This document shows positions 1 through 64,000 of a stretch of 64,000 nucleotides of DNA, piece by piece (the stretch's first letter is position 1; each line of letters begins with the position of its first letter). Under the pieces are notes generated by a model, which saw nothing but the letters and a program-made list of their open reading frames with translations, did no database searches and was not told the DNA's origin. The DNA is from Thiothrix litoralis. Lineage in GTDB: Bacteria; Pseudomonadota; Gammaproteobacteria; Thiotrichales; Thiotrichaceae. The position numbers and the translations under genes were made by a program. The DNA lies in assembly GCF_017901135.1 (NCBI RefSeq), contig NZ_CP072801.1, positions 992,001 to 1,056,000 of the forward strand, written 5' to 3'.

Positions 1-218
1 GTTTGCGCTGCATTCAAGCCTTGCAGGTGGGCGAAGGCGAAGAGTTTGCACGAGCCTTCGTTGGTGCCTGCCGGGTTGCTTACAGTGTCGTCGTCGCTGC
101 CATTGGTGAAGCTTTGCGGGGTGTAGGTGTAGTGCGCGGCGATGGTGGCGAGTACGTCGGCAAAGACGATTTGCTCGGGGGCGGTGGCGAGTTGGGTTAG
201 TAGGGTGTTGATGGTCAT
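1..218 (-). CDS. HopJ-like protein, first copy (partial, C-terminus off the left edge)
   Basis: N-terminal part of a HopJ-type family protein (named after a Pseudomonas type III effector, but widespread as a small protein of unknown role in non-pathogens). The visible part starts with MTINTLLTQLATAPEQIVF and runs to the window edge. It is nearly identical to the complete copy at 2767-3123 in the same orientation; visible differences include FAHLQG here versus FAQLQG, and GSDDD versus GSADD. The similarity reaches about 10 bases upstream of the start codon and then stops, so the two genes have different upstream sequence. The oxidoreductase-like gene ends 15 bases upstream on the same strand, suggesting co-transcription. 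Family assignment is from sequence recognition; function is unknown. Confidence 0.75.
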   Translation of the reverse strand, partial: MTINTLLTQLATAPEQIVFADVLATIAAHYTYTPQSFTNGSDDDTVSNPAGTNEGSCKLFAFAHLQGLNAAQ

Positions 219-233
219 GGTTGTCTCGAGGGT

Positions 234-404
234 TTAAGTTTGCGTTGCGGGCTTGGTTGTGTCGGTGTTTGCGTCTTGCTGCGCTTGCTCCCATTGCTGC
301 AATGCTGCGCGGTAAATATCCCACACGCAGGGGTCACAGCCGCTTTCGCAGCATTCGTTGGGGGCGGGTGGTTGGGGTTTTTCAGTGATGGGCGATGGTT
401 GCAT
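234..404 (-). CDS. Small Cys-rich oxidoreductase-like domain protein
   Basis: A 56-residue protein with the motif ECCESGCDPCVWDIY, characteristic of the oxidoreductase-like N-terminal domain family (short Cys-rich proteins in proteobacteria and part of some mitochondrial proteins). The four clustered cysteines suggest metal binding or redox chemistry, but no reaction is established. I chose the ATG at 404 (MQPSPITEK) because AGGAG sits 8 bases upstream; an in-frame ATG at 425 is possible. The tail is Gln/Thr-rich and looks disordered. It lies directly upstream of the partial hopJ-like gene on the same strand. Confidence 0.65.
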   Translation of the reverse strand: MQPSPITEKPQPPAPNECCESGCDPCVWDIYRAALQQWEQAQQDANTDTTKPATQT

Positions 405-501
405 GGCGGTTGCTCCTGATTTCATGGGCGCAACATAGCAATTTGAAGTTGGTTGGGCTAGTTTTTTGCAATATGTGATAACTTGTCTAATGCCCCACTC
501 A

Positions 502-759
502 TTAGCCAATCACCAACTCATCTCCCTCACACGGTTCTTGTCCGCCTTGGCGTGTCAGAATACGTTTGAACGCATCTTTATCTGCCCGCTGTTGACGTTC
601 AGTGAAAAAACGGGCGGTTTTCATTGCAGCCAGTTTTTCTGCTACGGCGATAGCGATAAATTGATTGATGCTCACACCGTCATTGTTTGCCGCTTCATTG
701 ACCGCCTCTTTGAGAGAGCGAGGTAGGCGCAGAGGGTAAGTTGCAGTTTGTTGTTTCAT
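502..759 (-). CDS. RHH-type antitoxin
   Basis: An 85-residue protein beginning MKQQTATYPLRLPRSLKEAV, a ribbon-helix-helix pattern (beta strand YPLRLP, then helix SLKEAVNEAANNDGVSINQFIAIAVAEKLAAM). This matches the antitoxins that accompany PIN-type toxins: the N-terminus would bind operator DNA as a dimer and the charged C-terminal tail (FFTERQQRADKDAFKRIL) would wrap the toxin. Its start overlaps the stop of the toxin gene by 4 bases (ATGA), so the order is toxin then antitoxin and translation is coupled. Confidence 0.75.
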   Translation of the reverse strand: MKQQTATYPLRLPRSLKEAVNEAANNDGVSINQFIAIAVAEKLAAMKTARFFTERQQRADKDAFKRILTRQGGQEPCEGDELVIG

Positions 760-1184
760 ATGCGAATTCTCCTAATAGCATCAGCGGGACGCATGGCTTG
801 GATACCGAAACGGGCGGGGGCATCGCCATAATCGCGTAGATTGAAGGTAACAAGTATCTCTGCCCTGCCATTGATAGCGGTTTCTAACACCATTTCATCG
901 GCTGGGTCATGCAATTGTGGTCGCCACAAAAAGTCCATGTGGACGGGTTCGACCAATGCGATGACCGCATCGACAAAAATGCTGGCTTCTTCCTTGCTCA
1001 ACTGGGCTTCTGTCCAATGGCGCGTTTCCAGACATTTAGCTTCATATTCCAGTGCTAACGGAACGCTTGCTAGTAAACAGACTTGTGATGTATCCGCTGC
1101 GATTTGCAAAATAGCCGCAGAAGCTCCCGTTGGGCTACGCATGGCAGCGATGATCACATCTGTATCCAAAACACAGCGAAGCAT
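756..1184 (-). CDS. PIN-domain ribonuclease toxin
   Basis: PIN-fold nuclease of the putative toxin component family (PF13470-like). The N-terminal VLDTDVIIAAMRS supplies the first catalytic Asp; further acidic positions are E61-type (ALEYEAKCLE), HDPADEMVLETA and the final FNLRDYGD. Such proteins cleave RNA in a Mg-dependent way and are blocked by the cognate antitoxin, here the gene immediately downstream. The start at 1184 (MLRCVLDTD) is preceded by AAGGA at good spacing; the in-frame extension upstream has no family similarity. Length of about 142 residues is normal, and all acidic motifs look intact. Confidence 0.8.
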   Translation of the reverse strand: MLRCVLDTDVIIAAMRSPTGASAAILQIAADTSQVCLLASVPLALEYEAKCLETRHWTEAQLSKEEASIFVDAVIALVEPVHMDFLWRPQLHDPADEMVLETAINGRAEILVTFNLRDYGDAPARFGIQAMRPADAIRRIRI

Positions 1185-1513
1185 AACATTCCTTGTTGTT
1201 GGCATCTTATATGACATCTTATGCAATATCTAAGACTATGGCAAAGAGAGTTTTTGAACAATCAAGGGGGGGAAGCCATCGTGTTGGCGTTTTTGGAAGA
1301 GCCGGAACGCGCAGCCGCAGCTAGTACACTTGAATGCTCTTTCGACAGCATCAAGGTGAAGAAAAAAGTGGCTTTGGAACAAATGGATGAAGCTATCCGC
1401 CAACGTGGGGCTACTACTGGCATCACTAACAGAGTTTGAGAAACAGAGAATGCGGTTGCAGTCTTTTAGCGAAAATCAGGTTCGCACCCAATTTTCACAT
1501 TTGAACTGCTCCA

Positions 1514-2257
1514 TCAACATCCATTCAATGCTTTGATTTTCATTATCAAACTTTCATTATTCCTGCTCACCATATCCACTGTAGCTTCGCCATCACAAGC
1601 ACTCTCTCCTTTCTTATAAGAGTATTTAACTGAGTACTTATCGTCGCTTAAAGGTTTTATTGAGTCTAATTTCAATGGTTCAGACATATTGCCGTAAAAT
1701 TTTGTCAAAGCGTCTGGATCAAAAGCTCCTTGTCTTTTTTCTGGAACAATGTACTCGACTGCTTTATCTCCCTGTCCAAAACTCAGAGCATAGTAAAACG
1801 CACGTATTACAGTTGCAGATGTTCCATACTCATCAGTAATGTCACCTTCTTCATGAATTTTTATATTAGTGACGGTGGACACTAATGGAGCGTGGTGATG
1901 TCCTGTCATTGCAATCATAGATTCTGATAAGCCTACATCAACGGTTTTTCCTATTGATGCCTTCATTTTTTTTGATATATTAGCGTTGGTTATTAGATGT
2001 ACCGCTGAAATTTCATCATCATTACCGCCAGCATCTGAGCCTTGGATACAAATAGACTCATGTAATGTAAGAATATATGCTGGCTCTGGCATATCTCCAT
2101 CTTTTACGCTTATAAAATTGGGCGGCCCCGGAAATATCTCGAATTCTAATGTTCCTGTTAATTCTTTTGGCTCTGCTTTATCAACATTAAAACAAGTTGC
2201 AAAAGCAGGATTCCATATGAATATCAACGCCCCTACTATTAATTTGAGTTTCATCAC
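1514..2257 (-). CDS. Secreted DUF4431-like protein
   Basis: A 247-residue exported protein. It has a cleavable signal peptide (KLKLIVGALIFIWNPAFA, cleavage likely after AFA). The central part carries FPGPPNF and TGHHHAPLVSTV, the hallmark of DUF4431 proteins, which are periplasmic and of unknown role. Residues 135-247 are a separate C-terminal region (YYALSFGQGDKAVEYIVPEKR) that looks like a small NTF2-like or DUF4864-like fold; this is only a guess. The gene is more AT-rich than most of its neighbours and sits in a patch of rearranged DNA, so transfer is possible. Confidence 0.6.
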   Translation of the reverse strand: MMKLKLIVGALIFIWNPAFATCFNVDKAEPKELTGTLEFEIFPGPPNFISVKDGDMPEPAYILTLHESICIQGSDAGGNDDEISAVHLITNANISKKMKASIGKTVDVGLSESMIAMTGHHHAPLVSTVTNIKIHEEGDITDEYGTSATVIRAFYYALSFGQGDKAVEYIVPEKRQGAFDPDALTKFYGNMSEPLKLDSIKPLSDDKYSVKYSYKKGESACDGEATVDMVSRNNESLIMKIKALNGC

Positions 2258-2339
2258 GCAATACCTAATTAAAAATTATTTACCAACATAAAATGAAGGG
2301 GTATTGTGCTGTATGTGATGTGGAAAAACCAGATTAATA

Positions 2340-2720
2340 TCACCCCGTCAACGTAACAAACACCTGTGTCATCCTTTCCGGCAACCGCTGCACATTATCC
2401 ACCACGGTAACGCGCTTGCCGAAAATATCCCGCACATACTCATCCGCTCGCGGATCAAGGCTAATGCAATAACTGTAAATGCCTTTCTGATCCAATTCTT
2501 TCACCGCTTGCCGCGCATCTTGCGTCAGTAATTGCGGGTCATCCACGTCAATATCCGACGGTTCGCCATCGGTTAAAATCAGCAGCAGTTTTTTATCCGC
2601 CTGTTGATGCTCCAGATAATGCGCCGCATGACGCACCGCCGCGCCCATCCGCGTCGAATACCCCGCCTGCATTGCCGCCAGCCGCCCCTTCACTTCATCG
2701 TTCCAAGTATTCCTTTCAAT
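2340..2720 (-). pseudogene. 3' fragment of a cbbO/norD-like vWA-domain gene
   Basis: About 125 residues matching the C-terminal von Willebrand A domain of the CbbO/NorD family (VKGRLAAMQ, STRMGAAVRHAAHYL, LLLILTDGEPSDIDV, ISLDPRADEYV, VTVVDNVQRLPE). The intact proteins are 500-800 residues and work with a MoxR-type AAA ATPase (CbbQ/NorQ) to activate Rubisco or nitric oxide reductase. Here the homologous frame begins abruptly near 2720; upstream of that the reading frame runs out of frame over the end of the hopJ-like gene. There is no start codon or ribosome site at the junction. I read it as a truncated remnant left by the rearrangement that also duplicated hopJ. Confidence 0.7.
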
Positions 2721-2766
2721 AACTGGCTGGCTGTTCCGGCTGTTGGTGTGGCGCAAGGCGTAATGC

Positions 2767-3123
2767 TTAGTCGTTGGCTTGCAGGGCTTTGCCGTCAAAG
2801 TGGATGCCTGCCCAGCCGTGGCGCATGAAAGTGCGGATATTGGCGTGGTTGGTGCCGTCGGGCGTTGCCAGTACGTCGCGGTAATGTTCGCCGAAACAGG
2901 CCAGTGTTTGCGCTGCATTCAAGCCTTGCAATTGGGCGAAGGCGAAGAGTTTGCACGAGCCTTCGTTGGTGCCTGCCGGGTTGCTTACGGTGTCGTCGGC
3001 GCTGCCATTGGTGAAGCTTTGCGGGGTGTAGGTGTAGTGCGCGGCGATGGTGGCGAGTACGTCGGCAAAGACGATTTGCTCGGGGGCGGTGGCGAGTTGG
3101 GTTAGTAGGGTGTTGATGGGCAT
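2767..3123 (-). CDS. HopJ-like protein, second (complete) copy
   Basis: A 118-residue HopJ-type family protein with family motifs FTNGSADDTVSNPAG, EGSCKLFAFAQLQ and the C-terminal FMRHGWAGIHFDGKAL. The start at 3123 (MPINTLLTQL) matches the start of the first copy; the frame is open for 25 more codons upstream but that extension is not shared by the first copy. No secretion signal is visible, and nothing nearby suggests a type III secretion system, so the name should not be read as a role in virulence. It is followed on the same strand by the cbbO/norD-like fragment. Confidence 0.8.
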   Translation of the reverse strand: MPINTLLTQLATAPEQIVFADVLATIAAHYTYTPQSFTNGSADDTVSNPAGTNEGSCKLFAFAQLQGLNAAQTLACFGEHYRDVLATPDGTNHANIRTFMRHGWAGIHFDGKALQAND

Positions 3124-3194
3124 GGTTGTCTCGGTTGGGTATCGTTTATCGGCAACATTGGTGCAAAAGCTGGTTAAGTTGGCAGAGGAGTGAG

Positions 3195-3275
3195 TCATGA
3201 CACATAAGCAATAATGGTATTAGTCGCATGGTCAACCGCGTGCCACAACCAATGTTGGTTACAGATAATAATCAT
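3195..3275 (-). pseudogene. IS1-type transposase scrap
   Basis: A short open stretch on the minus strand reads NQHWLWHAVDHATNTIIAYV and then stops. This resembles the conserved core of IS1-family transposases (WLWxAxDRxxxxILAYV). It is only about 27 codons long, with no intact ends nearby. I treat it as a decayed fragment that marks past transposition beside the duplicated hopJ-like gene. Short match, so moderate confidence only. Confidence 0.4.
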
Positions 3276-3327
3276 GATCATGATCGGCTGGTATAGGATT
3301 TAAGGCAAATTTGGCACAGTATGGGAA

Positions 3328-4077
3328 TCAAACCCACCGATACCACTTCTCCAACCCCAGCGTTCTGCTCCAAGAGTCAACCAGCTCACGGTCAGTGGTG
3401 CCGTCGAAAATCTGTTGCATACACGGTTCCAGTAACAGAGCGGCAGCGGCTTCCATGCCGACGGTGCGGTAAGGCTCAAACAGACCGGGGATGTCGAATA
3501 ACTCAGCGACCATCAGCGCTTGCGCCGCATTCATCACCTGATTGGCACGAACCAAGGTACGTGGGAACATCTCCGGCGTCAGTTGCAAGCAAGCAATATG
3601 TTCCACGACTTGCTGGGTGAGAGAGTGTTGTTGAACAGCGTGCAGTTCCGCATAGTCGCGGTGCAGTTGGAAATCAATCAGCATCCCGATGGGCACCGAG
3701 CGCAACTGTGTCAGCACCCCGCCGATGACGTGATCGGTGAAGGCTTCGCGTTGCGACAGGGGAATGCTGGGGTGCATCGACAGCAGTTCATTCTTGATGC
3801 TGGCGAGGTAAGCCGCATTCGGTTTCAAGTTGGCGTGCTCGGTTTCTGGAGTGCGATATTGGTGCAGCACGAAAGCGGCTTGCCACGCGATCAGGTAGTT
3901 GTTTTCATCTCCCGGCCGACGCAGCACGATTTCATGGTTGTCACGGCCTTCGCGCCCGCCGATACGCACACTGGAATCAACGGGCAAACTGTCATCAAAC
4001 ACAATGTCGAAACCACGTCCGGTAAAGGCAGTTGCTTCGTCAAGTAGGCTTTGAGTGCTGGCAGGGTAGAGCATCAC
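3328..4077 (-). CDS. Conserved hypothetical protein, 249 aa
   Basis: I do not recognise a family. The protein is soluble (no signal peptide or membrane segment), mixed alpha/beta, with a short N-terminal part (FTGRGFDIVFDDSLP, RIGGREGRDNHEIVLRRP) that resembles a beta-rich domain, followed by a mainly helical region from residue 65 on. Codon use is like the neighbouring core genes. It starts 60 bases downstream of oppC on the same strand, so it may be the last gene of that transcript, but it is not an ABC ATPase. Start at 4077; a second ATG follows immediately. Confidence 0.6.
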   Translation of the reverse strand: MMLYPASTQSLLDEATAFTGRGFDIVFDDSLPVDSSVRIGGREGRDNHEIVLRRPGDENNYLIAWQAAFVLHQYRTPETEHANLKPNAAYLASIKNELLSMHPSIPLSQREAFTDHVIGGVLTQLRSVPIGMLIDFQLHRDYAELHAVQQHSLTQQVVEHIACLQLTPEMFPRTLVRANQVMNAAQALMVAELFDIPGLFEPYRTVGMEAAAALLLEPCMQQIFDGTTDRELVDSWSRTLGLEKWYRWV

Positions 4078-4138
4078 GGGGGAATCCTTATTGGGTCATG
4101 GGGCGAAAATTATAGGGCAAGCGGCTCGCGCTGGATAC

Positions 4139-4984
4139 TCAAATACTTTTCGGGTCTAATGCATCCCGCAACCCATCCCCTACAAAGTTGAGGCAGAACA
4201 AGGTTATCGCCAGAAATCCTGCCGGAAACAGCAACATCCACGGCGCGGTTTCCATCTGCGCAGCGCCTTCCGCAATCAACACGCCCCAACTGGTCAGCGG
4301 TTCCTGTACCCCTAGCCCCAAAAAGCTCAAAAACGACTCAAACAAAATCACCTGTGGCACGGTCAGCGTCGCATACACAATCACCGACCCCAGCGTATTC
4401 GGCACAATATGGCGGCGAATAATCCCGAAATGGCTCACCCCGCTGACCCGTGCCGCTTCCACAAATGAACGGCCTTTCAGCGACAAAGCTTGCCCGCGTA
4501 CAATCCGCGCCATCGTCAGCCATTCCACCGCACCAATTGCCACGAAGATCAGGAAAATACTGCGTCCGAAATACACCATCAGCAAAATCACGAAAAACAT
4601 GAAGGGCAGGGCATACAACACATCCACAAAACGCATCATCAGCGCATCGGTGCGCCCGCCCAGATAACCTGCCGTTGCCCCGTACAACACCCCAATCAGC
4701 AAGCTCACCGAAGTCGCCGCCAACCCCACCATTAACGAAATTTGTCCCCCGACCAAGGTGCGCACAAATAAATCACGCCCGTTCGCATCCGTGCCGAAAT
4801 AAAAGCCTGCGCTCCAGTCTGGCGGAATGCCCATGCTATCCCAGTAAATTTCATCAAACGGGTGCGGGCTGAACAAGGGTCCCAACAGGCACAATAACGC
4901 AATCGCCATTAACACCAACGCACTGCCAACCGCCATTTTATTGCGCAACAACCGCCGCCACGCCTTGCCCCACCAACTATTCAT
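4139..4984 (-). CDS. oppC: Oligopeptide/dipeptide ABC transporter permease OppC
   Basis: Inner-membrane permease of the OppC/DppC family, about 281 residues. The N-terminus is the typical OppC_N segment (LLRNKMAVGSALVLMAI, then FDEIYWDSMG) and it has six predicted membrane spans. The cytoplasmic EAA loop is EAARVSGVSHFGIIRRHI, which docks on the ABC ATPase. It pairs with OppB, whose gene ends inside the start of this one; I place the start at the ATG at 4984 because AAGGGTG precedes it, while a TTG at 5002 is the alternative. No oppD/oppF ATPase genes follow, so the ATPase must be encoded elsewhere. Confidence 0.88.
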   Translation of the reverse strand: MNSWWGKAWRRLLRNKMAVGSALVLMAIALLCLLGPLFSPHPFDEIYWDSMGIPPDWSAGFYFGTDANGRDLFVRTLVGGQISLMVGLAATSVSLLIGVLYGATAGYLGGRTDALMMRFVDVLYALPFMFFVILLMVYFGRSIFLIFVAIGAVEWLTMARIVRGQALSLKGRSFVEAARVSGVSHFGIIRRHIVPNTLGSVIVYATLTVPQVILFESFLSFLGLGVQEPLTSWGVLIAEGAAQMETAPWMLLFPAGFLAITLFCLNFVGDGLRDALDPKSI

Positions 4985-5897
4985 AACGCACCCTTGGGTC
5001 AATCAGCCCGTAAATCACATCCACTAGCAAATTCATCAGGATAATCAACGCCCCGTAGAACACCACCACGCCCATCACCAGCGTATAATCGCGGTTCAAC
5101 GCCCCTTGCACAAAATGCCGCCCGATACCCGGAATCCCGAAAATCTGTTCGATGACCACCGACCCGGTAATAATGGCCGCCGTCGCAGGCCCCAGCCAGG
5201 AAATCACCGGCAGCAACGCACCTTTCAGCACATGCCGCCACAGAATCAGGCGCATCGGCAAACCCTTGGCAAACGCGGTGCGGATATGCGGGCTGGATAA
5301 CGTTTCCAGCATACTGGCACGCATCATCCGTGCGGCGTAAGCAATCTGCGGCAAGGCCAGCGCAATCACCGGTAGCACGGCCGATTTCCAGCCTGCATCC
5401 CAACCCGCCACCGGCAGCCAGTGCAGGAATACCCCAAACACCAGCGCCAGCAGCGGTGCCATCACAAAATTGGGGATGGTGATCCCGGTCATCGCCACCG
5501 CCATCACCGCATGATCCAGCGGGCGATTCTGGTGCAATGCCGCCAACATTCCCGCCGGAATCCCCACCAGCAAGGCCAGCAGCATGGCAAACAGCCCCAG
5601 TTGCAGCGATACCGGAAAGCCTTGTGCAATCAAGCTACTGACCGTGTGATCCTTGTACTTGAAGGAGGGGCCGAAATCCCCCTGCACCACATTCAGCAGG
5701 TAATAGCCGTATTGAACCACCAGCGGCTGGTCGAGGTGGTAGGCGCGTTCAATATTGGCGGCAATTTCCGGCGGAATGGCTCGCTCCCGGTCAAATGGTC
5801 CACCCGGTGCCATTCTGATTAAAAAGAATGCCAAGGTAATGATGACCAGCAAGGTGGGCAACGCACCCAGCAAGCGTTTGAAGACATACTGCAACAT
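4977..5897 (-). CDS. oppB: Oligopeptide/dipeptide ABC transporter permease OppB
   Basis: 306-residue permease with the standard OppB layout: an N-terminal membrane helix (LLGALPTLLVIITLAFFLIRMAPGG), a periplasmic loop (YHLDQPLVVQYGYYL, FGPSFKYKDHTV), then five further helices. The EAA-like loop is IRTAFAKGLPMRLILWRHVL. The C-terminus DVIYGLIDPRVRYE is diagnostic for the family. It overlaps oppC by 8 bases and is transcribed with it. The promoter lies in the 137-base divergent gap shared with the ArsR-type regulator at 6034, where an inverted repeat is present. Confidence 0.88.
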   Translation of the reverse strand: MLQYVFKRLLGALPTLLVIITLAFFLIRMAPGGPFDRERAIPPEIAANIERAYHLDQPLVVQYGYYLLNVVQGDFGPSFKYKDHTVSSLIAQGFPVSLQLGLFAMLLALLVGIPAGMLAALHQNRPLDHAVMAVAMTGITIPNFVMAPLLALVFGVFLHWLPVAGWDAGWKSAVLPVIALALPQIAYAARMMRASMLETLSSPHIRTAFAKGLPMRLILWRHVLKGALLPVISWLGPATAAIITGSVVIEQIFGIPGIGRHFVQGALNRDYTLVMGVVVFYGALIILMNLLVDVIYGLIDPRVRYE

Positions 5898-5961
5898 ACG
5901 ATTGTGATCTTTTCCGAATTAAAAGTGACAAATTTTCTGAAAGCACCTAAGATTAAGTGTA

Positions 5962-5982
5962 TTCTAATATTCTAATCTAGAA
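5962..5982. promoter_or_regulatory. Putative ArsR-type operator in the oppB/arsR divergent gap
   Basis: The gap between oppB (minus) and the ArsR-type gene (plus) contains two TTCTAAT elements in tandem, and the second forms a perfect inverted repeat TTCTA-ATC-TAGAA at 5970-5982. Short AT-rich palindromes of this sort are typical ArsR-family operators, and ATTC/GAAT half-sites are known for the sulfide-responsive members. Binding by the adjacent regulator is inference. Confidence 0.45.
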
Positions 5983-6033
5983 GATTTTGACCCGCTAGCC
6001 AAGACTCTGGAACTAATTTATGTAGGGTTAATC

Positions 6034-6348
6034 ATGAAAAATCAAGATCATAGCATCACTATTAACGGCGTCCCCATACAAGATGAAGACATCGAATACG
6101 CGAGCCGTTCCCTGAAAGCGGCCTCTCATCCTTTACGCTTGAAAATCATGTGTTTACTGGAAAACACTGAAATGACCGTGCAGGAAATTGTCGATAGTGT
6201 CGGCACAACACAGAGTAACATTTCCCAACACCTTGGGTTAATGCGTGACAAGGGCTTGTTGTCTTCACACCGGGTTGCCAACCGGGTTTACTATCGTCTT
6301 GCTGAATCCCGCCGTGCCCTGCTGAGGGCTTGCTCTTCTCTGAAATAA
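6034..6348 (+). CDS. ArsR/SmtB-family repressor with a two-Cys pattern
   Basis: 104-residue winged-helix regulator. Helix-turn-helix core: VQEIVDSVGTTQSNISQHLGLM, with the beta wing VANRVYYRL. It has only two cysteines, C40 in helix 2 (LRLKIMCLL) and C100 near the C-terminus (LLRACSSLK). That placement matches BigR/SqrR/YgaV-type regulators, which form a di- or tetrasulfide between helix-2 and C-terminal cysteines on sensing sulfide or persulfide, rather than the metal-binding ELCVCDL type. It is divergent from oppBC over a shared gap with an inverted repeat, so it probably controls itself and perhaps oppBC. The sensing role is inference. Confidence 0.75.
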   Translation: MKNQDHSITINGVPIQDEDIEYASRSLKAASHPLRLKIMCLLENTEMTVQEIVDSVGTTQSNISQHLGLMRDKGLLSSHRVANRVYYRLAESRRALLRACSSLK

Positions 6349-6478
6349 ATTCATTCTATCAATATTATTTGCCTATTCATCCTGATTATGGTTGTCTGGA
6401 AAAGTGTGTGTGCTCCAGAATATGCACTACACTCAGATAAATAAATGCTACATCTTTATGCAAAATCAAGGAAAAATA

Positions 6479-7387
6479 ATGAATACGCAGTATCTAACCC
6501 TAGCTAGTCTTGGCAAAAATCATTGGTGGCGCTACCTGCTGGGTCTGTTACTGATTATCTTTTTTTGGCAGATTCTGGGGGTCATCCCGTTAGGAATCAT
6601 GGTGGTTATGTTGCTGGGGGATGATAACCCCGCTACCGATGTTGATTTGAATACCTTGCATTTTACAGGCATTGACAGCTTGTGGCCGTATCTGGCGATT
6701 AATTTTACCTTGTTGGCAATGCTGTTAGGGGTGTTCTTGGCTGTGCGTTTTTTGCACAATCGACATTTTATCAGCTTGCTGACACCGCTTGCCACTGTTG
6801 ACTGGAAGCGCATTCTCGAAGGGTTTACGGTCTTTTTTGTGTTGATTGCCAGTGCCGCCGCCGTGGAAGTCTGGCTTAAGCCGGGAGTCTTCCAAATGAC
6901 TTTTGACCCTAAGCAATTCCTGATTTTTTTGCCGATTGCCTTGGTGGTGACGCCCCTTCAGGCTGCCGCAGAGGAGCTGTTTTTCCGGGGTTATGTGATG
7001 CAGAGCTTGGGCTTGTGGAGTCGTCGGGCGTTTGTGCCGGTGCTGGGGTCTTCCTTGCTGTTCATGGCGGCGCACTTGACCAACCCGGAGGTGGGGGAAG
7101 ATATATATTTGATCCCGCTGTTGTATCTGTTGATGGGGTTGTTTTTGGCGATTATTACGGTGAAAAGCAATTCGCTGGAACTGGCGATTGGAGTACATGC
7201 TGCCAATAACCTGTTTGCGGTACTGATTATGAATTATGCGAATTCAGCTTTGCCCGCACCATCACTGTTCATGGCTGAGAAGGTTGACCCGCTGTCCAGT
7301 CTGGTGAGTTTTGTAGTGGTAGCAGCGCTGTTTTACTGGGTGGTGTTTGTGTGGCGTAAAGCAAATCTGCTGGGGCAACCACAGTAA
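6479..7387 (+). CDS. CPBP-family intramembrane metalloprotease
   Basis: 302-residue multi-span membrane protein of the CPBP (CAAX protease and bacteriocin-processing) family. The conserved motifs are all present: motif 1 EELFFRG (EExxxR), motif 2 FMAAHLTNP (FxxxH) and motif 3 HAANNLFAVL (HxxxN). Around seven to eight hydrophobic segments are visible. I choose the ATG at 6479 (MNTQYLTLAS), which has AAGGA 6 bases upstream, over the more upstream ATG in the open frame at 6392. Members process prenylated or bacteriocin-like peptides in other organisms; the substrate here is unknown. It is followed tail to tail by phaC. Confidence 0.8.
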   Translation: MNTQYLTLASLGKNHWWRYLLGLLLIIFFWQILGVIPLGIMVVMLLGDDNPATDVDLNTLHFTGIDSLWPYLAINFTLLAMLLGVFLAVRFLHNRHFISLLTPLATVDWKRILEGFTVFFVLIASAAAVEVWLKPGVFQMTFDPKQFLIFLPIALVVTPLQAAAEELFFRGYVMQSLGLWSRRAFVPVLGSSLLFMAAHLTNPEVGEDIYLIPLLYLLMGLFLAIITVKSNSLELAIGVHAANNLFAVLIMNYANSALPAPSLFMAEKVDPLSSLVSFVVVAALFYWVVFVWRKANLLGQPQ

Positions 7388-7409
7388 GTGAATTGCCCCG
7401 ATTTGCAGG

Positions 7410-9344
7410 TTAAACCTTAGGGGTTTTAGGTTTCACAGGCTTTTTGACGGCAGGTTTCTTGGCCGCTTGCGGCGCTGGAGCAGCCTTGGGCGTTTTTGCT
7501 GAGGCTTCAGGCAAGATAGTGGCCTCTAGTACGGGTGTCGCCTCTCCCAAACGGGATTTGACATAAGTCCCCGGTGCGTTTTCAATGACAGCTAGTTTGC
7601 CAGACCCAGGTTGACGGGCATCAACTTGTTCATTGTTGGCGAGGGTGCGTACCCAGCTATCCCATTCTGGCCACCAGGAACCTGCGTTGATTTGGGTGTT
7701 TGCTAACCAAGCATCTGGGTTTTCTGGCAGCTCGTTGCTGACACGGTAGTTGTACTTGTTGGCGGCAGGCGGGTTAACGATACCCGCAATATGACCGGAA
7801 CCACCCAGGATAAAACGTACATCACCGCCAAACAAGCGAGCACCGGCGTAGGTGGATTTCCACGGAGCAATGTGGTCTTCGAGGGTGGAAATGAAGCAGG
7901 CAGGCACGTCAATGGTACTCAGATCCAGTTCTACACCTTCCACGCTCAGAGCTTTAGGTTGGCAAAGCTTGTTGTCTTTGTAGAGGTTGCGCAAATACCA
8001 GGAATGCATTTTGGCAGGCATCCGGGTGGAGTCTGAGTTCCAATACAGCAAGTCAAACGGACGCGGGTCATTCCCCAACAGGTAGTTATTGACGTAGAAC
8101 GACCAGATCAGGTCATTAGCACGTAACAGGTTGAAGGCACCTGACATAGTGCTGCCATCCAGATAACCCTGTTCGTTCATTTGGGCTTCGATGTTGCTGA
8201 TTTGGATTTCATCAATGAACAGTCCCAGTTCGCCGGGTTCGGAAAAGTCCAACATGGTGGTGAAGAAGGTCGCGCTTTTGACGCGGTTATCACCTTTGGC
8301 TTTCAGGTAAGCGAGGGTGGAAGACAGCAAGGTTCCGCCGATGCAGTAGCCGATGAGGTTCATATCGGCTTCACCGGTATCGCACTCCACCGCATCCATC
8401 GCGGTGATAACGGCCTGTAGGTAGTCTTCAAAGCCGGTGTCAGCGTAGGTTTCGTCCGGGTTGACCCATGACATGACGTAAACGGTATGGCCTTGATCTA
8501 CCAGCCACTTGAGCATGGAGTTTTTGGGTTGCAGGTCGAGAATGTAGAACTTGTTGATCCACGGTGGCACGATCATCAAGGGGCGCTTGAGGACTTTTTC
8601 GGTGCTCGGTGTGTACTGGATCAACTGGAACATGCGGTTCTGGAACACGACTTTGCCGGGTGTGGCTGCGACGTTTTCCCCCAGTTTGAAGGCTTTGGTG
8701 TCGGTCATGCGGATGCGCAATTGACCATTCCCGGCTTCGAGGTCTTCCAGCATGTTTTTCAAGCCGTGTACCAGATTTGCACCTTTGGTTTCACGGATTT
8801 TTTCCAGTACCGCCGGGTTAGTCATGGCGAAATTGGTGGGTGAGATGGCATCTAACCCGCGTTCGGTGAAAAATTTTACCCGTTCGGCGGTACGCTCATC
8901 CAGCCCTTCGGCAGAGGCTACCAGTTTGCGCGTCCAATCGGACATCAGCAGGTAAGACTGTTTGATCATGTCGAAGGCAGGTTTGTTTTCCCAGTCTTCA
9001 TGGCTAAAACGGCGGTCTGATTTGGCTGTTTCCATGACTTTAGGCGCGGCTTGACCGCTTATGAAGCTTTGCATGGCTTGTTGAGTCAGCTCCATCGACT
9101 TTTGCCAGAAAGCCATATTGGTTTCGATGAGTTTTTCCGGGTTTTTGGCGATGGCTTCTGCCCAGTCACTGTAAGCTGTTTTCAGGTTGAAGGGGTCAAG
9201 GTTCATGTTTTCGTGGGCTTTGCTGAAACCCGCCATGACTTCTTCAACCTGCTTGAAATTGTCCTGCATTTCTTTGGTCACTGAGGCATAGCCTAGCGCA
9301 CCGATATCGGCTTGGTTATCCGCAGCCTGTTTGTTGTCGGCCAT
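7410..9344 (-). CDS. phaC: Class I polyhydroxyalkanoate synthase PhaC
   Basis: 644-residue PHA synthase, which polymerises (R)-3-hydroxyacyl-CoA on the granule surface. The N-terminal domain (residues 1-200) is helical; the catalytic alpha/beta-hydrolase domain has the Cys lipase box GYCIGG, the Asp in STLEDHIAPW and the His in GGSGHIAGIVNPP. The length exceeds the usual 560-600 because of a tail from about residue 605 rich in Ala, Pro and Lys (KKPAVKKPVKPKTPKV), like the tails of AlgP/PhaF-type proteins that bind DNA or granules. No phaA/phaB/phaR are adjacent. It lies 55 bases downstream of oppA on the same strand. Confidence 0.93.
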   Translation of the reverse strand: MADNKQAADNQADIGALGYASVTKEMQDNFKQVEEVMAGFSKAHENMNLDPFNLKTAYSDWAEAIAKNPEKLIETNMAFWQKSMELTQQAMQSFISGQAAPKVMETAKSDRRFSHEDWENKPAFDMIKQSYLLMSDWTRKLVASAEGLDERTAERVKFFTERGLDAISPTNFAMTNPAVLEKIRETKGANLVHGLKNMLEDLEAGNGQLRIRMTDTKAFKLGENVAATPGKVVFQNRMFQLIQYTPSTEKVLKRPLMIVPPWINKFYILDLQPKNSMLKWLVDQGHTVYVMSWVNPDETYADTGFEDYLQAVITAMDAVECDTGEADMNLIGYCIGGTLLSSTLAYLKAKGDNRVKSATFFTTMLDFSEPGELGLFIDEIQISNIEAQMNEQGYLDGSTMSGAFNLLRANDLIWSFYVNNYLLGNDPRPFDLLYWNSDSTRMPAKMHSWYLRNLYKDNKLCQPKALSVEGVELDLSTIDVPACFISTLEDHIAPWKSTYAGARLFGGDVRFILGGSGHIAGIVNPPAANKYNYRVSNELPENPDAWLANTQINAGSWWPEWDSWVRTLANNEQVDARQPGSGKLAVIENAPGTYVKSRLGEATPVLEATILPEASAKTPKAAPAPQAAKKPAVKKPVKPKTPKV

Positions 9345-9399
9345 GTGTGTCTCCTTTGGTAGTGGTCTCTGATTTTGGTTGTGGTGCTGCGATGTTATG

Positions 9400-10977
9400 T
9401 TATGGTTTTAATCGTAAATACTGGGTTTGATGGACATCCATCACGTTGTTTTCCCAGCCGCTCAGTTTTGGGCTGATCAAGTGCTGAGTGGTATTGTAGT
9501 AGATAGGAATGATGGGTGTATCGGCCAGCAGGATGCGTTCGGCCTGTTCCAGCGCTTCGCGGCGCTTGTTTGTGTCGCTTTGGGTTTCGGCTTCCTGCAT
9601 CAGGCGGTCGTATTCGGGGTTGTTGTAACCGGCGGTGTTCATTTCACCCACATCAGATTTGAACAGGCTGAGGAAGGTGTGGGCATCGTTGTAATCGCCG
9701 ACCCAGCTTGAACGCACGACCTGAAACTGCTTTTGCTTGCGTGAGCTGAGGTAGACTTTCCATTCTTCGTTACGCAGGCTGGTTTTGACGCCGAGTACTT
9801 GTTTCCACATGGCAGCGATGGCAATGGCGAGTTTTTTGTTGTTGTCGCTGGTGTTGTAGAGGATTTCTAGCTCCAGCGGTTTGTCCGCGCCATAGCCACT
9901 TTCGGCGTACAGCGATTGCGCCAGTTGGGTGCGGGCGGCTTTATCCAGCGATTTTTCTTCCATGTTTTGCTGGGTGTAGTGGTCAACGGGTGGAACCCAG
10001 CCCCATGCCGGAATTTCGCCCGATTGGGTGATTTTGTCGGTGAGGATGTCGCGATCCAGTGCCAGTGACAGGGCGCGGCGCAATTTGGGGTTGCCCTTGA
10101 AGGCGGGATTTTCCAGATTGAGCGCGTAGTAATACGTGCCAATGTAAGGCGTGCTGCGGAAGTCGGCGGGGAAATCTTTTTCCACGGTTTTGATTTGGTC
10201 GGCGGGCACGTCGTAGGTGATGTCGATTTCCCCGGCACGGTAACGTTTGAGTTCGCTGCTTTGGTCTTCGGTAGGGATGTAGTACACGCTGTCGATATTT
10301 ACCTCGGCGGCACGGCGGTAATGCGGGTTTTTCACCAGTTTGATGTGGTCTTGTGGAATCCATTCGCTTAGGCAGTAAGCGCCGTTGCAGCGGATATTTT
10401 CCGGCTTGATCCAGTCCTTGCCTGATTTTTCAATGGCTTGCTTGGGGGCGGGGTAGGCCATTGGGTGCATCAACATGCCGAGGAAATAGGGCGTGGGCGC
10501 TTTGAGGTTGATTTCCAGCGTGTGCGGGTCAATGGCTTTGACGCCGATTTGTGCTGGGTCTTTTTGCTCGCCTTTGCTGAAGGCTTCCGCGCCTGCAATC
10601 GGCCAGAGGATGAAGGCGTAGTCGGAAGCTGTTGCCGGGTCAAGGGCGCGATGGTAGGCGTAGACGAAATCGTCAGCGGTGACGGGTGTACCATCCGACC
10701 ACTGGCTGTCGTTACGCAGGTGGAAGGTGTAGCGTTTGCCGTCGGCGCTGATTTCCCATTTTTCGGCGACTCCGGGCTGGAGTTTGCCGAATGCGTCTTC
10801 GGTCACGAGTCCTTCAAACATGTCACGCTGGATATTCGCTTCGGAAACCCCGGAGGATTTATGGATGTCGAGGGTTTCCGGTTCAGTGCCATTACCGCGT
10901 TTCAGCACGGTTTCAGCCAGTACAAACGGGCTGTAGAGCAGGCAGAGGGCAAGTAACAAGCGTGGCAATTTGCGCAT
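9400..10977 (-). CDS. oppA: Periplasmic oligopeptide-binding protein OppA
   Basis: 525-residue solute-binding protein of family 5. It has a signal peptide (MRKLPRLLLALCLLYSPFVLA) and the family signature VAEKWEISADGKRYTFHLR, then WSDGTPVTADDFVYAY. The C-terminal region (YNTTQHLISPKLSGWENN) is typical of OppA/MppA. It binds oligopeptides in the periplasm and delivers them to OppBC. The start at 10977 is chosen because it begins the signal peptide and is preceded by AGGAAAA; the frame opens 9 codons earlier. It is separated from oppBC by phaC, the CPBP protease gene and the regulator. Confidence 0.9.
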   Translation of the reverse strand: MRKLPRLLLALCLLYSPFVLAETVLKRGNGTEPETLDIHKSSGVSEANIQRDMFEGLVTEDAFGKLQPGVAEKWEISADGKRYTFHLRNDSQWSDGTPVTADDFVYAYHRALDPATASDYAFILWPIAGAEAFSKGEQKDPAQIGVKAIDPHTLEINLKAPTPYFLGMLMHPMAYPAPKQAIEKSGKDWIKPENIRCNGAYCLSEWIPQDHIKLVKNPHYRRAAEVNIDSVYYIPTEDQSSELKRYRAGEIDITYDVPADQIKTVEKDFPADFRSTPYIGTYYYALNLENPAFKGNPKLRRALSLALDRDILTDKITQSGEIPAWGWVPPVDHYTQQNMEEKSLDKAARTQLAQSLYAESGYGADKPLELEILYNTSDNNKKLAIAIAAMWKQVLGVKTSLRNEEWKVYLSSRKQKQFQVVRSSWVGDYNDAHTFLSLFKSDVGEMNTAGYNNPEYDRLMQEAETQSDTNKRREALEQAERILLADTPIIPIYYNTTQHLISPKLSGWENNVMDVHQTQYLRLKP

Positions 10978-11019
10978 GAGTTTTTCCTGTCGTTGAGGGA
11001 GCAAACACTATAACACAGG

Positions 11020-11760
11020 CTATTCCCCTAATGCCCGTGAGCGCATCAGTGAACGCATTAGCGGAAAGCCGAGTGAGGCGGTGAGGCGTTCGGCAGTGTC
11101 TTTTAAGGAACGGGTGGTTTGGAAATCGGGTACTTTGCCCGCCAGAATCACCCAGTTTTTGCTACCGGTGAGTACGGTGCGGATGTCAGCAAAGTGCAGG
11201 CGCAAGGCGTCGCGCAGCAAGGGGTCTTCGCGGTGTTCTGTCCAGCAATTCAGCACCAACCAGCCATCTTCCTTGAGTGCATCGGCACAGCGGGCGATGA
11301 AGTCGGTGCGTAATTGCACCTGATCCACCCCGTCGCCGTGGTAAAGGTCGGCAAATACCACATCCACTTTACGCAGCTCATTGCTGTTCAGGAAGTCATC
11401 GGCATCTTGCTGGATGATTTGCAGGCGTTTGCTGCGCGGCATCTGGAAATAGCGGTGTGCCAATTCGATCACGGTGGCGCGTAATTCCACGGCGGTGATG
11501 TGAATGCCGGGAATGTGGCGGTGTAAAGCTGTGACCAGACTGCCGCCGCCCAAGCCTAGAATCAGTACCCGTTTCGGTTGGCAAAATAGTAGCACCAGCA
11601 ACATGGCTTGGGTGTATTCGTATTGCAGTACGTGGGGGGTGGCTTTCAAACAACGGCTTTGCTCATCGTTGGGTGCAAAGGCTAGAATGCGGCATTCGCC
11701 ATCGTCGAGTACCGTGATGGAGCCGAATTCATCGTCGCTGTGGTGTAAGGTTTGTATCAT
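11020..11760 (-). CDS. Spermidine synthase-like methyltransferase-fold protein
   Basis: 246-residue Rossmann-fold protein of the spermidine synthase-like group. The nucleotide-binding loop is VLILGLGGGSLVTAL, followed by the acidic VEL and the QDADDFL motif and DVVFADLYHGDGV, where spermidine synthase has its catalytic Asp region. It lacks the N-terminal beta domain of true SpeE (usual length about 285). Many such genes have no demonstrated polyamine synthase activity. It is divergent from nagZ with 43 bases between starts. Confidence 0.7.
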   Translation of the reverse strand: MIQTLHHSDDEFGSITVLDDGECRILAFAPNDEQSRCLKATPHVLQYEYTQAMLLVLLFCQPKRVLILGLGGGSLVTALHRHIPGIHITAVELRATVIELAHRYFQMPRSKRLQIIQQDADDFLNSNELRKVDVVFADLYHGDGVDQVQLRTDFIARCADALKEDGWLVLNCWTEHREDPLLRDALRLHFADIRTVLTGSKNWVILAGKVPDFQTTRSLKDTAERLTASLGFPLMRSLMRSRALGE

Positions 11761-11803
11761 GGCGTAAACGTATCACAAGTGTGTGACTAAAAGGAGCAAG
11801 GAA

Positions 11804-12886
11804 ATGTCATTGGGGCCAGTGATGCTGGATGTGGCAGGTACTGAATTGAGTGCCGAAGATCGTGAATTATTGCAGCACCCGGCCGTGGGTGGCGTGATCC
11901 TGTTTGCGCGTAATTACCAGAACCCGACACAGCTTGCGGCGTTGACGGCGAGTATCCGGGCGCTACGTGAGCCGCATTTGCTGGTGGCGGTGGATCAAGA
12001 AGGCGGGCGGGTGCAACGTTTCCGTGAAGGTTTCAAGCGTTTGCCACCAGCGGGGTATTACGCGGCTTTGTACCAACAGTCACCTATTGCGGCAGGTCAG
12101 GTTGCGCAGCGCATGGGCTGGTTGATGGCCGCCGAGTTGCAGGCGGTGGGGGTGGATTTCAGCTTTGCCCCAGTGCTGGATATTGACCGGGGTTTAAGTC
12201 GGGTCATCGGCGACCGTGCCTTTGGTGAGCAAGCGCAAACGGTGAGCGATTTGACCGGGGCGTGGATGCAGGGGGTGCGGCTGGCGGGCATGGTGTCGGT
12301 CGGTAAACATTTCCCCGGTCATGGTGGGGTGACGGCCGATTCGCACGAGGCTTTGCCGTGTGACGAGCGCAGTTTTGAAACGCTGTGGCAGGAAGATATG
12401 TTGCCGTTTGGGCATTTGATCGCTCAGGGCTTGGAAGCGGTGATGCCCTCCCACGTGGTTTACCCTTGTGTGGATGACGCACCAGCGGGATTTTCCAGCG
12501 CGTGGTTACAGACGATTTTGCGCGGGAAGATGGGGTTTCAGGGGGCGATTTTCAGCGATGCGCTGGATATGGCCGCAGCGGCGGCAGCCGGGGATTTTGT
12601 CGGGCGGGCGCAAGCAGCTTTGGCAGCAGGCTGTGACCAGTTACTGATGTGCAATAACCGTGCGGCAGCCGTGACGGTGGTAGAAGCGTTGGCGGATTAC
12701 CGTGACCCGGCAGCACAGGCACGCTTGGCGCGTTTATACAGCCGCCATTTCACCCCGCTGGTACAAGTGCAACAGCATCCGTATTGGGCAGAAGCTGAAA
12801 CGGTGTTGGAACAATTTGCGGCTTACAGTGTGTCGGGTGTGACCTTGGCGTATGACCCTACCACACGCGGCGGAACGGTGTTGTAG
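11804..12886 (+). CDS. nagZ: Beta-N-acetylhexosaminidase NagZ
   Basis: 360-residue cytoplasmic glycoside hydrolase family 3 enzyme that removes GlcNAc from GlcNAc-anhydromuropeptides in cell-wall recycling. Key motifs: VAVDQEGGRVQRF, the signature GMVSVGKHFPGHG with the His of the catalytic His/Asp dyad, and the nucleophile Asp in GAIFSDALDM. Length matches the Gram-negative NagZ class. The start at 11804 (MSLGPVMLDV) has a good AGGAGCAAGGAA upstream; the open frame extends 7 codons further without a ribosome site. Such enzymes can influence AmpC induction, but no ampC is seen here. Confidence 0.93.
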   Translation: MSLGPVMLDVAGTELSAEDRELLQHPAVGGVILFARNYQNPTQLAALTASIRALREPHLLVAVDQEGGRVQRFREGFKRLPPAGYYAALYQQSPIAAGQVAQRMGWLMAAELQAVGVDFSFAPVLDIDRGLSRVIGDRAFGEQAQTVSDLTGAWMQGVRLAGMVSVGKHFPGHGGVTADSHEALPCDERSFETLWQEDMLPFGHLIAQGLEAVMPSHVVYPCVDDAPAGFSSAWLQTILRGKMGFQGAIFSDALDMAAAAAAGDFVGRAQAALAAGCDQLLMCNNRAAAVTVVEALADYRDPAAQARLARLYSRHFTPLVQVQQHPYWAEAETVLEQFAAYSVSGVTLAYDPTTRGGTVL

Positions 12887-12903
12887 GTAGGAAGATGTGA
12901 AGC

Positions 12904-13554
12904 TTACTCTTTGAGTTTGATGAGCAAGCTGCCTTCTTGAACATGGATGTCTTCAACACCAGCGGCGAATGACTGCCAGAAACCGGCATTGCTGCCAAAC
13001 TCATTGACCAGATCAACGTTTTTTAGGTTGCCTAGCCAAGCGTTAGGTACGGGGACTCCCCAGACGCTGACGCCTTTGAGTTTGACGATGGGGTGACCAT
13101 TGGCATAGGCGAGTTCTATGCCAGCGTTCACTTTGAGGGTTTTGCCGCCGATAAACGGGAAGTCTGGGTCGAGTGGCAGCAGGATTTTGGCACTGGCGAG
13201 ATTGTCAGCAAGGTCGATCACAGCCTTTTCGCCCATGTCGGTGTTTGTTGCCAATAAGGCATTCAGCTCTTTTTCGGTGAGGGCAATTTCGCGTTTCGCC
13301 CCGATCTCGGTATAAGGTTCCGGTTTCAGGTCGGGGGTGGGTGTGCTTGCCATCAGCTCAGGCAGGCCAATTTGCTGGAGCTTGCGTTCCAGTACGGAGG
13401 TTTCCTGGGTATTCAGGGTGACGGGCTGAAAAGGTTTGGGGAACAGGAAATACTGTACTACCCACAGCGTGACGCTGACGGAGATGAATACCGTCAGCAA
13501 TATCAGCCCTATTAAGTGCAAACACCCAATCTTATGTTCTGAACTTGTGCTCAT
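12904..13554 (-). CDS. Membrane-anchored hypothetical protein
   Basis: 216-residue protein with one N-terminal membrane helix (LIGLILLTVFISVSVTLWVVQYFLF), so it is anchored in the inner membrane with the rest in the periplasm. The soluble part contains ALTEKELNALLATN and DLADNLASAKILLPLDPDFPFIGGKTL, a pattern like YpmS/DUF2140-type lipid-associated proteins, but I cannot assign it firmly. It is convergent with nagZ and divergent from thiL. Confidence 0.6.
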   Translation of the reverse strand: MSTSSEHKIGCLHLIGLILLTVFISVSVTLWVVQYFLFPKPFQPVTLNTQETSVLERKLQQIGLPELMASTPTPDLKPEPYTEIGAKREIALTEKELNALLATNTDMGEKAVIDLADNLASAKILLPLDPDFPFIGGKTLKVNAGIELAYANGHPIVKLKGVSVWGVPVPNAWLGNLKNVDLVNEFGSNAGFWQSFAAGVEDIHVQEGSLLIKLKE

Positions 13555-13689
13555 TTATGCTCCAGCAAGAATAATGTACGAGCCTGTTGAGGCTGGGTCA
13601 TTGTCATTGTTAGCATTTAGCATAAAACGTCTGGCTGGGTTTATGGAAATCTGCCAGAGTCTATTATTTAACGATTAACGGGCGGTAGT

Positions 13690-14640
13690 ATGTCGGAATT
13701 TGATCTAATCCGCGAATACTTTTTGTGGGACGCATCCCCTGATACGACGGTGCGGATCAGCGTTGGTGATGATGCTGCGGTGTTGAGGATACCACTGGAT
13801 AAAGAACTGATTATTTCTGTTGATACCCTCAATGAAGGAATCCATTTCCCAGTAAAAACCCCACCCCATGCTATTGGGTACAAGGCGCTGGCGGTCAACC
13901 TCAGTGATCTTGCGGCGATGGGGGCACAACCTGCTTGGTTTACCTTGGCGTTGTCAATGCCGGTTGCTGACACGGTTTGGGTTGGCGAATTTACACGCGG
14001 AATGCGCGAGCTGGCACAACAACACGGTATTTTCCTGATAGGCGGGGATACCACTCGTGGGGCGTTGAGCATCACCCTGCAAGTGATGGGGCTGGCAGCG
14101 CCGGGCAAGGCATTATTACGCAGTGGGGCGCAACACGGCGACCTGATTTGTGTGTCAGGGACGCTGGGGGATGCAGCAGCCGGGTTGGCGGTAGTACAAA
14201 ACCGTTTGGCTTTGGCGGCAGAGGCGGCGGAGTACTGCGTCCAACGCCTGAATTATCCGACAGCACGCTTGGGATTGGGAAATGTGTTGCAGGGCAGGGC
14301 AACCGCCTGCATGGATATTTCTGACGGTTTGTTAGCTGATCTGGGGCATTTGCTGAAAGCATCGGGGGTAGGTGCGCGTTTGCACCACGCTTTGCTGCCG
14401 GTTTCACCCGCATTGACCAGCGTTGCGCTTGATCAACGACTGGACTTTGCACTCAGGGGGGGGGACGATTATGAGTTATTATTTACCTTGCCCAAAACCT
14501 TGTTAGCTGTTGTGCGGCAAGAGGCGTCCAAACAGAAAATTGGGGTTACCGTCATTGGGGAAATCGACGCGCAGCAGGTTGATTTACAGCTAGATTACGC
14601 TTTTTCCGATAAGCGGTGTGGATACGAACATTTTTCTTGA
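13690..14640 (+). CDS. thiL: Thiamine-monophosphate kinase ThiL
   Basis: 316-residue AIR-synthase-fold kinase that phosphorylates thiamine phosphate to thiamine diphosphate in the cytoplasm. Motifs: the N-terminal SEFDLIREYF, the metal-binding VGDDAAVL, STLN-like VDTLNEGIHFP, ALAVNLSDLAAMGA, LIGGDTTRG, MDISDGLLADLGHLL and GGDDYELLFT. Length is normal. It stands alone here rather than in the nus-rib cluster often found in gammaproteobacteria. The ATG at 13690 follows GGGCGGTAGT. Confidence 0.92.
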   Translation: MSEFDLIREYFLWDASPDTTVRISVGDDAAVLRIPLDKELIISVDTLNEGIHFPVKTPPHAIGYKALAVNLSDLAAMGAQPAWFTLALSMPVADTVWVGEFTRGMRELAQQHGIFLIGGDTTRGALSITLQVMGLAAPGKALLRSGAQHGDLICVSGTLGDAAAGLAVVQNRLALAAEAAEYCVQRLNYPTARLGLGNVLQGRATACMDISDGLLADLGHLLKASGVGARLHHALLPVSPALTSVALDQRLDFALRGGDDYELLFTLPKTLLAVVRQEASKQKIGVTVIGEIDAQQVDLQLDYAFSDKRCGYEHFS

Positions 14641-14715
14641 GAATGGCATCTTGTGTTGGAACCTTTGCAAACATACCATGGTCTATCAAAATAACAATCA
14701 CTTAGGGCCTTGAAT

Positions 14716-15294
14716 ATGAAAAACAATATGAAAGTGGGAGCTGCCGCGCTGACTTTGGCAGTATTGATGTCTGGTTGCGCACCTGTCCCAGGAACGGCTC
14801 CTCAGGCGGGCACGACCACAGGTGGTAATTACAACACCAATGGTTATGGGGCAACGGCTCCAGCGGCGGGCACTGATTACGGTTATAACACCGGGACAGC
14901 AGCCAATACCGGTACAACCTCTAGCGCCTCTTACTTTGATAATGGAGCGAGCGCGGCTCCTAGTTATGGTGCAGCACCTGCTCCTAGTTATGGCGCAACG
15001 GCAACACCTACGAGCAGTAGTTACTACGACTACGCTGCACCCGGCTCAAGTGGCGGTACTGCCAGCAACTCGATAGGTGGTGCTTACGCCGTACAGGTAT
15101 TGGCCAGCGGCAACAGCGGTACGGCTGAGTCCATGCGTGGTCAGATGCAGTCGATGGGCTTTAATGCGGTGGTTGATCAGGTCGGAGGTTATTACAAGGT
15201 GCGTGTACCGTTCAGCAGCGAAAGTGAAGCAAAATCCAACTTGGGGCGTATCCGTTCCAGTGGCGCACCGGATGCTTTCTATACTGTCCGTTAA
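14716..15294 (+). CDS. SPOR-domain lipoprotein
   Basis: About 192 residues. The N-terminus is a lipoprotein signal (AALTLAVLMSGC) with acylation at the Cys after LMSG. The middle (residues 25-120) is a low-complexity Gly/Thr/Ala/Tyr linker with short imperfect repeats (APSYGA occurs twice). The last 70 residues form a SPOR domain (YAVQVLASGNSGTAESMRGQM ends at a beta strand YYKVRVPF), which binds denuded septal peptidoglycan. It resembles RlpA/DedD-type division-site proteins but has no RlpA catalytic domain. I use the ATG at 14716 rather than the upstream TTG. Confidence 0.8.
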   Translation: MKNNMKVGAAALTLAVLMSGCAPVPGTAPQAGTTTGGNYNTNGYGATAPAAGTDYGYNTGTAANTGTTSSASYFDNGASAAPSYGAAPAPSYGATATPTSSSYYDYAAPGSSGGTASNSIGGAYAVQVLASGNSGTAESMRGQMQSMGFNAVVDQVGGYYKVRVPFSSESEAKSNLGRIRSSGAPDAFYTVR

Positions 15295-15324
15295 ATAGTG
15301 GTGTAAGCATTAATGCATTCTTAG

Positions 15325-15348
15325 AATGCCTCCATTAATGGGGGCATT
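15325..15348 (+). terminator. Stem-loop terminator after the SPOR lipoprotein gene
   Basis: An inverted repeat AATGCC-TCC-ATTA-ATGG-GGGCATT forms a strong hairpin about 30 bases downstream of the SPOR lipoprotein stop codon. It is followed by a weak T-rich stretch (TTGGCATTTCG), so termination may be partial. Confidence 0.5.
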
Positions 15349-15438
15349 TGGCATTTCGTAGCATCAATTACCCCGCTCTTCCGTTTGCTCTACACTTTAT
15401 GTTTAGGTAAATGCTAAAAATCGTTATATATAAGTCAT

Positions 15439-17243
<1,805 letters not shown>

Positions 17244-17277
17244 GTAATGCACATCCTTGGGGAGTTAGGCAGCAAGA

Positions 17278-18678
17278 TTAAAACGGCAGTGCCTCCGGGG
17301 TCAATTGTAGGCGTTGAATATCTGCACGGAACAGGGCGCGGATGTCTTCCAGTCGCCCCGGTGTATCGGCCTCAAAGCGTAAGGTAATGCTAGGGCTGGT
17401 GTTGGATGCACGTGCCAAGCCCCAGCCGTCGGCGTATTCCGCCCGCATCCCGTCGAGGGTAATCAGGCGTTGCGCTTGCAACTGCTGGTCTTGCATCCAG
17501 ATCGCCATGACCGCCGTGGCGGCTTCGTAGGAGGCAAAGCGCAGTTTGTGTTCCGGGGTGCTAAAGCCTTCGGGGATGCGGGCAAAGACGTCTGCCGGGC
17601 TGGCGGTTTCCTGTGCAAGGATTTCCAGCAAGCGAGCGGCGATGTACATGCCATCATCGTATTCCATGCCCCGGTCGCGCAGCACGATATGCCCGCTGAA
17701 TTCGCCACCCAATACCGCGTCGTGTTCACGGATGTATTTTTTCAACAGGGAATGCCCGCTGATGCACATGCCAGGAATGCCGCCTGCGTCATGGATGGCT
17801 TTATCCAGCCGATAGGTGCATTTCACGTCATAAGCCACTACCCGCCCCGGCTGTTCAGGCAAGACGCTTTGCGCCAACAGGGTCAGGATGCGGTCAGGCC
17901 AGAGGATATGCCCGTCGCCATCCACCGCAATCAGGCGGTCGCCATCACCATCAAAGGCGATGCCAATGTCCAGGGCTTGTTCCCGCACCAATGTTTGCAG
18001 GGCTTGCAGGTTGGCGGGCTGGGTCGGGTCGGGTGAGTGGTTGGGGAAGTTGCCGTCTACGTCGCAAAACAGGGGGTGTACGTCGCAGCCGATGTCCCGG
18101 AACAGTTGTTCCGCCAAGAGTGCCGTCGCGCCATTGCCGCAGTCTACCCCGATGCGTAAACGCCGTTGCAGGTGGATTTGCTGGCAGACTGCTTGCTGGT
18201 AGGCGGGCAGGATAGGTGCGGTTTGCAGCTTGCCCGCGTGGGGTTGATGCCAGAGTTCACCCCGGATAATGCGTTCGTAGAGATTCTGGATTTGTTCGTT
18301 GTATTGGCATTCGCCATTGATGACGATTTTGATGCCATTTTCGTTGGGTGGGTTATGGCTGCCGGTAATCATCACGCCATGCGGGGCAAGGCCGGATTGC
18401 ACTGCAAAATACAGCACCGGTGTTGGCAACATGCCCAGATCGGTGACGTGGCAACCCGCTTGCAACAAACCTTCCGTGACTGCTTGCGCTAATGTTGGGC
18501 TGGAAAGTCTCCCATCACGTCCGAGTACGACAGATTGGGTGCCCATGTCGCGTAATTGTGAGCCAATGGCTTGCCCAATCAGGCGCACGCTGTGTTCGGT
18601 GAGGTTGTCGGCATACACACCGCGCACGTCATAGGCACGAAACAATGAATGCGCAATCGGGGAGTGTGGGATAGTCAT
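17278..18678 (-). CDS. algC: Phosphomannomutase/phosphoglucomutase AlgC
   Basis: 466-residue alpha-D-phosphohexomutase that interconverts mannose or glucose 6- and 1-phosphates for polysaccharide and LPS precursors. The four family loops are visible: the N-terminal FRAYDVRGVY, the phosphoserine loop MITGSHNPPNENGIKI, the metal loop IAFDGDGDRLIAVD and the sugar loop GGEFSGHI. Length matches the Pseudomonas AlgC/PMM-PGM class. It is the gene after dut with a 3-base gap, in the coaBC-dut-algC order common in Gammaproteobacteria. Confidence 0.93.
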   Translation of the reverse strand: MTIPHSPIAHSLFRAYDVRGVYADNLTEHSVRLIGQAIGSQLRDMGTQSVVLGRDGRLSSPTLAQAVTEGLLQAGCHVTDLGMLPTPVLYFAVQSGLAPHGVMITGSHNPPNENGIKIVINGECQYNEQIQNLYERIIRGELWHQPHAGKLQTAPILPAYQQAVCQQIHLQRRLRIGVDCGNGATALLAEQLFRDIGCDVHPLFCDVDGNFPNHSPDPTQPANLQALQTLVREQALDIGIAFDGDGDRLIAVDGDGHILWPDRILTLLAQSVLPEQPGRVVAYDVKCTYRLDKAIHDAGGIPGMCISGHSLLKKYIREHDAVLGGEFSGHIVLRDRGMEYDDGMYIAARLLEILAQETASPADVFARIPEGFSTPEHKLRFASYEAATAVMAIWMQDQQLQAQRLITLDGMRAEYADGWGLARASNTSPSITLRFEADTPGRLEDIRALFRADIQRLQLTPEALPF

Positions 18679-18681
18679 AGC

Positions 18682-19137
18682 TTAGCTCCTTCCTGAGTGT
18701 CCGAAGCCGCCTGCGCCGCGTTGTGATTGATTGAAGTCTTCCACTTGCTGCAAGGCAACTTGTACTACGGGGACAAATACCAGTTGGGCAATGCGTTCGC
18801 CCGGCTGGATGGTGAAACTGTCGTTGCCGCGATTCCAGCAAGAAATGAATAACTGCCCTTGGTAGTCGGAGTCGATCAGGCCAACCAGATTACCGAGCAC
18901 AATGCCGTGCTTATGCCCAAGGCCGGAGCGCGGCAAAATCACGGCTGCAAGGCTGGGGTCGCCAATGTGAATGGCGATGCCGGTAGGAATCAGCGTGGTA
19001 TCACCGGGGTTTAGGGGAATGGCTGCATCCAGACAGGCACGTAAATCCATACCGGCAGAGCCCGTGGTGGCGTAGTCAGGCAGGGGGAATTCGCTGCCGA
19101 TACGGGGGTCGAGGATTTTGTATTCAATCGTTGCCAT
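18682..19137 (-). CDS. dut: dUTP diphosphatase Dut
   Basis: 151-residue trimeric dUTPase that converts dUTP to dUMP and pyrophosphate. All five motifs are present: [49 protein letters not shown] and the C-terminal [11 protein letters not shown] that closes over the active site. The start overlaps the end of coaBC by 14 bases, so the two are co-translated, as in many relatives. Confidence 0.96.
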
Positions 19138-20344
19138 GAGCCTGTTTCCGTTGCTTGTATTGTGCCGCTACCAGTTGCATGAGTGCTTCGGCGAGCTGTT
19201 GTTTGTCCATTTCTGGCAGGGAGGTATGACCGTCTTTCCAGACCACTTCCAGCGCATTGGTGGGCTGGTCAAAGGCTTTACCGCCAGCGACAGAATTGGC
19301 GGCAATCATGTCAATGTTTTTGCGTTCCAGTTTACTGCGGGCGTAAGTCATCAGGTCGTGGGTTTCAGCGGCAAAGCCGACAGTAAACAGGTGCGGGTAT
19401 TCCTGCTTGATTGTAGCCAGAATATCGGTGGTACGTTTCATTTCAAGATGAAGGGTGTCGGCATTCTTCTTGATTTTCCGGTCAGCGACTGCTGTGGGGG
19501 TATAATCGGCAACGGCGGCGGTGGCGATAAACAAGTCGGCTTGCCTGGCTTGTTCGCAAGTGGCCTTGAGCATGTCGGCTGCTGATTCGGTAATCATGCG
19601 TTGCACACCGGGGGGGCATTCCAGCGCTACGTGCCCGGAAACTAGCATGACGTTTGCGCCCATGCGTGCTGCTGCCCGTGCTACAGCGTAACCCATTTTG
19701 CCGGAGCTGCGGTTGGTGAGGAAACGTACCGGGTCAATGGCTTCACGGGTGGGGCCTGCGGTGATCAGTACCTGCACGCCGTGCAGCAAGGCACTGCTGG
19801 CACTGCCGTTTTCCAGTTCGCGTACCACATCAGCGGGTTCCAGCATCCGCCCAAAGCCGGTATCACCACACGCTTGCACCCCTTCGGCGGGGCCGAATAC
19901 GTTGATGCCGCGTTCTTTGAGGGTGTGGATATTGTGCTGGGTCGCGCTGTTTTTCCACATTTGCTGGTTCATGGCGGGGGCGACTGCCAGCGTTGCGGTG
20001 GAAGCGAGGCAAACCGTGCTCAGCAAATCATCTGCCATGCCCCACGCTAAACGCGCCAGCGTATTCGCGGTGGCGGGTGCTATCAGGATGATGTCTGCCC
20101 AACGCGCCAACTCAATATGTCCCATGCCCATTTCGGCTTGTGGGTCGAGCAGTTGGGTGTGCACCGGGTTGCCGGAAAGTGCCTGCATGGTTAACGGGGT
20201 AATGAAGGCTTGCGCGGATTCGGTCATGCACACCCGCACGTTTGCGCCTTGTTTTACCAGCAGACGTAGCAGCTCGGCGGATTTGTAGGCCGCGATGCCG
20301 CCACTTATCCCTAAAAGGATGTTTTTACCAGTGAGGAGTGACAT
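19124..20344 (-). CDS. coaBC: Bifunctional phosphopantothenoylcysteine decarboxylase/synthase CoaBC
   Basis: 406-residue two-domain enzyme of coenzyme A synthesis. The N-terminal CoaC flavoprotein (residues 1-180) has [18 protein letters not shown], the catalytic His in [19 protein letters not shown] and the substrate loop [10 protein letters not shown]. The CoaB part (190-400) has [26 protein letters not shown] and [15 protein letters not shown]. Length is normal. It heads the coaBC-dut-algC transcript and is divergent from radC. Confidence 0.95.
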
Positions 20345-20395
20345 AAGATTTGTTTTCTAAATCCCTATAAATGTGCATAAAAAAAGCGAACTATT

Positions 20396-21067
20396 ATGGC
20401 AATTACTGACTGGCCGCTTGAAGACCGACCCCGCGAGAAGTTGATGTCACGTGGCGCACAAGCGCTATCCGATGCTGAATTGCTGGCTATTTTCCTGCGG
20501 GTCGGTGTCAAGGGCAAAACCGCCGTTGACCTCTCGCGGGAGTTGTTACAAACGTTTGGTAGTCTACGTCAATTATTTGATGCAGACGCACAAAATTTTT
20601 GTGCAACGCACGGTATGGGGGAAGCCAAATACGTGCAACTGCAAGCCGTGCTGGAAATGTCGCGGCGTTATCTGGGTGAGAAAATGCGCCGTGGCGACGC
20701 CTTGACGGACCCGGATGCAGTACGCTTTTACCTCACATCCAAATTGCGTGACTACCGTTTCGAGGTGTTCGCCTGCCTGTTTCTGGATAATCGTCACCGG
20801 GTAATCCAGTACGAGGAGCTGTTTCGTGGCACCATCGACGGAGCCAGTGTACACCCACGTGAGGTGGTGCGCCGTGCGCTGCATCACAATGCGGCTGCTA
20901 TTATTTTCGCCCACAACCATCCCTCCGGTGTCGCTGAACCCAGTCAGGCGGATGAGCGGATTACCCAGAAACTCAAGGATGCCTTGCACCTGATTGATGT
21001 ACGGGTGCTGGATCATTTTGTGATCGGTGATCAAGTAGTGTCGTTTGCTGAGCGTGGGTTGTTGTAG
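20396..21067 (+). CDS. radC: RadC-family JAB-domain protein
   Basis: 223-residue RadC/YicR family protein. An N-terminal helix-hairpin-helix region ([29 protein letters not shown]) precedes a C-terminal JAB/MPN metalloprotease-like domain with the motif [16 protein letters not shown] (HxHPSG...D). The old link to DNA repair is not well supported and the biochemical role is unresolved. Divergent from coaBC, a very common gammaproteobacterial arrangement. Confidence 0.9.
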
Positions 21068-21101
21068 AATAACCTTTTACTACCACCAAAAGGATTGAGC
21101 C

Positions 21102-21818
21102 GTGATTACAGCGGAACAGGAAAAACAAGTCAGCGGCGCAATGGAACTGTTGAGCGCCTATATCGCCAAGCCACCTTGGGAAGATTGGATGGTTGAAGTC
21201 TTCTCCGATGCCATTGCTTATGCTGCCGAAATGCTGGAGTTATCCGGTGACGAGGTGCTGGACTATCTCGAAGAAGAGCCGCTGGGGCAAATGTTGCATT
21301 CCCATGTGTTTGAGCATTTTGTCACGACTGAAACCAATGAAGACGGCGAAACCGTGCTGCAAGAATTTATCCGGGCGCGGGTACAGCAGGAAGAAAAGTC
21401 TTTCGCGTGCCAGTATCTGGAAGCGTTTGCCCACTCTGAGTTGGCGTTGTGGGAAGTCGTCGGCAAAGTCGGTAAAAAGGTTGAGGTGCGCCGCCTAGGT
21501 TCTGATGAACCGAGTGTATTGGCACAATTGGATGCTACCAATATTCCCACCAATATCTGCATTGCTTCGCGTTTGCTGAGCCTGCCGAATAACCAGTTTA
21601 TTTTCAGCTTTGGCATGTTGCCGATTGAGCGGGCAGAGGCTGAAGAAATTTTGGCGTATCTGGATCAGGTGCGGGCGGAGATGCTGGAAACGGCTCAAAG
21701 CGAAGAGGGGTTAGAACATGATGTCGCTGATGTTCAGGACGCGATTACTGAAGAGTTAACCGACGTGATGTTCCACGAAACCTTGACGGCGTGGATCGGT
21801 CAGGGCTTTGAAAGCTAG
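21102..21818 (+). CDS. Acidic hypothetical protein, 238 aa
   Basis: I do not recognise a family. The protein is strongly acidic, has no signal peptide or membrane segment, and looks mostly helical with a mixed central part (EVRRLGSDEPSVLAQLD, NQFIFSFGML). The last 45 residues are very acidic (EEGLEHDVADVQDAITEELTD is 21 residues of that kind). It starts 34 bases after radC on the same strand with an AAAGGATTGAGCC leader, so the two may be co-transcribed. Confidence 0.65.
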   Translation: MITAEQEKQVSGAMELLSAYIAKPPWEDWMVEVFSDAIAYAAEMLELSGDEVLDYLEEEPLGQMLHSHVFEHFVTTETNEDGETVLQEFIRARVQQEEKSFACQYLEAFAHSELALWEVVGKVGKKVEVRRLGSDEPSVLAQLDATNIPTNICIASRLLSLPNNQFIFSFGMLPIERAEAEEILAYLDQVRAEMLETAQSEEGLEHDVADVQDAITEELTDVMFHETLTAWIGQGFES

Positions 21819-21824
21819 GCACAA

Positions 21825-21965
21825 AAGAAAAGAGCCACCAATGGTGGCTCTGAAAACGTTATTTTAATTCTGTGGGTTGTGTCATGGTTTACTACGTTAT
21901 CACAACTCTGTGAAGTGCTTGTATTCCTCCTAGCTGGCTCGGTGAGCTTCTCCAGTACAAGCACC
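21825..21965 (-). ncRNA. Candidate small RNA downstream of ssb
   Basis: On the minus strand the gap after ssb shows an ordered set of signals: a promoter-like pair TAGGCA (at 21996-22001) and TATACT (21972-21977) with 18 bases between; seven bases on, a 9-bp closing helix GTGCTTGTA/TACAAGCAC (21956-21964 with 21915-21923) enclosing a loop with GAGAAG and AGGAGGA; a second stem pairing 21901-21906 with 21876-21881; and a strong terminator hairpin at 21832-21850 followed by TTTTCTTTT. No start codon follows the AGGAGG at usable spacing. The roughly 140-nt transcript is not a family I recognise (not 6S, SRP or tmRNA). Confidence 0.5.
21832..21850 (-). terminator. Rho-independent terminator (minus strand)
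   Basis: The inverted repeat GAGCCACC-ATT-GGTGGCTC is followed on the minus strand by TTTTCTTTTGTG. The plus strand has no T-run after the hairpin, so it mainly ends transcription coming from the ssb side; it may still weakly stop the convergent radC-side transcript. Confidence 0.8.
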
Positions 21966-21989
21966 GTAGACAGTATAATAAGGTAGGTT

Positions 21990-22031
21990 CACCCTTGCCT
22001 ACTGGTGTGAAAGCCAGTGTTTGCAAGGGTG
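21990..22031 (-). terminator. Long hairpin just after ssb
   Basis: A two-part perfect stem: CACCCTTGC pairs with GCAAGGGTG, and inside it ACTGG pairs with CCAGT around an 8-base loop. It starts 16 bases downstream of the ssb stop codon. There is no strong T-run after it, so it could be a weak terminator or a 3' stabilising structure. It overlaps the -35 element proposed for the small RNA. Confidence 0.45.
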
Positions 22032-22046
22032 TGCCCTAGATGACGC

Positions 22047-22544
22047 CTAGAACGGGATGTCGTCATCGAAGTCTTCAAAGTTATTGGAGTTATTGCTGCC
22101 ACCACTCGATGCCGGTGCGCTGCCACCGGAGTAACCACCGCCTGTATTACCCTGATTGCCGCGAGGTGCTGGGGAATCTTCGTAATGACCTGATTCCATA
22201 CCACCACCCGGACGCCCGCCCAGCATTTGCATGTCAGAAGCGACAATTTCAGTAGAGTAATGTTTCTGGCCGTCCTTTTCCCATGAGCGCGTTTTCAGGC
22301 TGCCTTCAATGTAGACTTGTTGGCCTTTACGCAAGTATTTGCCTACCACATCTGCCAAGCCCCGGAAAAATACGACGCGATGCCATTCGGTAGCTTCTTT
22401 TTTCTCGCCGGTATTTTTGTCTTTCCAGGATTCATTGGTGGCGACGCTGATATTCGCCATCGCATCGCCGCTGGGCATGTATTTCATTTCAGGGTCTTTG
22501 CCGACCGTGCCGACCAGAATAACTTTGTTGATACCTCGTGCCAT
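22047..22544 (-). CDS. ssb: Single-stranded DNA-binding protein Ssb
   Basis: 165-residue SSB. The N-terminal OB fold (residues 1-110: [44 protein letters not shown]) binds single-stranded DNA as a tetramer. A Gly/Ser/Asn-rich linker follows, and the acidic tip ends DFDDDIPF, the peptide that recruits repair and replication partners. Length is normal. The MFS gene lies 33 bases upstream on the same strand, and the uvrA-ssb linkage seen in enterics is absent. Confidence 0.96.
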
Positions 22545-22577
22545 ATTCGTTCCTTATGTAAATATTTCTGTGAGATT

Positions 22578-23942
22578 CTACGCTGAAGGGGGGGAGAATG
22601 CATCCAGAGCGGCCTCGTCCAGACTGGCCTTGTCGAGTTTCAGATAAGCGACGCACTCATCTGCTGCAATGGCGATTTCCTTGACGCCTGGTACTGCCAG
22701 CAACTCCTTGTGCAGGCGCTGCGGGTCAGACAGTAGCAGTGGGTCGAGCTTCAGTATCCGACTAGTATAGAAGGTCGGCTGCGGTAATTGCAGGGCAATC
22801 ACAAACCAGATCAGCACCACGATGGCGCTGAACACGAATACGCCGGTTTCCCCCCACGTATGGTTGATCATGCCACCGAGGGAACCGCCCGCAAAAATGC
22901 CGAGGAATTGTGAGCTGCTGAAAATGCCCATCGCCGTGCCTTTGGTGCTGACATCGGAGTATTTGGCGACCAGTGAGGGCTGGGTGGCCTCCAGAAAATT
23001 GAAGCCGACAAAAAACAGGAAAAACGCCGCCAGTAACCAGTCGATTTGCGTATGCCCCAGTGCCATGCCAGTTTCCGCGAGAATTAGGGCAAGGGTACTG
23101 CCCAGTAACAGGGTACGGATTTGCTGCTTCTTTTCGGCGAGAATAATCAGCGGGATGGCGACCAGAAACGAGCCTGCAAACACCGGTAGGTAGATTTTCC
23201 AGTGTTCGGCGCGGGGTAGGGCAAGCTCATGTTCAAAAATCGCGGGCAATACCAGAAAGTTGGCGGTCATCACCAGATGGATAATGAATACGCCTGCATT
23301 CATGCGTAACAGAGCAATGTTGCGCAGTGCAGTGCCCAGATAACCTTTGATGATTCCGGCATCGCGGTGACGGGTAATGCGTGCGGGAGTAGGTACGGCG
23401 AATATCACCAGTGCAATGCCTGACAAGGCCAGTATCATGGTAAACCAGAAAATGCCCGGCACGCCGACACCGTGGAACTGGCTGATGAGGGGGCCGAGGA
23501 TCATCCCACCCATGAACGATAAACCAATGGTCATGCCGATCACGGCCATGATGCGGGTACGGTTTTCTTCACGCGTCAGATCAGCGGCCAATGCCATGGT
23601 CGGGCCTGCAATCGCGCCCAAGCCTTGCACGGCTCGCCCGACGATGATAATCCACATGGAGTGTGCTGTTGCCGCAATCACGCTACCCAGTGCAAACACC
23701 AGCAAGCCGCCGATGATCACCGGTTTACGCCCGATTTTGTCCGAGAGCACCCCCAGCGGAATCTGAAAAATGGCTTGTGTCAGGCCATAAATGCCAATCG
23801 CGAAGCCTGCCAGAAACGGGGTGGAATCCGGCAGGGTTTCGGCATACAGCGCAAACACGGGCAGGATCATGAACAGGCCAAGCATCCGCACAGCGTAAAT
23901 GGCAGCAAGCGAGGCGGTGACACGCCATTCCAGACTATTCAT
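22578..23942 (-). CDS. YajR-like MFS transporter
   Basis: 454-residue 12-span major facilitator transporter. Motif A is GVLSDKIGRKPVIIGG after the second helix; the N-terminus RMLGLFMILPVFALYAE is typical of the YajR group of drug:proton antiporters. The last 65 residues (from about 390) form a soluble domain ending AADECVAYLKLDKASLDEAA, matching the ferredoxin-like YAM domain of YajR. The transported substrate is not known. Convergently placed next to dbpA with 12 bases between, likely co-transcribed. Confidence 0.83.
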   Translation of the reverse strand: MNSLEWRVTASLAAIYAVRMLGLFMILPVFALYAETLPDSTPFLAGFAIGIYGLTQAIFQIPLGVLSDKIGRKPVIIGGLLVFALGSVIAATAHSMWIIIVGRAVQGLGAIAGPTMALAADLTREENRTRIMAVIGMTIGLSFMGGMILGPLISQFHGVGVPGIFWFTMILALSGIALVIFAVPTPARITRHRDAGIIKGYLGTALRNIALLRMNAGVFIIHLVMTANFLVLPAIFEHELALPRAEHWKIYLPVFAGSFLVAIPLIILAEKKQQIRTLLLGSTLALILAETGMALGHTQIDWLLAAFFLFFVGFNFLEATQPSLVAKYSDVSTKGTAMGIFSSSQFLGIFAGGSLGGMINHTWGETGVFVFSAIVVLIWFVIALQLPQPTFYTSRILKLDPLLLSDPQRLHKELLAVPGVKEIAIAADECVAYLKLDKASLDEAALDAFSPPSA

Positions 23943-23954
23943 CGGTTCAATCCC

Positions 23955-25331
23955 TTACAACTTTGTAACCTTGAATTTGCGCCCTTTGATTTTGCCATTG
24001 AGCAGGCAAGCGAGGGCTTGTTTGGCAGCGCTGCGCTCGATGGCGACGTAAGCAGCGTAATCCATCACGTCGATTTTGCCGACGGATTTGCCGTTGATAC
24101 CGCCTTCGCCAGTCAATGCGCCGAGAATGTCACCGGGGCGAATTTTTTCCTTACGCTCGGCAGCAATGCGTAATGTCACGTTGTTGGGCTGGGTGGGGCT
24201 GAGGGCGGCTTTAGGTAGCGCGGTAATGACTTCGTAGTCCAGTTCGGTTTTTTGCGCGATACCAATGTCAGCGAGTTTGTGGCGTTCGGCATCGGTGAGC
24301 AGGTTGAGCGCCATGCCTTCCTTGCCCGCTCGCCCGGTACGCCCGACGCGGTGGATGTAAACATCAGCATCGTGCGGCAATTCGTAGTTGATGACGCAAG
24401 GCAGGTCTTCGATGTCCAGCCCGCGAGCGGCGACGTCGGTAGCAACCAGTATGTTGAAACTGTTGTGCTTGAATTGCACGAAGACTTCATCGCGGTCACG
24501 TTGGTCCATTTCACCGTGCAGGGCTTTGACGCTGAAACCAAGTTGGTCGAGGTGTTCGGTGATTTCACGTACACCGACTTTCATATTGCAGAAAATCACC
24601 GCAGAACGGGGTTTGAAATGCGCTAGCAGGATTTCAAGCGCTTGTAAGCGCTGGGTCTTTTCACACAGGAATGAGTGCTGGTTGATGACGCCTGCGTGAT
24701 GTAAGGCTTCGGCTTTGACTTCGACGGGGTTACGCTGAAATTGTGCACTCAGGCGTTTAATGTCGTCCGGGTAGGTGGCGGAAAACAGCAAGGTTTGGCG
24801 GTATTTGGGGGTGAGGCTGATGATTCTGCCAATGTCTTCCATGAAGCCCATTTCCAGCATCCGGTCGGCCTCATCAAGCACCAGTGTGTGAATCTGGCTG
24901 AGGTCAATCGTCTTTTTGCCGATATGGTCGCCGATGCGCCCCGGTGTGCCGACGATGACGTGTGCGCCGTGTTCCAGCGAGGTGGCTTGCGGTGCGAGAG
25001 GTTGTCCGCCCGTTAAGGTGACGACTTTGATATTGGGCTGGTAACGGGCAAGGCGGCGGATTTCGGTGGCGACTTGCGCACTGAGTTCGCGGGTAGGGCA
25101 CATCACCAAGGCTTGTATGGCAAAGTTTTGTGGGTCAAGTTTGGCCAGCAAGGTAATGGCGAATACGGCGGTTTTGCCGCTGCCGGTTTTGGCTTGCCCA
25201 ATCAGGTCAGAGCCTTGTAACGCGGGTGGCAGGGCTTTGGCCTGAATCCCGGTCATTAATTTGTAACCTAGGTTGCCGAGGTTGGCGAGTTGTTGGGGGG
25301 GGAGATTCAAATTCGCAAAGGAATTGGGCAT
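23955..25331 (-). CDS. dbpA: ATP-dependent RNA helicase DbpA
   Basis: 458-residue DEAD-box helicase that acts in large ribosomal subunit assembly on 23S rRNA helix 92. Motifs: Q motif GIQAKALPPAL, Walker A AKTGSGKTAVF, TPGRIGDHI, DEAD in VLDEADRMLEMGF, SAT in LFSATYPDD, and HRVGRTGRAG. The C-terminal 75 residues are the DbpA RNA-binding domain (IAAERKEKIRPGDILGALTG, AYVAIERSAA, KIKGRKFKVTKL), which separates it from other DEAD-box proteins. Confidence 0.94.
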   Translation of the reverse strand: MPNSFANLNLPPQQLANLGNLGYKLMTGIQAKALPPALQGSDLIGQAKTGSGKTAVFAITLLAKLDPQNFAIQALVMCPTRELSAQVATEIRRLARYQPNIKVVTLTGGQPLAPQATSLEHGAHVIVGTPGRIGDHIGKKTIDLSQIHTLVLDEADRMLEMGFMEDIGRIISLTPKYRQTLLFSATYPDDIKRLSAQFQRNPVEVKAEALHHAGVINQHSFLCEKTQRLQALEILLAHFKPRSAVIFCNMKVGVREITEHLDQLGFSVKALHGEMDQRDRDEVFVQFKHNSFNILVATDVAARGLDIEDLPCVINYELPHDADVYIHRVGRTGRAGKEGMALNLLTDAERHKLADIGIAQKTELDYEVITALPKAALSPTQPNNVTLRIAAERKEKIRPGDILGALTGEGGINGKSVGKIDVMDYAAYVAIERSAAKQALACLLNGKIKGRKFKVTKL

Positions 25332-25496
25332 GGGAAGGCTCTTGGGTAACGGGGGAGCTGTGTATCATAGCGGGTTTTGCGGGGTAACGCCCATCAAATC
25401 CCGCATACGTTGGGTTCCTTCCCCGCAATTGTTGGCAGTATTTGTCAGATTGTTTAATAAGCCGGATATTGCAGGTTTTATTGGGAGAATTCCAAC

Positions 25497-26192
25497 ATGT
25501 GTAAGGTCTTTTATTGGGTTTGCTTCTTGGGGTTGTCGTTACCTGCTTCAGCGGAGGAACCCGCAGCAGGGGCTAGTCGTGAAGCGTTGGAAAAGTGGTT
25601 TGAGGAAGATACGTCAACGAAAACCAAGGTGGAAGACATTAACGAAGGTCAATTGGATTTCCTGAAGCAAGCACCGGCTGGGGAGGCGATTCACCATCAC
25701 CAAAATAAGGTCAAGATTACCGCTGAATCATTGGATGAAGGTTGGGCGCAACTTGAACAATGCCACGAGAATCTGGATCAAGTGGCTGCGATGCAAATCA
25801 CGTTCCGTGATGGCTACATACGCGACATGCAGGTGACGGAGCAGCGCAACATTGGCAAAGCATGGGTCGAAGGCTCTAGCCTGCAACTCAGCAAGGTGGG
25901 TGAAAATGCGCGTATTTGTTTGCAGGCGCGTACTCGTGCCTTACGTTTTCAAGATGATGGTACGTATGTTTTGGTGAATGGCCCTTACATGCGTAAGTTT
26001 TTGGATGGCTATTACCCCATGCGGGTTTCCATGCAGATTGAGTACCCCGCGAATTTACTGGAAGTAGGGACGGTTACGCCCAATAATCAACCTGGTTTTG
26101 CTGTGCAGCAGCAAGAGGGTGTGGTGGGGTTTGATGCGTTATTTGAGGGGGAATTGCGTACTTCTATCCAATTTGAGGCGTTGGGGCTGTAG
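25497..26192 (+). CDS. Exported hypothetical protein
   Basis: 231-residue exported protein, family not recognised. The signal peptide is VFYWVCFLGLSLPASA. The first 60 mature residues are low-complexity and charged; the later part (from QLEQCHENLDQVAAMQITFRD) is predicted beta-rich with two cysteines (C86- and C141-type) that could form a disulfide. The start codon at 25497 is preceded by GGGAGAATTCC. Stand-alone gene, divergent from dbpA. Confidence 0.6.
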   Translation: MCKVFYWVCFLGLSLPASAEEPAAGASREALEKWFEEDTSTKTKVEDINEGQLDFLKQAPAGEAIHHHQNKVKITAESLDEGWAQLEQCHENLDQVAAMQITFRDGYIRDMQVTEQRNIGKAWVEGSSLQLSKVGENARICLQARTRALRFQDDGTYVLVNGPYMRKFLDGYYPMRVSMQIEYPANLLEVGTVTPNNQPGFAVQQQEGVVGFDALFEGELRTSIQFEALGL

Positions 26193-26285
26193 TACGTGAC
26201 CTGATTCAGAACCGTGTTGGCGGTGTTAGATAATCGCTTCAGGCATTTGCTACAATGCGGTGATAGTAGCTAAGGAGATATTTCA

Positions 26286-26867
26286 GTGGCATTAGCAAGG
26301 CAAGCCGATTACCTGAACGTTGAGGCATATCTCGCGGGCGAACGTGAGAGCGAAATCCGCCACGAATACGTGGATGGGGTTGCTTATGCGATGGCGGGCG
26401 CAAGCGTGAACCATAACCAGATTACGGCTAATGTCCTGACCGAATTGCGGATTCATTTCAAGCAAACGGGTGTGGATTGCCGCCCGTTCAGCAGCGATTT
26501 GCTGGTGAGAACGGGCAAAGACCGCTACCGTTACCCGGATGTTGTGGTGGTGTGCGATGAACAGTTTCTGGATGACTATTCGACCGAATCCCCGGTGCTG
26601 ATTGTTGAAGTACTATCCAAGGCTACCCGCCAGCGTGACCGACAAGTTAAGCGGCTGGAGTATTTGCAGTTGTCCAGTTTGCAGGAATACATGCTGATTG
26701 AGCAGGATACGGTAGAAGTGGAAGTTTTCCGCCGGAGCGATAGCTGGCGACCTTCGTATTATTATTGGGGGGATATGGTGGTGTTGGAATCGGTTGGGTT
26801 GAGTTTGAGTGTGGAAAGTATTTACGAGCGGGTGCGGAACGAGGATGTTGGGCGTTTGTTGGCTTGA
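26286..26867 (+). CDS. Uma2-family PD-(D/E)XK endonuclease-like protein
   Basis: 193-residue Uma2-family (DUF820) protein. The nuclease-fold core is visible: HEYVDGVAYAMAGAS, then YRYPDVVVVCD (Asp) and PVLIVEVLSKAT (Glu-x-Val replacing E-x-K), then the YLQLSSLQEYMLIEQD block. The family is abundant in filamentous sulfur bacteria and cyanobacteria, often in many copies, with unknown role; DNA cleavage is not shown. GTG start preceded by AAGGAGATATTTCA. It marks the left border of the AT-rich defence region. Confidence 0.8.
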   Translation: MALARQADYLNVEAYLAGERESEIRHEYVDGVAYAMAGASVNHNQITANVLTELRIHFKQTGVDCRPFSSDLLVRTGKDRYRYPDVVVVCDEQFLDDYSTESPVLIVEVLSKATRQRDRQVKRLEYLQLSSLQEYMLIEQDTVEVEVFRRSDSWRPSYYYWGDMVVLESVGLSLSVESIYERVRNEDVGRLLA

Positions 26868-27094
26868 AAAAACCCCAACTGATAAAAACAGGTAGTTTTT
26901 TAATGAATCTAAAGTGCTTTATGAATTATCATCAATGATTGACGAAGCTAATATTTTTCTTACTCCTGAATTTTTCGAGTTAAAGTGCGCTTTAATTTAC
27001 TGAAATATCAAATGGAGGATTGCACCGTCATAGTGTTAAGTGCATTTAAAACTATCCGAAATTTTGGTGTTAGCCAAAGTTCAACGAGAGTAAA

Positions 27095-27514
27095 TTATGC
27101 GATCAAATAATTTTTTATTTTGTTTTCCATAAAACATGAGATTTCTTCTATAGGCAAGAATATATAATATAAAACTGGCTCACTATTTAAATTAATTGTT
27201 GAAAATTTAGTATCTGTTTTATCGCAATATTGATCAGTTAATGAGCTGTTTATAGTCACGCTATACTTCACATTAAACTTATTTTTGTGAATGTCTCTGA
27301 AAATTTCGCTATAAAAGTAATCGTGAAAATCTATTTTTTTGAAAAAAATGCTTGATACTATTATTTTTTCAGAAAGCAAATCAAATTCTTTTATTTCTCT
27401 TGAATAAAAAAATTTACTAGCTTTTTCTTGAACTAAAGGTCTGATTAAATTGAATGAAAAAAACTCAATATCTGGTTGATATACTTCTTCTAATTTTTTG
27501 TCAAAATATTCCAT
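27095..27514 (-). CDS. Third gene of the McrBC-like operon, unknown
   Basis: 139-residue protein with no recognised family. It overlaps the end of the nuclease gene by 14 bases and shares its AT-rich base use, so it belongs to the same operon and was probably acquired with it. It is rich in Phe, Tyr, Lys and Ile; the middle (FNVKYSVTINSSLTDQY) looks beta-stranded and the ends helical. No catalytic motif is evident. It could be a recognition or regulatory subunit or a separate immunity factor; this is guesswork. Confidence 0.6.
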   Translation of the reverse strand: MEYFDKKLEEVYQPDIEFFSFNLIRPLVQEKASKFFYSREIKEFDLLSEKIIVSSIFFKKIDFHDYFYSEIFRDIHKNKFNVKYSVTINSSLTDQYCDKTDTKFSTINLNSEPVLYYIFLPIEEISCFMENKIKNYLIA

Positions 27515-29129
27515 TTTTTATATATAACTCTTGTAAGATTGAAAAATTTACACAAACAAGTTCAATTCTACTTCTGGATAGAATTTCTGGTTGTTCTGTT
27601 TGAGGGAATAAGTCTTGGCTTAATGTAAAAACTGGGACGCAAAACTGATGGTTGTAAGATGTTTGATCATTGTTTTTGTGCCAAGTTTTTATTGATAGTT
27701 CATAAACATGTTGTTTTACTATATCATTATTAATTTTTTTATTCTCTGAGTTGTAATGAGATATTGCATGATATTTGTAATCTACAATAATAAATTCGTG
27801 CTTATTTTTCAATGCTATTGACTGTATTCTATTTTCTTTCTCTTTAATAAAAATAGCCATGATGTAATTATCAAACCGTGTCTTTTGATTTTTCTTTGAT
27901 TGTTTCTTCGTTACATGAGAATTGAGCCTATCAATAAAAGTGTTAGTAAAACGATCAGAGCCAATATTGTCATTTTTCTCAATGATTATAGTGATTTTGT
28001 CTGTGTTTGAATTTTTTTTGATTTGTAAATTGATCAGTTTTTCAAAATCACGGCGAGCTTCTTCTAACGGGTCAATATATCTAACCATATCGGGGTACAA
28101 ATATCGTTTCTCTCCTTGATATTCTAAATAAAATATATTTTCATGAAGGACTTCTTTATTTATGTATACACTCTTATTGTTTTCTAATTTGTAATTAGAG
28201 TTAGTTCCATTGTCTGCATAAATTATTGTTTTTCTTAAATCTGCATTAACGGAGAATGAATATGTATGACACATATCTTCCCATATTGCCCAGAAGTTGC
28301 TAACTCCCCAAAAATCCCCTGAATTATCATTGGGAAAGTATTCGCCATATAAAAACATTTCAATTGCATCAAAGAACAACCAGAAATCACCATCTTTATA
28401 AGATGTCTGCCTATGAATATAATCTAATGTTTCTTTAAGAATAGATATGGTTTCATCAAATGATTCCCCAAAAATTGAACTACTACTGGTTAAATGCCCT
28501 TCTTTGAATTTAGCAGCAATATACCTGACATCTTCTCGTACTTCATCTGCCTCAAATAATTCTTTTTTAATTTCAGAGTAAATAAAGCAATACATTTCTA
28601 CTAAAAGATTTGCACTCAAATCAACAATGCTTAAGTGCGAAGGCATTTTGTCAATATAAATTGTATCGTCTTCCAAGTAAATTGCTTTATCAATATGCTT
28701 ATTGATATTGCTAAAATCAATATTGTTTTCTCGTTGAAAGTTTTTTCTAACTATTGATGATATTATCATCTCATCGTAAGATTCTATTATTGACTCTATC
28801 ATGGATATTTTCCCATAACAAATCACATCGTCTTTATCTGTATAGGAAATTTTCAATCCATCACTAGATTGAATTATGCCATCACGATCATTTTTCTTTT
28901 GCTTTGATGTTTTTTGTTTTCTATTGATAAATACTTTTAGAGTCTTATACATTTTAAAGAAAAATACCCGTATTTCTTTTTTGTCATTTATGGGGAAATT
29001 CTCAAAATTTAAAGGAAGCCAAAATTCCAGCCTTTTAGTGTCAGTATTTCGTTTAATGCCAACAAAAGAATAGCTACAATTATCTCTGCTTTTACCATTA
29101 ATTACATCTAAATTATCAATATTAAACAT
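27501..29129 (-). CDS. McrC/LlaJI-like PD-(D/E)XK restriction endonuclease subunit
   Basis: 542-residue, AT-rich gene immediately downstream of a McrB-like GTPase/ATPase. The C-terminal half has the nuclease pattern: RYLYPDMVRYID (first Asp), then HEFIIVDYKYHAISHY (D-x-K with a following Tyr), as in McrC and LlaJI-type nucleases. The N-terminal about 300 residues have no clear family and likely bind DNA or the ATPase. With the upstream gene it would form a Type IV or LlaJI-like restriction complex that translocates and cleaves modified or foreign DNA. Substrate is unknown. Starts 6 bases after the upstream stop. Confidence 0.7.
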   Translation of the reverse strand: MFNIDNLDVINGKSRDNCSYSFVGIKRNTDTKRLEFWLPLNFENFPINDKKEIRVFFFKMYKTLKVFINRKQKTSKQKKNDRDGIIQSSDGLKISYTDKDDVICYGKISMIESIIESYDEMIISSIVRKNFQRENNIDFSNINKHIDKAIYLEDDTIYIDKMPSHLSIVDLSANLLVEMYCFIYSEIKKELFEADEVREDVRYIAAKFKEGHLTSSSSIFGESFDETISILKETLDYIHRQTSYKDGDFWLFFDAIEMFLYGEYFPNDNSGDFWGVSNFWAIWEDMCHTYSFSVNADLRKTIIYADNGTNSNYKLENNKSVYINKEVLHENIFYLEYQGEKRYLYPDMVRYIDPLEEARRDFEKLINLQIKKNSNTDKITIIIEKNDNIGSDRFTNTFIDRLNSHVTKKQSKKNQKTRFDNYIMAIFIKEKENRIQSIALKNKHEFIIVDYKYHAISHYNSENKKINNDIVKQHVYELSIKTWHKNNDQTSYNHQFCVPVFTLSQDLFPQTEQPEILSRSRIELVCVNFSILQELYIKNGIF

Positions 29130-29135
29130 AGTATA

Positions 29136-30167
29136 TTATTTGTAGTTGATGATTTTTTCAATAAAGTTACTGCATTGATCCGCAAACTGACTGAATGTTA
29201 TAAGCTCATCACTTTTTATCTTTAGGAGGTCTTGTAGGCTTGTTTTATCCCTGCTAAAAACGCTATCCCAAATAAAAAATAATAGTTTATTACTGATTTC
29301 TTCACTTGTGATGCTATTTTTGTTTTTTGGTTTTATAAACCAATAGCCAATTTGCTTGTCTTCTATTTGACGAATTGATTTGCTGTTTGCAATAAAAAAT
29401 TTGTTTAGATTATCAATAAAAAGACACCAGTCATATTTGTTGTCTATGGTGATATTTTGTCTTTCTCCCTTTATGAATTCCCAATCCCACCTTCTTTTGA
29501 ATGCACTATCCATGTAGAATATAGAGTTGTCAGATGTATTCATCGTCGCCAATATAGACATGTTTGGAGGAATCTTTATAGACATATTATTAATATTAAT
29601 TGGCGAGAGTATTTTTTCATTAAATACTTTCATTTCGTTTTCTCTCGCCTCCAAAAATGCATGGCGATCATTAATGGAATTTTTTAATACTTTATCTTCT
29701 ATTGTATATTCACTTTTCGATGCTACATGTTTAATTCCTATGCGTTCAAGAAGTGTAAGATATTCCACTTCTGACAATGTTGTCCTATAGCAAGACCAAC
29801 CATTGTCATCTCTATCTAATAACTGAAAAATTGTACCAAAAATGGCTGAAGAGTTACCCCTGTTTATTTCATCTATAACTAAAGAGACGGGTTTTGGTGA
29901 TATTTGATCAATCAATATATTTTTGTATGATTTTGCTAGTGCTTGTAAAAAATGACCGGGGTAGTATTTATATTCAACTCTTCCCTCCTTAGTTATGGGT
30001 AATAATTTACCCATGAAGTCTCCATAACTATATTCAGGATGAAAAACTGTTTTGATGCAATTACTAGAGTCAGGGTCAATATTAAGTTTTTCTAGTATGT
30101 TGTCTATTTTATGACTTTTCCCGATTCCTGGCCCACCAAACAATATTTTCTGTAAGTAACTAGTCAT
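29136..30167 (-). CDS. McrB-like AAA+ ATPase
   Basis: 343-residue AAA+ protein. Walker A is FGGPGIGKSHKID; the Walker B region is SLVIDEINRGNSSAIFGTIF, the McrB-type signature (DEINRGN); sensor 1 is ATMNTSDNSIFYMD; an Arg-finger-like AFKRRWDWEF follows. It is shorter than E. coli McrB (459) because it has no N-terminal DNA-binding domain. I use the ATG at 30167 (MTSYLQKIL), which has AAGGA 7 bases upstream, rather than 30188. An IS element sits about 100 bases upstream and may have displaced or replaced its promoter. Confidence 0.82.
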   Translation of the reverse strand: MTSYLQKILFGGPGIGKSHKIDNILEKLNIDPDSSNCIKTVFHPEYSYGDFMGKLLPITKEGRVEYKYYPGHFLQALAKSYKNILIDQISPKPVSLVIDEINRGNSSAIFGTIFQLLDRDDNGWSCYRTTLSEVEYLTLLERIGIKHVASKSEYTIEDKVLKNSINDRHAFLEARENEMKVFNEKILSPININNMSIKIPPNMSILATMNTSDNSIFYMDSAFKRRWDWEFIKGERQNITIDNKYDWCLFIDNLNKFFIANSKSIRQIEDKQIGYWFIKPKNKNSITSEEISNKLLFFIWDSVFSRDKTSLQDLLKIKSDELITFSQFADQCSNFIEKIINYK

Positions 30168-30284
30168 TTTCGATCCTTCATAAAGCATGTGATACTAGGT
30201 GAGCGATTTTCTTCCAAAATTTTATTAATGTCTAGTCCATATAGAGATATTATTCATCATTTTAGGATGTTAGTTAAGAGCTAT

Positions 30285-31553
30285 GGGAACCTCTAAAAAC
30301 CCCCTGAACCCCGTAAAATGTGAGAAAATGCTCATCTGAGCCACCGCCCCGTTACTAGCCATGCCCAAGAAAAGTGCCATCAAAACCAGTCTGTTTGCCG
30401 CCGAAGAGCGTGAACAGAAACTCGACCGCAAGGGCGACCTGCTGTCCACGCTGAACCAGCACGTCAACTTTGTCGCCTTGGCAGCAGAAATCGACCACAT
30501 CGCCCCACGCCCCAGTGACAAACGAGGAGGTCGTCCGCCCTACCCAACGGAACTAATGGTACGTATCTTGGTATTACAACACCTTTACAACCTGTCGGAC
30601 GAGGCATTGGAATACCAGTTGCTTGACCGACTGTCGTTCCAACGGTTCTGTGGTCTGCGGCATTCCAGCACGATCCCGGATGCCAACACCTTGTGGGTAT
30701 TCCGTGAACGGATCAGCGAGGCAGGTGGCGCGGATGTGCTGTTTGATGCCGTCCAACGGCAGTTACAACAGCACGGTTTTATTGCCCGTGGTGGTCAAAT
30801 CGTCGATGCCACGCTGGTGGAAGCACCTAAACAACATTTCCACAAAGAAGAAAAAGTGCTGTTGGAACAAGCGGCAACACCTGCTGACTGGACGCCTGCC
30901 CAACGTCGCCAAAAGGATACGGAAGCAAGCTGGACGAAGAAACACGGTAAAAGCTACCACGGCTACAAACTCAGCATCAGTGCCGACCGGAAATACAAAC
31001 TCATCCGCAAACGCCACATCAGCACTGCCAAAGAGCATGACACCAACCATTTTGAAGCGGTGCTTGACCGAGCCAACACCAGCCGTGACGTATGGGCGGA
31101 CAAAGGTTACGAAGACCAATCCCGTGAACAACGCATCAACCAAGGTAGCTGGCGGTTACACATCCAGCACAAAGCCAAGAAAGGCAAACCGCAATCCGAC
31201 TGCCAGAAACGCCGCAACACCCGCATCGCCAGACCCCGCGCACGGGTTGAGCATGTGTTTGGGTCAATCTGTGCGATGGGTGGCAAAGCCATCCGTAGCA
31301 TTGGGTTGGCACGGGCAGTATTCGGACTCAGCATCAAGGCTGCCGTATACAACCTGCGTCGGCTTTGTTCGCTCAAAGAAGGCGGAGTTGTGCCCATTTG
31401 ACGGGAAAACCCCTGAAAAAGCTGCAAAAATGCGGAAAAACCACCTGATTATGGCTTGGTGTGCTAAAAATTGAGATGGATTGGTGTTTTTTTAACAAAA
31501 TGCCGATAGGTTAACGCTAACCTCTGCAATACTACGGGTTTTTAGAGGTTCCC
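30285..31553 (+). mobile_element. IS5-family insertion sequence, 1269 bp, intact
   Basis: Complete element. Perfect 18-bp terminal inverted repeats, GGGAACCTCTAAAAACCC at 30285-30302 and its complement at 31536-31553. A 4-base target duplication CTAT flanks both sides (30281-30284 and 31554-31557). One transposase gene fills most of it. Intact ends and exact duplication point to a recent insertion. It lies between the McrB-like gene and the TA remnants. Confidence 0.9.
30361..31401 (+). CDS. IS5-family DDE transposase
   Basis: 346-residue transposase. An N-terminal DUF772-type domain (YPTELMVRILVLQHLYNLSDEA) precedes the DDE catalytic part: first Asp in QIVDATLVEAP, second in VWADKGYED, and Glu in RARVEHVFGSI. 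The C-terminal Y-(2)-R-(3)-E-(6)-K-like pattern is seen in RVEHVFGSICAMGGKAI. No frameshift or internal stop, so it may be active. Confidence 0.92.
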   Translation: MPKKSAIKTSLFAAEEREQKLDRKGDLLSTLNQHVNFVALAAEIDHIAPRPSDKRGGRPPYPTELMVRILVLQHLYNLSDEALEYQLLDRLSFQRFCGLRHSSTIPDANTLWVFRERISEAGGADVLFDAVQRQLQQHGFIARGGQIVDATLVEAPKQHFHKEEKVLLEQAATPADWTPAQRRQKDTEASWTKKHGKSYHGYKLSISADRKYKLIRKRHISTAKEHDTNHFEAVLDRANTSRDVWADKGYEDQSREQRINQGSWRLHIQHKAKKGKPQSDCQKRRNTRIARPRARVEHVFGSICAMGGKAIRSIGLARAVFGLSIKAAVYNLRRLCSLKEGGVVPI

Positions 31554-31691
31554 CTATGTCTGAGAGCTTAGGCAAATTTTTTACGTGACTATTCTTTATG
31601 ATATGAAGTATTTCCCATTCATTTTGGATCCTCCCTCCCTCTCGGAATCCTGCTAAACTCCCTACTTTGTCTAAGTAACGAGCTTCACTTC

Positions 31692-31889
31692 ATGGAAAAA
31701 CTCATCTATATCCCTTATATCTACCGGAATTTACAGAAGGCTCATGCCAGAATCATTGTTTTGACCCATGAGGCATCACTCGCTACTACACCCGCAGTGT
31801 TCAATCCAAGGGCTTTCTTCGGCGTGGGTCGACAACCTAAAACGGCTATTGATGCCTACCTGAGAGAAACACGCGAAGGTTGGCAGTAA
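31692..31889 (+). CDS. Antitoxin-like small protein, probably degraded
   Basis: 65 residues. The C-terminal half (FFGVGRQPKTAIDAYLRETREGW) resembles the tails of Phd/VapB-type antitoxins that sit upstream of PIN toxins, and the stop codon overlaps the ATG of a PIN-type start in the usual TAATG manner. The N-terminal half does not look like a DNA-binding domain; instead the start region MEKLIYI and about 43 bases before it resemble the 5' end of uvrA 830 bases downstream. I think it is a hybrid, non-functional reading frame. Confidence 0.4.
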   Translation: MEKLIYIPYIYRNLQKAHARIIVLTHEASLATTPAVFNPRAFFGVGRQPKTAIDAYLRETREGWQ

Positions 31890-31963
31890 TGGCTTATCTA
31901 TTTGATACTAATATCATTACAGTGTGTTGTGCGGCTATACCCAAACCGAGAATGAGAGGATGA
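31889..31963 (+). pseudogene. Truncated PIN toxin (vapC-like) remnant
   Basis: The 24-codon frame starting at 31889 reads MAYLFDTNIITVCC and stops at 31961-31963. MxYLFDTNII is the standard N-terminus of VapC-type PIN nucleases and holds the first catalytic Asp; the remaining about 110 residues are gone. The stop codon TGA overlaps the start codon of the BrnT-type gene, so the deletion joined the vapC start directly to the BrnTA module. Confidence 0.65.
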
Positions 31964-32256
31964 AATATAATTTCGAGTGGGATCCAGTCAAGGCTAAGAC
32001 CAACCTTAAAAAACATAAAATTAGCTTTGAAGAGGCAGCGGAAGTGTTTCTTGACCCCCTGCATTTAACCATCCCTGACGACGAACACAGTGACACTGAA
32101 GAACGTTGGGTTACTTTGGGTAATACCAAAGCACACAAGGTTCATTTGGTGGTGCATACTTTTCTAACGTATTACGACGATCAGGTCACGATACGAATCA
32201 TTTCTGCTAGACCTGCTACACGCCATGAACAACGACAGTATGAGGATTTAGGATGA
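31960..32256 (+). CDS. brnT: BrnT-family toxin
   Basis: 98-residue RelE-fold ribonuclease toxin. Family signs: the start MKYNFEWDPVKAKTNLKKHKISFEEAAEVF (first part) with the WDPxKAxxNxxKHxIxF pattern, DPLHLTIPD, ERWVTLGNT and RIISARPATRHEQRQYE. BrnT cleaves RNA and is neutralised by BrnA; the pair represses its own promoter. Length is typical. The ATG at 31960 overlaps the stop of the vapC remnant; the true promoter may have been replaced by the deletion. The brnA start overlaps its stop by 4 bases. Confidence 0.88.
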   Translation: MKYNFEWDPVKAKTNLKKHKISFEEAAEVFLDPLHLTIPDDEHSDTEERWVTLGNTKAHKVHLVVHTFLTYYDDQVTIRIISARPATRHEQRQYEDLG

Positions 32257-32456
32257 AAGACGAATACGATTTTTCTAAAGGAGTGCGGGGTCAATTTTTC
32301 CACCCTGATACCCATCTCAACATCCCCGTCTATTTAGATCAGGATGTAGAAACATGGTTTGTGGAACGCGCCAAAGCCAAAGGTATTGACGTACAACAAT
32401 TGGTTAACGACTTGTTACGCAAAGATATTTCTTTGATTCAATCGGCAATGAGTTAA
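32253..32456 (+). CDS. brnA: BrnA-family antitoxin
   Basis: 67-residue antitoxin partner of BrnT. It begins MKDEYDFSKGVRGQFFHPD, the common BrnA-type opening, and has a C-terminal ribbon-helix-helix (LNIPVYLDQDVETWFVERAK, then GIDVQQLVNDLLRKDI). Four-base ATGA overlap with brnT. It is shorter than some BrnA proteins (about 85-100) but belongs to the short class. Confidence 0.8.
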   Translation: MKDEYDFSKGVRGQFFHPDTHLNIPVYLDQDVETWFVERAKAKGIDVQQLVNDLLRKDISLIQSAMS

Positions 32457-32524
32457 GCGAGCAACGAATACCAAACAAAACCTGCTAAACTTCGTTTTTT
32501 GTTCGGCACGAGCTTGCAGACCCC

Positions 32525-35344
<2,820 letters not shown>

Positions 35345-35551
35345 TACAGTATCAAGAAAAGCATCCTTTCCCCTATCAATTGTTGGAATTGTTGGCGAAT
35401 AGCAAAATCGCCAGATACAACCACCAGATCATTGCGCCAATCCAATCTGTCACCTGACGCTGCGAAAATAGGTTTTCTGTTAGCATCGTGAGGATTGGGG
35501 GAAATGTTAAGAAATGTCACCGTCACTTGCTGAAGCAGCCTAAGAAAAAGT

Positions 35552-37678
35552 ATGCTTACCCAGAATGCTCTGGTGATATTTTATCAGAAAAATTTATGGC
35601 GTATTCCGCCTGTTTACATGGTAGAGAATGGTATGGCTTTGCTTGAGCTCGCGTTATTAGGTTTCAGTGGTGGTTTTTTTTATGCTGGAAAAAAGCCTGA
35701 AAAAACTGGCAATAAACGCAATGCCCTTGCTAGGCTCAGGGCGGCACTGGCTCCCATAAAAGCGCATAAACAGTCACTCCAGACCTTTATTGCCGAATCT
35801 CCCGATCAGGAAGCCGATGAAAAAGCCCTTGCGGATCAACGTGAGCTAAAAAGAACTGCCTCCGTCTTTGCTGGCTCAACAGCCATTGCCGTGGCGGGAA
35901 CAGTGCTTTACCCGCCGCTGGCGGTTCTGAGTGTGCCGGGAGCAGTCTATCTGCTGCGGGATGTGTATGTTAATACTGCCGACACAGTGATCAAAGGCAA
36001 GCCTGTCGGTGTTGACCCGTTAATGGCGATTTTCACCACCAGTATGCTTTATCAGGGGCATTTCGTCGTCAGCCATTTTTTCATTTCCCTGTATTTGCTA
36101 AACCGGCAACTGATTAAACGGGTCAAGCAGGAATCGAAGAGAAACATCATTGATGTCTTCCGCGACCAGCCGAGTACCGCGTGGGTCATTATTGATGGCA
36201 CAGAGGTGGAACAACAGGTCAGCGCCATTCGGGAAAAAGCGATCGTGGTGGTCAGGGCGGGGGAATCCGTGCCGGTTGACGGGCAGGTGCTGGAAGGCTT
36301 TGCTGCGGTGGATCAACACATGCTAACCGGGGAATCCCAGCCAGTGGAGAAAAGTGCAGGCGACACCGTATTTGCTTGCACCGTTGTCCTGACCGGCTCT
36401 ATCCATGTGCAGGTAGAAAAAACCGGGGAAGAAACCGCTTCCGCCCGCATCGGGCAGATTCTTAACAGTACCGTGGACTTCAAAACCAGCAAACAACTCT
36501 GGGCGGAAAAGATTACCCAGCAGACCGTAATGCCCACCTTGGGTCTGAGTGCTCTGACGCTGGCGCTGGCTGGGCCGACTACTGCATTGATCTTCATCAA
36601 CTCCCATTTCCGCTATCGCCTGATGCTGGCTACGTCCACCTCGGCATTGACCTTCCTGAATCTGGCGGCGCAAAAAGGCGTGTTGCTGAAGTCAGGCATC
36701 ATACTGGAGAAGATGCAAAACATAGACACGGTGGTCTTCGACAAAACCGGCACACTGACGCTGGAGACGCCTAACGTTGCTGAGGTCACTGCCTTTGGTG
36801 ACTGGGATGCCAATACCATTCTCGGCCTTGCCGCATCGGTCGAAGGCCGCCAAAGCCATCCGGTAGCCAAAGCGATTTGCAACAAGGCAGCCGCACTCGG
36901 TTTGCAGGTCGAAGCCAGTCATGAGGCCAGCTATCAGGTCGGTTACGGTCTGGTCGCCAGTATTGGTAAGCAACAGATTCAGGTGGGCAGTCTGCGTTAT
37001 GCCCAGCAACAAGGCTTCGCGATTCCGCCCGCGCTGCTGGACAAGGCCGAACAATGCCACTTACTGGGTAACTCACTGATTATCGTCAGTGTGGATGGTG
37101 TCATTGCCGGTGCCATTGAGTTACAAGCCACGATTCGCCCGGAAACCAGCGCAGTGATTCAGAGACTGCGTGATCAGGGTTTGTCCTTGCACATTATTTC
37201 TGGCGATCATCCGGCGCCCACCAAACGGCTGGCGGAAACCCTGCATATTGATAATTACCATGCGGAAGTGCTGCCGGAAACCAAGGCGGAAATCATAAAG
37301 CAGCTTCAGGCCGAAGGGCGTTCGGTGTGTTACATCGGTGATGGCATCAATGACGCCATTGCACTCAAGGAAGCCAGCGTTTCGGTGTCGTTGCGGGGTG
37401 CATCCAGCGTGGCAACCGATACTGCCGAAGTCATTCTTATGGATCAAAATCTGAACCGCTTGTGTGACCTGTTCCAGTTAGCCCGCGAGTACGACCAGAA
37501 TGTGAAAACCACTTCCCAGATGGTCATCATTCCTTCACTGATGAATCTGGGTCTGGCTTTCGTTCCCGGCTACGGGCTGGCTGCTTCGATGACCCTGAGT
37601 GCTACCAGTGTATTGGCAGGCTTTGGCAGTTCCATGTTGCCACTGATTCGCCACCAACAAACCCGAATCATTGGCTGA
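35552..37678 (+). CDS. P1B-type ATPase-like protein lacking the CPC motif
   Basis: 708-residue P-type ATPase. The actuator TGES is LTGESQPVEK, the phosphorylation loop is VVFDKTGTLTLETPN (Asp near residue 397), the P1B-type SHPVA is at GRQSHPVAKAI and the hinge is YIGDGINDAIALKEA. These place it in the heavy-metal (P1B) class. However, the membrane helix ahead of the phosphorylation site reads HFRYRLMLATSTSALTF where other members have CPC or SPC, and there is no N-terminal metal-binding domain. So the cargo may not be a soft metal. It is followed 31 bases later by a bi-domain methyltransferase gene. An ATG at 35618 is an alternative start. Confidence 0.8.
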   Translation: MLTQNALVIFYQKNLWRIPPVYMVENGMALLELALLGFSGGFFYAGKKPEKTGNKRNALARLRAALAPIKAHKQSLQTFIAESPDQEADEKALADQRELKRTASVFAGSTAIAVAGTVLYPPLAVLSVPGAVYLLRDVYVNTADTVIKGKPVGVDPLMAIFTTSMLYQGHFVVSHFFISLYLLNRQLIKRVKQESKRNIIDVFRDQPSTAWVIIDGTEVEQQVSAIREKAIVVVRAGESVPVDGQVLEGFAAVDQHMLTGESQPVEKSAGDTVFACTVVLTGSIHVQVEKTGEETASARIGQILNSTVDFKTSKQLWAEKITQQTVMPTLGLSALTLALAGPTTALIFINSHFRYRLMLATSTSALTFLNLAAQKGVLLKSGIILEKMQNIDTVVFDKTGTLTLETPNVAEVTAFGDWDANTILGLAASVEGRQSHPVAKAICNKAAALGLQVEASHEASYQVGYGLVASIGKQQIQVGSLRYAQQQGFAIPPALLDKAEQCHLLGNSLIIVSVDGVIAGAIELQATIRPETSAVIQRLRDQGLSLHIISGDHPAPTKRLAETLHIDNYHAEVLPETKAEIIKQLQAEGRSVCYIGDGINDAIALKEASVSVSLRGASSVATDTAEVILMDQNLNRLCDLFQLAREYDQNVKTTSQMVIIPSLMNLGLAFVPGYGLAASMTLSATSVLAGFGSSMLPLIRHQQTRIIG

Positions 37679-37709
37679 TGCGTCGTAAACAAATGTATAA
37701 GGATATGTG

Positions 37710-39242
37710 GTGAAAGAGATGACAAACCTGCGCAAGACACTGGCTTTCGATGACTACCCGGCTTTTTATCAGGACGATAACCGCCGCAACCGGGGTTTCA
37801 ATCCCACCAGCAAGGCATTTCTGGAAGCCAAGTTTGGCGTCCTGTTGCCAGAACATCTGCTCAAAGGCAAGAAAGTGCTGGATTTAGGCTCCTGCTACGG
37901 TGCTGCGGGTCAGTGGGTGCTGTACAACGGGGCGGCAAGTTATACCGGCGTCGAAGTGCAGCAAAACTACGTCAGTGAATCCCGTCGTTTGTTGGCGCAC
38001 TGGCAGGATCGAGTCGAGATTGTGCATCAGGATGTCACCAGCTACCTGCTGGCCACGGCTGATCAGGCATTCGATCTGGTGTTGCTGGCGGGGATGCTTT
38101 ATCACTTCGTCGATACCAAGCAGATTATTGATCAAGCGTGCCGGATAGCCAGTCAGCAGGTGGTGGTGGAAACCAATTACCCGCCGGGTATGCGTTCCGG
38201 GAAATTGCCAATGGATGTGGCAGTCACCGAATACGTCACCGATCAGGAAGTCAATCTCGATCATGGCAACCAGTCGATGCTGGGCATTTCTGCCACTACT
38301 TCCCTGTCGGCGCTGGATATTTTGTTTCGCCTGAATGGTTTTGCCAAACAGGAAAACAAGCTGGTGTTTCCACTTGGCTCTGACACGGTTATTTATGACG
38401 AAAGCGCACTGGGTAGTAGCGATTTGCAGATTCGTTTTGCCGTGCGTTATTTCCGTGATGAAAAGCAGCAGCGCCTGACCACGCTGGAAAGCAATCTGCC
38501 CGAACAGTCTGGTCAGAAACGTTCCTGGGAGAATGATCCGGTCGCTACAGCCAGAACTGATGCATACCAACGGCAGGCCAAAGCGCTGGCGAGCACTGCT
38601 AAACCGGGCGAGTGGAAGTTTGATGCGCAGGTGGCGGAAGTGTTTGATGGCATTGCCCGCCGTGAAATTCCCGATTACCTGCGGGTTATCGACCTGTGCG
38701 TGCGGGTCATCGGCAAGGGTAAACTTGAGCAGCCGAAAATCATTGATGTGGGTAGCGCAACCGGCGAAACCTTGCGGCAACTGCATCAGGCGGGCTACCG
38801 GAATCTTTACGGTGTGGATGCTTCAGCAGACATGCTCGCCCAATCCTTCCAGCAGGCAACCCTCATCCATTCAGAAGACTTCCCAGAAGCGCATGGCCCA
38901 TTTGACTATGTGTTGAACAATTGGACGTTACATTTCATCCGCAACCCGTTGAATTACCTTGAGGCGATCAAGCGCTCACTGGCTCCGGGTGGTACTTTGA
39001 TTCTGTCTGACAAGGTGTCGAGCAGTGAGTGCGTCCACGACCTGTATTATGACTATAAGCGTACCAATGGTGTTACCGAGGAAGAAATTCTGAGGAAACG
39101 CCAGCAAATTGAAGGCGTGTTGGTGACTTATCCTTTCACCTGGTATCTGAATGCGCTGACCAATCTGGGGTTTGAACAAATTGAAATTATCAATGCGAAT
39201 GCAGCGTTTGTGACGTTTATGGCGGTGAATCCCGCTGAATAA
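37710..39242 (+). CDS. Fused methyltransferase: N-terminal MTase domain plus CmoA-like domain
   Basis: About 510 residues with two SAM-binding domains. Domain 1 (residues 50-180): KVLDLGSCYGAAGQWVLY, VEIVHQDVTSY, LLAGMLYHFVDTKQIIDQ, loosely CmoB-like. Domain 2 (from about 290) follows CmoA closely: GEWKFDAQVAEVFDGIARR, IIDVGSATGETLRQL, YVLNNWTLHFI, and DYYKR-type LYYDYKRTNGVTEEEI, ending FEQIEIINANAAFVTFMA. CmoA makes carboxy-SAM from prephenate and SAM; the KRxNG Arg is kept. So it may both make and use carboxy-SAM. GTG start at 37710, AAGGATAT upstream; GTG at 37707 or ATG at 37719 are alternatives. Confidence 0.7.
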   Translation: MKEMTNLRKTLAFDDYPAFYQDDNRRNRGFNPTSKAFLEAKFGVLLPEHLLKGKKVLDLGSCYGAAGQWVLYNGAASYTGVEVQQNYVSESRRLLAHWQDRVEIVHQDVTSYLLATADQAFDLVLLAGMLYHFVDTKQIIDQACRIASQQVVVETNYPPGMRSGKLPMDVAVTEYVTDQEVNLDHGNQSMLGISATTSLSALDILFRLNGFAKQENKLVFPLGSDTVIYDESALGSSDLQIRFAVRYFRDEKQQRLTTLESNLPEQSGQKRSWENDPVATARTDAYQRQAKALASTAKPGEWKFDAQVAEVFDGIARREIPDYLRVIDLCVRVIGKGKLEQPKIIDVGSATGETLRQLHQAGYRNLYGVDASADMLAQSFQQATLIHSEDFPEAHGPFDYVLNNWTLHFIRNPLNYLEAIKRSLAPGGTLILSDKVSSSECVHDLYYDYKRTNGVTEEEILRKRQQIEGVLVTYPFTWYLNALTNLGFEQIEIINANAAFVTFMAVNPAE

Positions 39243-39277
39243 AAAACCCATGCAGACGTTAACCCGCACGGGTTTTT
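39241..39277. terminator. Bidirectional terminator between the methyltransferase gene and pckA
   Basis: AAAAAACCC is matched by GGGTTTTT across a 20-base interval, with an inner AACCCG/CGGGTT. It lies between two convergent genes and has a run of A on one side and T on the other, so it can act on both strands. Confidence 0.6.
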
Positions 39278-39287
39278 ATGCGTATGG

Positions 39288-40901
39288 TTAAACCTGACCT
39301 TTCAACGGCCCTGCTGCGCAAATGCTATCCGCCACACCCGCGCTGTATTCCGCAAAGTTCTGATGGAACAGCGAGGCCAGATGCGTGGCTTTCGCTTCAT
39401 ACGCGGCTTTGTCTGCCCAGGTTGAAGACGGGTCTAGCACTGCCGAAGGCACATCCGGGCATTCAACCGGGATATTCAGGCCGAAAATGGCATCCTGACG
39501 CATTGCTACGCCATCCAATTCACCGCTCAGTGCCGCATTGACCATACTGCGGGTGTGATGGATGTTCATGCGCTTGCCCACACCGTAAGCGCCGCCTGTC
39601 CAGCCCGTATTCACCAGCCAGCACGAAACCCCGTGTTCATTGATCTTCTTGCCCAACAAATCCGCGTAAACCGACGGATGCAACGCCATGAACGGCGCAC
39701 CAAAGCAAGTGCTGAAAGTCGCCGTCGGTTCAGTCACACCTTTTTCCGTGCCCGCAACCTTGGCGGTATAACCGGAAATGAAGTGGTACATCGCCTGTTC
39801 GGTGGTCAGTTTGGAAATCGGTGGCAACACACCGAAAGCATCACAGGTCAGCATGATAATGTGCTTGGGGTGGCCTGCTTTGCCGGGGTACAACGCGCCC
39901 GGAATCTGGGTAATGGGGTAGCTGGCGCGGGTGTTTTCGGTCAGGCTGTTATCATCCAGATTCAGCTTGCGGGTTGCCTGATCCATTACCACGTTTTCCA
40001 GCACCGTGCCGAAGGTTTTGGTGGTTTGGTAGATCATCGGCTCTTGTTCTGCCGAGAGGTTGATGACCTTGGCGTAGCAGCCGCCTTCCAGATTGAACAC
40101 GCCATTGTCGCTCCAACCGTGCTCGTCATCACCAATCAGCGAGCGTTTTGGATCAGCGGAAAGGGTCGTCTTGCCCGTGCCAGAAAGCCCGAACAGGATA
40201 GCAACGTCGCCTTCTTTGCCAACATTGGCGGAAGCGTGCATCGACATAATGCCACGTTGCGGCAGCAGGTAGTTGAGTACCGAGAAGATGGATTTCTTGA
40301 TTTCGCCCGCGTAATGCGTGCCGCCAATCAGAATCAGCCCACGGCTCAGGTTCAACAGGACGAAAGCCCCGGAATGTGTGCCGTGCGTTTCCGGGTCTGC
40401 CTGCATATCAGGCACATGGATGACCGTAAATTTGGGTTCAGCCACATCTAGCGTGCGGTTCAATTCGTCTGGGCGGATAAACATATTGCGGGCAAACAAA
40501 GCGTGCCAAGCATATTGGGTAATAATACGCACCGGCAATTCATCGGCTTCGCTTGCGCCTGCTAACAGGTCTTGTACAAACAGTTCACGTCCATCAAGGA
40601 ACTGAAGGGCATCTGCCAAAATTTGGTTGAACTGTGCTTCACTCAATGCCTTGTTGACTTTGCCCCACCATACCTTGTCATGCGAGCCAGCATCATCCAC
40701 GATAAATTTATCGTTGGGGGCGCGGCCTGTAAAGGTGCCTGTGTAGGCAACAAATACGCCATCTTCGCTGATTTTGCCTTCGCTGCGATTCAGGGCTTGT
40801 TCGTATAGAACCGGGGATGATTGGTTCCAATAAAGGTTTTGTGAAGTTTTCAGTCCCAACGTGCTGGCAAGGTGTTGTGCCAGTGTGCCTGTTGTACTCA
40901 T
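39288..40901 (-). CDS. pckA: Phosphoenolpyruvate carboxykinase (ATP)
   Basis: 537-residue ATP-type PEP carboxykinase (oxaloacetate + ATP to PEP + CO2 + ADP), the entry step of gluconeogenesis. Kinase loop GLSGTGKTTLSADP, metal and substrate motif DDEHGWSDNGVFN, and GGTHYAGEIKKSIF. Length is normal for the bacterial enzyme. The start at 40901 (MSTTGTLAQHL) is preceded by GGAGG at 6 bases; the open frame upstream is not conserved. The 250-base gap upstream has four TGTCGAC sites, so its expression is probably tightly controlled. Confidence 0.96.
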   Translation of the reverse strand: MSTTGTLAQHLASTLGLKTSQNLYWNQSSPVLYEQALNRSEGKISEDGVFVAYTGTFTGRAPNDKFIVDDAGSHDKVWWGKVNKALSEAQFNQILADALQFLDGRELFVQDLLAGASEADELPVRIITQYAWHALFARNMFIRPDELNRTLDVAEPKFTVIHVPDMQADPETHGTHSGAFVLLNLSRGLILIGGTHYAGEIKKSIFSVLNYLLPQRGIMSMHASANVGKEGDVAILFGLSGTGKTTLSADPKRSLIGDDEHGWSDNGVFNLEGGCYAKVINLSAEQEPMIYQTTKTFGTVLENVVMDQATRKLNLDDNSLTENTRASYPITQIPGALYPGKAGHPKHIIMLTCDAFGVLPPISKLTTEQAMYHFISGYTAKVAGTEKGVTEPTATFSTCFGAPFMALHPSVYADLLGKKINEHGVSCWLVNTGWTGGAYGVGKRMNIHHTRSMVNAALSGELDGVAMRQDAIFGLNIPVECPDVPSAVLDPSSTWADKAAYEAKATHLASLFHQNFAEYSAGVADSICAAGPLKGQV

Positions 40902-40927
40902 GTGACGCCTCCGGTAGCGCTGTGTAA

Positions 40928-41062
40928 TGTCGACAATATGTCGTTCAGGTATAAAGAAGGCAAAAGATAATATCGTATGGTGTCGACTATTAGAATACAT
41001 TTCATCCGAAAATCAGGTTTAATCAGCGCTATTGTCGACATTGCTCAAGAAAGCTGTCGACA
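40928..41062. promoter_or_regulatory. Cluster of four TGTCGAC(A) palindromes upstream of pckA
   Basis: Copies at 40928 (TGTCGACAATA), 40981 (TGTCGACTATT), 41033 (reverse of ATGTCGACAATA) and 41055 (TGTCGACAATAC). The core is a perfect palindrome TGTCGACA in three of the four. Start-to-start distances are 53, 52 and 22 bases, close to 5, 5 and 2 helical turns. The gap is between pckA and a divergent RhlB-like gene. It looks like a multi-site operator for a dimeric regulator, perhaps GntR-type; the regulator is not identified. Confidence 0.6.
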
Positions 41063-41154
41063 ATACAAACTTGTGTACGGTTTTCTTGAAAAATAGGTCA
41101 AAGTTGCGGTGCTTTTTGTGACGACTTGTTGAGGCAGTGTGATATTCTCACGCA

Positions 41155-42462
41155 ATGGAAAATTTGTATTTAAGTCAAACACGTTTCGACGATTTCCCGC
41201 TGGATGAGCGCTTATTGGCCTCTATTCGGGAAACCGGTTTTGAATTTTGCTCGCGCATTCAGGCGGAAACCTTGCCATTCACCTTGGCAGGGCAGGATAT
41301 TGCTGGTCAGGCACAAACGGGTACGGGTAAAACCGGCGCGTTTCTGGTGGCTGTGTTCCAGCATTTACTGAGTAACCCGTTGCCGGATGCCGGGGCAGGC
41401 ACCGTGCGCTGCATGATCCTCGCGCCGACCCGCGAACTGGCGATCCAGATTGCGCGTGATGCTGAAGAGCTGGGCAAGCATACCGGCTTACGTTCGGTGC
41501 TGGTCTACGGTGGGGCAGGCTACGACAAGCAACGCCGTCAATTTGAAGAGCCGGTGGATGTGTTGATCGGTACGCCGGGTCGGGTGATTGATTACTGGAA
41601 ACAACACGTTTTCACCCTCAAATACACCCAAGCCTTGGTGATGGATGAAGCCGACCGCATGTTTGACATGGGTTTCATTCAAGATGTGCGCTTCCTGATG
41701 CACAAAATGCCGCCGCCTGCGAAACGTTTGAACATGCTGTTTTCCGCTACGCTGTCGCAGCGCGTGCTGGAATTGGCGTATGAGCACATGAATAACCCGC
41801 AACAGGTCAAAATCGAGACCGAATCGGTGCGGGCGGATAATATTACCGAGCATGTGTACTTCCCAGCGAATGATGAAAAGATTCCCCTGTTGATTGGCCT
41901 GATCCGTAAGCTCCAGCCGTTCCGGGCGATTGTGTTCGTTAATACCAAGCACATTGCGGAAAAGATTGATGATTTCTTGCGGGCGAATGGCATTACCTCC
42001 GACCTGATTTCCGGCGATGTACGCCAGAACAAGCGTGAAAAGCTGCTGCAAGCGTTTGAGGCGGGTGAGTTTCAAGTGATGATTGCCACCGATGTGGCGG
42101 CACGTGGTTTGCACATCCCCGATGTGTCGCACGTCTTCAACTTCGATTTGCCGCAATTGGCGGAAGATTATGTCCACCGTATCGGGCGTACTGCGCGTGC
42201 CGGGGCATCGGGTGAGGCGCACAGTTTTGCGTGTGAAGACACTGCGTTTTACCTGCCGGATATTGAGGAATACACCGGCAAGTCGATTCCGGTGGAACGG
42301 ATTACTGCTGAATTGCTCCCCACTGAACTGAAGCGTCCGCAGCGCACCCAGCGTGAGCGGGTCAACCATCACCCTGATGGCAACCGCCCACCCCGTCAAC
42401 ACAGTGGCGGTGGTCAGGGGGGCGGTGGACGGCGGCGCAGACGCCCCAACCCAGCCGGTTAA
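41155..42462 (+). CDS. DEAD-box RNA helicase, RhlB-like
   Basis: 435-residue DEAD-box helicase. Q motif GFEFCSRIQAETLP, Walker A AQTGTGKTGAF, TPGRVIDYW, DEAD in LVMDEADRMFDMGF, SAT in LFSATLSQR and HRIGRTARAG. The FCSRIQAETLPFTLAGQDIAGQAQT block is closest to RhlB, the helicase of the RNA degradosome. The C-terminal tail from residue 395 is basic and rich in Arg, Gly and His (HSGGGQGGGGRRRRRPN), typical of RNA-annealing extensions. Confidence 0.88.
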   Translation: MENLYLSQTRFDDFPLDERLLASIRETGFEFCSRIQAETLPFTLAGQDIAGQAQTGTGKTGAFLVAVFQHLLSNPLPDAGAGTVRCMILAPTRELAIQIARDAEELGKHTGLRSVLVYGGAGYDKQRRQFEEPVDVLIGTPGRVIDYWKQHVFTLKYTQALVMDEADRMFDMGFIQDVRFLMHKMPPPAKRLNMLFSATLSQRVLELAYEHMNNPQQVKIETESVRADNITEHVYFPANDEKIPLLIGLIRKLQPFRAIVFVNTKHIAEKIDDFLRANGITSDLISGDVRQNKREKLLQAFEAGEFQVMIATDVAARGLHIPDVSHVFNFDLPQLAEDYVHRIGRTARAGASGEAHSFACEDTAFYLPDIEEYTGKSIPVERITAELLPTELKRPQRTQRERVNHHPDGNRPPRQHSGGGQGGGGRRRRRPNPAG

Positions 42463-42480
42463 GTCTAAGGAGTCTCCCGC

Positions 42481-43353
42481 ATGAAAGCCTATGCCAAACG
42501 CTTGCACAATCCCTTTAACGGTGCTGTTCAGGTAGTGGCATCAGAGCAGATTCGTGCCTTAAGTTACAATGGATTGGAGTGGGAACTTCAATTCCAATGT
42601 CATACGCCACGCGGTATCCAGTACGCTCGTATCGGGCGTTGGACAAAGCGCAACGGTTTCCGCCCCTATCCCCTCGACCCCAGCATTGAGCGTGACGCGG
42701 TAGAAAGCGCCTACCGACCACTGGTAACCGCACTCGAAACCACCGCCGTACCTCTGCCACAAGACGATTACTACGAATTCTGGTTGCTGGATGAAAAATA
42801 CCGTCGGCCTTTGGCGCTGCTCGCCAGTTGCCGCCTTGCCAGCGAAATGCCGCAAACCAGCATCCACCCGATCTGGAAAGCGCTCAATGCCAGCCAGCTA
42901 GACCTGTACAACACCCCCGAAGAAGAACGGCGCGGCGCACCCCCACCCAGTTACCGACTTGAACAAAACGTCAAACAGCGTGCCGGACAAAACCCCCAAA
43001 CCCGCTGGTTCTTGCGTGCGGCGGATGGTAGCGGTCAAGCGCTGAATACCGCTGCTGAAGTGCTAGACGCACACTTGCCAGCGGACTATTTTCCACCCCT
43101 GTTATTACGCGAAACCTGGGATAACCCGGCGGAACAGGCATTGTGTGAACGTTACCTACAGCGCTTATCGCCGCACCTGCTGATGCTGCAAGGCTTGTCG
43201 CTGGAAAGCCGCGACCGCGTAGAGCAAATGGCCAGCCAGTATGCGCAAGAAGTGGCAGCCAGCTTCCATCTATACCCAGCCGTTGCTGACCCGCAGCGCA
43301 TGACAGCGTTACGGGTCGAGGCACGCTTACGGGATGCTTGCCTGAAAGATTAA
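42481..43353 (+). CDS. Conserved hypothetical protein, 290 aa
   Basis: I do not recognise a family. Soluble, no signal peptide. The N-terminus is beta-rich (NPFNGAVQVVASEQIRALSY, WELQFQCHTPRGIQYARIGRW) and the C-terminus from residue 200 is helical (ERYLQRLSPHLLMLQGLSLE). It starts 18 bases after the RhlB-like helicase on the same strand with AAGGAGTC, so it is likely co-expressed with it. Convergent with lon. Confidence 0.65.
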   Translation: MKAYAKRLHNPFNGAVQVVASEQIRALSYNGLEWELQFQCHTPRGIQYARIGRWTKRNGFRPYPLDPSIERDAVESAYRPLVTALETTAVPLPQDDYYEFWLLDEKYRRPLALLASCRLASEMPQTSIHPIWKALNASQLDLYNTPEEERRGAPPPSYRLEQNVKQRAGQNPQTRWFLRAADGSGQALNTAAEVLDAHLPADYFPPLLLRETWDNPAEQALCERYLQRLSPHLLMLQGLSLESRDRVEQMASQYAQEVAASFHLYPAVADPQRMTALRVEARLRDACLKD

Positions 43354-43367
43354 CGGAGTAAGGTCAA

Positions 43368-45707
43368 TCAAGCTGCCGTCTGCATCGCCACTTCCGGCAG
43401 TTCCAGCGCCGCCGCAATCGCATCTTCCACCCGTTCCAGCCAGATGAAGTTGAGCTGTTTGCGGGCATTTTCCGGCACATCTTCCAGATCGCGGCGGTTA
43501 CGTGCAGGCAACATCACGGTGTGAATCCCGGCACGCAAGGCGGCGAGGCATTTTTCCTTGACCCCACCAATCGGTAGCACCAAGCCGCGCAAACTGATTT
43601 CGCCAGTCATTGCTACATCACTACGCACCTTACGATCACTCAGCAAGGAGACCAGCGAGGTGAAAATCGACACGCCTGCACTGGGGCCATCCTTGGGGAT
43701 TGCGCCCGCCGGAACGTGCAAGTGGATGTCGTGTTTTTCGAAGATTTGCGGATCAACCCCAAAGCGTCTGGCTTGCGACTTGATCAGGCTCAGGGCGGCT
43801 TGCGCACTTTCCTTCATCACGTCGCCGAGTTGCCCGGTGATGATCAGCTTGCCATGCCCCGGCATTTTAGTGGTTTCGATGAACAGGATGTCGCCACCCA
43901 CCGGTGTCCACGCCAAGCCAGTCGCCACGCCGGGTACGCTGGTGCGCATGGCCACTTCGCTTTCAAAGCGTTGCGAGCCGAGGATCGCGGGCAATTCCGC
44001 CGGGGTAATCGCTACCCGCTCGGTGTTGCCCTCCGCAATCTGGATGGCGGCATTACGCAACACGGCTGCGATTTCGCGTTCCAAGTTGCGGCAACCAGCT
44101 TCGCGGGTGTAATCGCTGACGATGCTGCGCAAGGCGGCTTCGCTGACGTGGGCTTGTGCCGGTTTCAGGCCATGCGCTTCAAGCTGACGCGAAAGCAGGT
44201 AGCGTTTGGCGATTTCGACCTTTTCGTCTTCGGTGTAACCGGGCAGGCTGATGATTTCCATGCGGTCACGCAACGGCCCTGGAATGGAATCTAGCACGTT
44301 GGCAGTAGCAATGAATACCACTTTGCTCAGGTCAAACGGCAACGCCAGATAGTTGTCGCGGAAAGTTTCGTTTTGCGCCGGGTCAAGCACTTCCAGTAAG
44401 GCCGCTGCTGGGTCGCCGTGGAAACCGCCGCCGCCGAGTTTGTCGATTTCGTCGAGCATGAATACCGGGTTGCGGCTTCCGGCTTTGCGCATTTCCTGAA
44501 TGATATTGCCGGGTAATGCGCCCATGTAGGTGCGGCGATGCCCCCGGATTTCAGCTTCGTCATGTACCCCGCCAAGGCTGGAACGCACGAAGGGCAGGCC
44601 AAGCGACCGCGCAATGCTTTTGCCCAGCGAGGTTTTGCCGACACCGGGAGGCCCCACGAAACACAGAATCGGGCTGCGGCCTTGCGGGTTGAGTTTGCGT
44701 ACCGCGAGGTATTCGAGGATGCGCTTTTTGATTTTCTCCAAACCGTAATGGTCTTCGTCGAGCACTTCGCGGGCTTTGGCGATGTCGATGTTTTCCGCTT
44801 CCAGCGTGTTCCACGGTAGGTCGGTGAGCCAGTCGAGGTAGGTGCGAATCATGGAATATTCACCGGAGGATTCCGGCATTTTTTGCAGGCGCTTGAGTTC
44901 CTTGCGGGCTTGTTCGGCAGCCTCGGTGGACATATTGGCGTCGGCAATCGCTTGTTTCAGTTCGTCGATTTCGCTTTGGTTGCTGTCGTCATCGTCTTCG
45001 CCCAGTTCCTTTTGGATGGCTTTGAGGCGTTCGCGCAGCATGTATTCGCGCTGGCGGGCATCCATCGACTGTTTGGTTTGCTGGTCGATTTCGCGGGTGA
45101 GTTTTAGCACTTCAAGCTGGTGGCGCACGTGTTCGGCTACCTTGTCGAGGCGTTCGCGCAGCGCGGTGGTTTCGAGGATCACCTGCTTTTCCTGCGGGCT
45201 GATGTCGAGGAAATTGCTGACCAAATCGGCGAGTGCGCCTGCGTATTCCATGCTCTGGATCGCAGCTACCGCTTCGGGCGGGGCTTGCGGTAACAGTTGC
45301 AGGGTTTCGATGGCTTTTTCCTGCAAGTGGCGCATCCGTGCCTTGATTTCGGGGTCGTCGTCATCGGCTTCAGGAATCATGTCGACGTGTGCCGCCAGAT
45401 ACGGCAAGCCTTCCACGTAATCGCGCACGCGGAAACGTTCCTCGCCTTGCACCACTAAATGGTGTGTGCCGCTGGAGGTGGTGACGTAGCGCACAATATT
45501 GGCCAGCGTGCCAATAGGGTGCAGGTGGTCGCTAGCTGGCTCGTTAATGTCGGGCTGCTTTTGCAGTACCAGACCGATTTTGCTGCCATTTTTGACGGCT
45601 TCCTGTGCGGCTGCCAGTGATTGTTCGCGCCCAATGGTGATGGGGATGGCCATGCCGGGAAATAGCACAATGTCACGCATGGGAATCAGGATAAGTGGTT
45701 CGTTCAT
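43368..45707 (-). CDS. lon: ATP-dependent protease Lon
   Basis: 779-residue LonA protease. The N-terminal substrate domain starts ILIPMRDIVLFPGMAIPI; the AAA+ part has Walker A GPPGVGKTSLGKS and Walker B VFMLDEIDKLG; the protease domain has the catalytic Ser in PKDGPSAGVSIF and Lys in GGVKEKCLAAL. It degrades misfolded and regulatory proteins in the cytoplasm as a hexamer. Length is typical. No clpX or hupB is adjacent. Confidence 0.96.
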   Translation of the reverse strand: MNEPLILIPMRDIVLFPGMAIPITIGREQSLAAAQEAVKNGSKIGLVLQKQPDINEPASDHLHPIGTLANIVRYVTTSSGTHHLVVQGEERFRVRDYVEGLPYLAAHVDMIPEADDDDPEIKARMRHLQEKAIETLQLLPQAPPEAVAAIQSMEYAGALADLVSNFLDISPQEKQVILETTALRERLDKVAEHVRHQLEVLKLTREIDQQTKQSMDARQREYMLRERLKAIQKELGEDDDDSNQSEIDELKQAIADANMSTEAAEQARKELKRLQKMPESSGEYSMIRTYLDWLTDLPWNTLEAENIDIAKAREVLDEDHYGLEKIKKRILEYLAVRKLNPQGRSPILCFVGPPGVGKTSLGKSIARSLGLPFVRSSLGGVHDEAEIRGHRRTYMGALPGNIIQEMRKAGSRNPVFMLDEIDKLGGGGFHGDPAAALLEVLDPAQNETFRDNYLALPFDLSKVVFIATANVLDSIPGPLRDRMEIISLPGYTEDEKVEIAKRYLLSRQLEAHGLKPAQAHVSEAALRSIVSDYTREAGCRNLEREIAAVLRNAAIQIAEGNTERVAITPAELPAILGSQRFESEVAMRTSVPGVATGLAWTPVGGDILFIETTKMPGHGKLIITGQLGDVMKESAQAALSLIKSQARRFGVDPQIFEKHDIHLHVPAGAIPKDGPSAGVSIFTSLVSLLSDRKVRSDVAMTGEISLRGLVLPIGGVKEKCLAALRAGIHTVMLPARNRRDLEDVPENARKQLNFIWLERVEDAIAAALELPEVAMQTAA

Positions 45708-45829
45708 TCTTTTGCCTCTATGGTATGTGTATTAACCTAGTGAGAAGGTCAACTATTCATATTGGATAAGATCGTGCCAGCCAGGGGAATTTCAAGTGGT
45801 GTGTTGATGAATAAATGTTTCGGGGTAGC

Positions 45830-46555
45830 TCAGGGAGCAAACGGCTGCCCCAGAAAATCGAATAATTGGCCTGAATCAGCACTTTTCAAGGTTTGCATGA
45901 CTTTGAGCAAGTGATGCGCTGTGAATTCGGTTGTCTGTAAATGTTCCGGCGATACGTTGCGCTGAAAAGGCGCGGAGAGCGCGGTAGCGGTGGTACCGGG
46001 TTGCAAGCCAACGATGATGGTCGGGCGTTTCAGGCGATCCAGTTCGATGGCAAAATTCTTGATCAGCATGTTCAAGGCGGCTTTGCTGGCGCGGTAAGAA
46101 TGCCAGCCTCCCAACCGATTATCACTGATGCTGCCAACCCGTGCAGACAGGATGCCCATTGTGGTCGGGTGTTTGGGGTTCAGCTTTGCCAACAGGTGTT
46201 TGACCAGTAACGCGGGGCCAACGGCATTGAGGGTGAACGAGCGTAACAGGTGGTCAACTTCCAGATTGCGCCAGGTTTTTTCCGGCTGGGTGGTGGCGTC
46301 ATGTAACCAGCCGGTGGCGATGAATACCCAGTCGATCTCGGCTTTGTCCGGTAAGGTTTGCAGCGCGGCACTAATGCTGGCTTCGTCGCTGAGGTCGAAG
46401 CCAATATCTTGCGTGGCGATGCCGAGTGGCAACAAGTTATCCGTGTTGCGTGCTAGGCGTATCAGTTCGATGTCGGGAAATTGTGCGGCAAGCTGCTGGC
46501 AGAAGGCTTGCCCAATACCGCCCGATGCGCCCGCGACTAATACCCGTCGTGGCAT
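45830..46555 (-). CDS. SDR-family oxidoreductase (CsgA-like)
   Basis: 241-residue short-chain dehydrogenase/reductase. Cofactor loop VAGASGGIGQAFCQ, an NN-like NAVGPAL motif, Ser in RVGSISD and the catalytic YxxxK in YRASKAALNML. It has the C-factor-like form found in many Gammaproteobacteria, substrate unknown. Its start overlaps the stop of the small gene upstream (TAATG), so the two are coupled. Confidence 0.85.
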   Translation of the reverse strand: MPRRVLVAGASGGIGQAFCQQLAAQFPDIELIRLARNTDNLLPLGIATQDIGFDLSDEASISAALQTLPDKAEIDWVFIATGWLHDATTQPEKTWRNLEVDHLLRSFTLNAVGPALLVKHLLAKLNPKHPTTMGILSARVGSISDNRLGGWHSYRASKAALNMLIKNFAIELDRLKRPTIIVGLQPGTTATALSAPFQRNVSPEHLQTTEFTAHHLLKVMQTLKSADSGQLFDFLGQPFAP

Positions 46556-46773
46556 TAGTTGATGCTGCCTGTGATGGAGCAGTCGGCCATGTCGTCGAAA
46601 ATTTTCTTCAAGCCGGGGCTGTTTTCACCGCCATGCATGGGAATATCAAGGTATTCACATTTGTTGGCTTCGGACTGGAAGTAGATTTTTAGGTCGCCAT
46701 CCATGATGAACGGGGCGTTTTCGAGGTCGGTGACATCTTCCAGTGTGATCGGGTCAAGCGTACAGACGCGCAT
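46555..46773 (-). CDS. Small hypothetical protein upstream of the SDR gene
   Basis: 72 residues (MRVCTLDPITLEDVTDLE). Acidic, with three cysteines (positions 4, about 40 and 65), no membrane segment. I do not recognise a family; the conserved-looking YLDIPMHGGENSPGLKKIFDD could be a small-molecule or protein contact. ATG at 46773 has AGGAG 9 bases upstream. Its stop overlaps the start of the SDR gene. Confidence 0.6.
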   Translation of the reverse strand: MRVCTLDPITLEDVTDLENAPFIMDGDLKIYFQSEANKCEYLDIPMHGGENSPGLKKIFDDMADCSITGSIN

Positions 46774-46964
46774 AATCAAATTCTCCTAGCGGTTATTGTT
46801 ACTTAAGTATCTTTCTTGTACGAAAGTGATGCAATTAGTCCTATAATGCATCGGGTATTTATACAAGAGTCTTACAACATCCATCATTAAACTGGTGTTT
46901 ATGGCTATTGCAGTGGATATGGGGCGATAATTCCTAATAGGCAGCAATCACAAGGATTTTAAAT

Positions 46965-47891
46965 ATGAATGTCAGCATTATCGGCGGTACAGGCTTCGTC
47001 GGCACTTACCTCATTGACGCGTTGTTACAGGCCGGGCATACCCCGCGTGTGTTGGTGCGGGCGGGGAGCGAGGGCAAACTCGCCGCTGCCAGCCAGTGTG
47101 AAATCGTTTCTGGCGACATTGGTGATAACGCCGCGCTGGATAATTGCTTGCAAGACACGGATGCGGTGATTTACCTGATCGGCATCCTGCGCGAATTCCC
47201 CGCCAAGGGCATCACTTACGAAGAAAGCCAGTTTCTGGGTGTGGAGCGTACAGTCGCTGCCGCGCAACGTCAGGGTGTGAAGCATTTCATCCTGATGAGT
47301 GCCAACGGCGTGAAAGCGGGCGGCACGAAATATCAGGATACCAAGTTCCGCGCTGAACAATGCGTGCAAGCTTCCGGGCTGGCGTGGACGGTGTTCCGGC
47401 CTTCGGTTATTTTCGGTGAGCCGCGTGGCAAGATGGAGTTTTGCACGCAATTGCAGAAAGAACTGGTGTTGCCGCCGATTCCCGCACCGCTGTTTTTTGG
47501 CGGGGTGAATATCTTGCAAGCGGGTGAATTTCAGATGCAGCCCGTGCATGTGACGGATGTGGCGCAGGCGTTCGTAGGGGCGCTGGATAATCCTGCTGCC
47601 ATCGGCAAAACCTTTGCGTTGTGCGGGGCGGATGCGGTGAGTTGGAAAGCCATTATTCAGACCTTGGCGCAGGCTTCCGGGCGCAGTGGCAAACTTGCCG
47701 TGCCTGCCCCGGCGGCAATCCTCAAAGTGGTCGCAGGCGTGTTGGATAAGCAGGCATGGTTCCCGATTACCCGTGACCAGATCGTGATGTTGCTGGAAGG
47801 GAATACCTGTAGCGATAACTCGGCGTGGCAAACGTTCGGGATTACGCCGAAACGCTTTGCGCTGGAGAATTTGGGGTATGTTAAGCATTGA
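46965..47891 (+). CDS. NDUFA9-like NAD(P)-binding SDR protein
   Basis: 308-residue atypical SDR of the complex I NDUFA9 group. The nucleotide loop is IGGTGFVGTYLIDALLQ; other marks are VIYLIGILREF, FILMSANGVKAGGTKYQDTK and FRPSVIFGEP. It lacks the SDR Tyr catalytic block in usual form, in keeping with a structural or quinone-linked role. Its stop codon is 19 bases from the last CRISPR repeat. Confidence 0.85.
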   Translation: MNVSIIGGTGFVGTYLIDALLQAGHTPRVLVRAGSEGKLAAASQCEIVSGDIGDNAALDNCLQDTDAVIYLIGILREFPAKGITYEESQFLGVERTVAAAQRQGVKHFILMSANGVKAGGTKYQDTKFRAEQCVQASGLAWTVFRPSVIFGEPRGKMEFCTQLQKELVLPPIPAPLFFGGVNILQAGEFQMQPVHVTDVAQAFVGALDNPAAIGKTFALCGADAVSWKAIIQTLAQASGRSGKLAVPAPAAILKVVAGVLDKQAWFPITRDQIVMLLEGNTCSDNSAWQTFGITPKRFALENLGYVKH

Positions 47892-47910
47892 CACAAACGA
47901 TCAGCTATGT

Positions 47911-49164
47911 GTTTTAATCCACTCCCGACCAATAAAGCCGGGAGAATCACAAATGACTATCCATATCGCAGGCTTGACCATCGTTTCAATCCACTCCCGA
48001 CCAATAAAGCCGGGAGAATGATAATGCTATTGTTAGGTGGGATGGTGATACAGGGTTTCAATCCACTCCCGACCAATAAAGCCGGGAGAATACTGCATAC
48101 AATTGTAGACCGGATGTAATTGGTCGTTTCAATCCACTCCCGACCAATAAAGCCGGGAGAATACCCTGCTGTATTCGGCACGCCCAAAACCGTGCTGTTT
48201 CAATCCACTCCCGACCAATAAAGCCGGGAGAATGGTGTGCTGACATATTACGAATTCACAAATGACGATGTTTCAATCCACTCCCGACCAATAAAGCCGG
48301 GAGAATATTTTGTATGCGCCGCGAAAAGGTATTGGGGCTTGTTTCAATCCACTCCCGACCAATAAAGCCGGGAGAATGCATCTACCTGTGGCTTTGGATC
48401 GGCACCCACCGCGTTTCAATCCACTCCCGACCAATAAAGCCGGGAGAATACTTCGTGCGCGATGACTACGTGCTGGAAGCAGTGGTTTCAATCCACTCCC
48501 GACCAATAAAGCCGGGAGAATGGTCGGAAGACCCGCCGACATCTGGGGATGGTGTTAGTTTCAATCCACTCCCGACCAATAAAGCCGGGAGAATTCGGTC
48601 AATTCCGCAGGGTCAAAGTTAAGGTAGTGTTTCAATCCACTCCCGACCAATAAAGCCGGGAGAATCAATTATATGCAGTGCTGTTCGTGAGAGCCAAGGT
48701 GTTTCAATCCACTCCCGACCAATAAAGCCGGGAGAATATTCTTCAATCCCGGCTTTACCAGCGATTAGGGCTGTTTCAATCCACTCCCGACCAATAAAGC
48801 CGGGAGAATCGCATCCGGGAAGTAGGGTCGCTAGGAGGAGCATCGTTTCAATCCACTCCCGACCAATAAAGCCGGGAGAATCCGCCAGTCGACGCTCCAT
48901 CCTGGGCGACTGACTGGTTTCAATCCACTCCCGACCAATAAAGCCGGGAGAATCAAACCCCGCAGAATAGACTGTGGATGTGGATGGTTTCAATCCACTC
49001 CCGACCAATAAAGCCGGGAGAATTCTGCTTGGATGGTATTTGTCCGCGCGTTCAAAAGTTTCAATCCACTCCCGACCAATAAAGCCGGGAGAATTTGCTT
49101 CAGCAGGTTTTGTGCCCGCTGGATACTGTTTCAATCCACTCCCGACCAATAAAGCCGGGAGAAT
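47911..49164 (-). CRISPR. CRISPR array: 18 repeats of 37 nt, 17 spacers of 33-36 nt
   Basis: On the plus strand each repeat starts GTTTCAATCC and ends GCCGGGAGAAT; read on the minus strand, the transcribed direction, it ends GTGGATTGAAAC. CTCCCG and CGGGAG form a hairpin around an 11-base loop, leaving an 11-nt TGGATTGAAAC handle as in type I-C. Seventeen repeats are identical; the one at 47911-47947 has a C-to-T change (GTTTTAATCC) and is the leader-distal end. Repeat starts: 47911, 47983, 48055, 48126, 48197, 48270, 48341, 48413, 48485, 48558, 48629, 48701, 48773, 48845, 48917, 48987, 49058, 49128. All spacers differ. Confidence 0.97.
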
Positions 49165-49345
49165 AGCCCGTGTGTAAGGGCATAAAATACAAGAGATTTT
49201 TCGAGGGGTTGCGCGTTTCAATCCACTTCCAGTTAATAATGTAAGAATAATAGAAGGAAGACATTTAAAGTACCATGAAAATCAACAAGTTAAAAATCCG
49301 CGAACCCCCCCGCTTTTTCGGCATAGCTAAGGGTTCGCGTAGCTT
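49165..49345 (-). promoter_or_regulatory. CRISPR leader region
   Basis: Lies upstream of the array in its transcribed direction. At 49299-49338 a perfect 9-bp inverted repeat CGCGAACCC/GGGTTCGCG encloses a T-rich and C-rich loop; this GCGAACC...GGTTCGC signature is the common mark of type I-C leaders. The rest is AT-rich. The part next to the array contains a degenerate repeat at 49215-49251. The left end of a transposon begins about 20 bases beyond the inverted repeat. Confidence 0.7.
49215..49251 (-). repeat. Degenerate leader-side CRISPR repeat
   Basis: Only the first 13 bases on the plus strand (GTTTCAATCCACT) and the flanking TCC match the array repeat; the hairpin half is replaced by AT-rich sequence (AGTTAATAATGTAAGAATA). 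It is 50 bases from the first normal repeat, too far for one 33-36 nt spacer. It could be the original leader-end repeat after decay, or a leader motif that copies the repeat end. Confidence 0.7.
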
Positions 49346-49372
49346 ATCACAAATCGCGTAATACCCCTGCCT

Positions 49373-49540
49373 TTAGGCATGGGGATATAAGCGTCTTTGG
49401 CTAACTTCTCTTTCTTGGTAAAGAGCAAGCAGCTTGTCAATCAACTGTGTGAATGGAATGCCTTCATCTATCGCGGCTTTTTTCAAGTCACGATAGGTTT
49501 CAACTTTCACCCTGACTGATGCGTATTTTGTGCTTTCCAT
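49373..49540 (-). CDS. Small RHH-like protein in the TnpB element
   Basis: 55-residue frame, MESTKYASVRVKVETYRDL and onward, ending in YPHA. It has the ribbon-helix-helix look (strand YASVRVKVETY, helices DLKKAAIDEG and PFTQLIDKLLALYQE). AGGAG is 6 bases upstream of its ATG. It is divergent from tnpB with 37 bases between starts and lies inside the element, its 3' end overlapping the left-end hairpin. It may repress tnpB; this is inference. Confidence 0.65.
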   Translation of the reverse strand: MESTKYASVRVKVETYRDLKKAAIDEGIPFTQLIDKLLALYQEREVSQRRLYPHA

Positions 49541-49577
49541 GTTGTTCTCCTAGTTAACTGAGTGTAGAATATACCAC

Positions 49578-50678
49578 ATGAATACAGAAGCCACCATCCT
49601 GAAAACACTCAAAGTCCGCGTCAAGGACAAGCACGCTGCTGTCCTAAAGCAGTGGGCGTTCGAGTGTAACCAAATTTGGAATGAAGCCAATGCGACTACC
49701 GCAGACTACAGCTATGTTCCTGTTCCGGGTGTTGGCTGGATTCGTAACACCTTCACAGCATTTGACCTAGCCAAAAGCCAAGCCATTTTCAAGAAGGCAC
49801 GCGGTTTCACCATTCACTCGCAGACGGTGCAGGAAGTAACGGAGGCACACGCTAAAGCTCGCAAACAGTTCAAAAAAGATAAGCTACGCTGGCGTGTGTC
49901 TGGCGGTAGCCGTCGTTCACTGGGCTGGATTCCCTTCAAATCAGGTGCAGCCGTGTGGAAGGACGGACAAGTTCGCTACAACAAGCACTTTTTCAAAGTG
50001 TGGGATAGCTACGGCTTGTCGCAGTACGACTTCCGTTCCGGCTCTTTCACCGAGGATTCCCGTGGACGTTGGTATTTCAATGTCGTGGTGCAAGTGCCCG
50101 TTGTTGAAGTCGCAGGGCGCGGTGAAGTCGGGATTGATCTTGGTCTGAAAGATACCGCCACTTGTAGCAACGGTTTAAAACTGGAATCAAAGCAGTTCTA
50201 CCGCAATGCTGAACAGCAACTGGCGGTAGCCCAACGCGCCAACAAAAAGAAGCGCGTCAAGGCTATCCACGCCAAGGTTAAAAACCGCAGGGCTGACCAC
50301 CTGCACAAGTTCACCACCAAGCTGGTGCGTGAAAATTCATTAATCGTTGTCGGCAACGTCAGCAGTAAGGCACTCGTCAAAACCAATATGGCTAAGTCCG
50401 TATTGGATGCCGGGTGGTCAATGCTGAAAACACAACTTGATGCAAAATCGAAAGCGATGCAAGGCGTGTTTCTCGAAGTCAACGAAGCGTACAGTACCCA
50501 AGCCTGTTCGTGTTGCGGAAGTATTTCTGTCAACAGTCCGAAAGGTAGAGCAGGACTTGGAATAAGAGAATGGACTTGCCCCGACTGTGGGGCACTACTT
50601 GACAGAGATGTCAATGCAGCCCGGAACATTCTCGCGGTAGGACATTACCGTCTCGCAGGAGGAATCCCCCGGCTTTAG
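49578..50678 (+). CDS. tnpB: TnpB RNA-guided nuclease homologue
   Basis: 366-residue TnpB (ancestor class of Cas12). RuvC-I is GEVGIDLGLKDT (Asp near residue 186), the zinc ribbon is CSCCGS...CPDCG and RuvC-III is DRDVNAARNIL. At the RuvC-II position, where most TnpBs have IVVEDL, it reads LIVVGNVSSKAL, so the usual Glu is missing; a Glu occurs in VNEAYSTQACS just before the zinc ribbon and may replace it, as in TnpB groups with a moved catalytic Glu. Intact and full length. Sits inside the leader-cas2 gap of the CRISPR locus. Confidence 0.92.
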   Translation: MNTEATILKTLKVRVKDKHAAVLKQWAFECNQIWNEANATTADYSYVPVPGVGWIRNTFTAFDLAKSQAIFKKARGFTIHSQTVQEVTEAHAKARKQFKKDKLRWRVSGGSRRSLGWIPFKSGAAVWKDGQVRYNKHFFKVWDSYGLSQYDFRSGSFTEDSRGRWYFNVVVQVPVVEVAGRGEVGIDLGLKDTATCSNGLKLESKQFYRNAEQQLAVAQRANKKKRVKAIHAKVKNRRADHLHKFTTKLVRENSLIVVGNVSSKALVKTNMAKSVLDAGWSMLKTQLDAKSKAMQGVFLEVNEAYSTQACSCCGSISVNSPKGRAGLGIREWTCPDCGALLDRDVNAARNILAVGHYRLAGGIPRL

Positions 50679-50767
50679 CCGTGGGGAGGATGTCAATCTT
50701 ACTGCCCCAGTATAGCAAAATTCCGGCGAAAAGTCCGTAACAAACTGATCCATAAACACAAAATTAC

Positions 50768-51058
50768 TTAAAGAATCAACGGCGCTTCAAAGTCAGTCGC
50801 CCGGAATTTGCCATACTCTTTCACATTACGGCTCAGCGGCTCGGTCAAGCGGTAGATGCGCAAATTGTCTTCCGTCAGGCTGATTTCCTTCAACAAAGCA
50901 TCCTGCAAGATTTCCAGCGTAGCCGCATCCACCTGACACTCAAACACCGACTTTTGCACCCGCTGCCCATAGTTCTGGCATACCTTCGCCACCCGCCGCA
51001 AACGCTTGCGCCCAGCCGCCTCCAGCGTCGAAACATCATAACTCACCAATACCAACAT
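50768..51058 (-). CDS. cas2: CRISPR-associated endonuclease Cas2 (type I-C)
   Basis: 96-residue Cas2 with the ferredoxin-like start [11 protein letters not shown] (catalytic-type Asp), the [19 protein letters not shown] block and the C-terminal [15 protein letters not shown]. With Cas1 it forms the spacer integration complex. I start at 51058 with GGAGAAATGT upstream; the longer open frame is merely a translation of an intergenic repeat. There is a 75-base gap from cas1 with that repeat in it, while the other cas genes are tightly spaced. Confidence 0.95.
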
Positions 51059-51082
51059 ACATTTCTCCAATCCACGCAATAG

Positions 51083-51120
51083 CCCCTCGCCCCTTGAGGG
51101 AGAGGGGTTGGGGTGAGGGG
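51083..51120. repeat. GC-rich palindromic intergenic repeat between cas1 and cas2
   Basis: CCCCTCGCCCCTTGAGGG followed by AGAGGGGTTGGGGTGAGGGG. The ends CCCCTC/GAGGGG pair, with inner CCCC/GGGG. Its minus-strand reading gives [12 protein letters not shown], the familiar mistranslation of a repeat dispersed in many proteobacterial genomes. It looks like a REP-type element inserted into the cas operon. Confidence 0.6.
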
Positions 51121-51133
51121 TTCTTTTCTTCAC

Positions 51134-52168
51134 TCATTTGTTAAAGAACGGGATATATGCCTCTACATCCCCGCGTAAATAACGCGCCAACATCCGCGCT
51201 TGCAGCAACGGCAACAAACCAATTTCCACCTGCGTTTCCAGCACCGGATGCTGCAAGGTTTCCTTTTTACGCTCCTGATACGCCACGATCACGGTTTTGC
51301 GCCCGGTATCGTTCAACATCACCGCACCACCGGGGCGAAAATCGAAATCCTTCTGGCGCAACTGCCCGCGATTGATCAGCGTCAACGCCAGCCGATCACC
51401 CAACACCGCGCGGAATTCTTCCAGCAAATCCAACGCCAACGCAGGCCGACCGGGGCGCACCACATGGAAAAACCCCAGTTGCGGATCAAGCCCCACCGTT
51501 TCCAGCGCACTGCGGCAATCATTCAACAACAGCGCGTACAAGAACGAAATCAACGCATTCACCGCATCCTTCGGCGGGCGACGACTACGCCCCTTGTACT
51601 CAAATTCCTCACGCATCTGCGGCTTGATCATGGTATTGAACTGCTCGAAATACACCCGCGCCGCATCCCCTTCCAGTCCCAACACCGACGCCGCCGATTC
51701 CGCATGAGCCAGATTACGCAAGTTGATCCCCAGCGACTTAGCCGCCCGCACCAATTGCGCCTTAGCCTCCTCATCCTTGCTGTCCCGCGCACTACGCAAC
51801 AACACATTGCGGCTATTGCGCAACTTGCCCGCGATGAACGCCTTGCTGATTTCCAGCGCAATGTCCACCTTATCAGCAGCACGGAATTGCGCCTGCCGCA
51901 GCAAGATATTGCCATTCACAGGGCCTTCCACCCGCGCCTGAAACCGCCCGTGTTCATTCAGCCACACGATGCTGCGCCCGTCTTCCATGTTCCGCGCCAT
52001 CAATGCCGGACTCATGCTAACCCGCCCCAGGCACACAATCGCGCCCAAATGATGCAGCGGAACCTGACCTTTTTTGGTCTGATCCACCATCACCACCAGC
52101 GTTTCGCCTTCCAGCCGCAAGTATGCGCCCTCAGTGGACACGTACAACGTATTGAGTAATTGTTTCAC
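51134..52168 (-). CDS. cas1: CRISPR-associated integrase Cas1 (type I-C)
   Basis: 344-residue Cas1 of the I-C class: N-terminal LLNTLYVSTEGAYLRLEGE, then MSPALMARNMEDGRSIVWL, the integrase region LGLEGDAARVYFEQFNT (Glu), FLYALLLNDCRSALETVGLD with the His in LGFFHVVRPGRPALALDL, and DLLEEFRA. It carries out spacer integration with Cas2. The start overlaps cas4 by 4 bases. Nothing suggests damage. Confidence 0.97.
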   Translation of the reverse strand: MKQLLNTLYVSTEGAYLRLEGETLVVMVDQTKKGQVPLHHLGAIVCLGRVSMSPALMARNMEDGRSIVWLNEHGRFQARVEGPVNGNILLRQAQFRAADKVDIALEISKAFIAGKLRNSRNVLLRSARDSKDEEAKAQLVRAAKSLGINLRNLAHAESAASVLGLEGDAARVYFEQFNTMIKPQMREEFEYKGRSRRPPKDAVNALISFLYALLLNDCRSALETVGLDPQLGFFHVVRPGRPALALDLLEEFRAVLGDRLALTLINRGQLRQKDFDFRPGGAVMLNDTGRKTVIVAYQERKKETLQHPVLETQVEIGLLPLLQARMLARYLRGDVEAYIPFFNK

Positions 52169-52800
52169 ACATCCCCACCGTCGTCGGTTTCAAACAAAGT
52201 AGCGTGCAAGCGGCGGATACGCGCCCGATTGCCTGCAATATCCGGCTGGCAACTGTCCTGCAACGAACATTCCTTGCACAAAGCACGCTCATCCACGGGC
52301 GGCGGCATTTTCCCCGACTCCAGCAACGCCCGCACCTTGGCAATCAAACCAAGGGTGTAGTCGCGCAATTCCGGTGTTATCGGCACAGCGCGGCGGCGAC
52401 GGCTTTTATGGTGGAAAATCGCCCCTTCCGGCACAGCCATGCCCGTCATTTCCTCCAGACACAAGGCTTGCCCGACCAATTGCACATCATCATGGGCTTT
52501 TTTCTGGCGCTTGCCCTGCTTGTACTCGACCGGGTAGGGCGTGCCATCTTCGAGAAACTCCACCGCATCCGCCCGCCCCGTCAGCCCGTAGCGCTCACTG
52601 TACAAAGGCAACGAACGCTCCACCCGCACACCATATTCCGTGCCACTTTCACCGCTATCCACTCGCTCGTGCGCCAAATGCCCACGTACCGTATGCACGT
52701 TGTCGTCAAAGGTCTGCTCCTGATGGATCAGGGCGCACTGACGCGGGCAATAACTGTAGTGTTGCAGCGCCGAGAGCATGATGGGGGTGAGTTCAGCCAT
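52165..52800 (-). CDS. cas4: CRISPR-associated exonuclease Cas4
   Basis: 211-residue Cas4 nuclease with an Fe-S cluster. The first Cys is in HYSYCPRQCALIH, the other three in CKECSLQDSCQPD; the RecB-type nuclease core has GRADAVEFLEDG and YPVEYKQGKR (E-x-K). It trims prespacers and sets PAM and orientation for Cas1-Cas2. Ends overlap cas1; starts 6 bases after the cas7 stop. Confidence 0.95.
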   Translation of the reverse strand: MAELTPIMLSALQHYSYCPRQCALIHQEQTFDDNVHTVRGHLAHERVDSGESGTEYGVRVERSLPLYSERYGLTGRADAVEFLEDGTPYPVEYKQGKRQKKAHDDVQLVGQALCLEEMTGMAVPEGAIFHHKSRRRRAVPITPELRDYTLGLIAKVRALLESGKMPPPVDERALCKECSLQDSCQPDIAGNRARIRRLHATLFETDDGGDV

Positions 52801-52806
52801 TAAACA

Positions 52807-53694
52807 TTACCCCACCAATGTCAGCAGTTCCACACCGTTGGGCAAGTTGTCTGCGTCCACCGTGACGGTGTAATCACTGAAGTGACGTGGCACTGCGTGC
52901 TTATCTTTCAACTCAGCCTTGATACGCTCAAACAAGCTAAAGGCTTGGGCGTTACCCAGCTTGCTGTCATGCTTGAATACATACAAACCACGGGTAGACA
53001 TTTCGCCACGCGCAGCAGAACGGTCATGTTCAAACATATTGCCCAATGCCTGCCACAGCAGTTCCAGATCGCCGTCAGAGAAGCCTGTTTGATCGGCCAA
53101 ATGCGCGGAAATGAAGCCGTGCGCAACGTACAAACCATAAGGCACGGTGAACTTGCGCCCCATTGTGCGGTTGTCACCATCCTGCTTTTCGGCTTCTTTT
53201 TCGGTCGCTACCGCCATCCGGGTAATCGAATGCTCGCTGGCAATCACCGGATCAACCGACCGGGCGAATGTCATTTGCACCGGCCCACGTACCTGACCGC
53301 AGTTCACCCCAGTGGACATAACCGCACCGAACGTCCTCACATCGTAGAAGTTGTGACACATCCACTGACGTGCTTCTTCTACCTTGTCGCCGCCTTTGCG
53401 TTTCTTATCATCGCTAGCCAATATTTCTGCACCGCCGGGAATGGCTTGATAGGCGCGTTCATGCTGCTTATTCAGAATCGCTTTTTCCTTGACGTAGATT
53501 TCATACGGTGGCTGTTCTTCCTTCAGCAGCCCAATGAAATTGCGGACTTTGCGTTTCAGGCTGACATCGGTCACCAAACCTTGCCCGGTTTCGGCATCAA
53601 CACGCGGCAGATTGCCTGCATCCGGGTCGCCATTGGGGTTGCCGTCTTTCACATCAAACAGCAGTACGAAGTCATAACGGTTTTGCAGGCTCAT
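52807..53694 (-). CDS. cas7: Cas7 (Csd2), type I-C Cascade backbone
   Basis: 295-residue Cas7 of the I-C type, which forms the helical crRNA-binding backbone of Cascade. Typical parts: [41 protein letters not shown] (split), [17 protein letters not shown] and [15 protein letters not shown]. Four-base overlap with cas8c. Length is normal. Confidence 0.96.
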
Positions 53695-55418
53695 GCGGAG
53701 TCTCCTTGGTTGGAATCTTTGGTTTCACGTTTTTTGAAAAAATCTTGGCGCTGGTGGTAGTAACCAATCGCAAAGCGGCCTTGATCCGCCAAGGGTAAAT
53801 GAGCTGGGAAATCCACAATGCCGCCCAGAATTTCACCCAGCAGTTTTTCAAAGTTGCTCACCCGGCCTTTGTTATCCAGCTTGCTCAGGTGATGGTTTTT
53901 CAATTTCAACAGCGTGGAAAACACGGTGACCGGTGTGGCAGAAGCTGCCCCGTAATAACGGTCACGAATGGTGGCATTGATACCGGGTTGCGCTTCTTCC
54001 TGGATTTTTTCCAGCACGGCAAACAGGCGACCTAAACGGTAGCCCGTATTGGCATTTTCAAGATCAAGTGACACGGCAAGATTCTCCGTTGGATTAAGTC
54101 GGTTCAAATAGGCTTTGAGCAAAGCCGCCCGTGGGTAAGTAACTTCCTGCTCCGCACGGATACGCCGCACCGCTGAAGCCAATAGTGTTTGTGGGTAAGG
54201 CAAGCCTTCCAGAATGCAGCGAATCATATCACCCGCTAGATTCGGCGGAACATTCTCGGTTTTGCCCAGCAACGCGGTTGAACGTAGCAACAACCACAGC
54301 GGCAGAAATTCCGCCTCATGCTCACGGCGATCAATCGCCAAATAGTCGAAATGATCGACAATCCGCTGGCTGACTTCGCGTACCGTTCCCACATGCCAGA
54401 AACGGATGCTGATACGCGCTGCATTAGGTGCAAGCCCCAGAATGAAAAAGCGGGTTTCTTCACCCAAAGCCGGGTTACGCCCGTATTCCTGCACTGATTT
54501 ATACAGGGCTTTTACGGCATTGGTATTGCGGTCGGGATCATCTTTTTTACTGTCTGCCGCACCCCATAGAGCCGTGAAATCATCTTCCAGCGGGTGTTCT
54601 TTCTCCGCCCAAAATACAGTGGAAGCATCCCCAACCTGCATCCGCTGCGTGGAGTCTTTACTCAGTAGGTGATTCAACGCCGTGGTATAGGCAAAAGCCG
54701 CCTCTTTACTGACAGGTGCATTGAAACTCTGACTCTTGCCGTAAGAGGTGAAGGCATCGAGGTTAAAGGAAATGATGTTTGCCCCAGAACTTTGCGCTCC
54801 CCAGACGCCCTTGATAGATGGATGAAGACGTTCAATTTCAGCCTGTTCACCCGTCAATAAACAAGTGGCTTTGGCATTATCGTCACTGGCGGCATTCATC
54901 AAGGCAGCTTGCACTTTGCGGCTTTGACAGACCAAGTGTGATTGCCCCTGTAAACGGAATGTCAGGTTGGGGTTGCTGGCGGCAATCTCTTCCCATTGTG
55001 GTTGCTGCTGTAATGTTTCGGTATCCAAACTGTCCAGAAAGGCCAGTACCGCCGCGATGCCTGTGTCCTGTTCAGTAATAGCCAATTGGCGGATGCGCTC
55101 GGCAAAAGCGGCTTGTTGTTCTTTCACCCGCTCTGGCTTGTCTTTAGTATCAATACCCAGCACGTATTCGGCGTTGTCCCACAACAGATTGGCGGCAACA
55201 CCGGAGGTTTTCTTCACCCCTTGTGGCACACGTTCGGACTTTGCCCGCTTCTTTTTGCCATCACCTGTACGGGTATCTTCAATCTGCGCCAGCTTGCCAT
55301 CAGCCGTAATCTCCAGAATGAAGGGGATTTCCTTGTACTCAAATCCGGCGGGGGCTAAAGCAGAATCTGCACTGGCTGATTTGCGTTGGTAGTAGTCATA
55401 GAGGGCTTGCAGGATCAT
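53691..55418 (-). CDS. cas8c: Cas8c (Csd1), type I-C large subunit
   Basis: 575-residue Cas8c, the PAM-recognition subunit of the I-C Cascade; in I-C its C-terminal part is also made as Cas11c from an internal start. Family signs: [12 protein letters not shown] at the start, [58 protein letters not shown] and [17 protein letters not shown]. Overlaps cas5c and cas7 by 4 bases each. Frame is intact. An internal Met in the last third would fit Cas11c, not pinpointed here. Confidence 0.95.
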
Positions 55419-56077
55419 CCGCGTATCTCCTCGCTATCCCATGCCGGAACGTGAATAACGCCGTCTTGCATGTTGGCCTGAAAGAAGCGCGGCATGGGGT
55501 TGGTGGTATCGGCAAAATCCATGTCATACAACATCCAGCCCAGTTCCCGCGTTTCGGGCAACGGTTGTGCTGGCGCGGTATCCGCTTCAACCAAACGGAA
55601 ATCACAGGAGAATTCGCGAGTGCCCAGATAAGGCTGGTTGAAACATTGCCCTTTGCTGGCGCGGCGTTTGAACATCTCAGCAAACTTGAGCGGATTGTTT
55701 TCCGGGTTGTTGTTCAGCATTTCAAACTCAGCGTGCAGCCGATAACGCACATCCCGCAAGAACAAACCAGCACGTTGCTGGCGGTCTTCTTCCACGTACA
55801 TGCCAAGATTGCCTTTGCCCTGCTTCATCGCAGATTTGACTGCCCCCGCAGGTACAACCCCGGACACTTCATTGCGGCGCAAATTGATCCAGCGAATCGG
55901 TTTCAACACCTCAATCCGGCGGATATGCCAGCGAATCGCAGGCTTCCAGAAAATCGCCTCAAACACGGCGCGGGCAGCAGAAGGCGTGATGACATCGTAA
56001 GACACCCGCTCCACCTTCATTTCCGGGCGGGTGAAGCAGGCAAAATCACCTGAGACTTCCAGACAAAACGTTTGCAT
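55415..56077 (-). CDS. cas5c: Cas5c (Cas5d), type I-C crRNA-processing nuclease
   Basis: 220-residue Cas5 of the I-C class, which in this subtype replaces Cas6 and cuts the repeat at the 3' base of the hairpin. N-terminal VSGDFACFTRPEMKVERVSY, then VITPSAARAVFEAIFWKPA and IRWHIRRIEVLKPI, and the C-terminal TRELGWMLYDMDF. Starts 13 bases after the cas3 stop; overlaps cas8c. Confidence 0.96.
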   Translation of the reverse strand: MQTFCLEVSGDFACFTRPEMKVERVSYDVITPSAARAVFEAIFWKPAIRWHIRRIEVLKPIRWINLRRNEVSGVVPAGAVKSAMKQGKGNLGMYVEEDRQQRAGLFLRDVRYRLHAEFEMLNNNPENNPLKFAEMFKRRASKGQCFNQPYLGTREFSCDFRLVEADTAPAQPLPETRELGWMLYDMDFADTTNPMPRFFQANMQDGVIHVPAWDSEEIRG

Positions 56078-56089
56078 AGTGGCTTTACC

Positions 56090-58333
56090 TCATAGGTATA
56101 AGGATTCGGCAGACAGCGATACGCCATCGACCAATAATCCAAGTTTCTGGTCATACAGGCCGGGCGTAATCTGCTCGTAAACCCCCGGCAGGTTGGCAAG
56201 TTCGCGAATGTCGCCCGCCTGCACCAAACGCTTTTTCACCTGTTCACGCACGGTCACGGTGTAGCGTTGCAGCTTGCGCATCAGGTTACGTTTCGGCCCA
56301 ATGAATTTCAGTTGTTCAATCAGCTTTGCGCCATCGCCGTATGTCACCAGCACCGCAGAGCCCTCATCATCAATCAGCCTGAAACGCTGGGCAGCGGTGC
56401 GAAACTGGATTTTCAACTCACGCGCATTCTGGGCAAGCAAATCAACAATGCCATGTTTGTCCCGTGACTCCGCCCGTGCATAGAAATGCTCAAAGTAGGT
56501 CTGAAAGTGCGAATGGTGTAACGGCGCTGCGGTGAAAGTCGGCAGCAAGGAACGGCTCACGGTGACAGACCGCCCCAGATGCCCTGGCAACTTGGCATTG
56601 AGTGGCGGCACAAACACCACCACGCGCCCTTGTTCTACCAGCTTGCCTTCACGGTTACAGCGTCCGGCAGCCTGTGCAATTGAGTCCAGCCCCGCCAATG
56701 CCCGGTAAACCACCGGGAAATCCACATCAACCCCGGCTTCGATCAACTGTGTGCTGACTACCCGCACGGGTTCGCCGTCTTGCAAGCGTTGGCGAATGTC
56801 TTTCAGCTTCTCGGAACGGTGTTCCCCGCACAAATTGGTGGTGAGGTAATAGGTATCGGCAGGCAATAAACGACAGAGTTCCGCCGCCTGCTGCTTGGTG
56901 TTGACAATGACCAGCACGGAATCGCGTTCGGCGATTTCCTCTGCCAAATCTTCCCACGAACGTTCGCTAACCAAGTCAGCGGGTAACTCGACTGCTACCC
57001 GCTCCAGTGCCACGAACAAGGCAGCGGGATCAGGCATGATTTCGCTGATTTGCTCAGCATCAAACCCTTGCACCACCGCTTTGCCAAACGGGTCGTGATA
57101 GGTGTGCAGCGCGGGCTGGGTAGCCGTGGAGAGCACAAACGTTACGCCATAATGTTCCACCAAAGCCTTCATCACGCCCAGAATCGGGTTCAGGAATTCG
57201 GGTGGCAACAATTGTGCTTCATCCAGTACGATCACGCTGTTCGCCAAGTTATGCAGCTTGCGGCAACGGCTGGTGCGGCTGGCAAACAGCGATTCAAACA
57301 GTTGCACATTGGTGGTCACAATAATCGGTGCATCCCAGTTTTCCGCTGCCAAACGGCTTTGAGCATTCTCTCTATCGGGGTCGAGATTGCTGTGATGTTC
57401 CACCACACAGTTGCCGAAAATGTTGCGGTAAATATTGGCGGTTTGCTCAATGATGCTGGTGTAGGGAATGGCGTAAATGACGCGCTGCTTACCGTGCTGG
57501 ATGGCATGTTCCAATGCAAACGCCATACCGGATAAGGTTTTGCCGCCACCCGTGGGCACGGTCAGGGAGAAAATGCCCGGTGGTTTTGGCGCTGCGCCCC
57601 GGCAATCACGCAGAATTTGTGTCCGCAAACGGTTGACCGGGGTATCGGCTGCTTTGGCTGCAAAACTTGCCATGTGCTGGTTGAAACGGGTCAGCAGACT
57701 GGCTATTTCGGGGTATTGCCCGCGCTGGTCGAACTTGTCTTCCTGCATAAACCGTTCGGTATCCAGAAAGTCCGCGTCCACGAGGCAGGAAAACAGCATC
57801 CGTATCCACAAAGCAGCGTTATCAATGCCATCCACAGGCGGAGAGGTGGGCATTTTGGTTTGCAGAATATCGGCTGGAACGGGGACTTGCAGGGCTTTGT
57901 CGAGATGGATACTGTCTTGTAGGATTTCTTCCAGCGAACGCCCATCAGCATCATCTTTCACCCAGTCGGGTAAGCCGGAGTGATGGCCTGCAATCAAGTA
58001 GGCCAGAATTCTGCCCAATGCGGGATGTTTCTGTATGGCGTATAACGCACCCGCAGCGGAGTGATTGACTTTGCCGGGAGCATGGTCAGTTTCGATATGT
58101 GCATTGGCGGCTACGTAGCCGGTTTTGTCGCTGATGTAGCGTTGAAATTCAGGATTGTATTTGCCGAGGTCGTGCCAGATTCCGGCGACATGCGCCCAGT
58201 CGGTACTGTTGAATGTATTGGCATATTGTGTTGCCAGTGCTGCAACATCGCGTAAATGATCATCCAGCCAATGCTCAATGGCTTGACCTTGTTCATCAAA
58301 ACGCACATGTGCTATCGGGCGTGATTTGCCCAT
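56090..58333 (-). CDS. cas3: Cas3 helicase-nuclease (type I-C)
   Basis: 747-residue Cas3. The N-terminal HD nuclease has HVAGIWHDLGKYNPEF (HD), VNHSAAGALY and YLIAGHHSGLPDW. The SF2 helicase has Walker A VPTGGGKTLSGMAF, the DEAQ box VIVLDEAQLLPPEF, STATQPAL, and the motif VI-like IAQAAGRCNREG. Cas3 is recruited to Cascade-bound target DNA and degrades it. First gene of the operon, with its start 67 bases from the end of the next upstream gene on the same strand. No inactivating change seen. Confidence 0.97.
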   Translation of the reverse strand: MGKSRPIAHVRFDEQGQAIEHWLDDHLRDVAALATQYANTFNSTDWAHVAGIWHDLGKYNPEFQRYISDKTGYVAANAHIETDHAPGKVNHSAAGALYAIQKHPALGRILAYLIAGHHSGLPDWVKDDADGRSLEEILQDSIHLDKALQVPVPADILQTKMPTSPPVDGIDNAALWIRMLFSCLVDADFLDTERFMQEDKFDQRGQYPEIASLLTRFNQHMASFAAKAADTPVNRLRTQILRDCRGAAPKPPGIFSLTVPTGGGKTLSGMAFALEHAIQHGKQRVIYAIPYTSIIEQTANIYRNIFGNCVVEHHSNLDPDRENAQSRLAAENWDAPIIVTTNVQLFESLFASRTSRCRKLHNLANSVIVLDEAQLLPPEFLNPILGVMKALVEHYGVTFVLSTATQPALHTYHDPFGKAVVQGFDAEQISEIMPDPAALFVALERVAVELPADLVSERSWEDLAEEIAERDSVLVIVNTKQQAAELCRLLPADTYYLTTNLCGEHRSEKLKDIRQRLQDGEPVRVVSTQLIEAGVDVDFPVVYRALAGLDSIAQAAGRCNREGKLVEQGRVVVFVPPLNAKLPGHLGRSVTVSRSLLPTFTAAPLHHSHFQTYFEHFYARAESRDKHGIVDLLAQNARELKIQFRTAAQRFRLIDDEGSAVLVTYGDGAKLIEQLKFIGPKRNLMRKLQRYTVTVREQVKKRLVQAGDIRELANLPGVYEQITPGLYDQKLGLLVDGVSLSAESLYL

Positions 58334-58400
58334 TAATCGCCCCTTGCTACCTGACTCTGGGGTGATTATTATTTATTCTATGCGGGTTTGTAAATAACCA

Positions 58401-60740
58401 TTAACACCCACTCCACCAACACTGCCCCTGTCCCTCCTGAAACTTCATTGCCCCGTCATACTTCGGTGCGCTGTTGCGGGGCTGATTCAGGCTTTCCTTA
58501 ATCCCGAAACTGCCATACTGGCTGAAGGTGTGTGGCACGCTAAACAGCATGAAGGTTTGCCCACCCGCCGCTTTCCACGTTTCCAACAAGCGTTGGTAAT
58601 GTTCGCCCATGCGCGGGTCACGGTTGGCAGCTTGAAGTAAATCCAGCATGTTTTGTTTACGATCGGTGGCGATTTCTCCACCAATGGTCAGGTGTTGTCC
58701 GCCTTCATACGCATACAGGGCTTTACCATACTTTTGTGCGACCGCCACTTGCTTAATGAACTGGTTCTTAAGACCTTCCATGCCAAACGGGTCGTTCGGG
58801 TTATCAATCGCGTCAAAAATATCATCAACAGAGGTGGCATTCACCAGCGGCTTGGGGATTTTGTTGCCATCATTGCAAGCAGGCAGTTTAGCGTCATCAT
58901 TCCGCCAGCAAGCATAGAAATAGCCGCCCGTGGCAATGGCATCTACATATTGTCGGGTATCGCTGTAGGCCAGCATTCTTTCAGTACGGTTGGCATCATT
59001 CTGGTATGTCCCCAGCAGGCGAATCAGGCGTTGTGTACCACCAAATTCATCTTCCCAAATCTGAAACACTTTGCTGGCTTGTTTGGCATAGAAATTAGCG
59101 CCGCGCCACGGATCGGTAGGATCACCTAGTGTTTCACCTTTTTTGAGCATGTAATGATATGCCCAGAAGATCCCATTCCAGGCTTCATTACTGTATTCGA
59201 CATGGGCTTTTAGGCCGATGTTGAGGTGTGCTTCAACGTAGCGGGCAAATTCCCTGATGTAGGTTTCAGAGGCATTGTGCGGAATGTTAAACCACGGGTG
59301 TGCGTTTAACTGGTTGGCTAGTTCGACTTGTACTTCGATGGGTACACCCCGTCCGTAACGCTCCAGACGCGCGATATTGCCGGATGCACCCCATACGGCA
59401 TCGCTCATCTTGCTGCGTTGATCCCAGAGGAATTCTTGAGTCATGCAGGTTTGGTCGAAGATCAAATTGTTATTGGCATCTCGGATGAAGCTATTCGGCT
59501 TGCCGACCTCGGTTTGTGCACAGGTGAGGTAACTGGGGCTAGCCTCCATCAAATTCATCATGCGCACGACGCGGAAGTCTTTGAGGAAACGCAAGTAATC
59601 TGGGTTAAATACAATAGCATTGCGGTCAGCGCGTAAGGTATCTTCAAAGCTGCGGTATTGTCCGGCTGGACAATTCGCCGCACTGTCTACCCGTGTGGAC
59701 GGTTTGCCTTCACAGATACCCCCCGGCATGATCATTCGAATATTTTTGACAGTGCCGCTGGTAATGCGTAAACCGATGCGGTTATTGGTGGCGACGCTAT
59801 CCAGTTTGGCGGGTAGGTTAATGTCAATTTCATCACGCCCCGCTGTGCTGCTGACTATTTTGGCGTAACCAGAATAGTCTATTTTGCCGGTGCCTTCATA
59901 CAATACGCTGTAGCGTCCGTTAGGCACTTGGCCTTGTGTGGCGCTATCCAGTAGGAAGGTACGGACAAGACAGGTGGAGCTGGGTGGTGTGGTTGCCCAG
60001 CCGTATGCATCATAAGCGGTGTCTTGACAGGAATATTCACGCAAAGGGCGGGCAACACGAAAAATATCAGCAAAGGGAATGGGCGATGAGATGCTGTTTT
60101 GTTCAGCTTGCGGCGCTTCACTATTAATACCCAGCGAAGGTTTGAACAAGGCCGCCGGGGTTTGCCCATAAGCCGCCAGTTGTTGCGCCAACACGGCTTC
60201 AAACTGGTCAGTGGAAACCGTCCATGCCATATTCAAGTTGTTGGCATTGGGGGAAAGCTGGATGCCGTTGCTAGCATTGCGGTCACTATCCATGCTCAGT
60301 AAAAAGCGTTCCAGATTTTTACTGAGCGTGTAGGCACAAGCCGTTGGGTCGGCGTTACTGCTACAGGTAGTGGCGGCAATATCCTGCTGGGTGACACTGG
60401 CTTTGGCGGGAACGCTTAGTGGGGTATTGTTGCCGAGGTAAAGCAATAGGCTATTGCCGCTGGCGACGCTAAAGCTGCCATCTGCGCCACTCACACTGCC
60501 GTTATCCGAATATTGCAGGCCGCTGATAGCCGTACTGGCATTGTTACGGGTCGGGTCAAGCAGCAGCAGGCGACCGCTGGTGGTGACTGCGCCTGCGCCG
60601 CCATTACCCGTATGGTTGCTTGTGTCGCCGCCAGAATTAGTGCCACCACCGCAACCGGCGAGTAGCAGTACGACAGCAACGCTCAGGCTTGGCAAGCGGC
60701 ATAAGTAACGCGAAATAGCCCCTTTGGTTCCAGTATTCAT
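58401..60740 (-). CDS. Large exported lipoprotein with a glycoside-hydrolase-like domain
   Basis: 779 residues. Lipoprotein signal LSVAVVLLLAGCGGG with acylated Cys, then a Gly/Ser/Thr/Asn-rich linker. The first 300 residues are beta-rich with repeated polar stretches. From about residue 400 there is a TIM-barrel-like part: IPHNASETYIREFARYVEAH, then HVEYSNEAWNGIFW (Asn-Glu, as the acid/base of clan GH-A) and ALYAYEGGQHLTIGG (Glu, nucleophile position). So a surface polysaccharide-degrading or -binding role is likely. Substrate unknown. Lies next to cas3 on the same strand but is not a cas gene. Confidence 0.65.
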   Translation of the reverse strand: MNTGTKGAISRYLCRLPSLSVAVVLLLAGCGGGTNSGGDTSNHTGNGGAGAVTTSGRLLLLDPTRNNASTAISGLQYSDNGSVSGADGSFSVASGNSLLLYLGNNTPLSVPAKASVTQQDIAATTCSSNADPTACAYTLSKNLERFLLSMDSDRNASNGIQLSPNANNLNMAWTVSTDQFEAVLAQQLAAYGQTPAALFKPSLGINSEAPQAEQNSISSPIPFADIFRVARPLREYSCQDTAYDAYGWATTPPSSTCLVRTFLLDSATQGQVPNGRYSVLYEGTGKIDYSGYAKIVSSTAGRDEIDINLPAKLDSVATNNRIGLRITSGTVKNIRMIMPGGICEGKPSTRVDSAANCPAGQYRSFEDTLRADRNAIVFNPDYLRFLKDFRVVRMMNLMEASPSYLTCAQTEVGKPNSFIRDANNNLIFDQTCMTQEFLWDQRSKMSDAVWGASGNIARLERYGRGVPIEVQVELANQLNAHPWFNIPHNASETYIREFARYVEAHLNIGLKAHVEYSNEAWNGIFWAYHYMLKKGETLGDPTDPWRGANFYAKQASKVFQIWEDEFGGTQRLIRLLGTYQNDANRTERMLAYSDTRQYVDAIATGGYFYACWRNDDAKLPACNDGNKIPKPLVNATSVDDIFDAIDNPNDPFGMEGLKNQFIKQVAVAQKYGKALYAYEGGQHLTIGGEIATDRKQNMLDLLQAANRDPRMGEHYQRLLETWKAAGGQTFMLFSVPHTFSQYGSFGIKESLNQPRNSAPKYDGAMKFQEGQGQCWWSGC

Positions 60741-60829
60741 GCGTGACCTTCAATGATTTTGTCAGGTTTCTATTAGACAAGGACTATCACTGAAAATTCC
60801 CATTTAATTAATTATTTTTATGGATTGTT

Positions 60830-61114
60830 TTAAAGACCCAAAAATCCCATATTAGCGTTGACGGTTCGGGTAGGGCAGTTGCCCCGGAACATTTCCCATT
60901 CGTCGCAGACTTTGCCACCGGGAAGCAGGCAGTTGGCTTTTTCGCCTTCCGGGGTTTGGTAAATTTCCAGTTTGCCATGATTCTGGGTGCAGTTCAGGGA
61001 AGCGGGGCTGGCAGCACGCGCTATTTGCGGGTTAGCCGTCATGGGTGTCGGGGTACTGGCACAAGCACTGAGTAATAGTGCCATGCTCAGGGTGAAACCT
61101 ATTCTCAAACGCAT
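60830..61114 (-). CDS. DUF333-domain lipoprotein
   Basis: 94-residue lipoprotein. Signal GFTLSMALLLSAC with acylated Cys. The DUF333 domain is ASPASLNCTQNHGKLEIYQT through CLLPGGKVCDEWEMFRGNC, with four cysteines, likely two disulfides in the periplasm. Some members are named hemolysin inhibitors without proof. Start at 61114 begins the signal peptide; the upstream open frame overlaps the next gene. Confidence 0.75.
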   Translation of the reverse strand: MRLRIGFTLSMALLLSACASTPTPMTANPQIARAASPASLNCTQNHGKLEIYQTPEGEKANCLLPGGKVCDEWEMFRGNCPTRTVNANMGFLGL

Positions 61115-61137
61115 ATTGACTCCTAATCTCACTACAT

Positions 61138-61464
61138 TTAACGGGCGCAACGGATGCAAAGCGTCGCATACGGCAGGGCATCCAGCCGTGCAGGGCTAAT
61201 GGCTTCGCCGCAAGTGGCGCAAGTGCCGTATTCGCCGCTTTCAATCCGCTTGAGGGCGCTGCGTACCTGTTTCAGTTCGAGCCGGGTTTCTTCCTTCAAG
61301 TTGCGTAACACGTCTTCATTTTCGCGCTCGGTTACTTGTTCGGCAGAATCGGCGTCGTGTTCATGACTCAGGTCAGTGCTGACACTTTCAATGCGTGTTG
61401 CTAGCACTTTTTCCAGTTCTTTTAGATGCTTATGCTTTTCTTCGTACATGTTTTCTGTTCTCAT
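61138..61464 (-). CDS. DksA/TraR-type zinc finger protein
   Basis: About 108 residues. A long N-terminal helical pair (KHLKELEKVLATRIESVSTDL and the helix ERENEDVLRNLKEETRLELK) is followed by the zinc finger CATCGEAISPARLDALP ... CIRC. Shorter than DksA (151), like the YbiI/YocK group. The acidic tip residues of DksA that reach into RNA polymerase are only partly present. Start at 61464 (MRTENMYEE) or 61449; neither has a strong ribosome site. Confidence 0.75.
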   Translation of the reverse strand: MRTENMYEEKHKHLKELEKVLATRIESVSTDLSHEHDADSAEQVTERENEDVLRNLKEETRLELKQVRSALKRIESGEYGTCATCGEAISPARLDALPYATLCIRCAR

Positions 61465-61537
61465 TGGAAATCCAAAGGATGATGATAACGCATTGTCGGG
61501 TTTCCGGCATGATGTAGTGCAAGAGAGGGAGTAATAA

Positions 61538-61963
61538 ATGCGCAGACTGGTAATCGTAACCATCGTGGGTGTGTTAGCCGGGTGTTCCGGTGGTCATGGG
61601 CTGGATTCACCGCTCAAAACCTGTAAGGCTGTCACGGTGGCACTGGCTGGCAACAAGGCCGTGGTTTGGCAAGCCGAACAGCAGAGCGAACAGAAAGGCG
61701 TGCAATGGCAAGTAACGTTGGACTTTATTCTGGAAGGCCAGCCCGCCACGGATGTTTCCCAAGCGGTGTGCATTTACGGTCTGAGCAGCCCGGATATGGA
61801 TTACCGTAATACCATGGGTGAATACGCCAACACCCCGACCTCGATGATGATCAACGGAATGCCTATCCCCGCCAGCGATCTGGTGCAAGCGGTTAATCGT
61901 GCGACTGCTGATACGGCTCAAGGTATTGGTCAGGATGCGCTGCAAAAACTCAACGGTAAATAA
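61538..61963 (+). CDS. Small lipoprotein, unknown
   Basis: 141 residues with a lipoprotein signal (LVIVTIVGVLAGCSGG). The mature part is soluble, with two cysteines (KTCKAVTVAL and AVCIYGLS) probably bridged. Family not recognised; the layout resembles periplasmic proteins of unknown role. Its 5' end overlaps the 5' end of the open frame of the divergent DksA-type gene but not its chosen start. Confidence 0.6.
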   Translation: MRRLVIVTIVGVLAGCSGGHGLDSPLKTCKAVTVALAGNKAVVWQAEQQSEQKGVQWQVTLDFILEGQPATDVSQAVCIYGLSSPDMDYRNTMGEYANTPTSMMINGMPIPASDLVQAVNRATADTAQGIGQDALQKLNGK

Positions 61964-61973
61964 TCCGCATTAA

Positions 61974-63347
61974 TCAACGCGAAGCAGGCAGTTTCAGGCT
62001 GGCCTTGAGACCGGGTTGATTATCCGCTAACTGCACGCTTGCGCCATGCAATTCGGCGACGGCTTTCACCAGACTTAAACCCAGCCCGTTGCCGGGTGTA
62101 CTGCGGGCATTGTCAAGCCGGGTAAAGCGTTTGAAGACCTGTTCGCGTTGTTCGGCGGGAATGCCGGGGCCGTTGTCGCTAACGGTAATGATAATGTTAC
62201 CGTTTTGCCGAGTAGCATCCAGTTGAATAATGCCGCCTGCCGGGGTGTATTTCACCGCATTGTCGAGCAGGTTGGTGATGGCTTGCGCCAGCAATTGGCG
62301 GTTGCCGTGGATGTGCAAATCAGCGTCGGCATGGTGATTGAGGGTGAGATTGTCTTCTTCCGCCACTGCCGTGTATAGATCGGCAAGCTCTTCGGTCAGG
62401 GTACTTAAATCCACCTGTTCCCAGTCCTGACGTTGGCTGCTGGATTCTACCTGTGCAATGCTGAGCAGAGCGTTGAAGGTTTTGATCAGTTCATCCACAT
62501 CCTGAATCGTGTCCTGAATCAGTTGCGGGTAATCGGTGCTTGCGCTGGGGTGGTATAAGCTGGACTCCAGCCGGTTACGTAAGCGGTTCAGGGGGTTGCG
62601 CAGGTCGTGGGCAAGGTTGTCGGTGACTTCGCGCATACTTTGCATCAGTTGCTCGATTCGCGCCAGCATGGTGTTGAGCACATGGCTGAGACTGTCGAAT
62701 TCATCGTTACGCCCGGTGACAGGCATTCGCTGTGACAGGTCGCCGCTGATAATGTTGTTGGCGGTGCGCCCGACTGCATTGATGCGGTGTTGGACGTGAC
62801 GGTTCATAACGATACCACCTGCCAGTGCCAGTGCGAAGATGATGCCGATAGCGGCCAAGACCGTTTCCAGCAGACGATTCAGCAGGGTATGCTGCTCCTT
62901 CAGATCCGTCACCACCAGTAATTGGTAGCCGCCCGGCAAAATAGTCAGCATTAAACGCGCCGGTTCAGAGCTGCGGTTTTTACCGATCACTTCGCTCAGT
63001 GGCAGGGTGGCAACGCCTTGGGTGGGGTTGTTGTTGACCGGCTCAAATTCAAGATCTTTGGCGAAATCGTGCTGGCTGCGGTGAATCAGCCGTGCTACCA
63101 GATAGCGTGAGCCATTTTCGCTGTTGCGCATACTGATGATGGTGGTGAAACGGTCTACCGGGAGTTCGCTGTACATCGCCAATAAGGCATCGGTTTCCAG
63201 TTGCAGGCGGGCATCGGTTTGCTGCCCCATCTGGCCTTTGGCCATCCAGTAAATGAAACCCAATGCACCTGCCGCTACCACGCTGAACAGCAGCGCGTAG
63301 ACCAGAGACAGGCGAAAAACCGAGGTGTTAAGCAGCTTGCGGGTCAT
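61974..63347 (-). CDS. Two-component sensor histidine kinase
   Basis: About 457 residues. Two membrane helices (VYALLFSVVAAGALGFIYWMA near residue 15, AAIGIIFALALAGGIVMNRH near 180) bracket a periplasmic sensor part. HAMP follows, then H-box TDNLAHDLRNPLNRLRNRLE (phospho-His), N-box LLDNAVKYTP, G1 VSDNGPGIPAE, G2 GNGLGLSLVKAV. Start at 63347 overlaps the regulator gene by 20 bases, so the two are coupled. It is of the EnvZ/QseC-like class; the signal is unknown. Confidence 0.9.
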   Translation of the reverse strand: MTRKLLNTSVFRLSLVYALLFSVVAAGALGFIYWMAKGQMGQQTDARLQLETDALLAMYSELPVDRFTTIISMRNSENGSRYLVARLIHRSQHDFAKDLEFEPVNNNPTQGVATLPLSEVIGKNRSSEPARLMLTILPGGYQLLVVTDLKEQHTLLNRLLETVLAAIGIIFALALAGGIVMNRHVQHRINAVGRTANNIISGDLSQRMPVTGRNDEFDSLSHVLNTMLARIEQLMQSMREVTDNLAHDLRNPLNRLRNRLESSLYHPSASTDYPQLIQDTIQDVDELIKTFNALLSIAQVESSSQRQDWEQVDLSTLTEELADLYTAVAEEDNLTLNHHADADLHIHGNRQLLAQAITNLLDNAVKYTPAGGIIQLDATRQNGNIIITVSDNGPGIPAEQREQVFKRFTRLDNARSTPGNGLGLSLVKAVAELHGASVQLADNQPGLKASLKLPASR

Positions 63348-64000
63348 GTAGCAGATACCCTGCGCCTCGGATGGTATGCAGCAATGGTGTGTCAAAATCC
63401 TTGTCGATCTTGCCGCGTAGACGGCTGATGTGTACGTCGATCACATTGGTTTGCGGGTCGAAGTGGTAATCCCAGACCTTTTCCAGCAGCATGGTGCGAG
63501 TGACGACCTGCCCGGCGTGGCGCATCAGGTATTCCAGCAGGTTGAATTCACGCGGTTGCAAGGGGATGACGGTTCCGCCACGGGTGACGCGGCGTTTCAG
63601 CAGGTCGAGTTCTAGATCGCGGACTTTCAGCGTGGTGAATTCCTGTACGGGTTGGGTGCGGCGTAACAGCGCTTGCAGCCTCGCCAGCAATTCGCTGAAC
63701 GCATAGGGTTTGACGAGGTAATCATCCCCCCCGGCACGTAAGCCTTCCACCCGATGATCGACATCCCCCAGGGCGCTGAGGATCAGCACCGGGGTTTGCA
63801 GCCCTTGCGCCCGTAGCGTCTGGATCAGCGAAAGCCCGTCGCGTTTGGGTAACATCCGGTCGACAATGAGCACGTCATAATTGCCTTGCAGGGCAAGGTG
63901 CAAGCCGTCCTCGCCATCAGCGGCGTGGTCAACAACATAGCCACTTTCCATCAGACCTTTCTGGATGAAACTGGCAGTTTGGCGGTCATCTTCAACAATC
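63328..64000 (-). CDS. OmpR-family response regulator (partial, N-terminus off the right edge)
   Basis: Receiver domain with the phospho-acceptor in YDVLIVDRMLPKRDG and the Lys in DDYLVKPYAFSELL, then an OmpR/PhoB winged helix (LTLQPREFNLLEYLMRHAG-like, NVIDVHISRLRGKID, IRGAGYLLH). At the right edge the frame is still open and reads IVEDDRQTASFIQKGLMESGY, so the N-terminal few residues lie outside the window; the ATG at 63951 is internal. Co-transcribed with the kinase. Confidence 0.92.
   Translation of the reverse strand, partial: IVEDDRQTASFIQKGLMESGYVVDHAADGEDGLHLALQGNYDVLIVDRMLPKRDGLSLIQTLRAQGLQTPVLILSALGDVDHRVEGLRAGGDDYLVKPYAFSELLARLQALLRRTQPVQEFTTLKVRDLELDLLKRRVTRGGTVIPLQPREFNLLEYLMRHAGQVVTRTMLLEKVWDYHFDPQTNVIDVHISRLRGKIDKDFDTPLLHTIRGAGYLLHDPQAA

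Follow-up and report, generated by a model that had tools for sequence, protein, structure and literature searches.

In the window, the whole 64,000-nucleotide stretch of Thiothrix litoralis DNA that was analysed, two methyltransferase domains are joined in one chain. The C-terminal domain of this fusion likely makes carboxy-SAM and has displaced CmoA as the supply of CmoB for tRNA cmo5U formation, with the N-terminal domain acting as a partner that alkylates a separate acceptor (probability roughly 0.6). The C-domain would convert SAM and prephenate to carboxy-SAM in the manner of CmoA and, in its own bacterium and most fusion-bearing relatives, would replace CmoA in feeding CmoB. The N-domain would be a dedicated transferase that takes carboxy-SAM (or SAM) and alkylates the acceptor, putatively by carboxymethyl transfer. 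Computation shows that the chain is a fusion with a CmoA-like fold that keeps Arg199; it also shows that cmoB is an orphan, that most carriers lack cmoA and that N- and C-domains pair recurrently. If correct, nature would have joined a carboxy-SAM synthase to a likely user in one chain, and CmoA displacement would be documented by loss sites and a pseudogene; neither a fusion of this kind nor a replacement of CmoA was reported in the consulted portions of the open-licence literature.

The fusion gene (37707..39242, forward strand) encodes 511 aa from a GTG start at 37707, with an in-frame ATG at 37719; residues are numbered here in the 506-aa version, counted from 37722. Two separate stretches of the protein are matched by several class I methyltransferase models of Pfam. 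The N-domain (37722..38531, forward strand; residues 1-270) has a class I SAM methyltransferase fold in the AF2 model (pLDDT 95.5) and is a distant relative of CmoB, and the C-domain (38577..39242, forward strand) is CmoA-like, that is carboxy-SAM synthase-like, over residues ~291-502. The first-pass annotation had described a methyltransferase domain and a CmoA-like domain in one chain, and this description holds: the fusion and its upstream neighbour are open reading frames at the position it gave. The G+C content of the two genes (51-53%) is close to that of the window (51.8%) and thus gives no sign of recent import. Promoter- and terminator-like sites in the region do not exceed the level of shuffled sequence.

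The likeness of the C-terminal half to CmoA is far above chance. It matches the CmoA model TIGR00740 over positions 8-238 of 239 (E 2.5e-26, 92.9 bits) and aligns with E. coli CmoA (4gek) at E 8.5e-17. Judged by sequence, it is nonetheless a divergent relative rather than a member by the NCBI cut-off, given that the curated NCBIfam threshold is 193.3 bits; its relatives, fragments counted, score 50 to 100 bits. In a structure search with the AF2 model of the fusion (overall pLDDT 71), CmoA chains came next by E-value after four two-domain methyltransferases, and the C-domain model fits them at TM-scores of 0.76-0.77 by target length. CmoA (TIGR00740; PDB 4gek, 1im8) and the C-domain share their fold, a co-linear alignment, Arg199, a KR motif and an (I/V)P(D/G)Y region. 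They differ in that the C-domain has ~30% identity, falls under the family cut-off, is fused to a second methyltransferase domain, forms a separate clade (100/100) and is encoded far from cmoB; the fusion (~C1:1029.7-1031.2 kb) is not in an operon with that gene (C1:912603-913544). Arg199 contacts the carboxylate of carboxy-SAM and is described as alone in CmoA to do so (PMC4482062; papers given by PMC number are cited from excerpts). It is present in all 48 canonical CmoA sequences aligned. The first-pass annotation had named loss of CmoA active-site residues as counting against its proposal; the window protein keeps Arg199, aligned as R460 (39099..39101, forward strand). Its fold and Arg199, together with the missing cmoA in most carriers, make carboxy-SAM synthase a credible identity for the C-domain.

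Genome content points to displacement of the ordinary enzyme. The T. litoralis genome encodes CmoB (455.5 bits) and, by the equivalog model, TrhP, and a search of it for a separate cmoA found none, the fusion C-domain being the sole CmoA match. Separate cmoA and cmoB genes had been expected elsewhere in the genome, an expectation borne out for cmoB and not for cmoA. Since no separate cmoA was found, the simplest role of the C-domain would be to feed CmoB for tRNA cmo5U. Across 63 genomes of the order, with canonical CmoA defined as a score over the cut-off, the fusion or its C-domain occurs in nine, eight of which lack canonical CmoA (1/9 carriers with CmoA versus 46/54 other genomes). Among the 46 better genomes the figures are 1/6 and 38/40 (Fisher p 8.8e-5, the genomes being related rather than independent). 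Eight genomes of the order without the fusion likewise lack canonical CmoA. Five of the carrier losses are seen in genomes that are at least 97% complete (G000, G052, G029, G030 and G031), while the other three rest on incomplete ones (G047, 81%; G013, 69%; G032, 64%). CmoB exceeds its cut-off without CmoA in six genomes of the order, five of them with the fusion; the sixth, G010, has its cmoB starting at the end of a contig.

The loss sites are visible in several of these genomes. In G000, G052, G029, G030 and G047, cmoA is missing from the interval between cmoB and the gene that normally lies upstream of cmoA; at this junction in the first two, the stop of that upstream gene overlaps the start of cmoB. 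G282 retains a cmoA pseudogene upstream of cmoB, in which the beginning and end of the frame remain and the middle is gone, although its own fusion has no Arg199. The Ca. Thiobius symbiont encodes the C-domain alone, nested inside the fusion clade (98/98), with CmoB (463 bits) and no canonical CmoA. The C-domain has thus probably displaced ordinary CmoA in fusion carriers, with the caution that absence of cmoA is not the same as absence of cmo5U. Canonical CmoA occurs together with the fusion in G028 and G138. Its decay there (R186G and N132S in G028; R186K and F133Y in G138) was considered and is a weak hint at most, as position 186 is Ser in two others of the 48 sequences, those of G003 and G008.

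The fusion might instead be mainly a small-molecule tailoring enzyme, with the neighbouring ATPase exporting or energizing its product and CmoB supply as a by-product, a reading that is possible but distinctly less probable. The ATPase gene (35552..37678, forward strand; 708 aa) lies upstream of the fusion, its stop 28 bp from the fusion start, and is loosely associated with it. It encodes a P1B-like P-type ATPase with DKTGT, TGES and GDGIND motifs that passes TIGR01525 (399.7 bits versus a cut-off of 346.25). The protein reads ALIFINSHFRYR in the stretch where P1B pumps carry CPx. That metal motif is found there in none of 13 aligned family members, in keeping with the earlier label 'atypical'. 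Metal transport was considered as its function and set aside, CPx being missing and the neighbours of its relatives mixed. These relatives stand near tailoring-type enzymes, including an A-PCP-reductase protein with a thioesterase, a sulfotransferase, histidine-specific methyltransferases, a KR-ACP-aminotransferase protein, a sulfatase and a chorismate-binding enzyme. Tailoring would also suit the flanks of the fusion in other genomes: in G258 and G138 it is flanked by a cupin protein on one side and an Asn_synthase-domain protein on the other, it has an Nramp gene nearby in G258, and it is followed by an AMP-binding-like protein and a PLP decarboxylase in G282. However, these neighbourhoods vary from genome to genome, and the ATPase adjoins the fusion in only three of the 12 genomes with full-length fusions (G000, G028 at L014 and G094 at L139), with no such ATPase within the stretch examined around the other nine. 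The conserved ATPase-fusion pairing that had been anticipated therefore largely fails.

Somewhat less likely again is that the C-domain is no carboxy-SAM synthase at all. It would then either be a SAM-dependent enzyme of an ordinary kind or serve as an inactive partner, with the absence of cmoA coincidental and CmoB making mo5U. CmoB forms some mo5U from SAM without CmoA (PMC4482062), so that an orphan cmoB is no proof of carboxy-SAM supply. The fold is common to other SAM enzymes, such as CysG, BelI and CouO (CouO from PMC5289526), and BelI and CysG, methyltransferases of other function, fit the C-domain model at TM-scores of 0.80-0.82, above CmoA, although CmoA is placed ahead of them by E-value. 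The sub-threshold CmoA score is likewise consistent with this alternative, as is the absence of Arg199 from 39 of the 50 aligned C-domains. Against it stand the association of the fusion with missing cmoA, the cmoA loss sites and G282 pseudogene, the survival of a lone C-domain next to an orphan cmoB in Thiobius, and the restriction of Arg199 to the cellular clade, most of whose members have lost cmoA. Arg199 is kept in 11/13 aligned cellular C-domains, including the window protein, and in 11/12 rows of the cellular clade without G282; the exceptions are G258 (Tyr) and G282 (Glu).

None of the 37 aligned viral C-domains has Arg199, which is replaced by Glu, Ala, Lys, Gln or Val. Given these replacements and those in G258 and G282, carboxy-SAM synthesis is not to be assumed family-wide. 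It is conceivable, though improbable, that the pair, found across putative phages and some Gammaproteobacteria, constitutes an undescribed synthase-plus-transferase module in which viral and deep branches (Glu, Ala or Lys) both make and transfer a non-carboxy SAM derivative, whereas the Arg-bearing cellular clade makes carboxy-SAM and could so replace CmoA. In putative viral contigs, the N- and C-domains form a single chain in 19 distinct loci and overlapping separate ORFs in 13. Because this pairing recurs, fused or overlapping, the N-domain is probably a dedicated partner of the C-domain. A screen by motif alone for a cytosine C5-methyltransferase partner with SPPC, as in the phage CmoA-CmoX system, covered the ORFs of 53 viral stretches (up to ~11 kb); none of 250-600 aa combined PPC with EN[VLI]. 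A plasmid search with the whole fusion returned 43 records, none covering 80% of the query and all under 60% identity. A GenBank phage search returned 75 records, all under 60% identity; with the C-domain as sole query, fusions are not detectable in this way.

The N-domain resembles CmoB (TIGR00452; PDB 4qnu) in its Rossmann core and in the Tyr of its LYH motif (residues 126-128), and CmoB is among its nearest solved structures. The 'CmoB-like LYH motif' noted earlier is present and is a weak marker, with matches to CmoB models at E 5.8e-6 and 2e-5. MetW, MftM and TIGR04290 models outscore those of CmoB on this half, and its 23.6 bits fall far under the NCBIfam cut-off of 275. Tyr127 (38100..38102, forward strand) aligns with Tyr200 of CmoB, which there binds the carboxylate of carboxy-SAM (PMC4482062, PMC10491745), and is Tyr in 12/12 cellular and 17/33 viral N-domains aligned. 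The D-x-R-x-x-R motif spans R21 to R24 (37782..37793, forward strand), with R21 in 45/45 aligned rows and R24 in 44/45. R238 (38433..38435, forward strand), invariant in 45/45 aligned N-domains, is a candidate anion ligand, with at most a tentative equivalence to CmoB Arg315. Mapping of CmoB Lys91 and Arg315 onto the domain was dropped, as a global profile alignment gave different pairings; both are unmatched.

The least probable reading, in which the fusion performs both the CmoA and CmoB steps, its own N-domain carboxymethylating ho5U in tRNA, draws on a profile match to CmoB (probability 97%, 148 columns), on CmoB-type entries among the best 50 PDB matches to the N-domain model (13; 11 named CmoB and two 4p7c chains) and on three fusion genomes without CmoA or CmoB over the cut-offs that keep the ho5U-forming tRNA hydroxylase TrhO or TrhP (G031, 97% complete; G094, 100%; G258, 99%), but CmoB is retained in 6/7 full-length fusion genomes of the order (G000, G028, G029, G030, G047 and G052) and in G095, G138 and G282, and the N-domain, with SAM motif I starting at residue ~51, lacks the ~100-residue N-terminal domain of CmoB, a proposed platform for tRNA (PMC4482062). 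Those three genomes do suggest that the N-domain, as a partner transferase, may itself use carboxy-SAM. That one chain makes and uses carboxy-SAM, as first proposed, is a plausible prediction from the recurrent pairing and the CmoA-like C-domain; use by the N-domain would imply a new carboxymethylated product in sulfur bacteria, perhaps also in phage-infected cells.

Comparable couplings have been described in other systems. The phage CmoA-CmoX-CmoY system of DNA hypermodification similarly couples a CmoA-like protein to a partner transferase, one point of difference being that the 37 viral C-domains aligned in this analysis lack Arg199; its ligases, some of which carry an amidase domain resembling asparagine synthetase, are considered to modify the carboxyl (PMC12783734). 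A similar action is conceivable for the Asn_synthase-domain protein beside the fusion in G258 and G138. Unlike the CmoX-type partner, the N-domain is not recognizable as a cytosine C5-methyltransferase. TglE/TglF (3-thiaglutamate) and MccS/MccB (microcin C of Bacillus) also combine a CmoA homologue with a carboxymethyltransferase outside tRNA cmo5U, a likeness drawn from their published description; in that description the synthase and its transferase are two proteins, whereas the fusion is one chain (PMC10491745).

Both open reading frames that the first-pass annotation had described as an atypical ATPase and a CmoA-like fusion enzyme were recovered, at 35552–37678 and 37707–39242 on the forward strand. 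The first encodes a P1B-like pump without a CPx motif; the second contains two class I methyltransferase domains in a Pfam search, and its nearest named relative found is from Thiothrix lacustris DSM 21227 (88%). As claimed, its C-half follows CmoA along its length, covering the CmoA model with E 2.5e-26 and 92.9 bits, below the cut-off of 193.3, and by sequence it matches the CmoA structures of Escherichia coli (4gek; E 8.5e-17) and Haemophilus (1im8; E 7.9e-16). The N-half matches MetW, MftM and TIGR04290, and CmoB models more weakly. A transposase-like frame (30361–31401) and a small BrnT-like frame (31924–32256), both read from the sequence, lie upstream of a uvrA-like gene in the window.

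Comparative genomics supports well the reading that the C-domain displaced CmoA in the window's clade, to which we assign a probability of roughly 0.7. Separate cmoA and cmoB genes had been anticipated elsewhere in the T. litoralis genome (G000; 4.28 Mb, one contig, completeness 100); cmoB is indeed present (455.5 bits), and no CmoA match other than the fusion C-domain was found in the whole genome at E <= 0.001. The genome also encodes TrhP (775.9 bits; cut-off 534), the enzyme that makes the ho5U precursor. When 63 genomes of Thiotrichales were searched with the fusion, the CmoA model and the CmoB model, the fusion or its C-domain was found in nine, as seven full-length proteins (G000, G028, G029, G030, G031, G047, G052) and two pieces (G013, G032). 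The G032 fusion is interrupted by a contig end; in G013, no N-domain lies upstream of the C-domain, the other end of which is cut, and this C-domain may be a second stand-alone copy. Canonical CmoA exceeds its cut-off in 47 of the 63 genomes, namely one of the nine carriers (G028) versus 46 of the 54 others (Fisher p 2.6e-5), and among the 46 genomes with completeness of 90% or more and contamination of 5% or less in 1/6 carriers versus 38/40 others (p 8.8e-5), p-values that overstate independence because the genomes are related. Three of the nine carriers are incomplete (G047 81%, G013 69%, G032 64%), and eight genomes have neither fusion nor canonical CmoA (G009, G010, G017, G020, G033, G034, G041, G044). 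CmoB is above cut-off without CmoA in six genomes of the order, five of which carry the fusion (G000, G029, G030, G047, G052); in the sixth, G010, the cmoB match starts at contig position 6 and spans model positions 80–316 only. Conversely, CmoA occurs without CmoB in G008, G025 and G037.

A wider search covered 369 genomes drawn from Gammaproteobacteria, including T. litoralis and two further members of the order's family, with matches taken down to E 1e-8 and up to four candidates scored per genome. It yielded five further full-length fusions (G094 71%, G095 58%, G258 50%, G138 49%, G282 39% identity) and one stand-alone C-domain (G202, 68%), identical in coordinates and scores to the one in the Ca. 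Thiobius zoothamnicola genome (G429). Among these six carriers, canonical CmoA is above cut-off only in G138, and CmoB in G138, G202, G282 and G095. Ca. Thiobius has CmoB, lacks canonical CmoA and carries the C-domain alone (245 aa); since this protein nests within a fusion clade (98/98) that excludes the fusions of G258, G138, G095 and G282, its lineage has probably lost the N-domain and kept the C-domain. Three genomes with the fusion have neither CmoA nor CmoB above the cut-offs (G094, 100% complete; G258, 99%; G031, 97%), and by equivalog models these keep TrhP (G094, G258) or TrhO (G031). TrhP-sized U32 proteins or UPF0176_N matches were found in 11 of 13 carriers searched and in neither of the incomplete genomes G047 and G095.

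The sites of cmoA loss can be seen in gene order. Among five relatives with the cmoB region fetched, four (G051, G053, G048, G028) have the order dehydrogenase-like gene, cmoA, cmoB, the first gene being read from its sequence as a short-chain dehydrogenase; the exception is G054, where cmoA lies ~7 kb from cmoB. In G000, G052, G029, G030 and G047, cmoB comes directly after the dehydrogenase-like gene. G000 and G052 have an identical junction, where the stop codon of the dehydrogenase-like gene overlaps the likely start of cmoB; these two genomes therefore probably share one loss. In the distant G282, cmoA is a pseudogene: upstream of cmoB its frame survives at the start and end but has lost the middle; the contig is 14.6 kb long, and the remnant is thus not a contig end.

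E. coli CmoA Arg199 is described as the only residue in contact with the carboxy-SAM carboxyl group (PMC4482062). In the window protein, R460 aligns with it by 4gek numbering, for which 14 tag residues were assumed as offset, placing Phe133 and Arg199 on the correct letters. Arginine occupies this position in all 48 canonical CmoA sequences (47 from the order plus that of G138); among the 50 aligned C-domains of the fusion family it is found in 11: the window's, G052, G029, G028, G047, G031, G030, G094, G095, G138 and Thiobius. It is Tyr in G258, Glu in G282, and Glu (19), Ala (8), Lys (6), Gln (3) or Val (1) in 37 viral C-domains, while the KR-motif Lys and the Lys immediately before Arg199 are present in 50/50. 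By this mark the window's clade, but not the family taken together, is predicted to be suited to carboxy-SAM synthesis. In the canonical CmoA proteins that coexist with a fusion, in G028 (L057:3402–4157) and G138 (L154:1740–2474), residue 186 is altered to Gly and Lys, respectively; it is Ser in two of the 46 remaining canonical sequences.

Use of carboxy-SAM by the N-domain is predicted and plausible, at about even odds, mainly because the two domains are tightly paired, whether fused or split. The family alignment, run against IMG/VR, picked up 53 loci on putative viral contigs, with a one-chain fusion in 23 and adjacent N- and C-domain frames in 17, or 19 and 13 without contigs of equal match lengths and scores, duplicates being judged by eye from these values. 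The adjacent frames overlap in 13/13 loci, by 4–62 bp from the first possible start codon. Other genes separate the domains in three loci (L190, L205 and its near-copy L206), and ten of the 53 have a single domain within the fetched stretch. In the tree, fused forms alternate with split ones, and supported branches force at least three changes; one one-chain locus, L187 (731-aa frame), was excluded from alignments. The AF2 model of the N-domain (43 sequences; pLDDT 95.5) has assorted class I methyltransferases as top PDB matches, with CmoB entries at ranks 2 and 3 and, with 4p7c, making up 13 of the first 50; their TM-scores (0.51–0.55 by query length) are equalled or surpassed by some unrelated entries. 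Profile comparison gives CmoB at 97% over 148 columns, placing Y127 on CmoB Tyr200, and a 12-sequence profile gives CmoB 95.9% and CmoA 40%. Outside the SAM motifs, D19, R21 and R238 are invariant in 45/45 rows and R24 in 44/45; these are candidates for anion holding, but alignment with CmoB did not match them to its Lys91 and Arg315.

Ten neighbours from seven viral loci were scanned against PHROGs. Named functions were DNA polymerase (L207), tail fibre (L174), DNA ligase (L197), NAMPT (L180) and RNA-binding protein (L170); for L202 and L203 the matches were confined to families of unknown function, and PHROGs gave none for the protein from L175. Some of the putative viral contigs carry bacterial-looking genes, as read from sequence. 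Viral C-domain neighbours (L168–L220) include 2OG-Fe(II) oxygenases, a class IV aminotransferase, a radical SAM protein and an alpha/beta hydrolase.

The proposed pairing of ATPase and fusion is largely not conserved: the ATPase precedes the fusion in three of 12 full-length fusion genomes (G000, G028, G094), and a functional link between the two is possible, but less likely than not. Identity to the window's ATPase is 72% for the G028 protein and 63% for that of G094, and in Leucothrix arctica (G028) the two frames overlap by 4 bp. Other family members in T. litoralis and relatives, in a survey excluding L163 and L164, lie near an A-PCP-reductase protein with a thioesterase, a sulfotransferase, histidine-specific methyltransferases, a KR-ACP-aminotransferase protein, a sulfatase and a chorismate-binding enzyme; the family looks like a general companion of tailoring and secondary-metabolism genes.

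Elsewhere, a cupin protein and an Asn_synthase-domain protein flank the fusion (G258, G138), with an Nramp gene a few genes beyond in G258; in G282 the fusion is followed by an AMP-binding-like protein (under the Pfam cut-off) and a PLP decarboxylase. In phages, an ATP-dependent ligase is described that links glycine to carboxymethylcytosine at its carboxymethyl group, and an asparagine-synthetase-like amidase domain is present in one cluster of related ligases (PMC12783734). By analogy with these ligases, neighbours that activate carboxylates would be in keeping with a carboxymethyl product, an argument weakened by the lack of Arg199 in G258 and G282, alone among the cellular members.

The T. 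litoralis genome holds five more CPx-less family ATPases, at 231969, 247482, 3222961, 3255799 and 3265977 of its contig C1 (L159–L163), and near the first four (L159–L162) Pfam names tailoring or secondary-metabolism enzymes. In G047, a family member (L060:3287–5407; 36% identity over 611 aa) directly and convergently adjoins the orphan cmoB.
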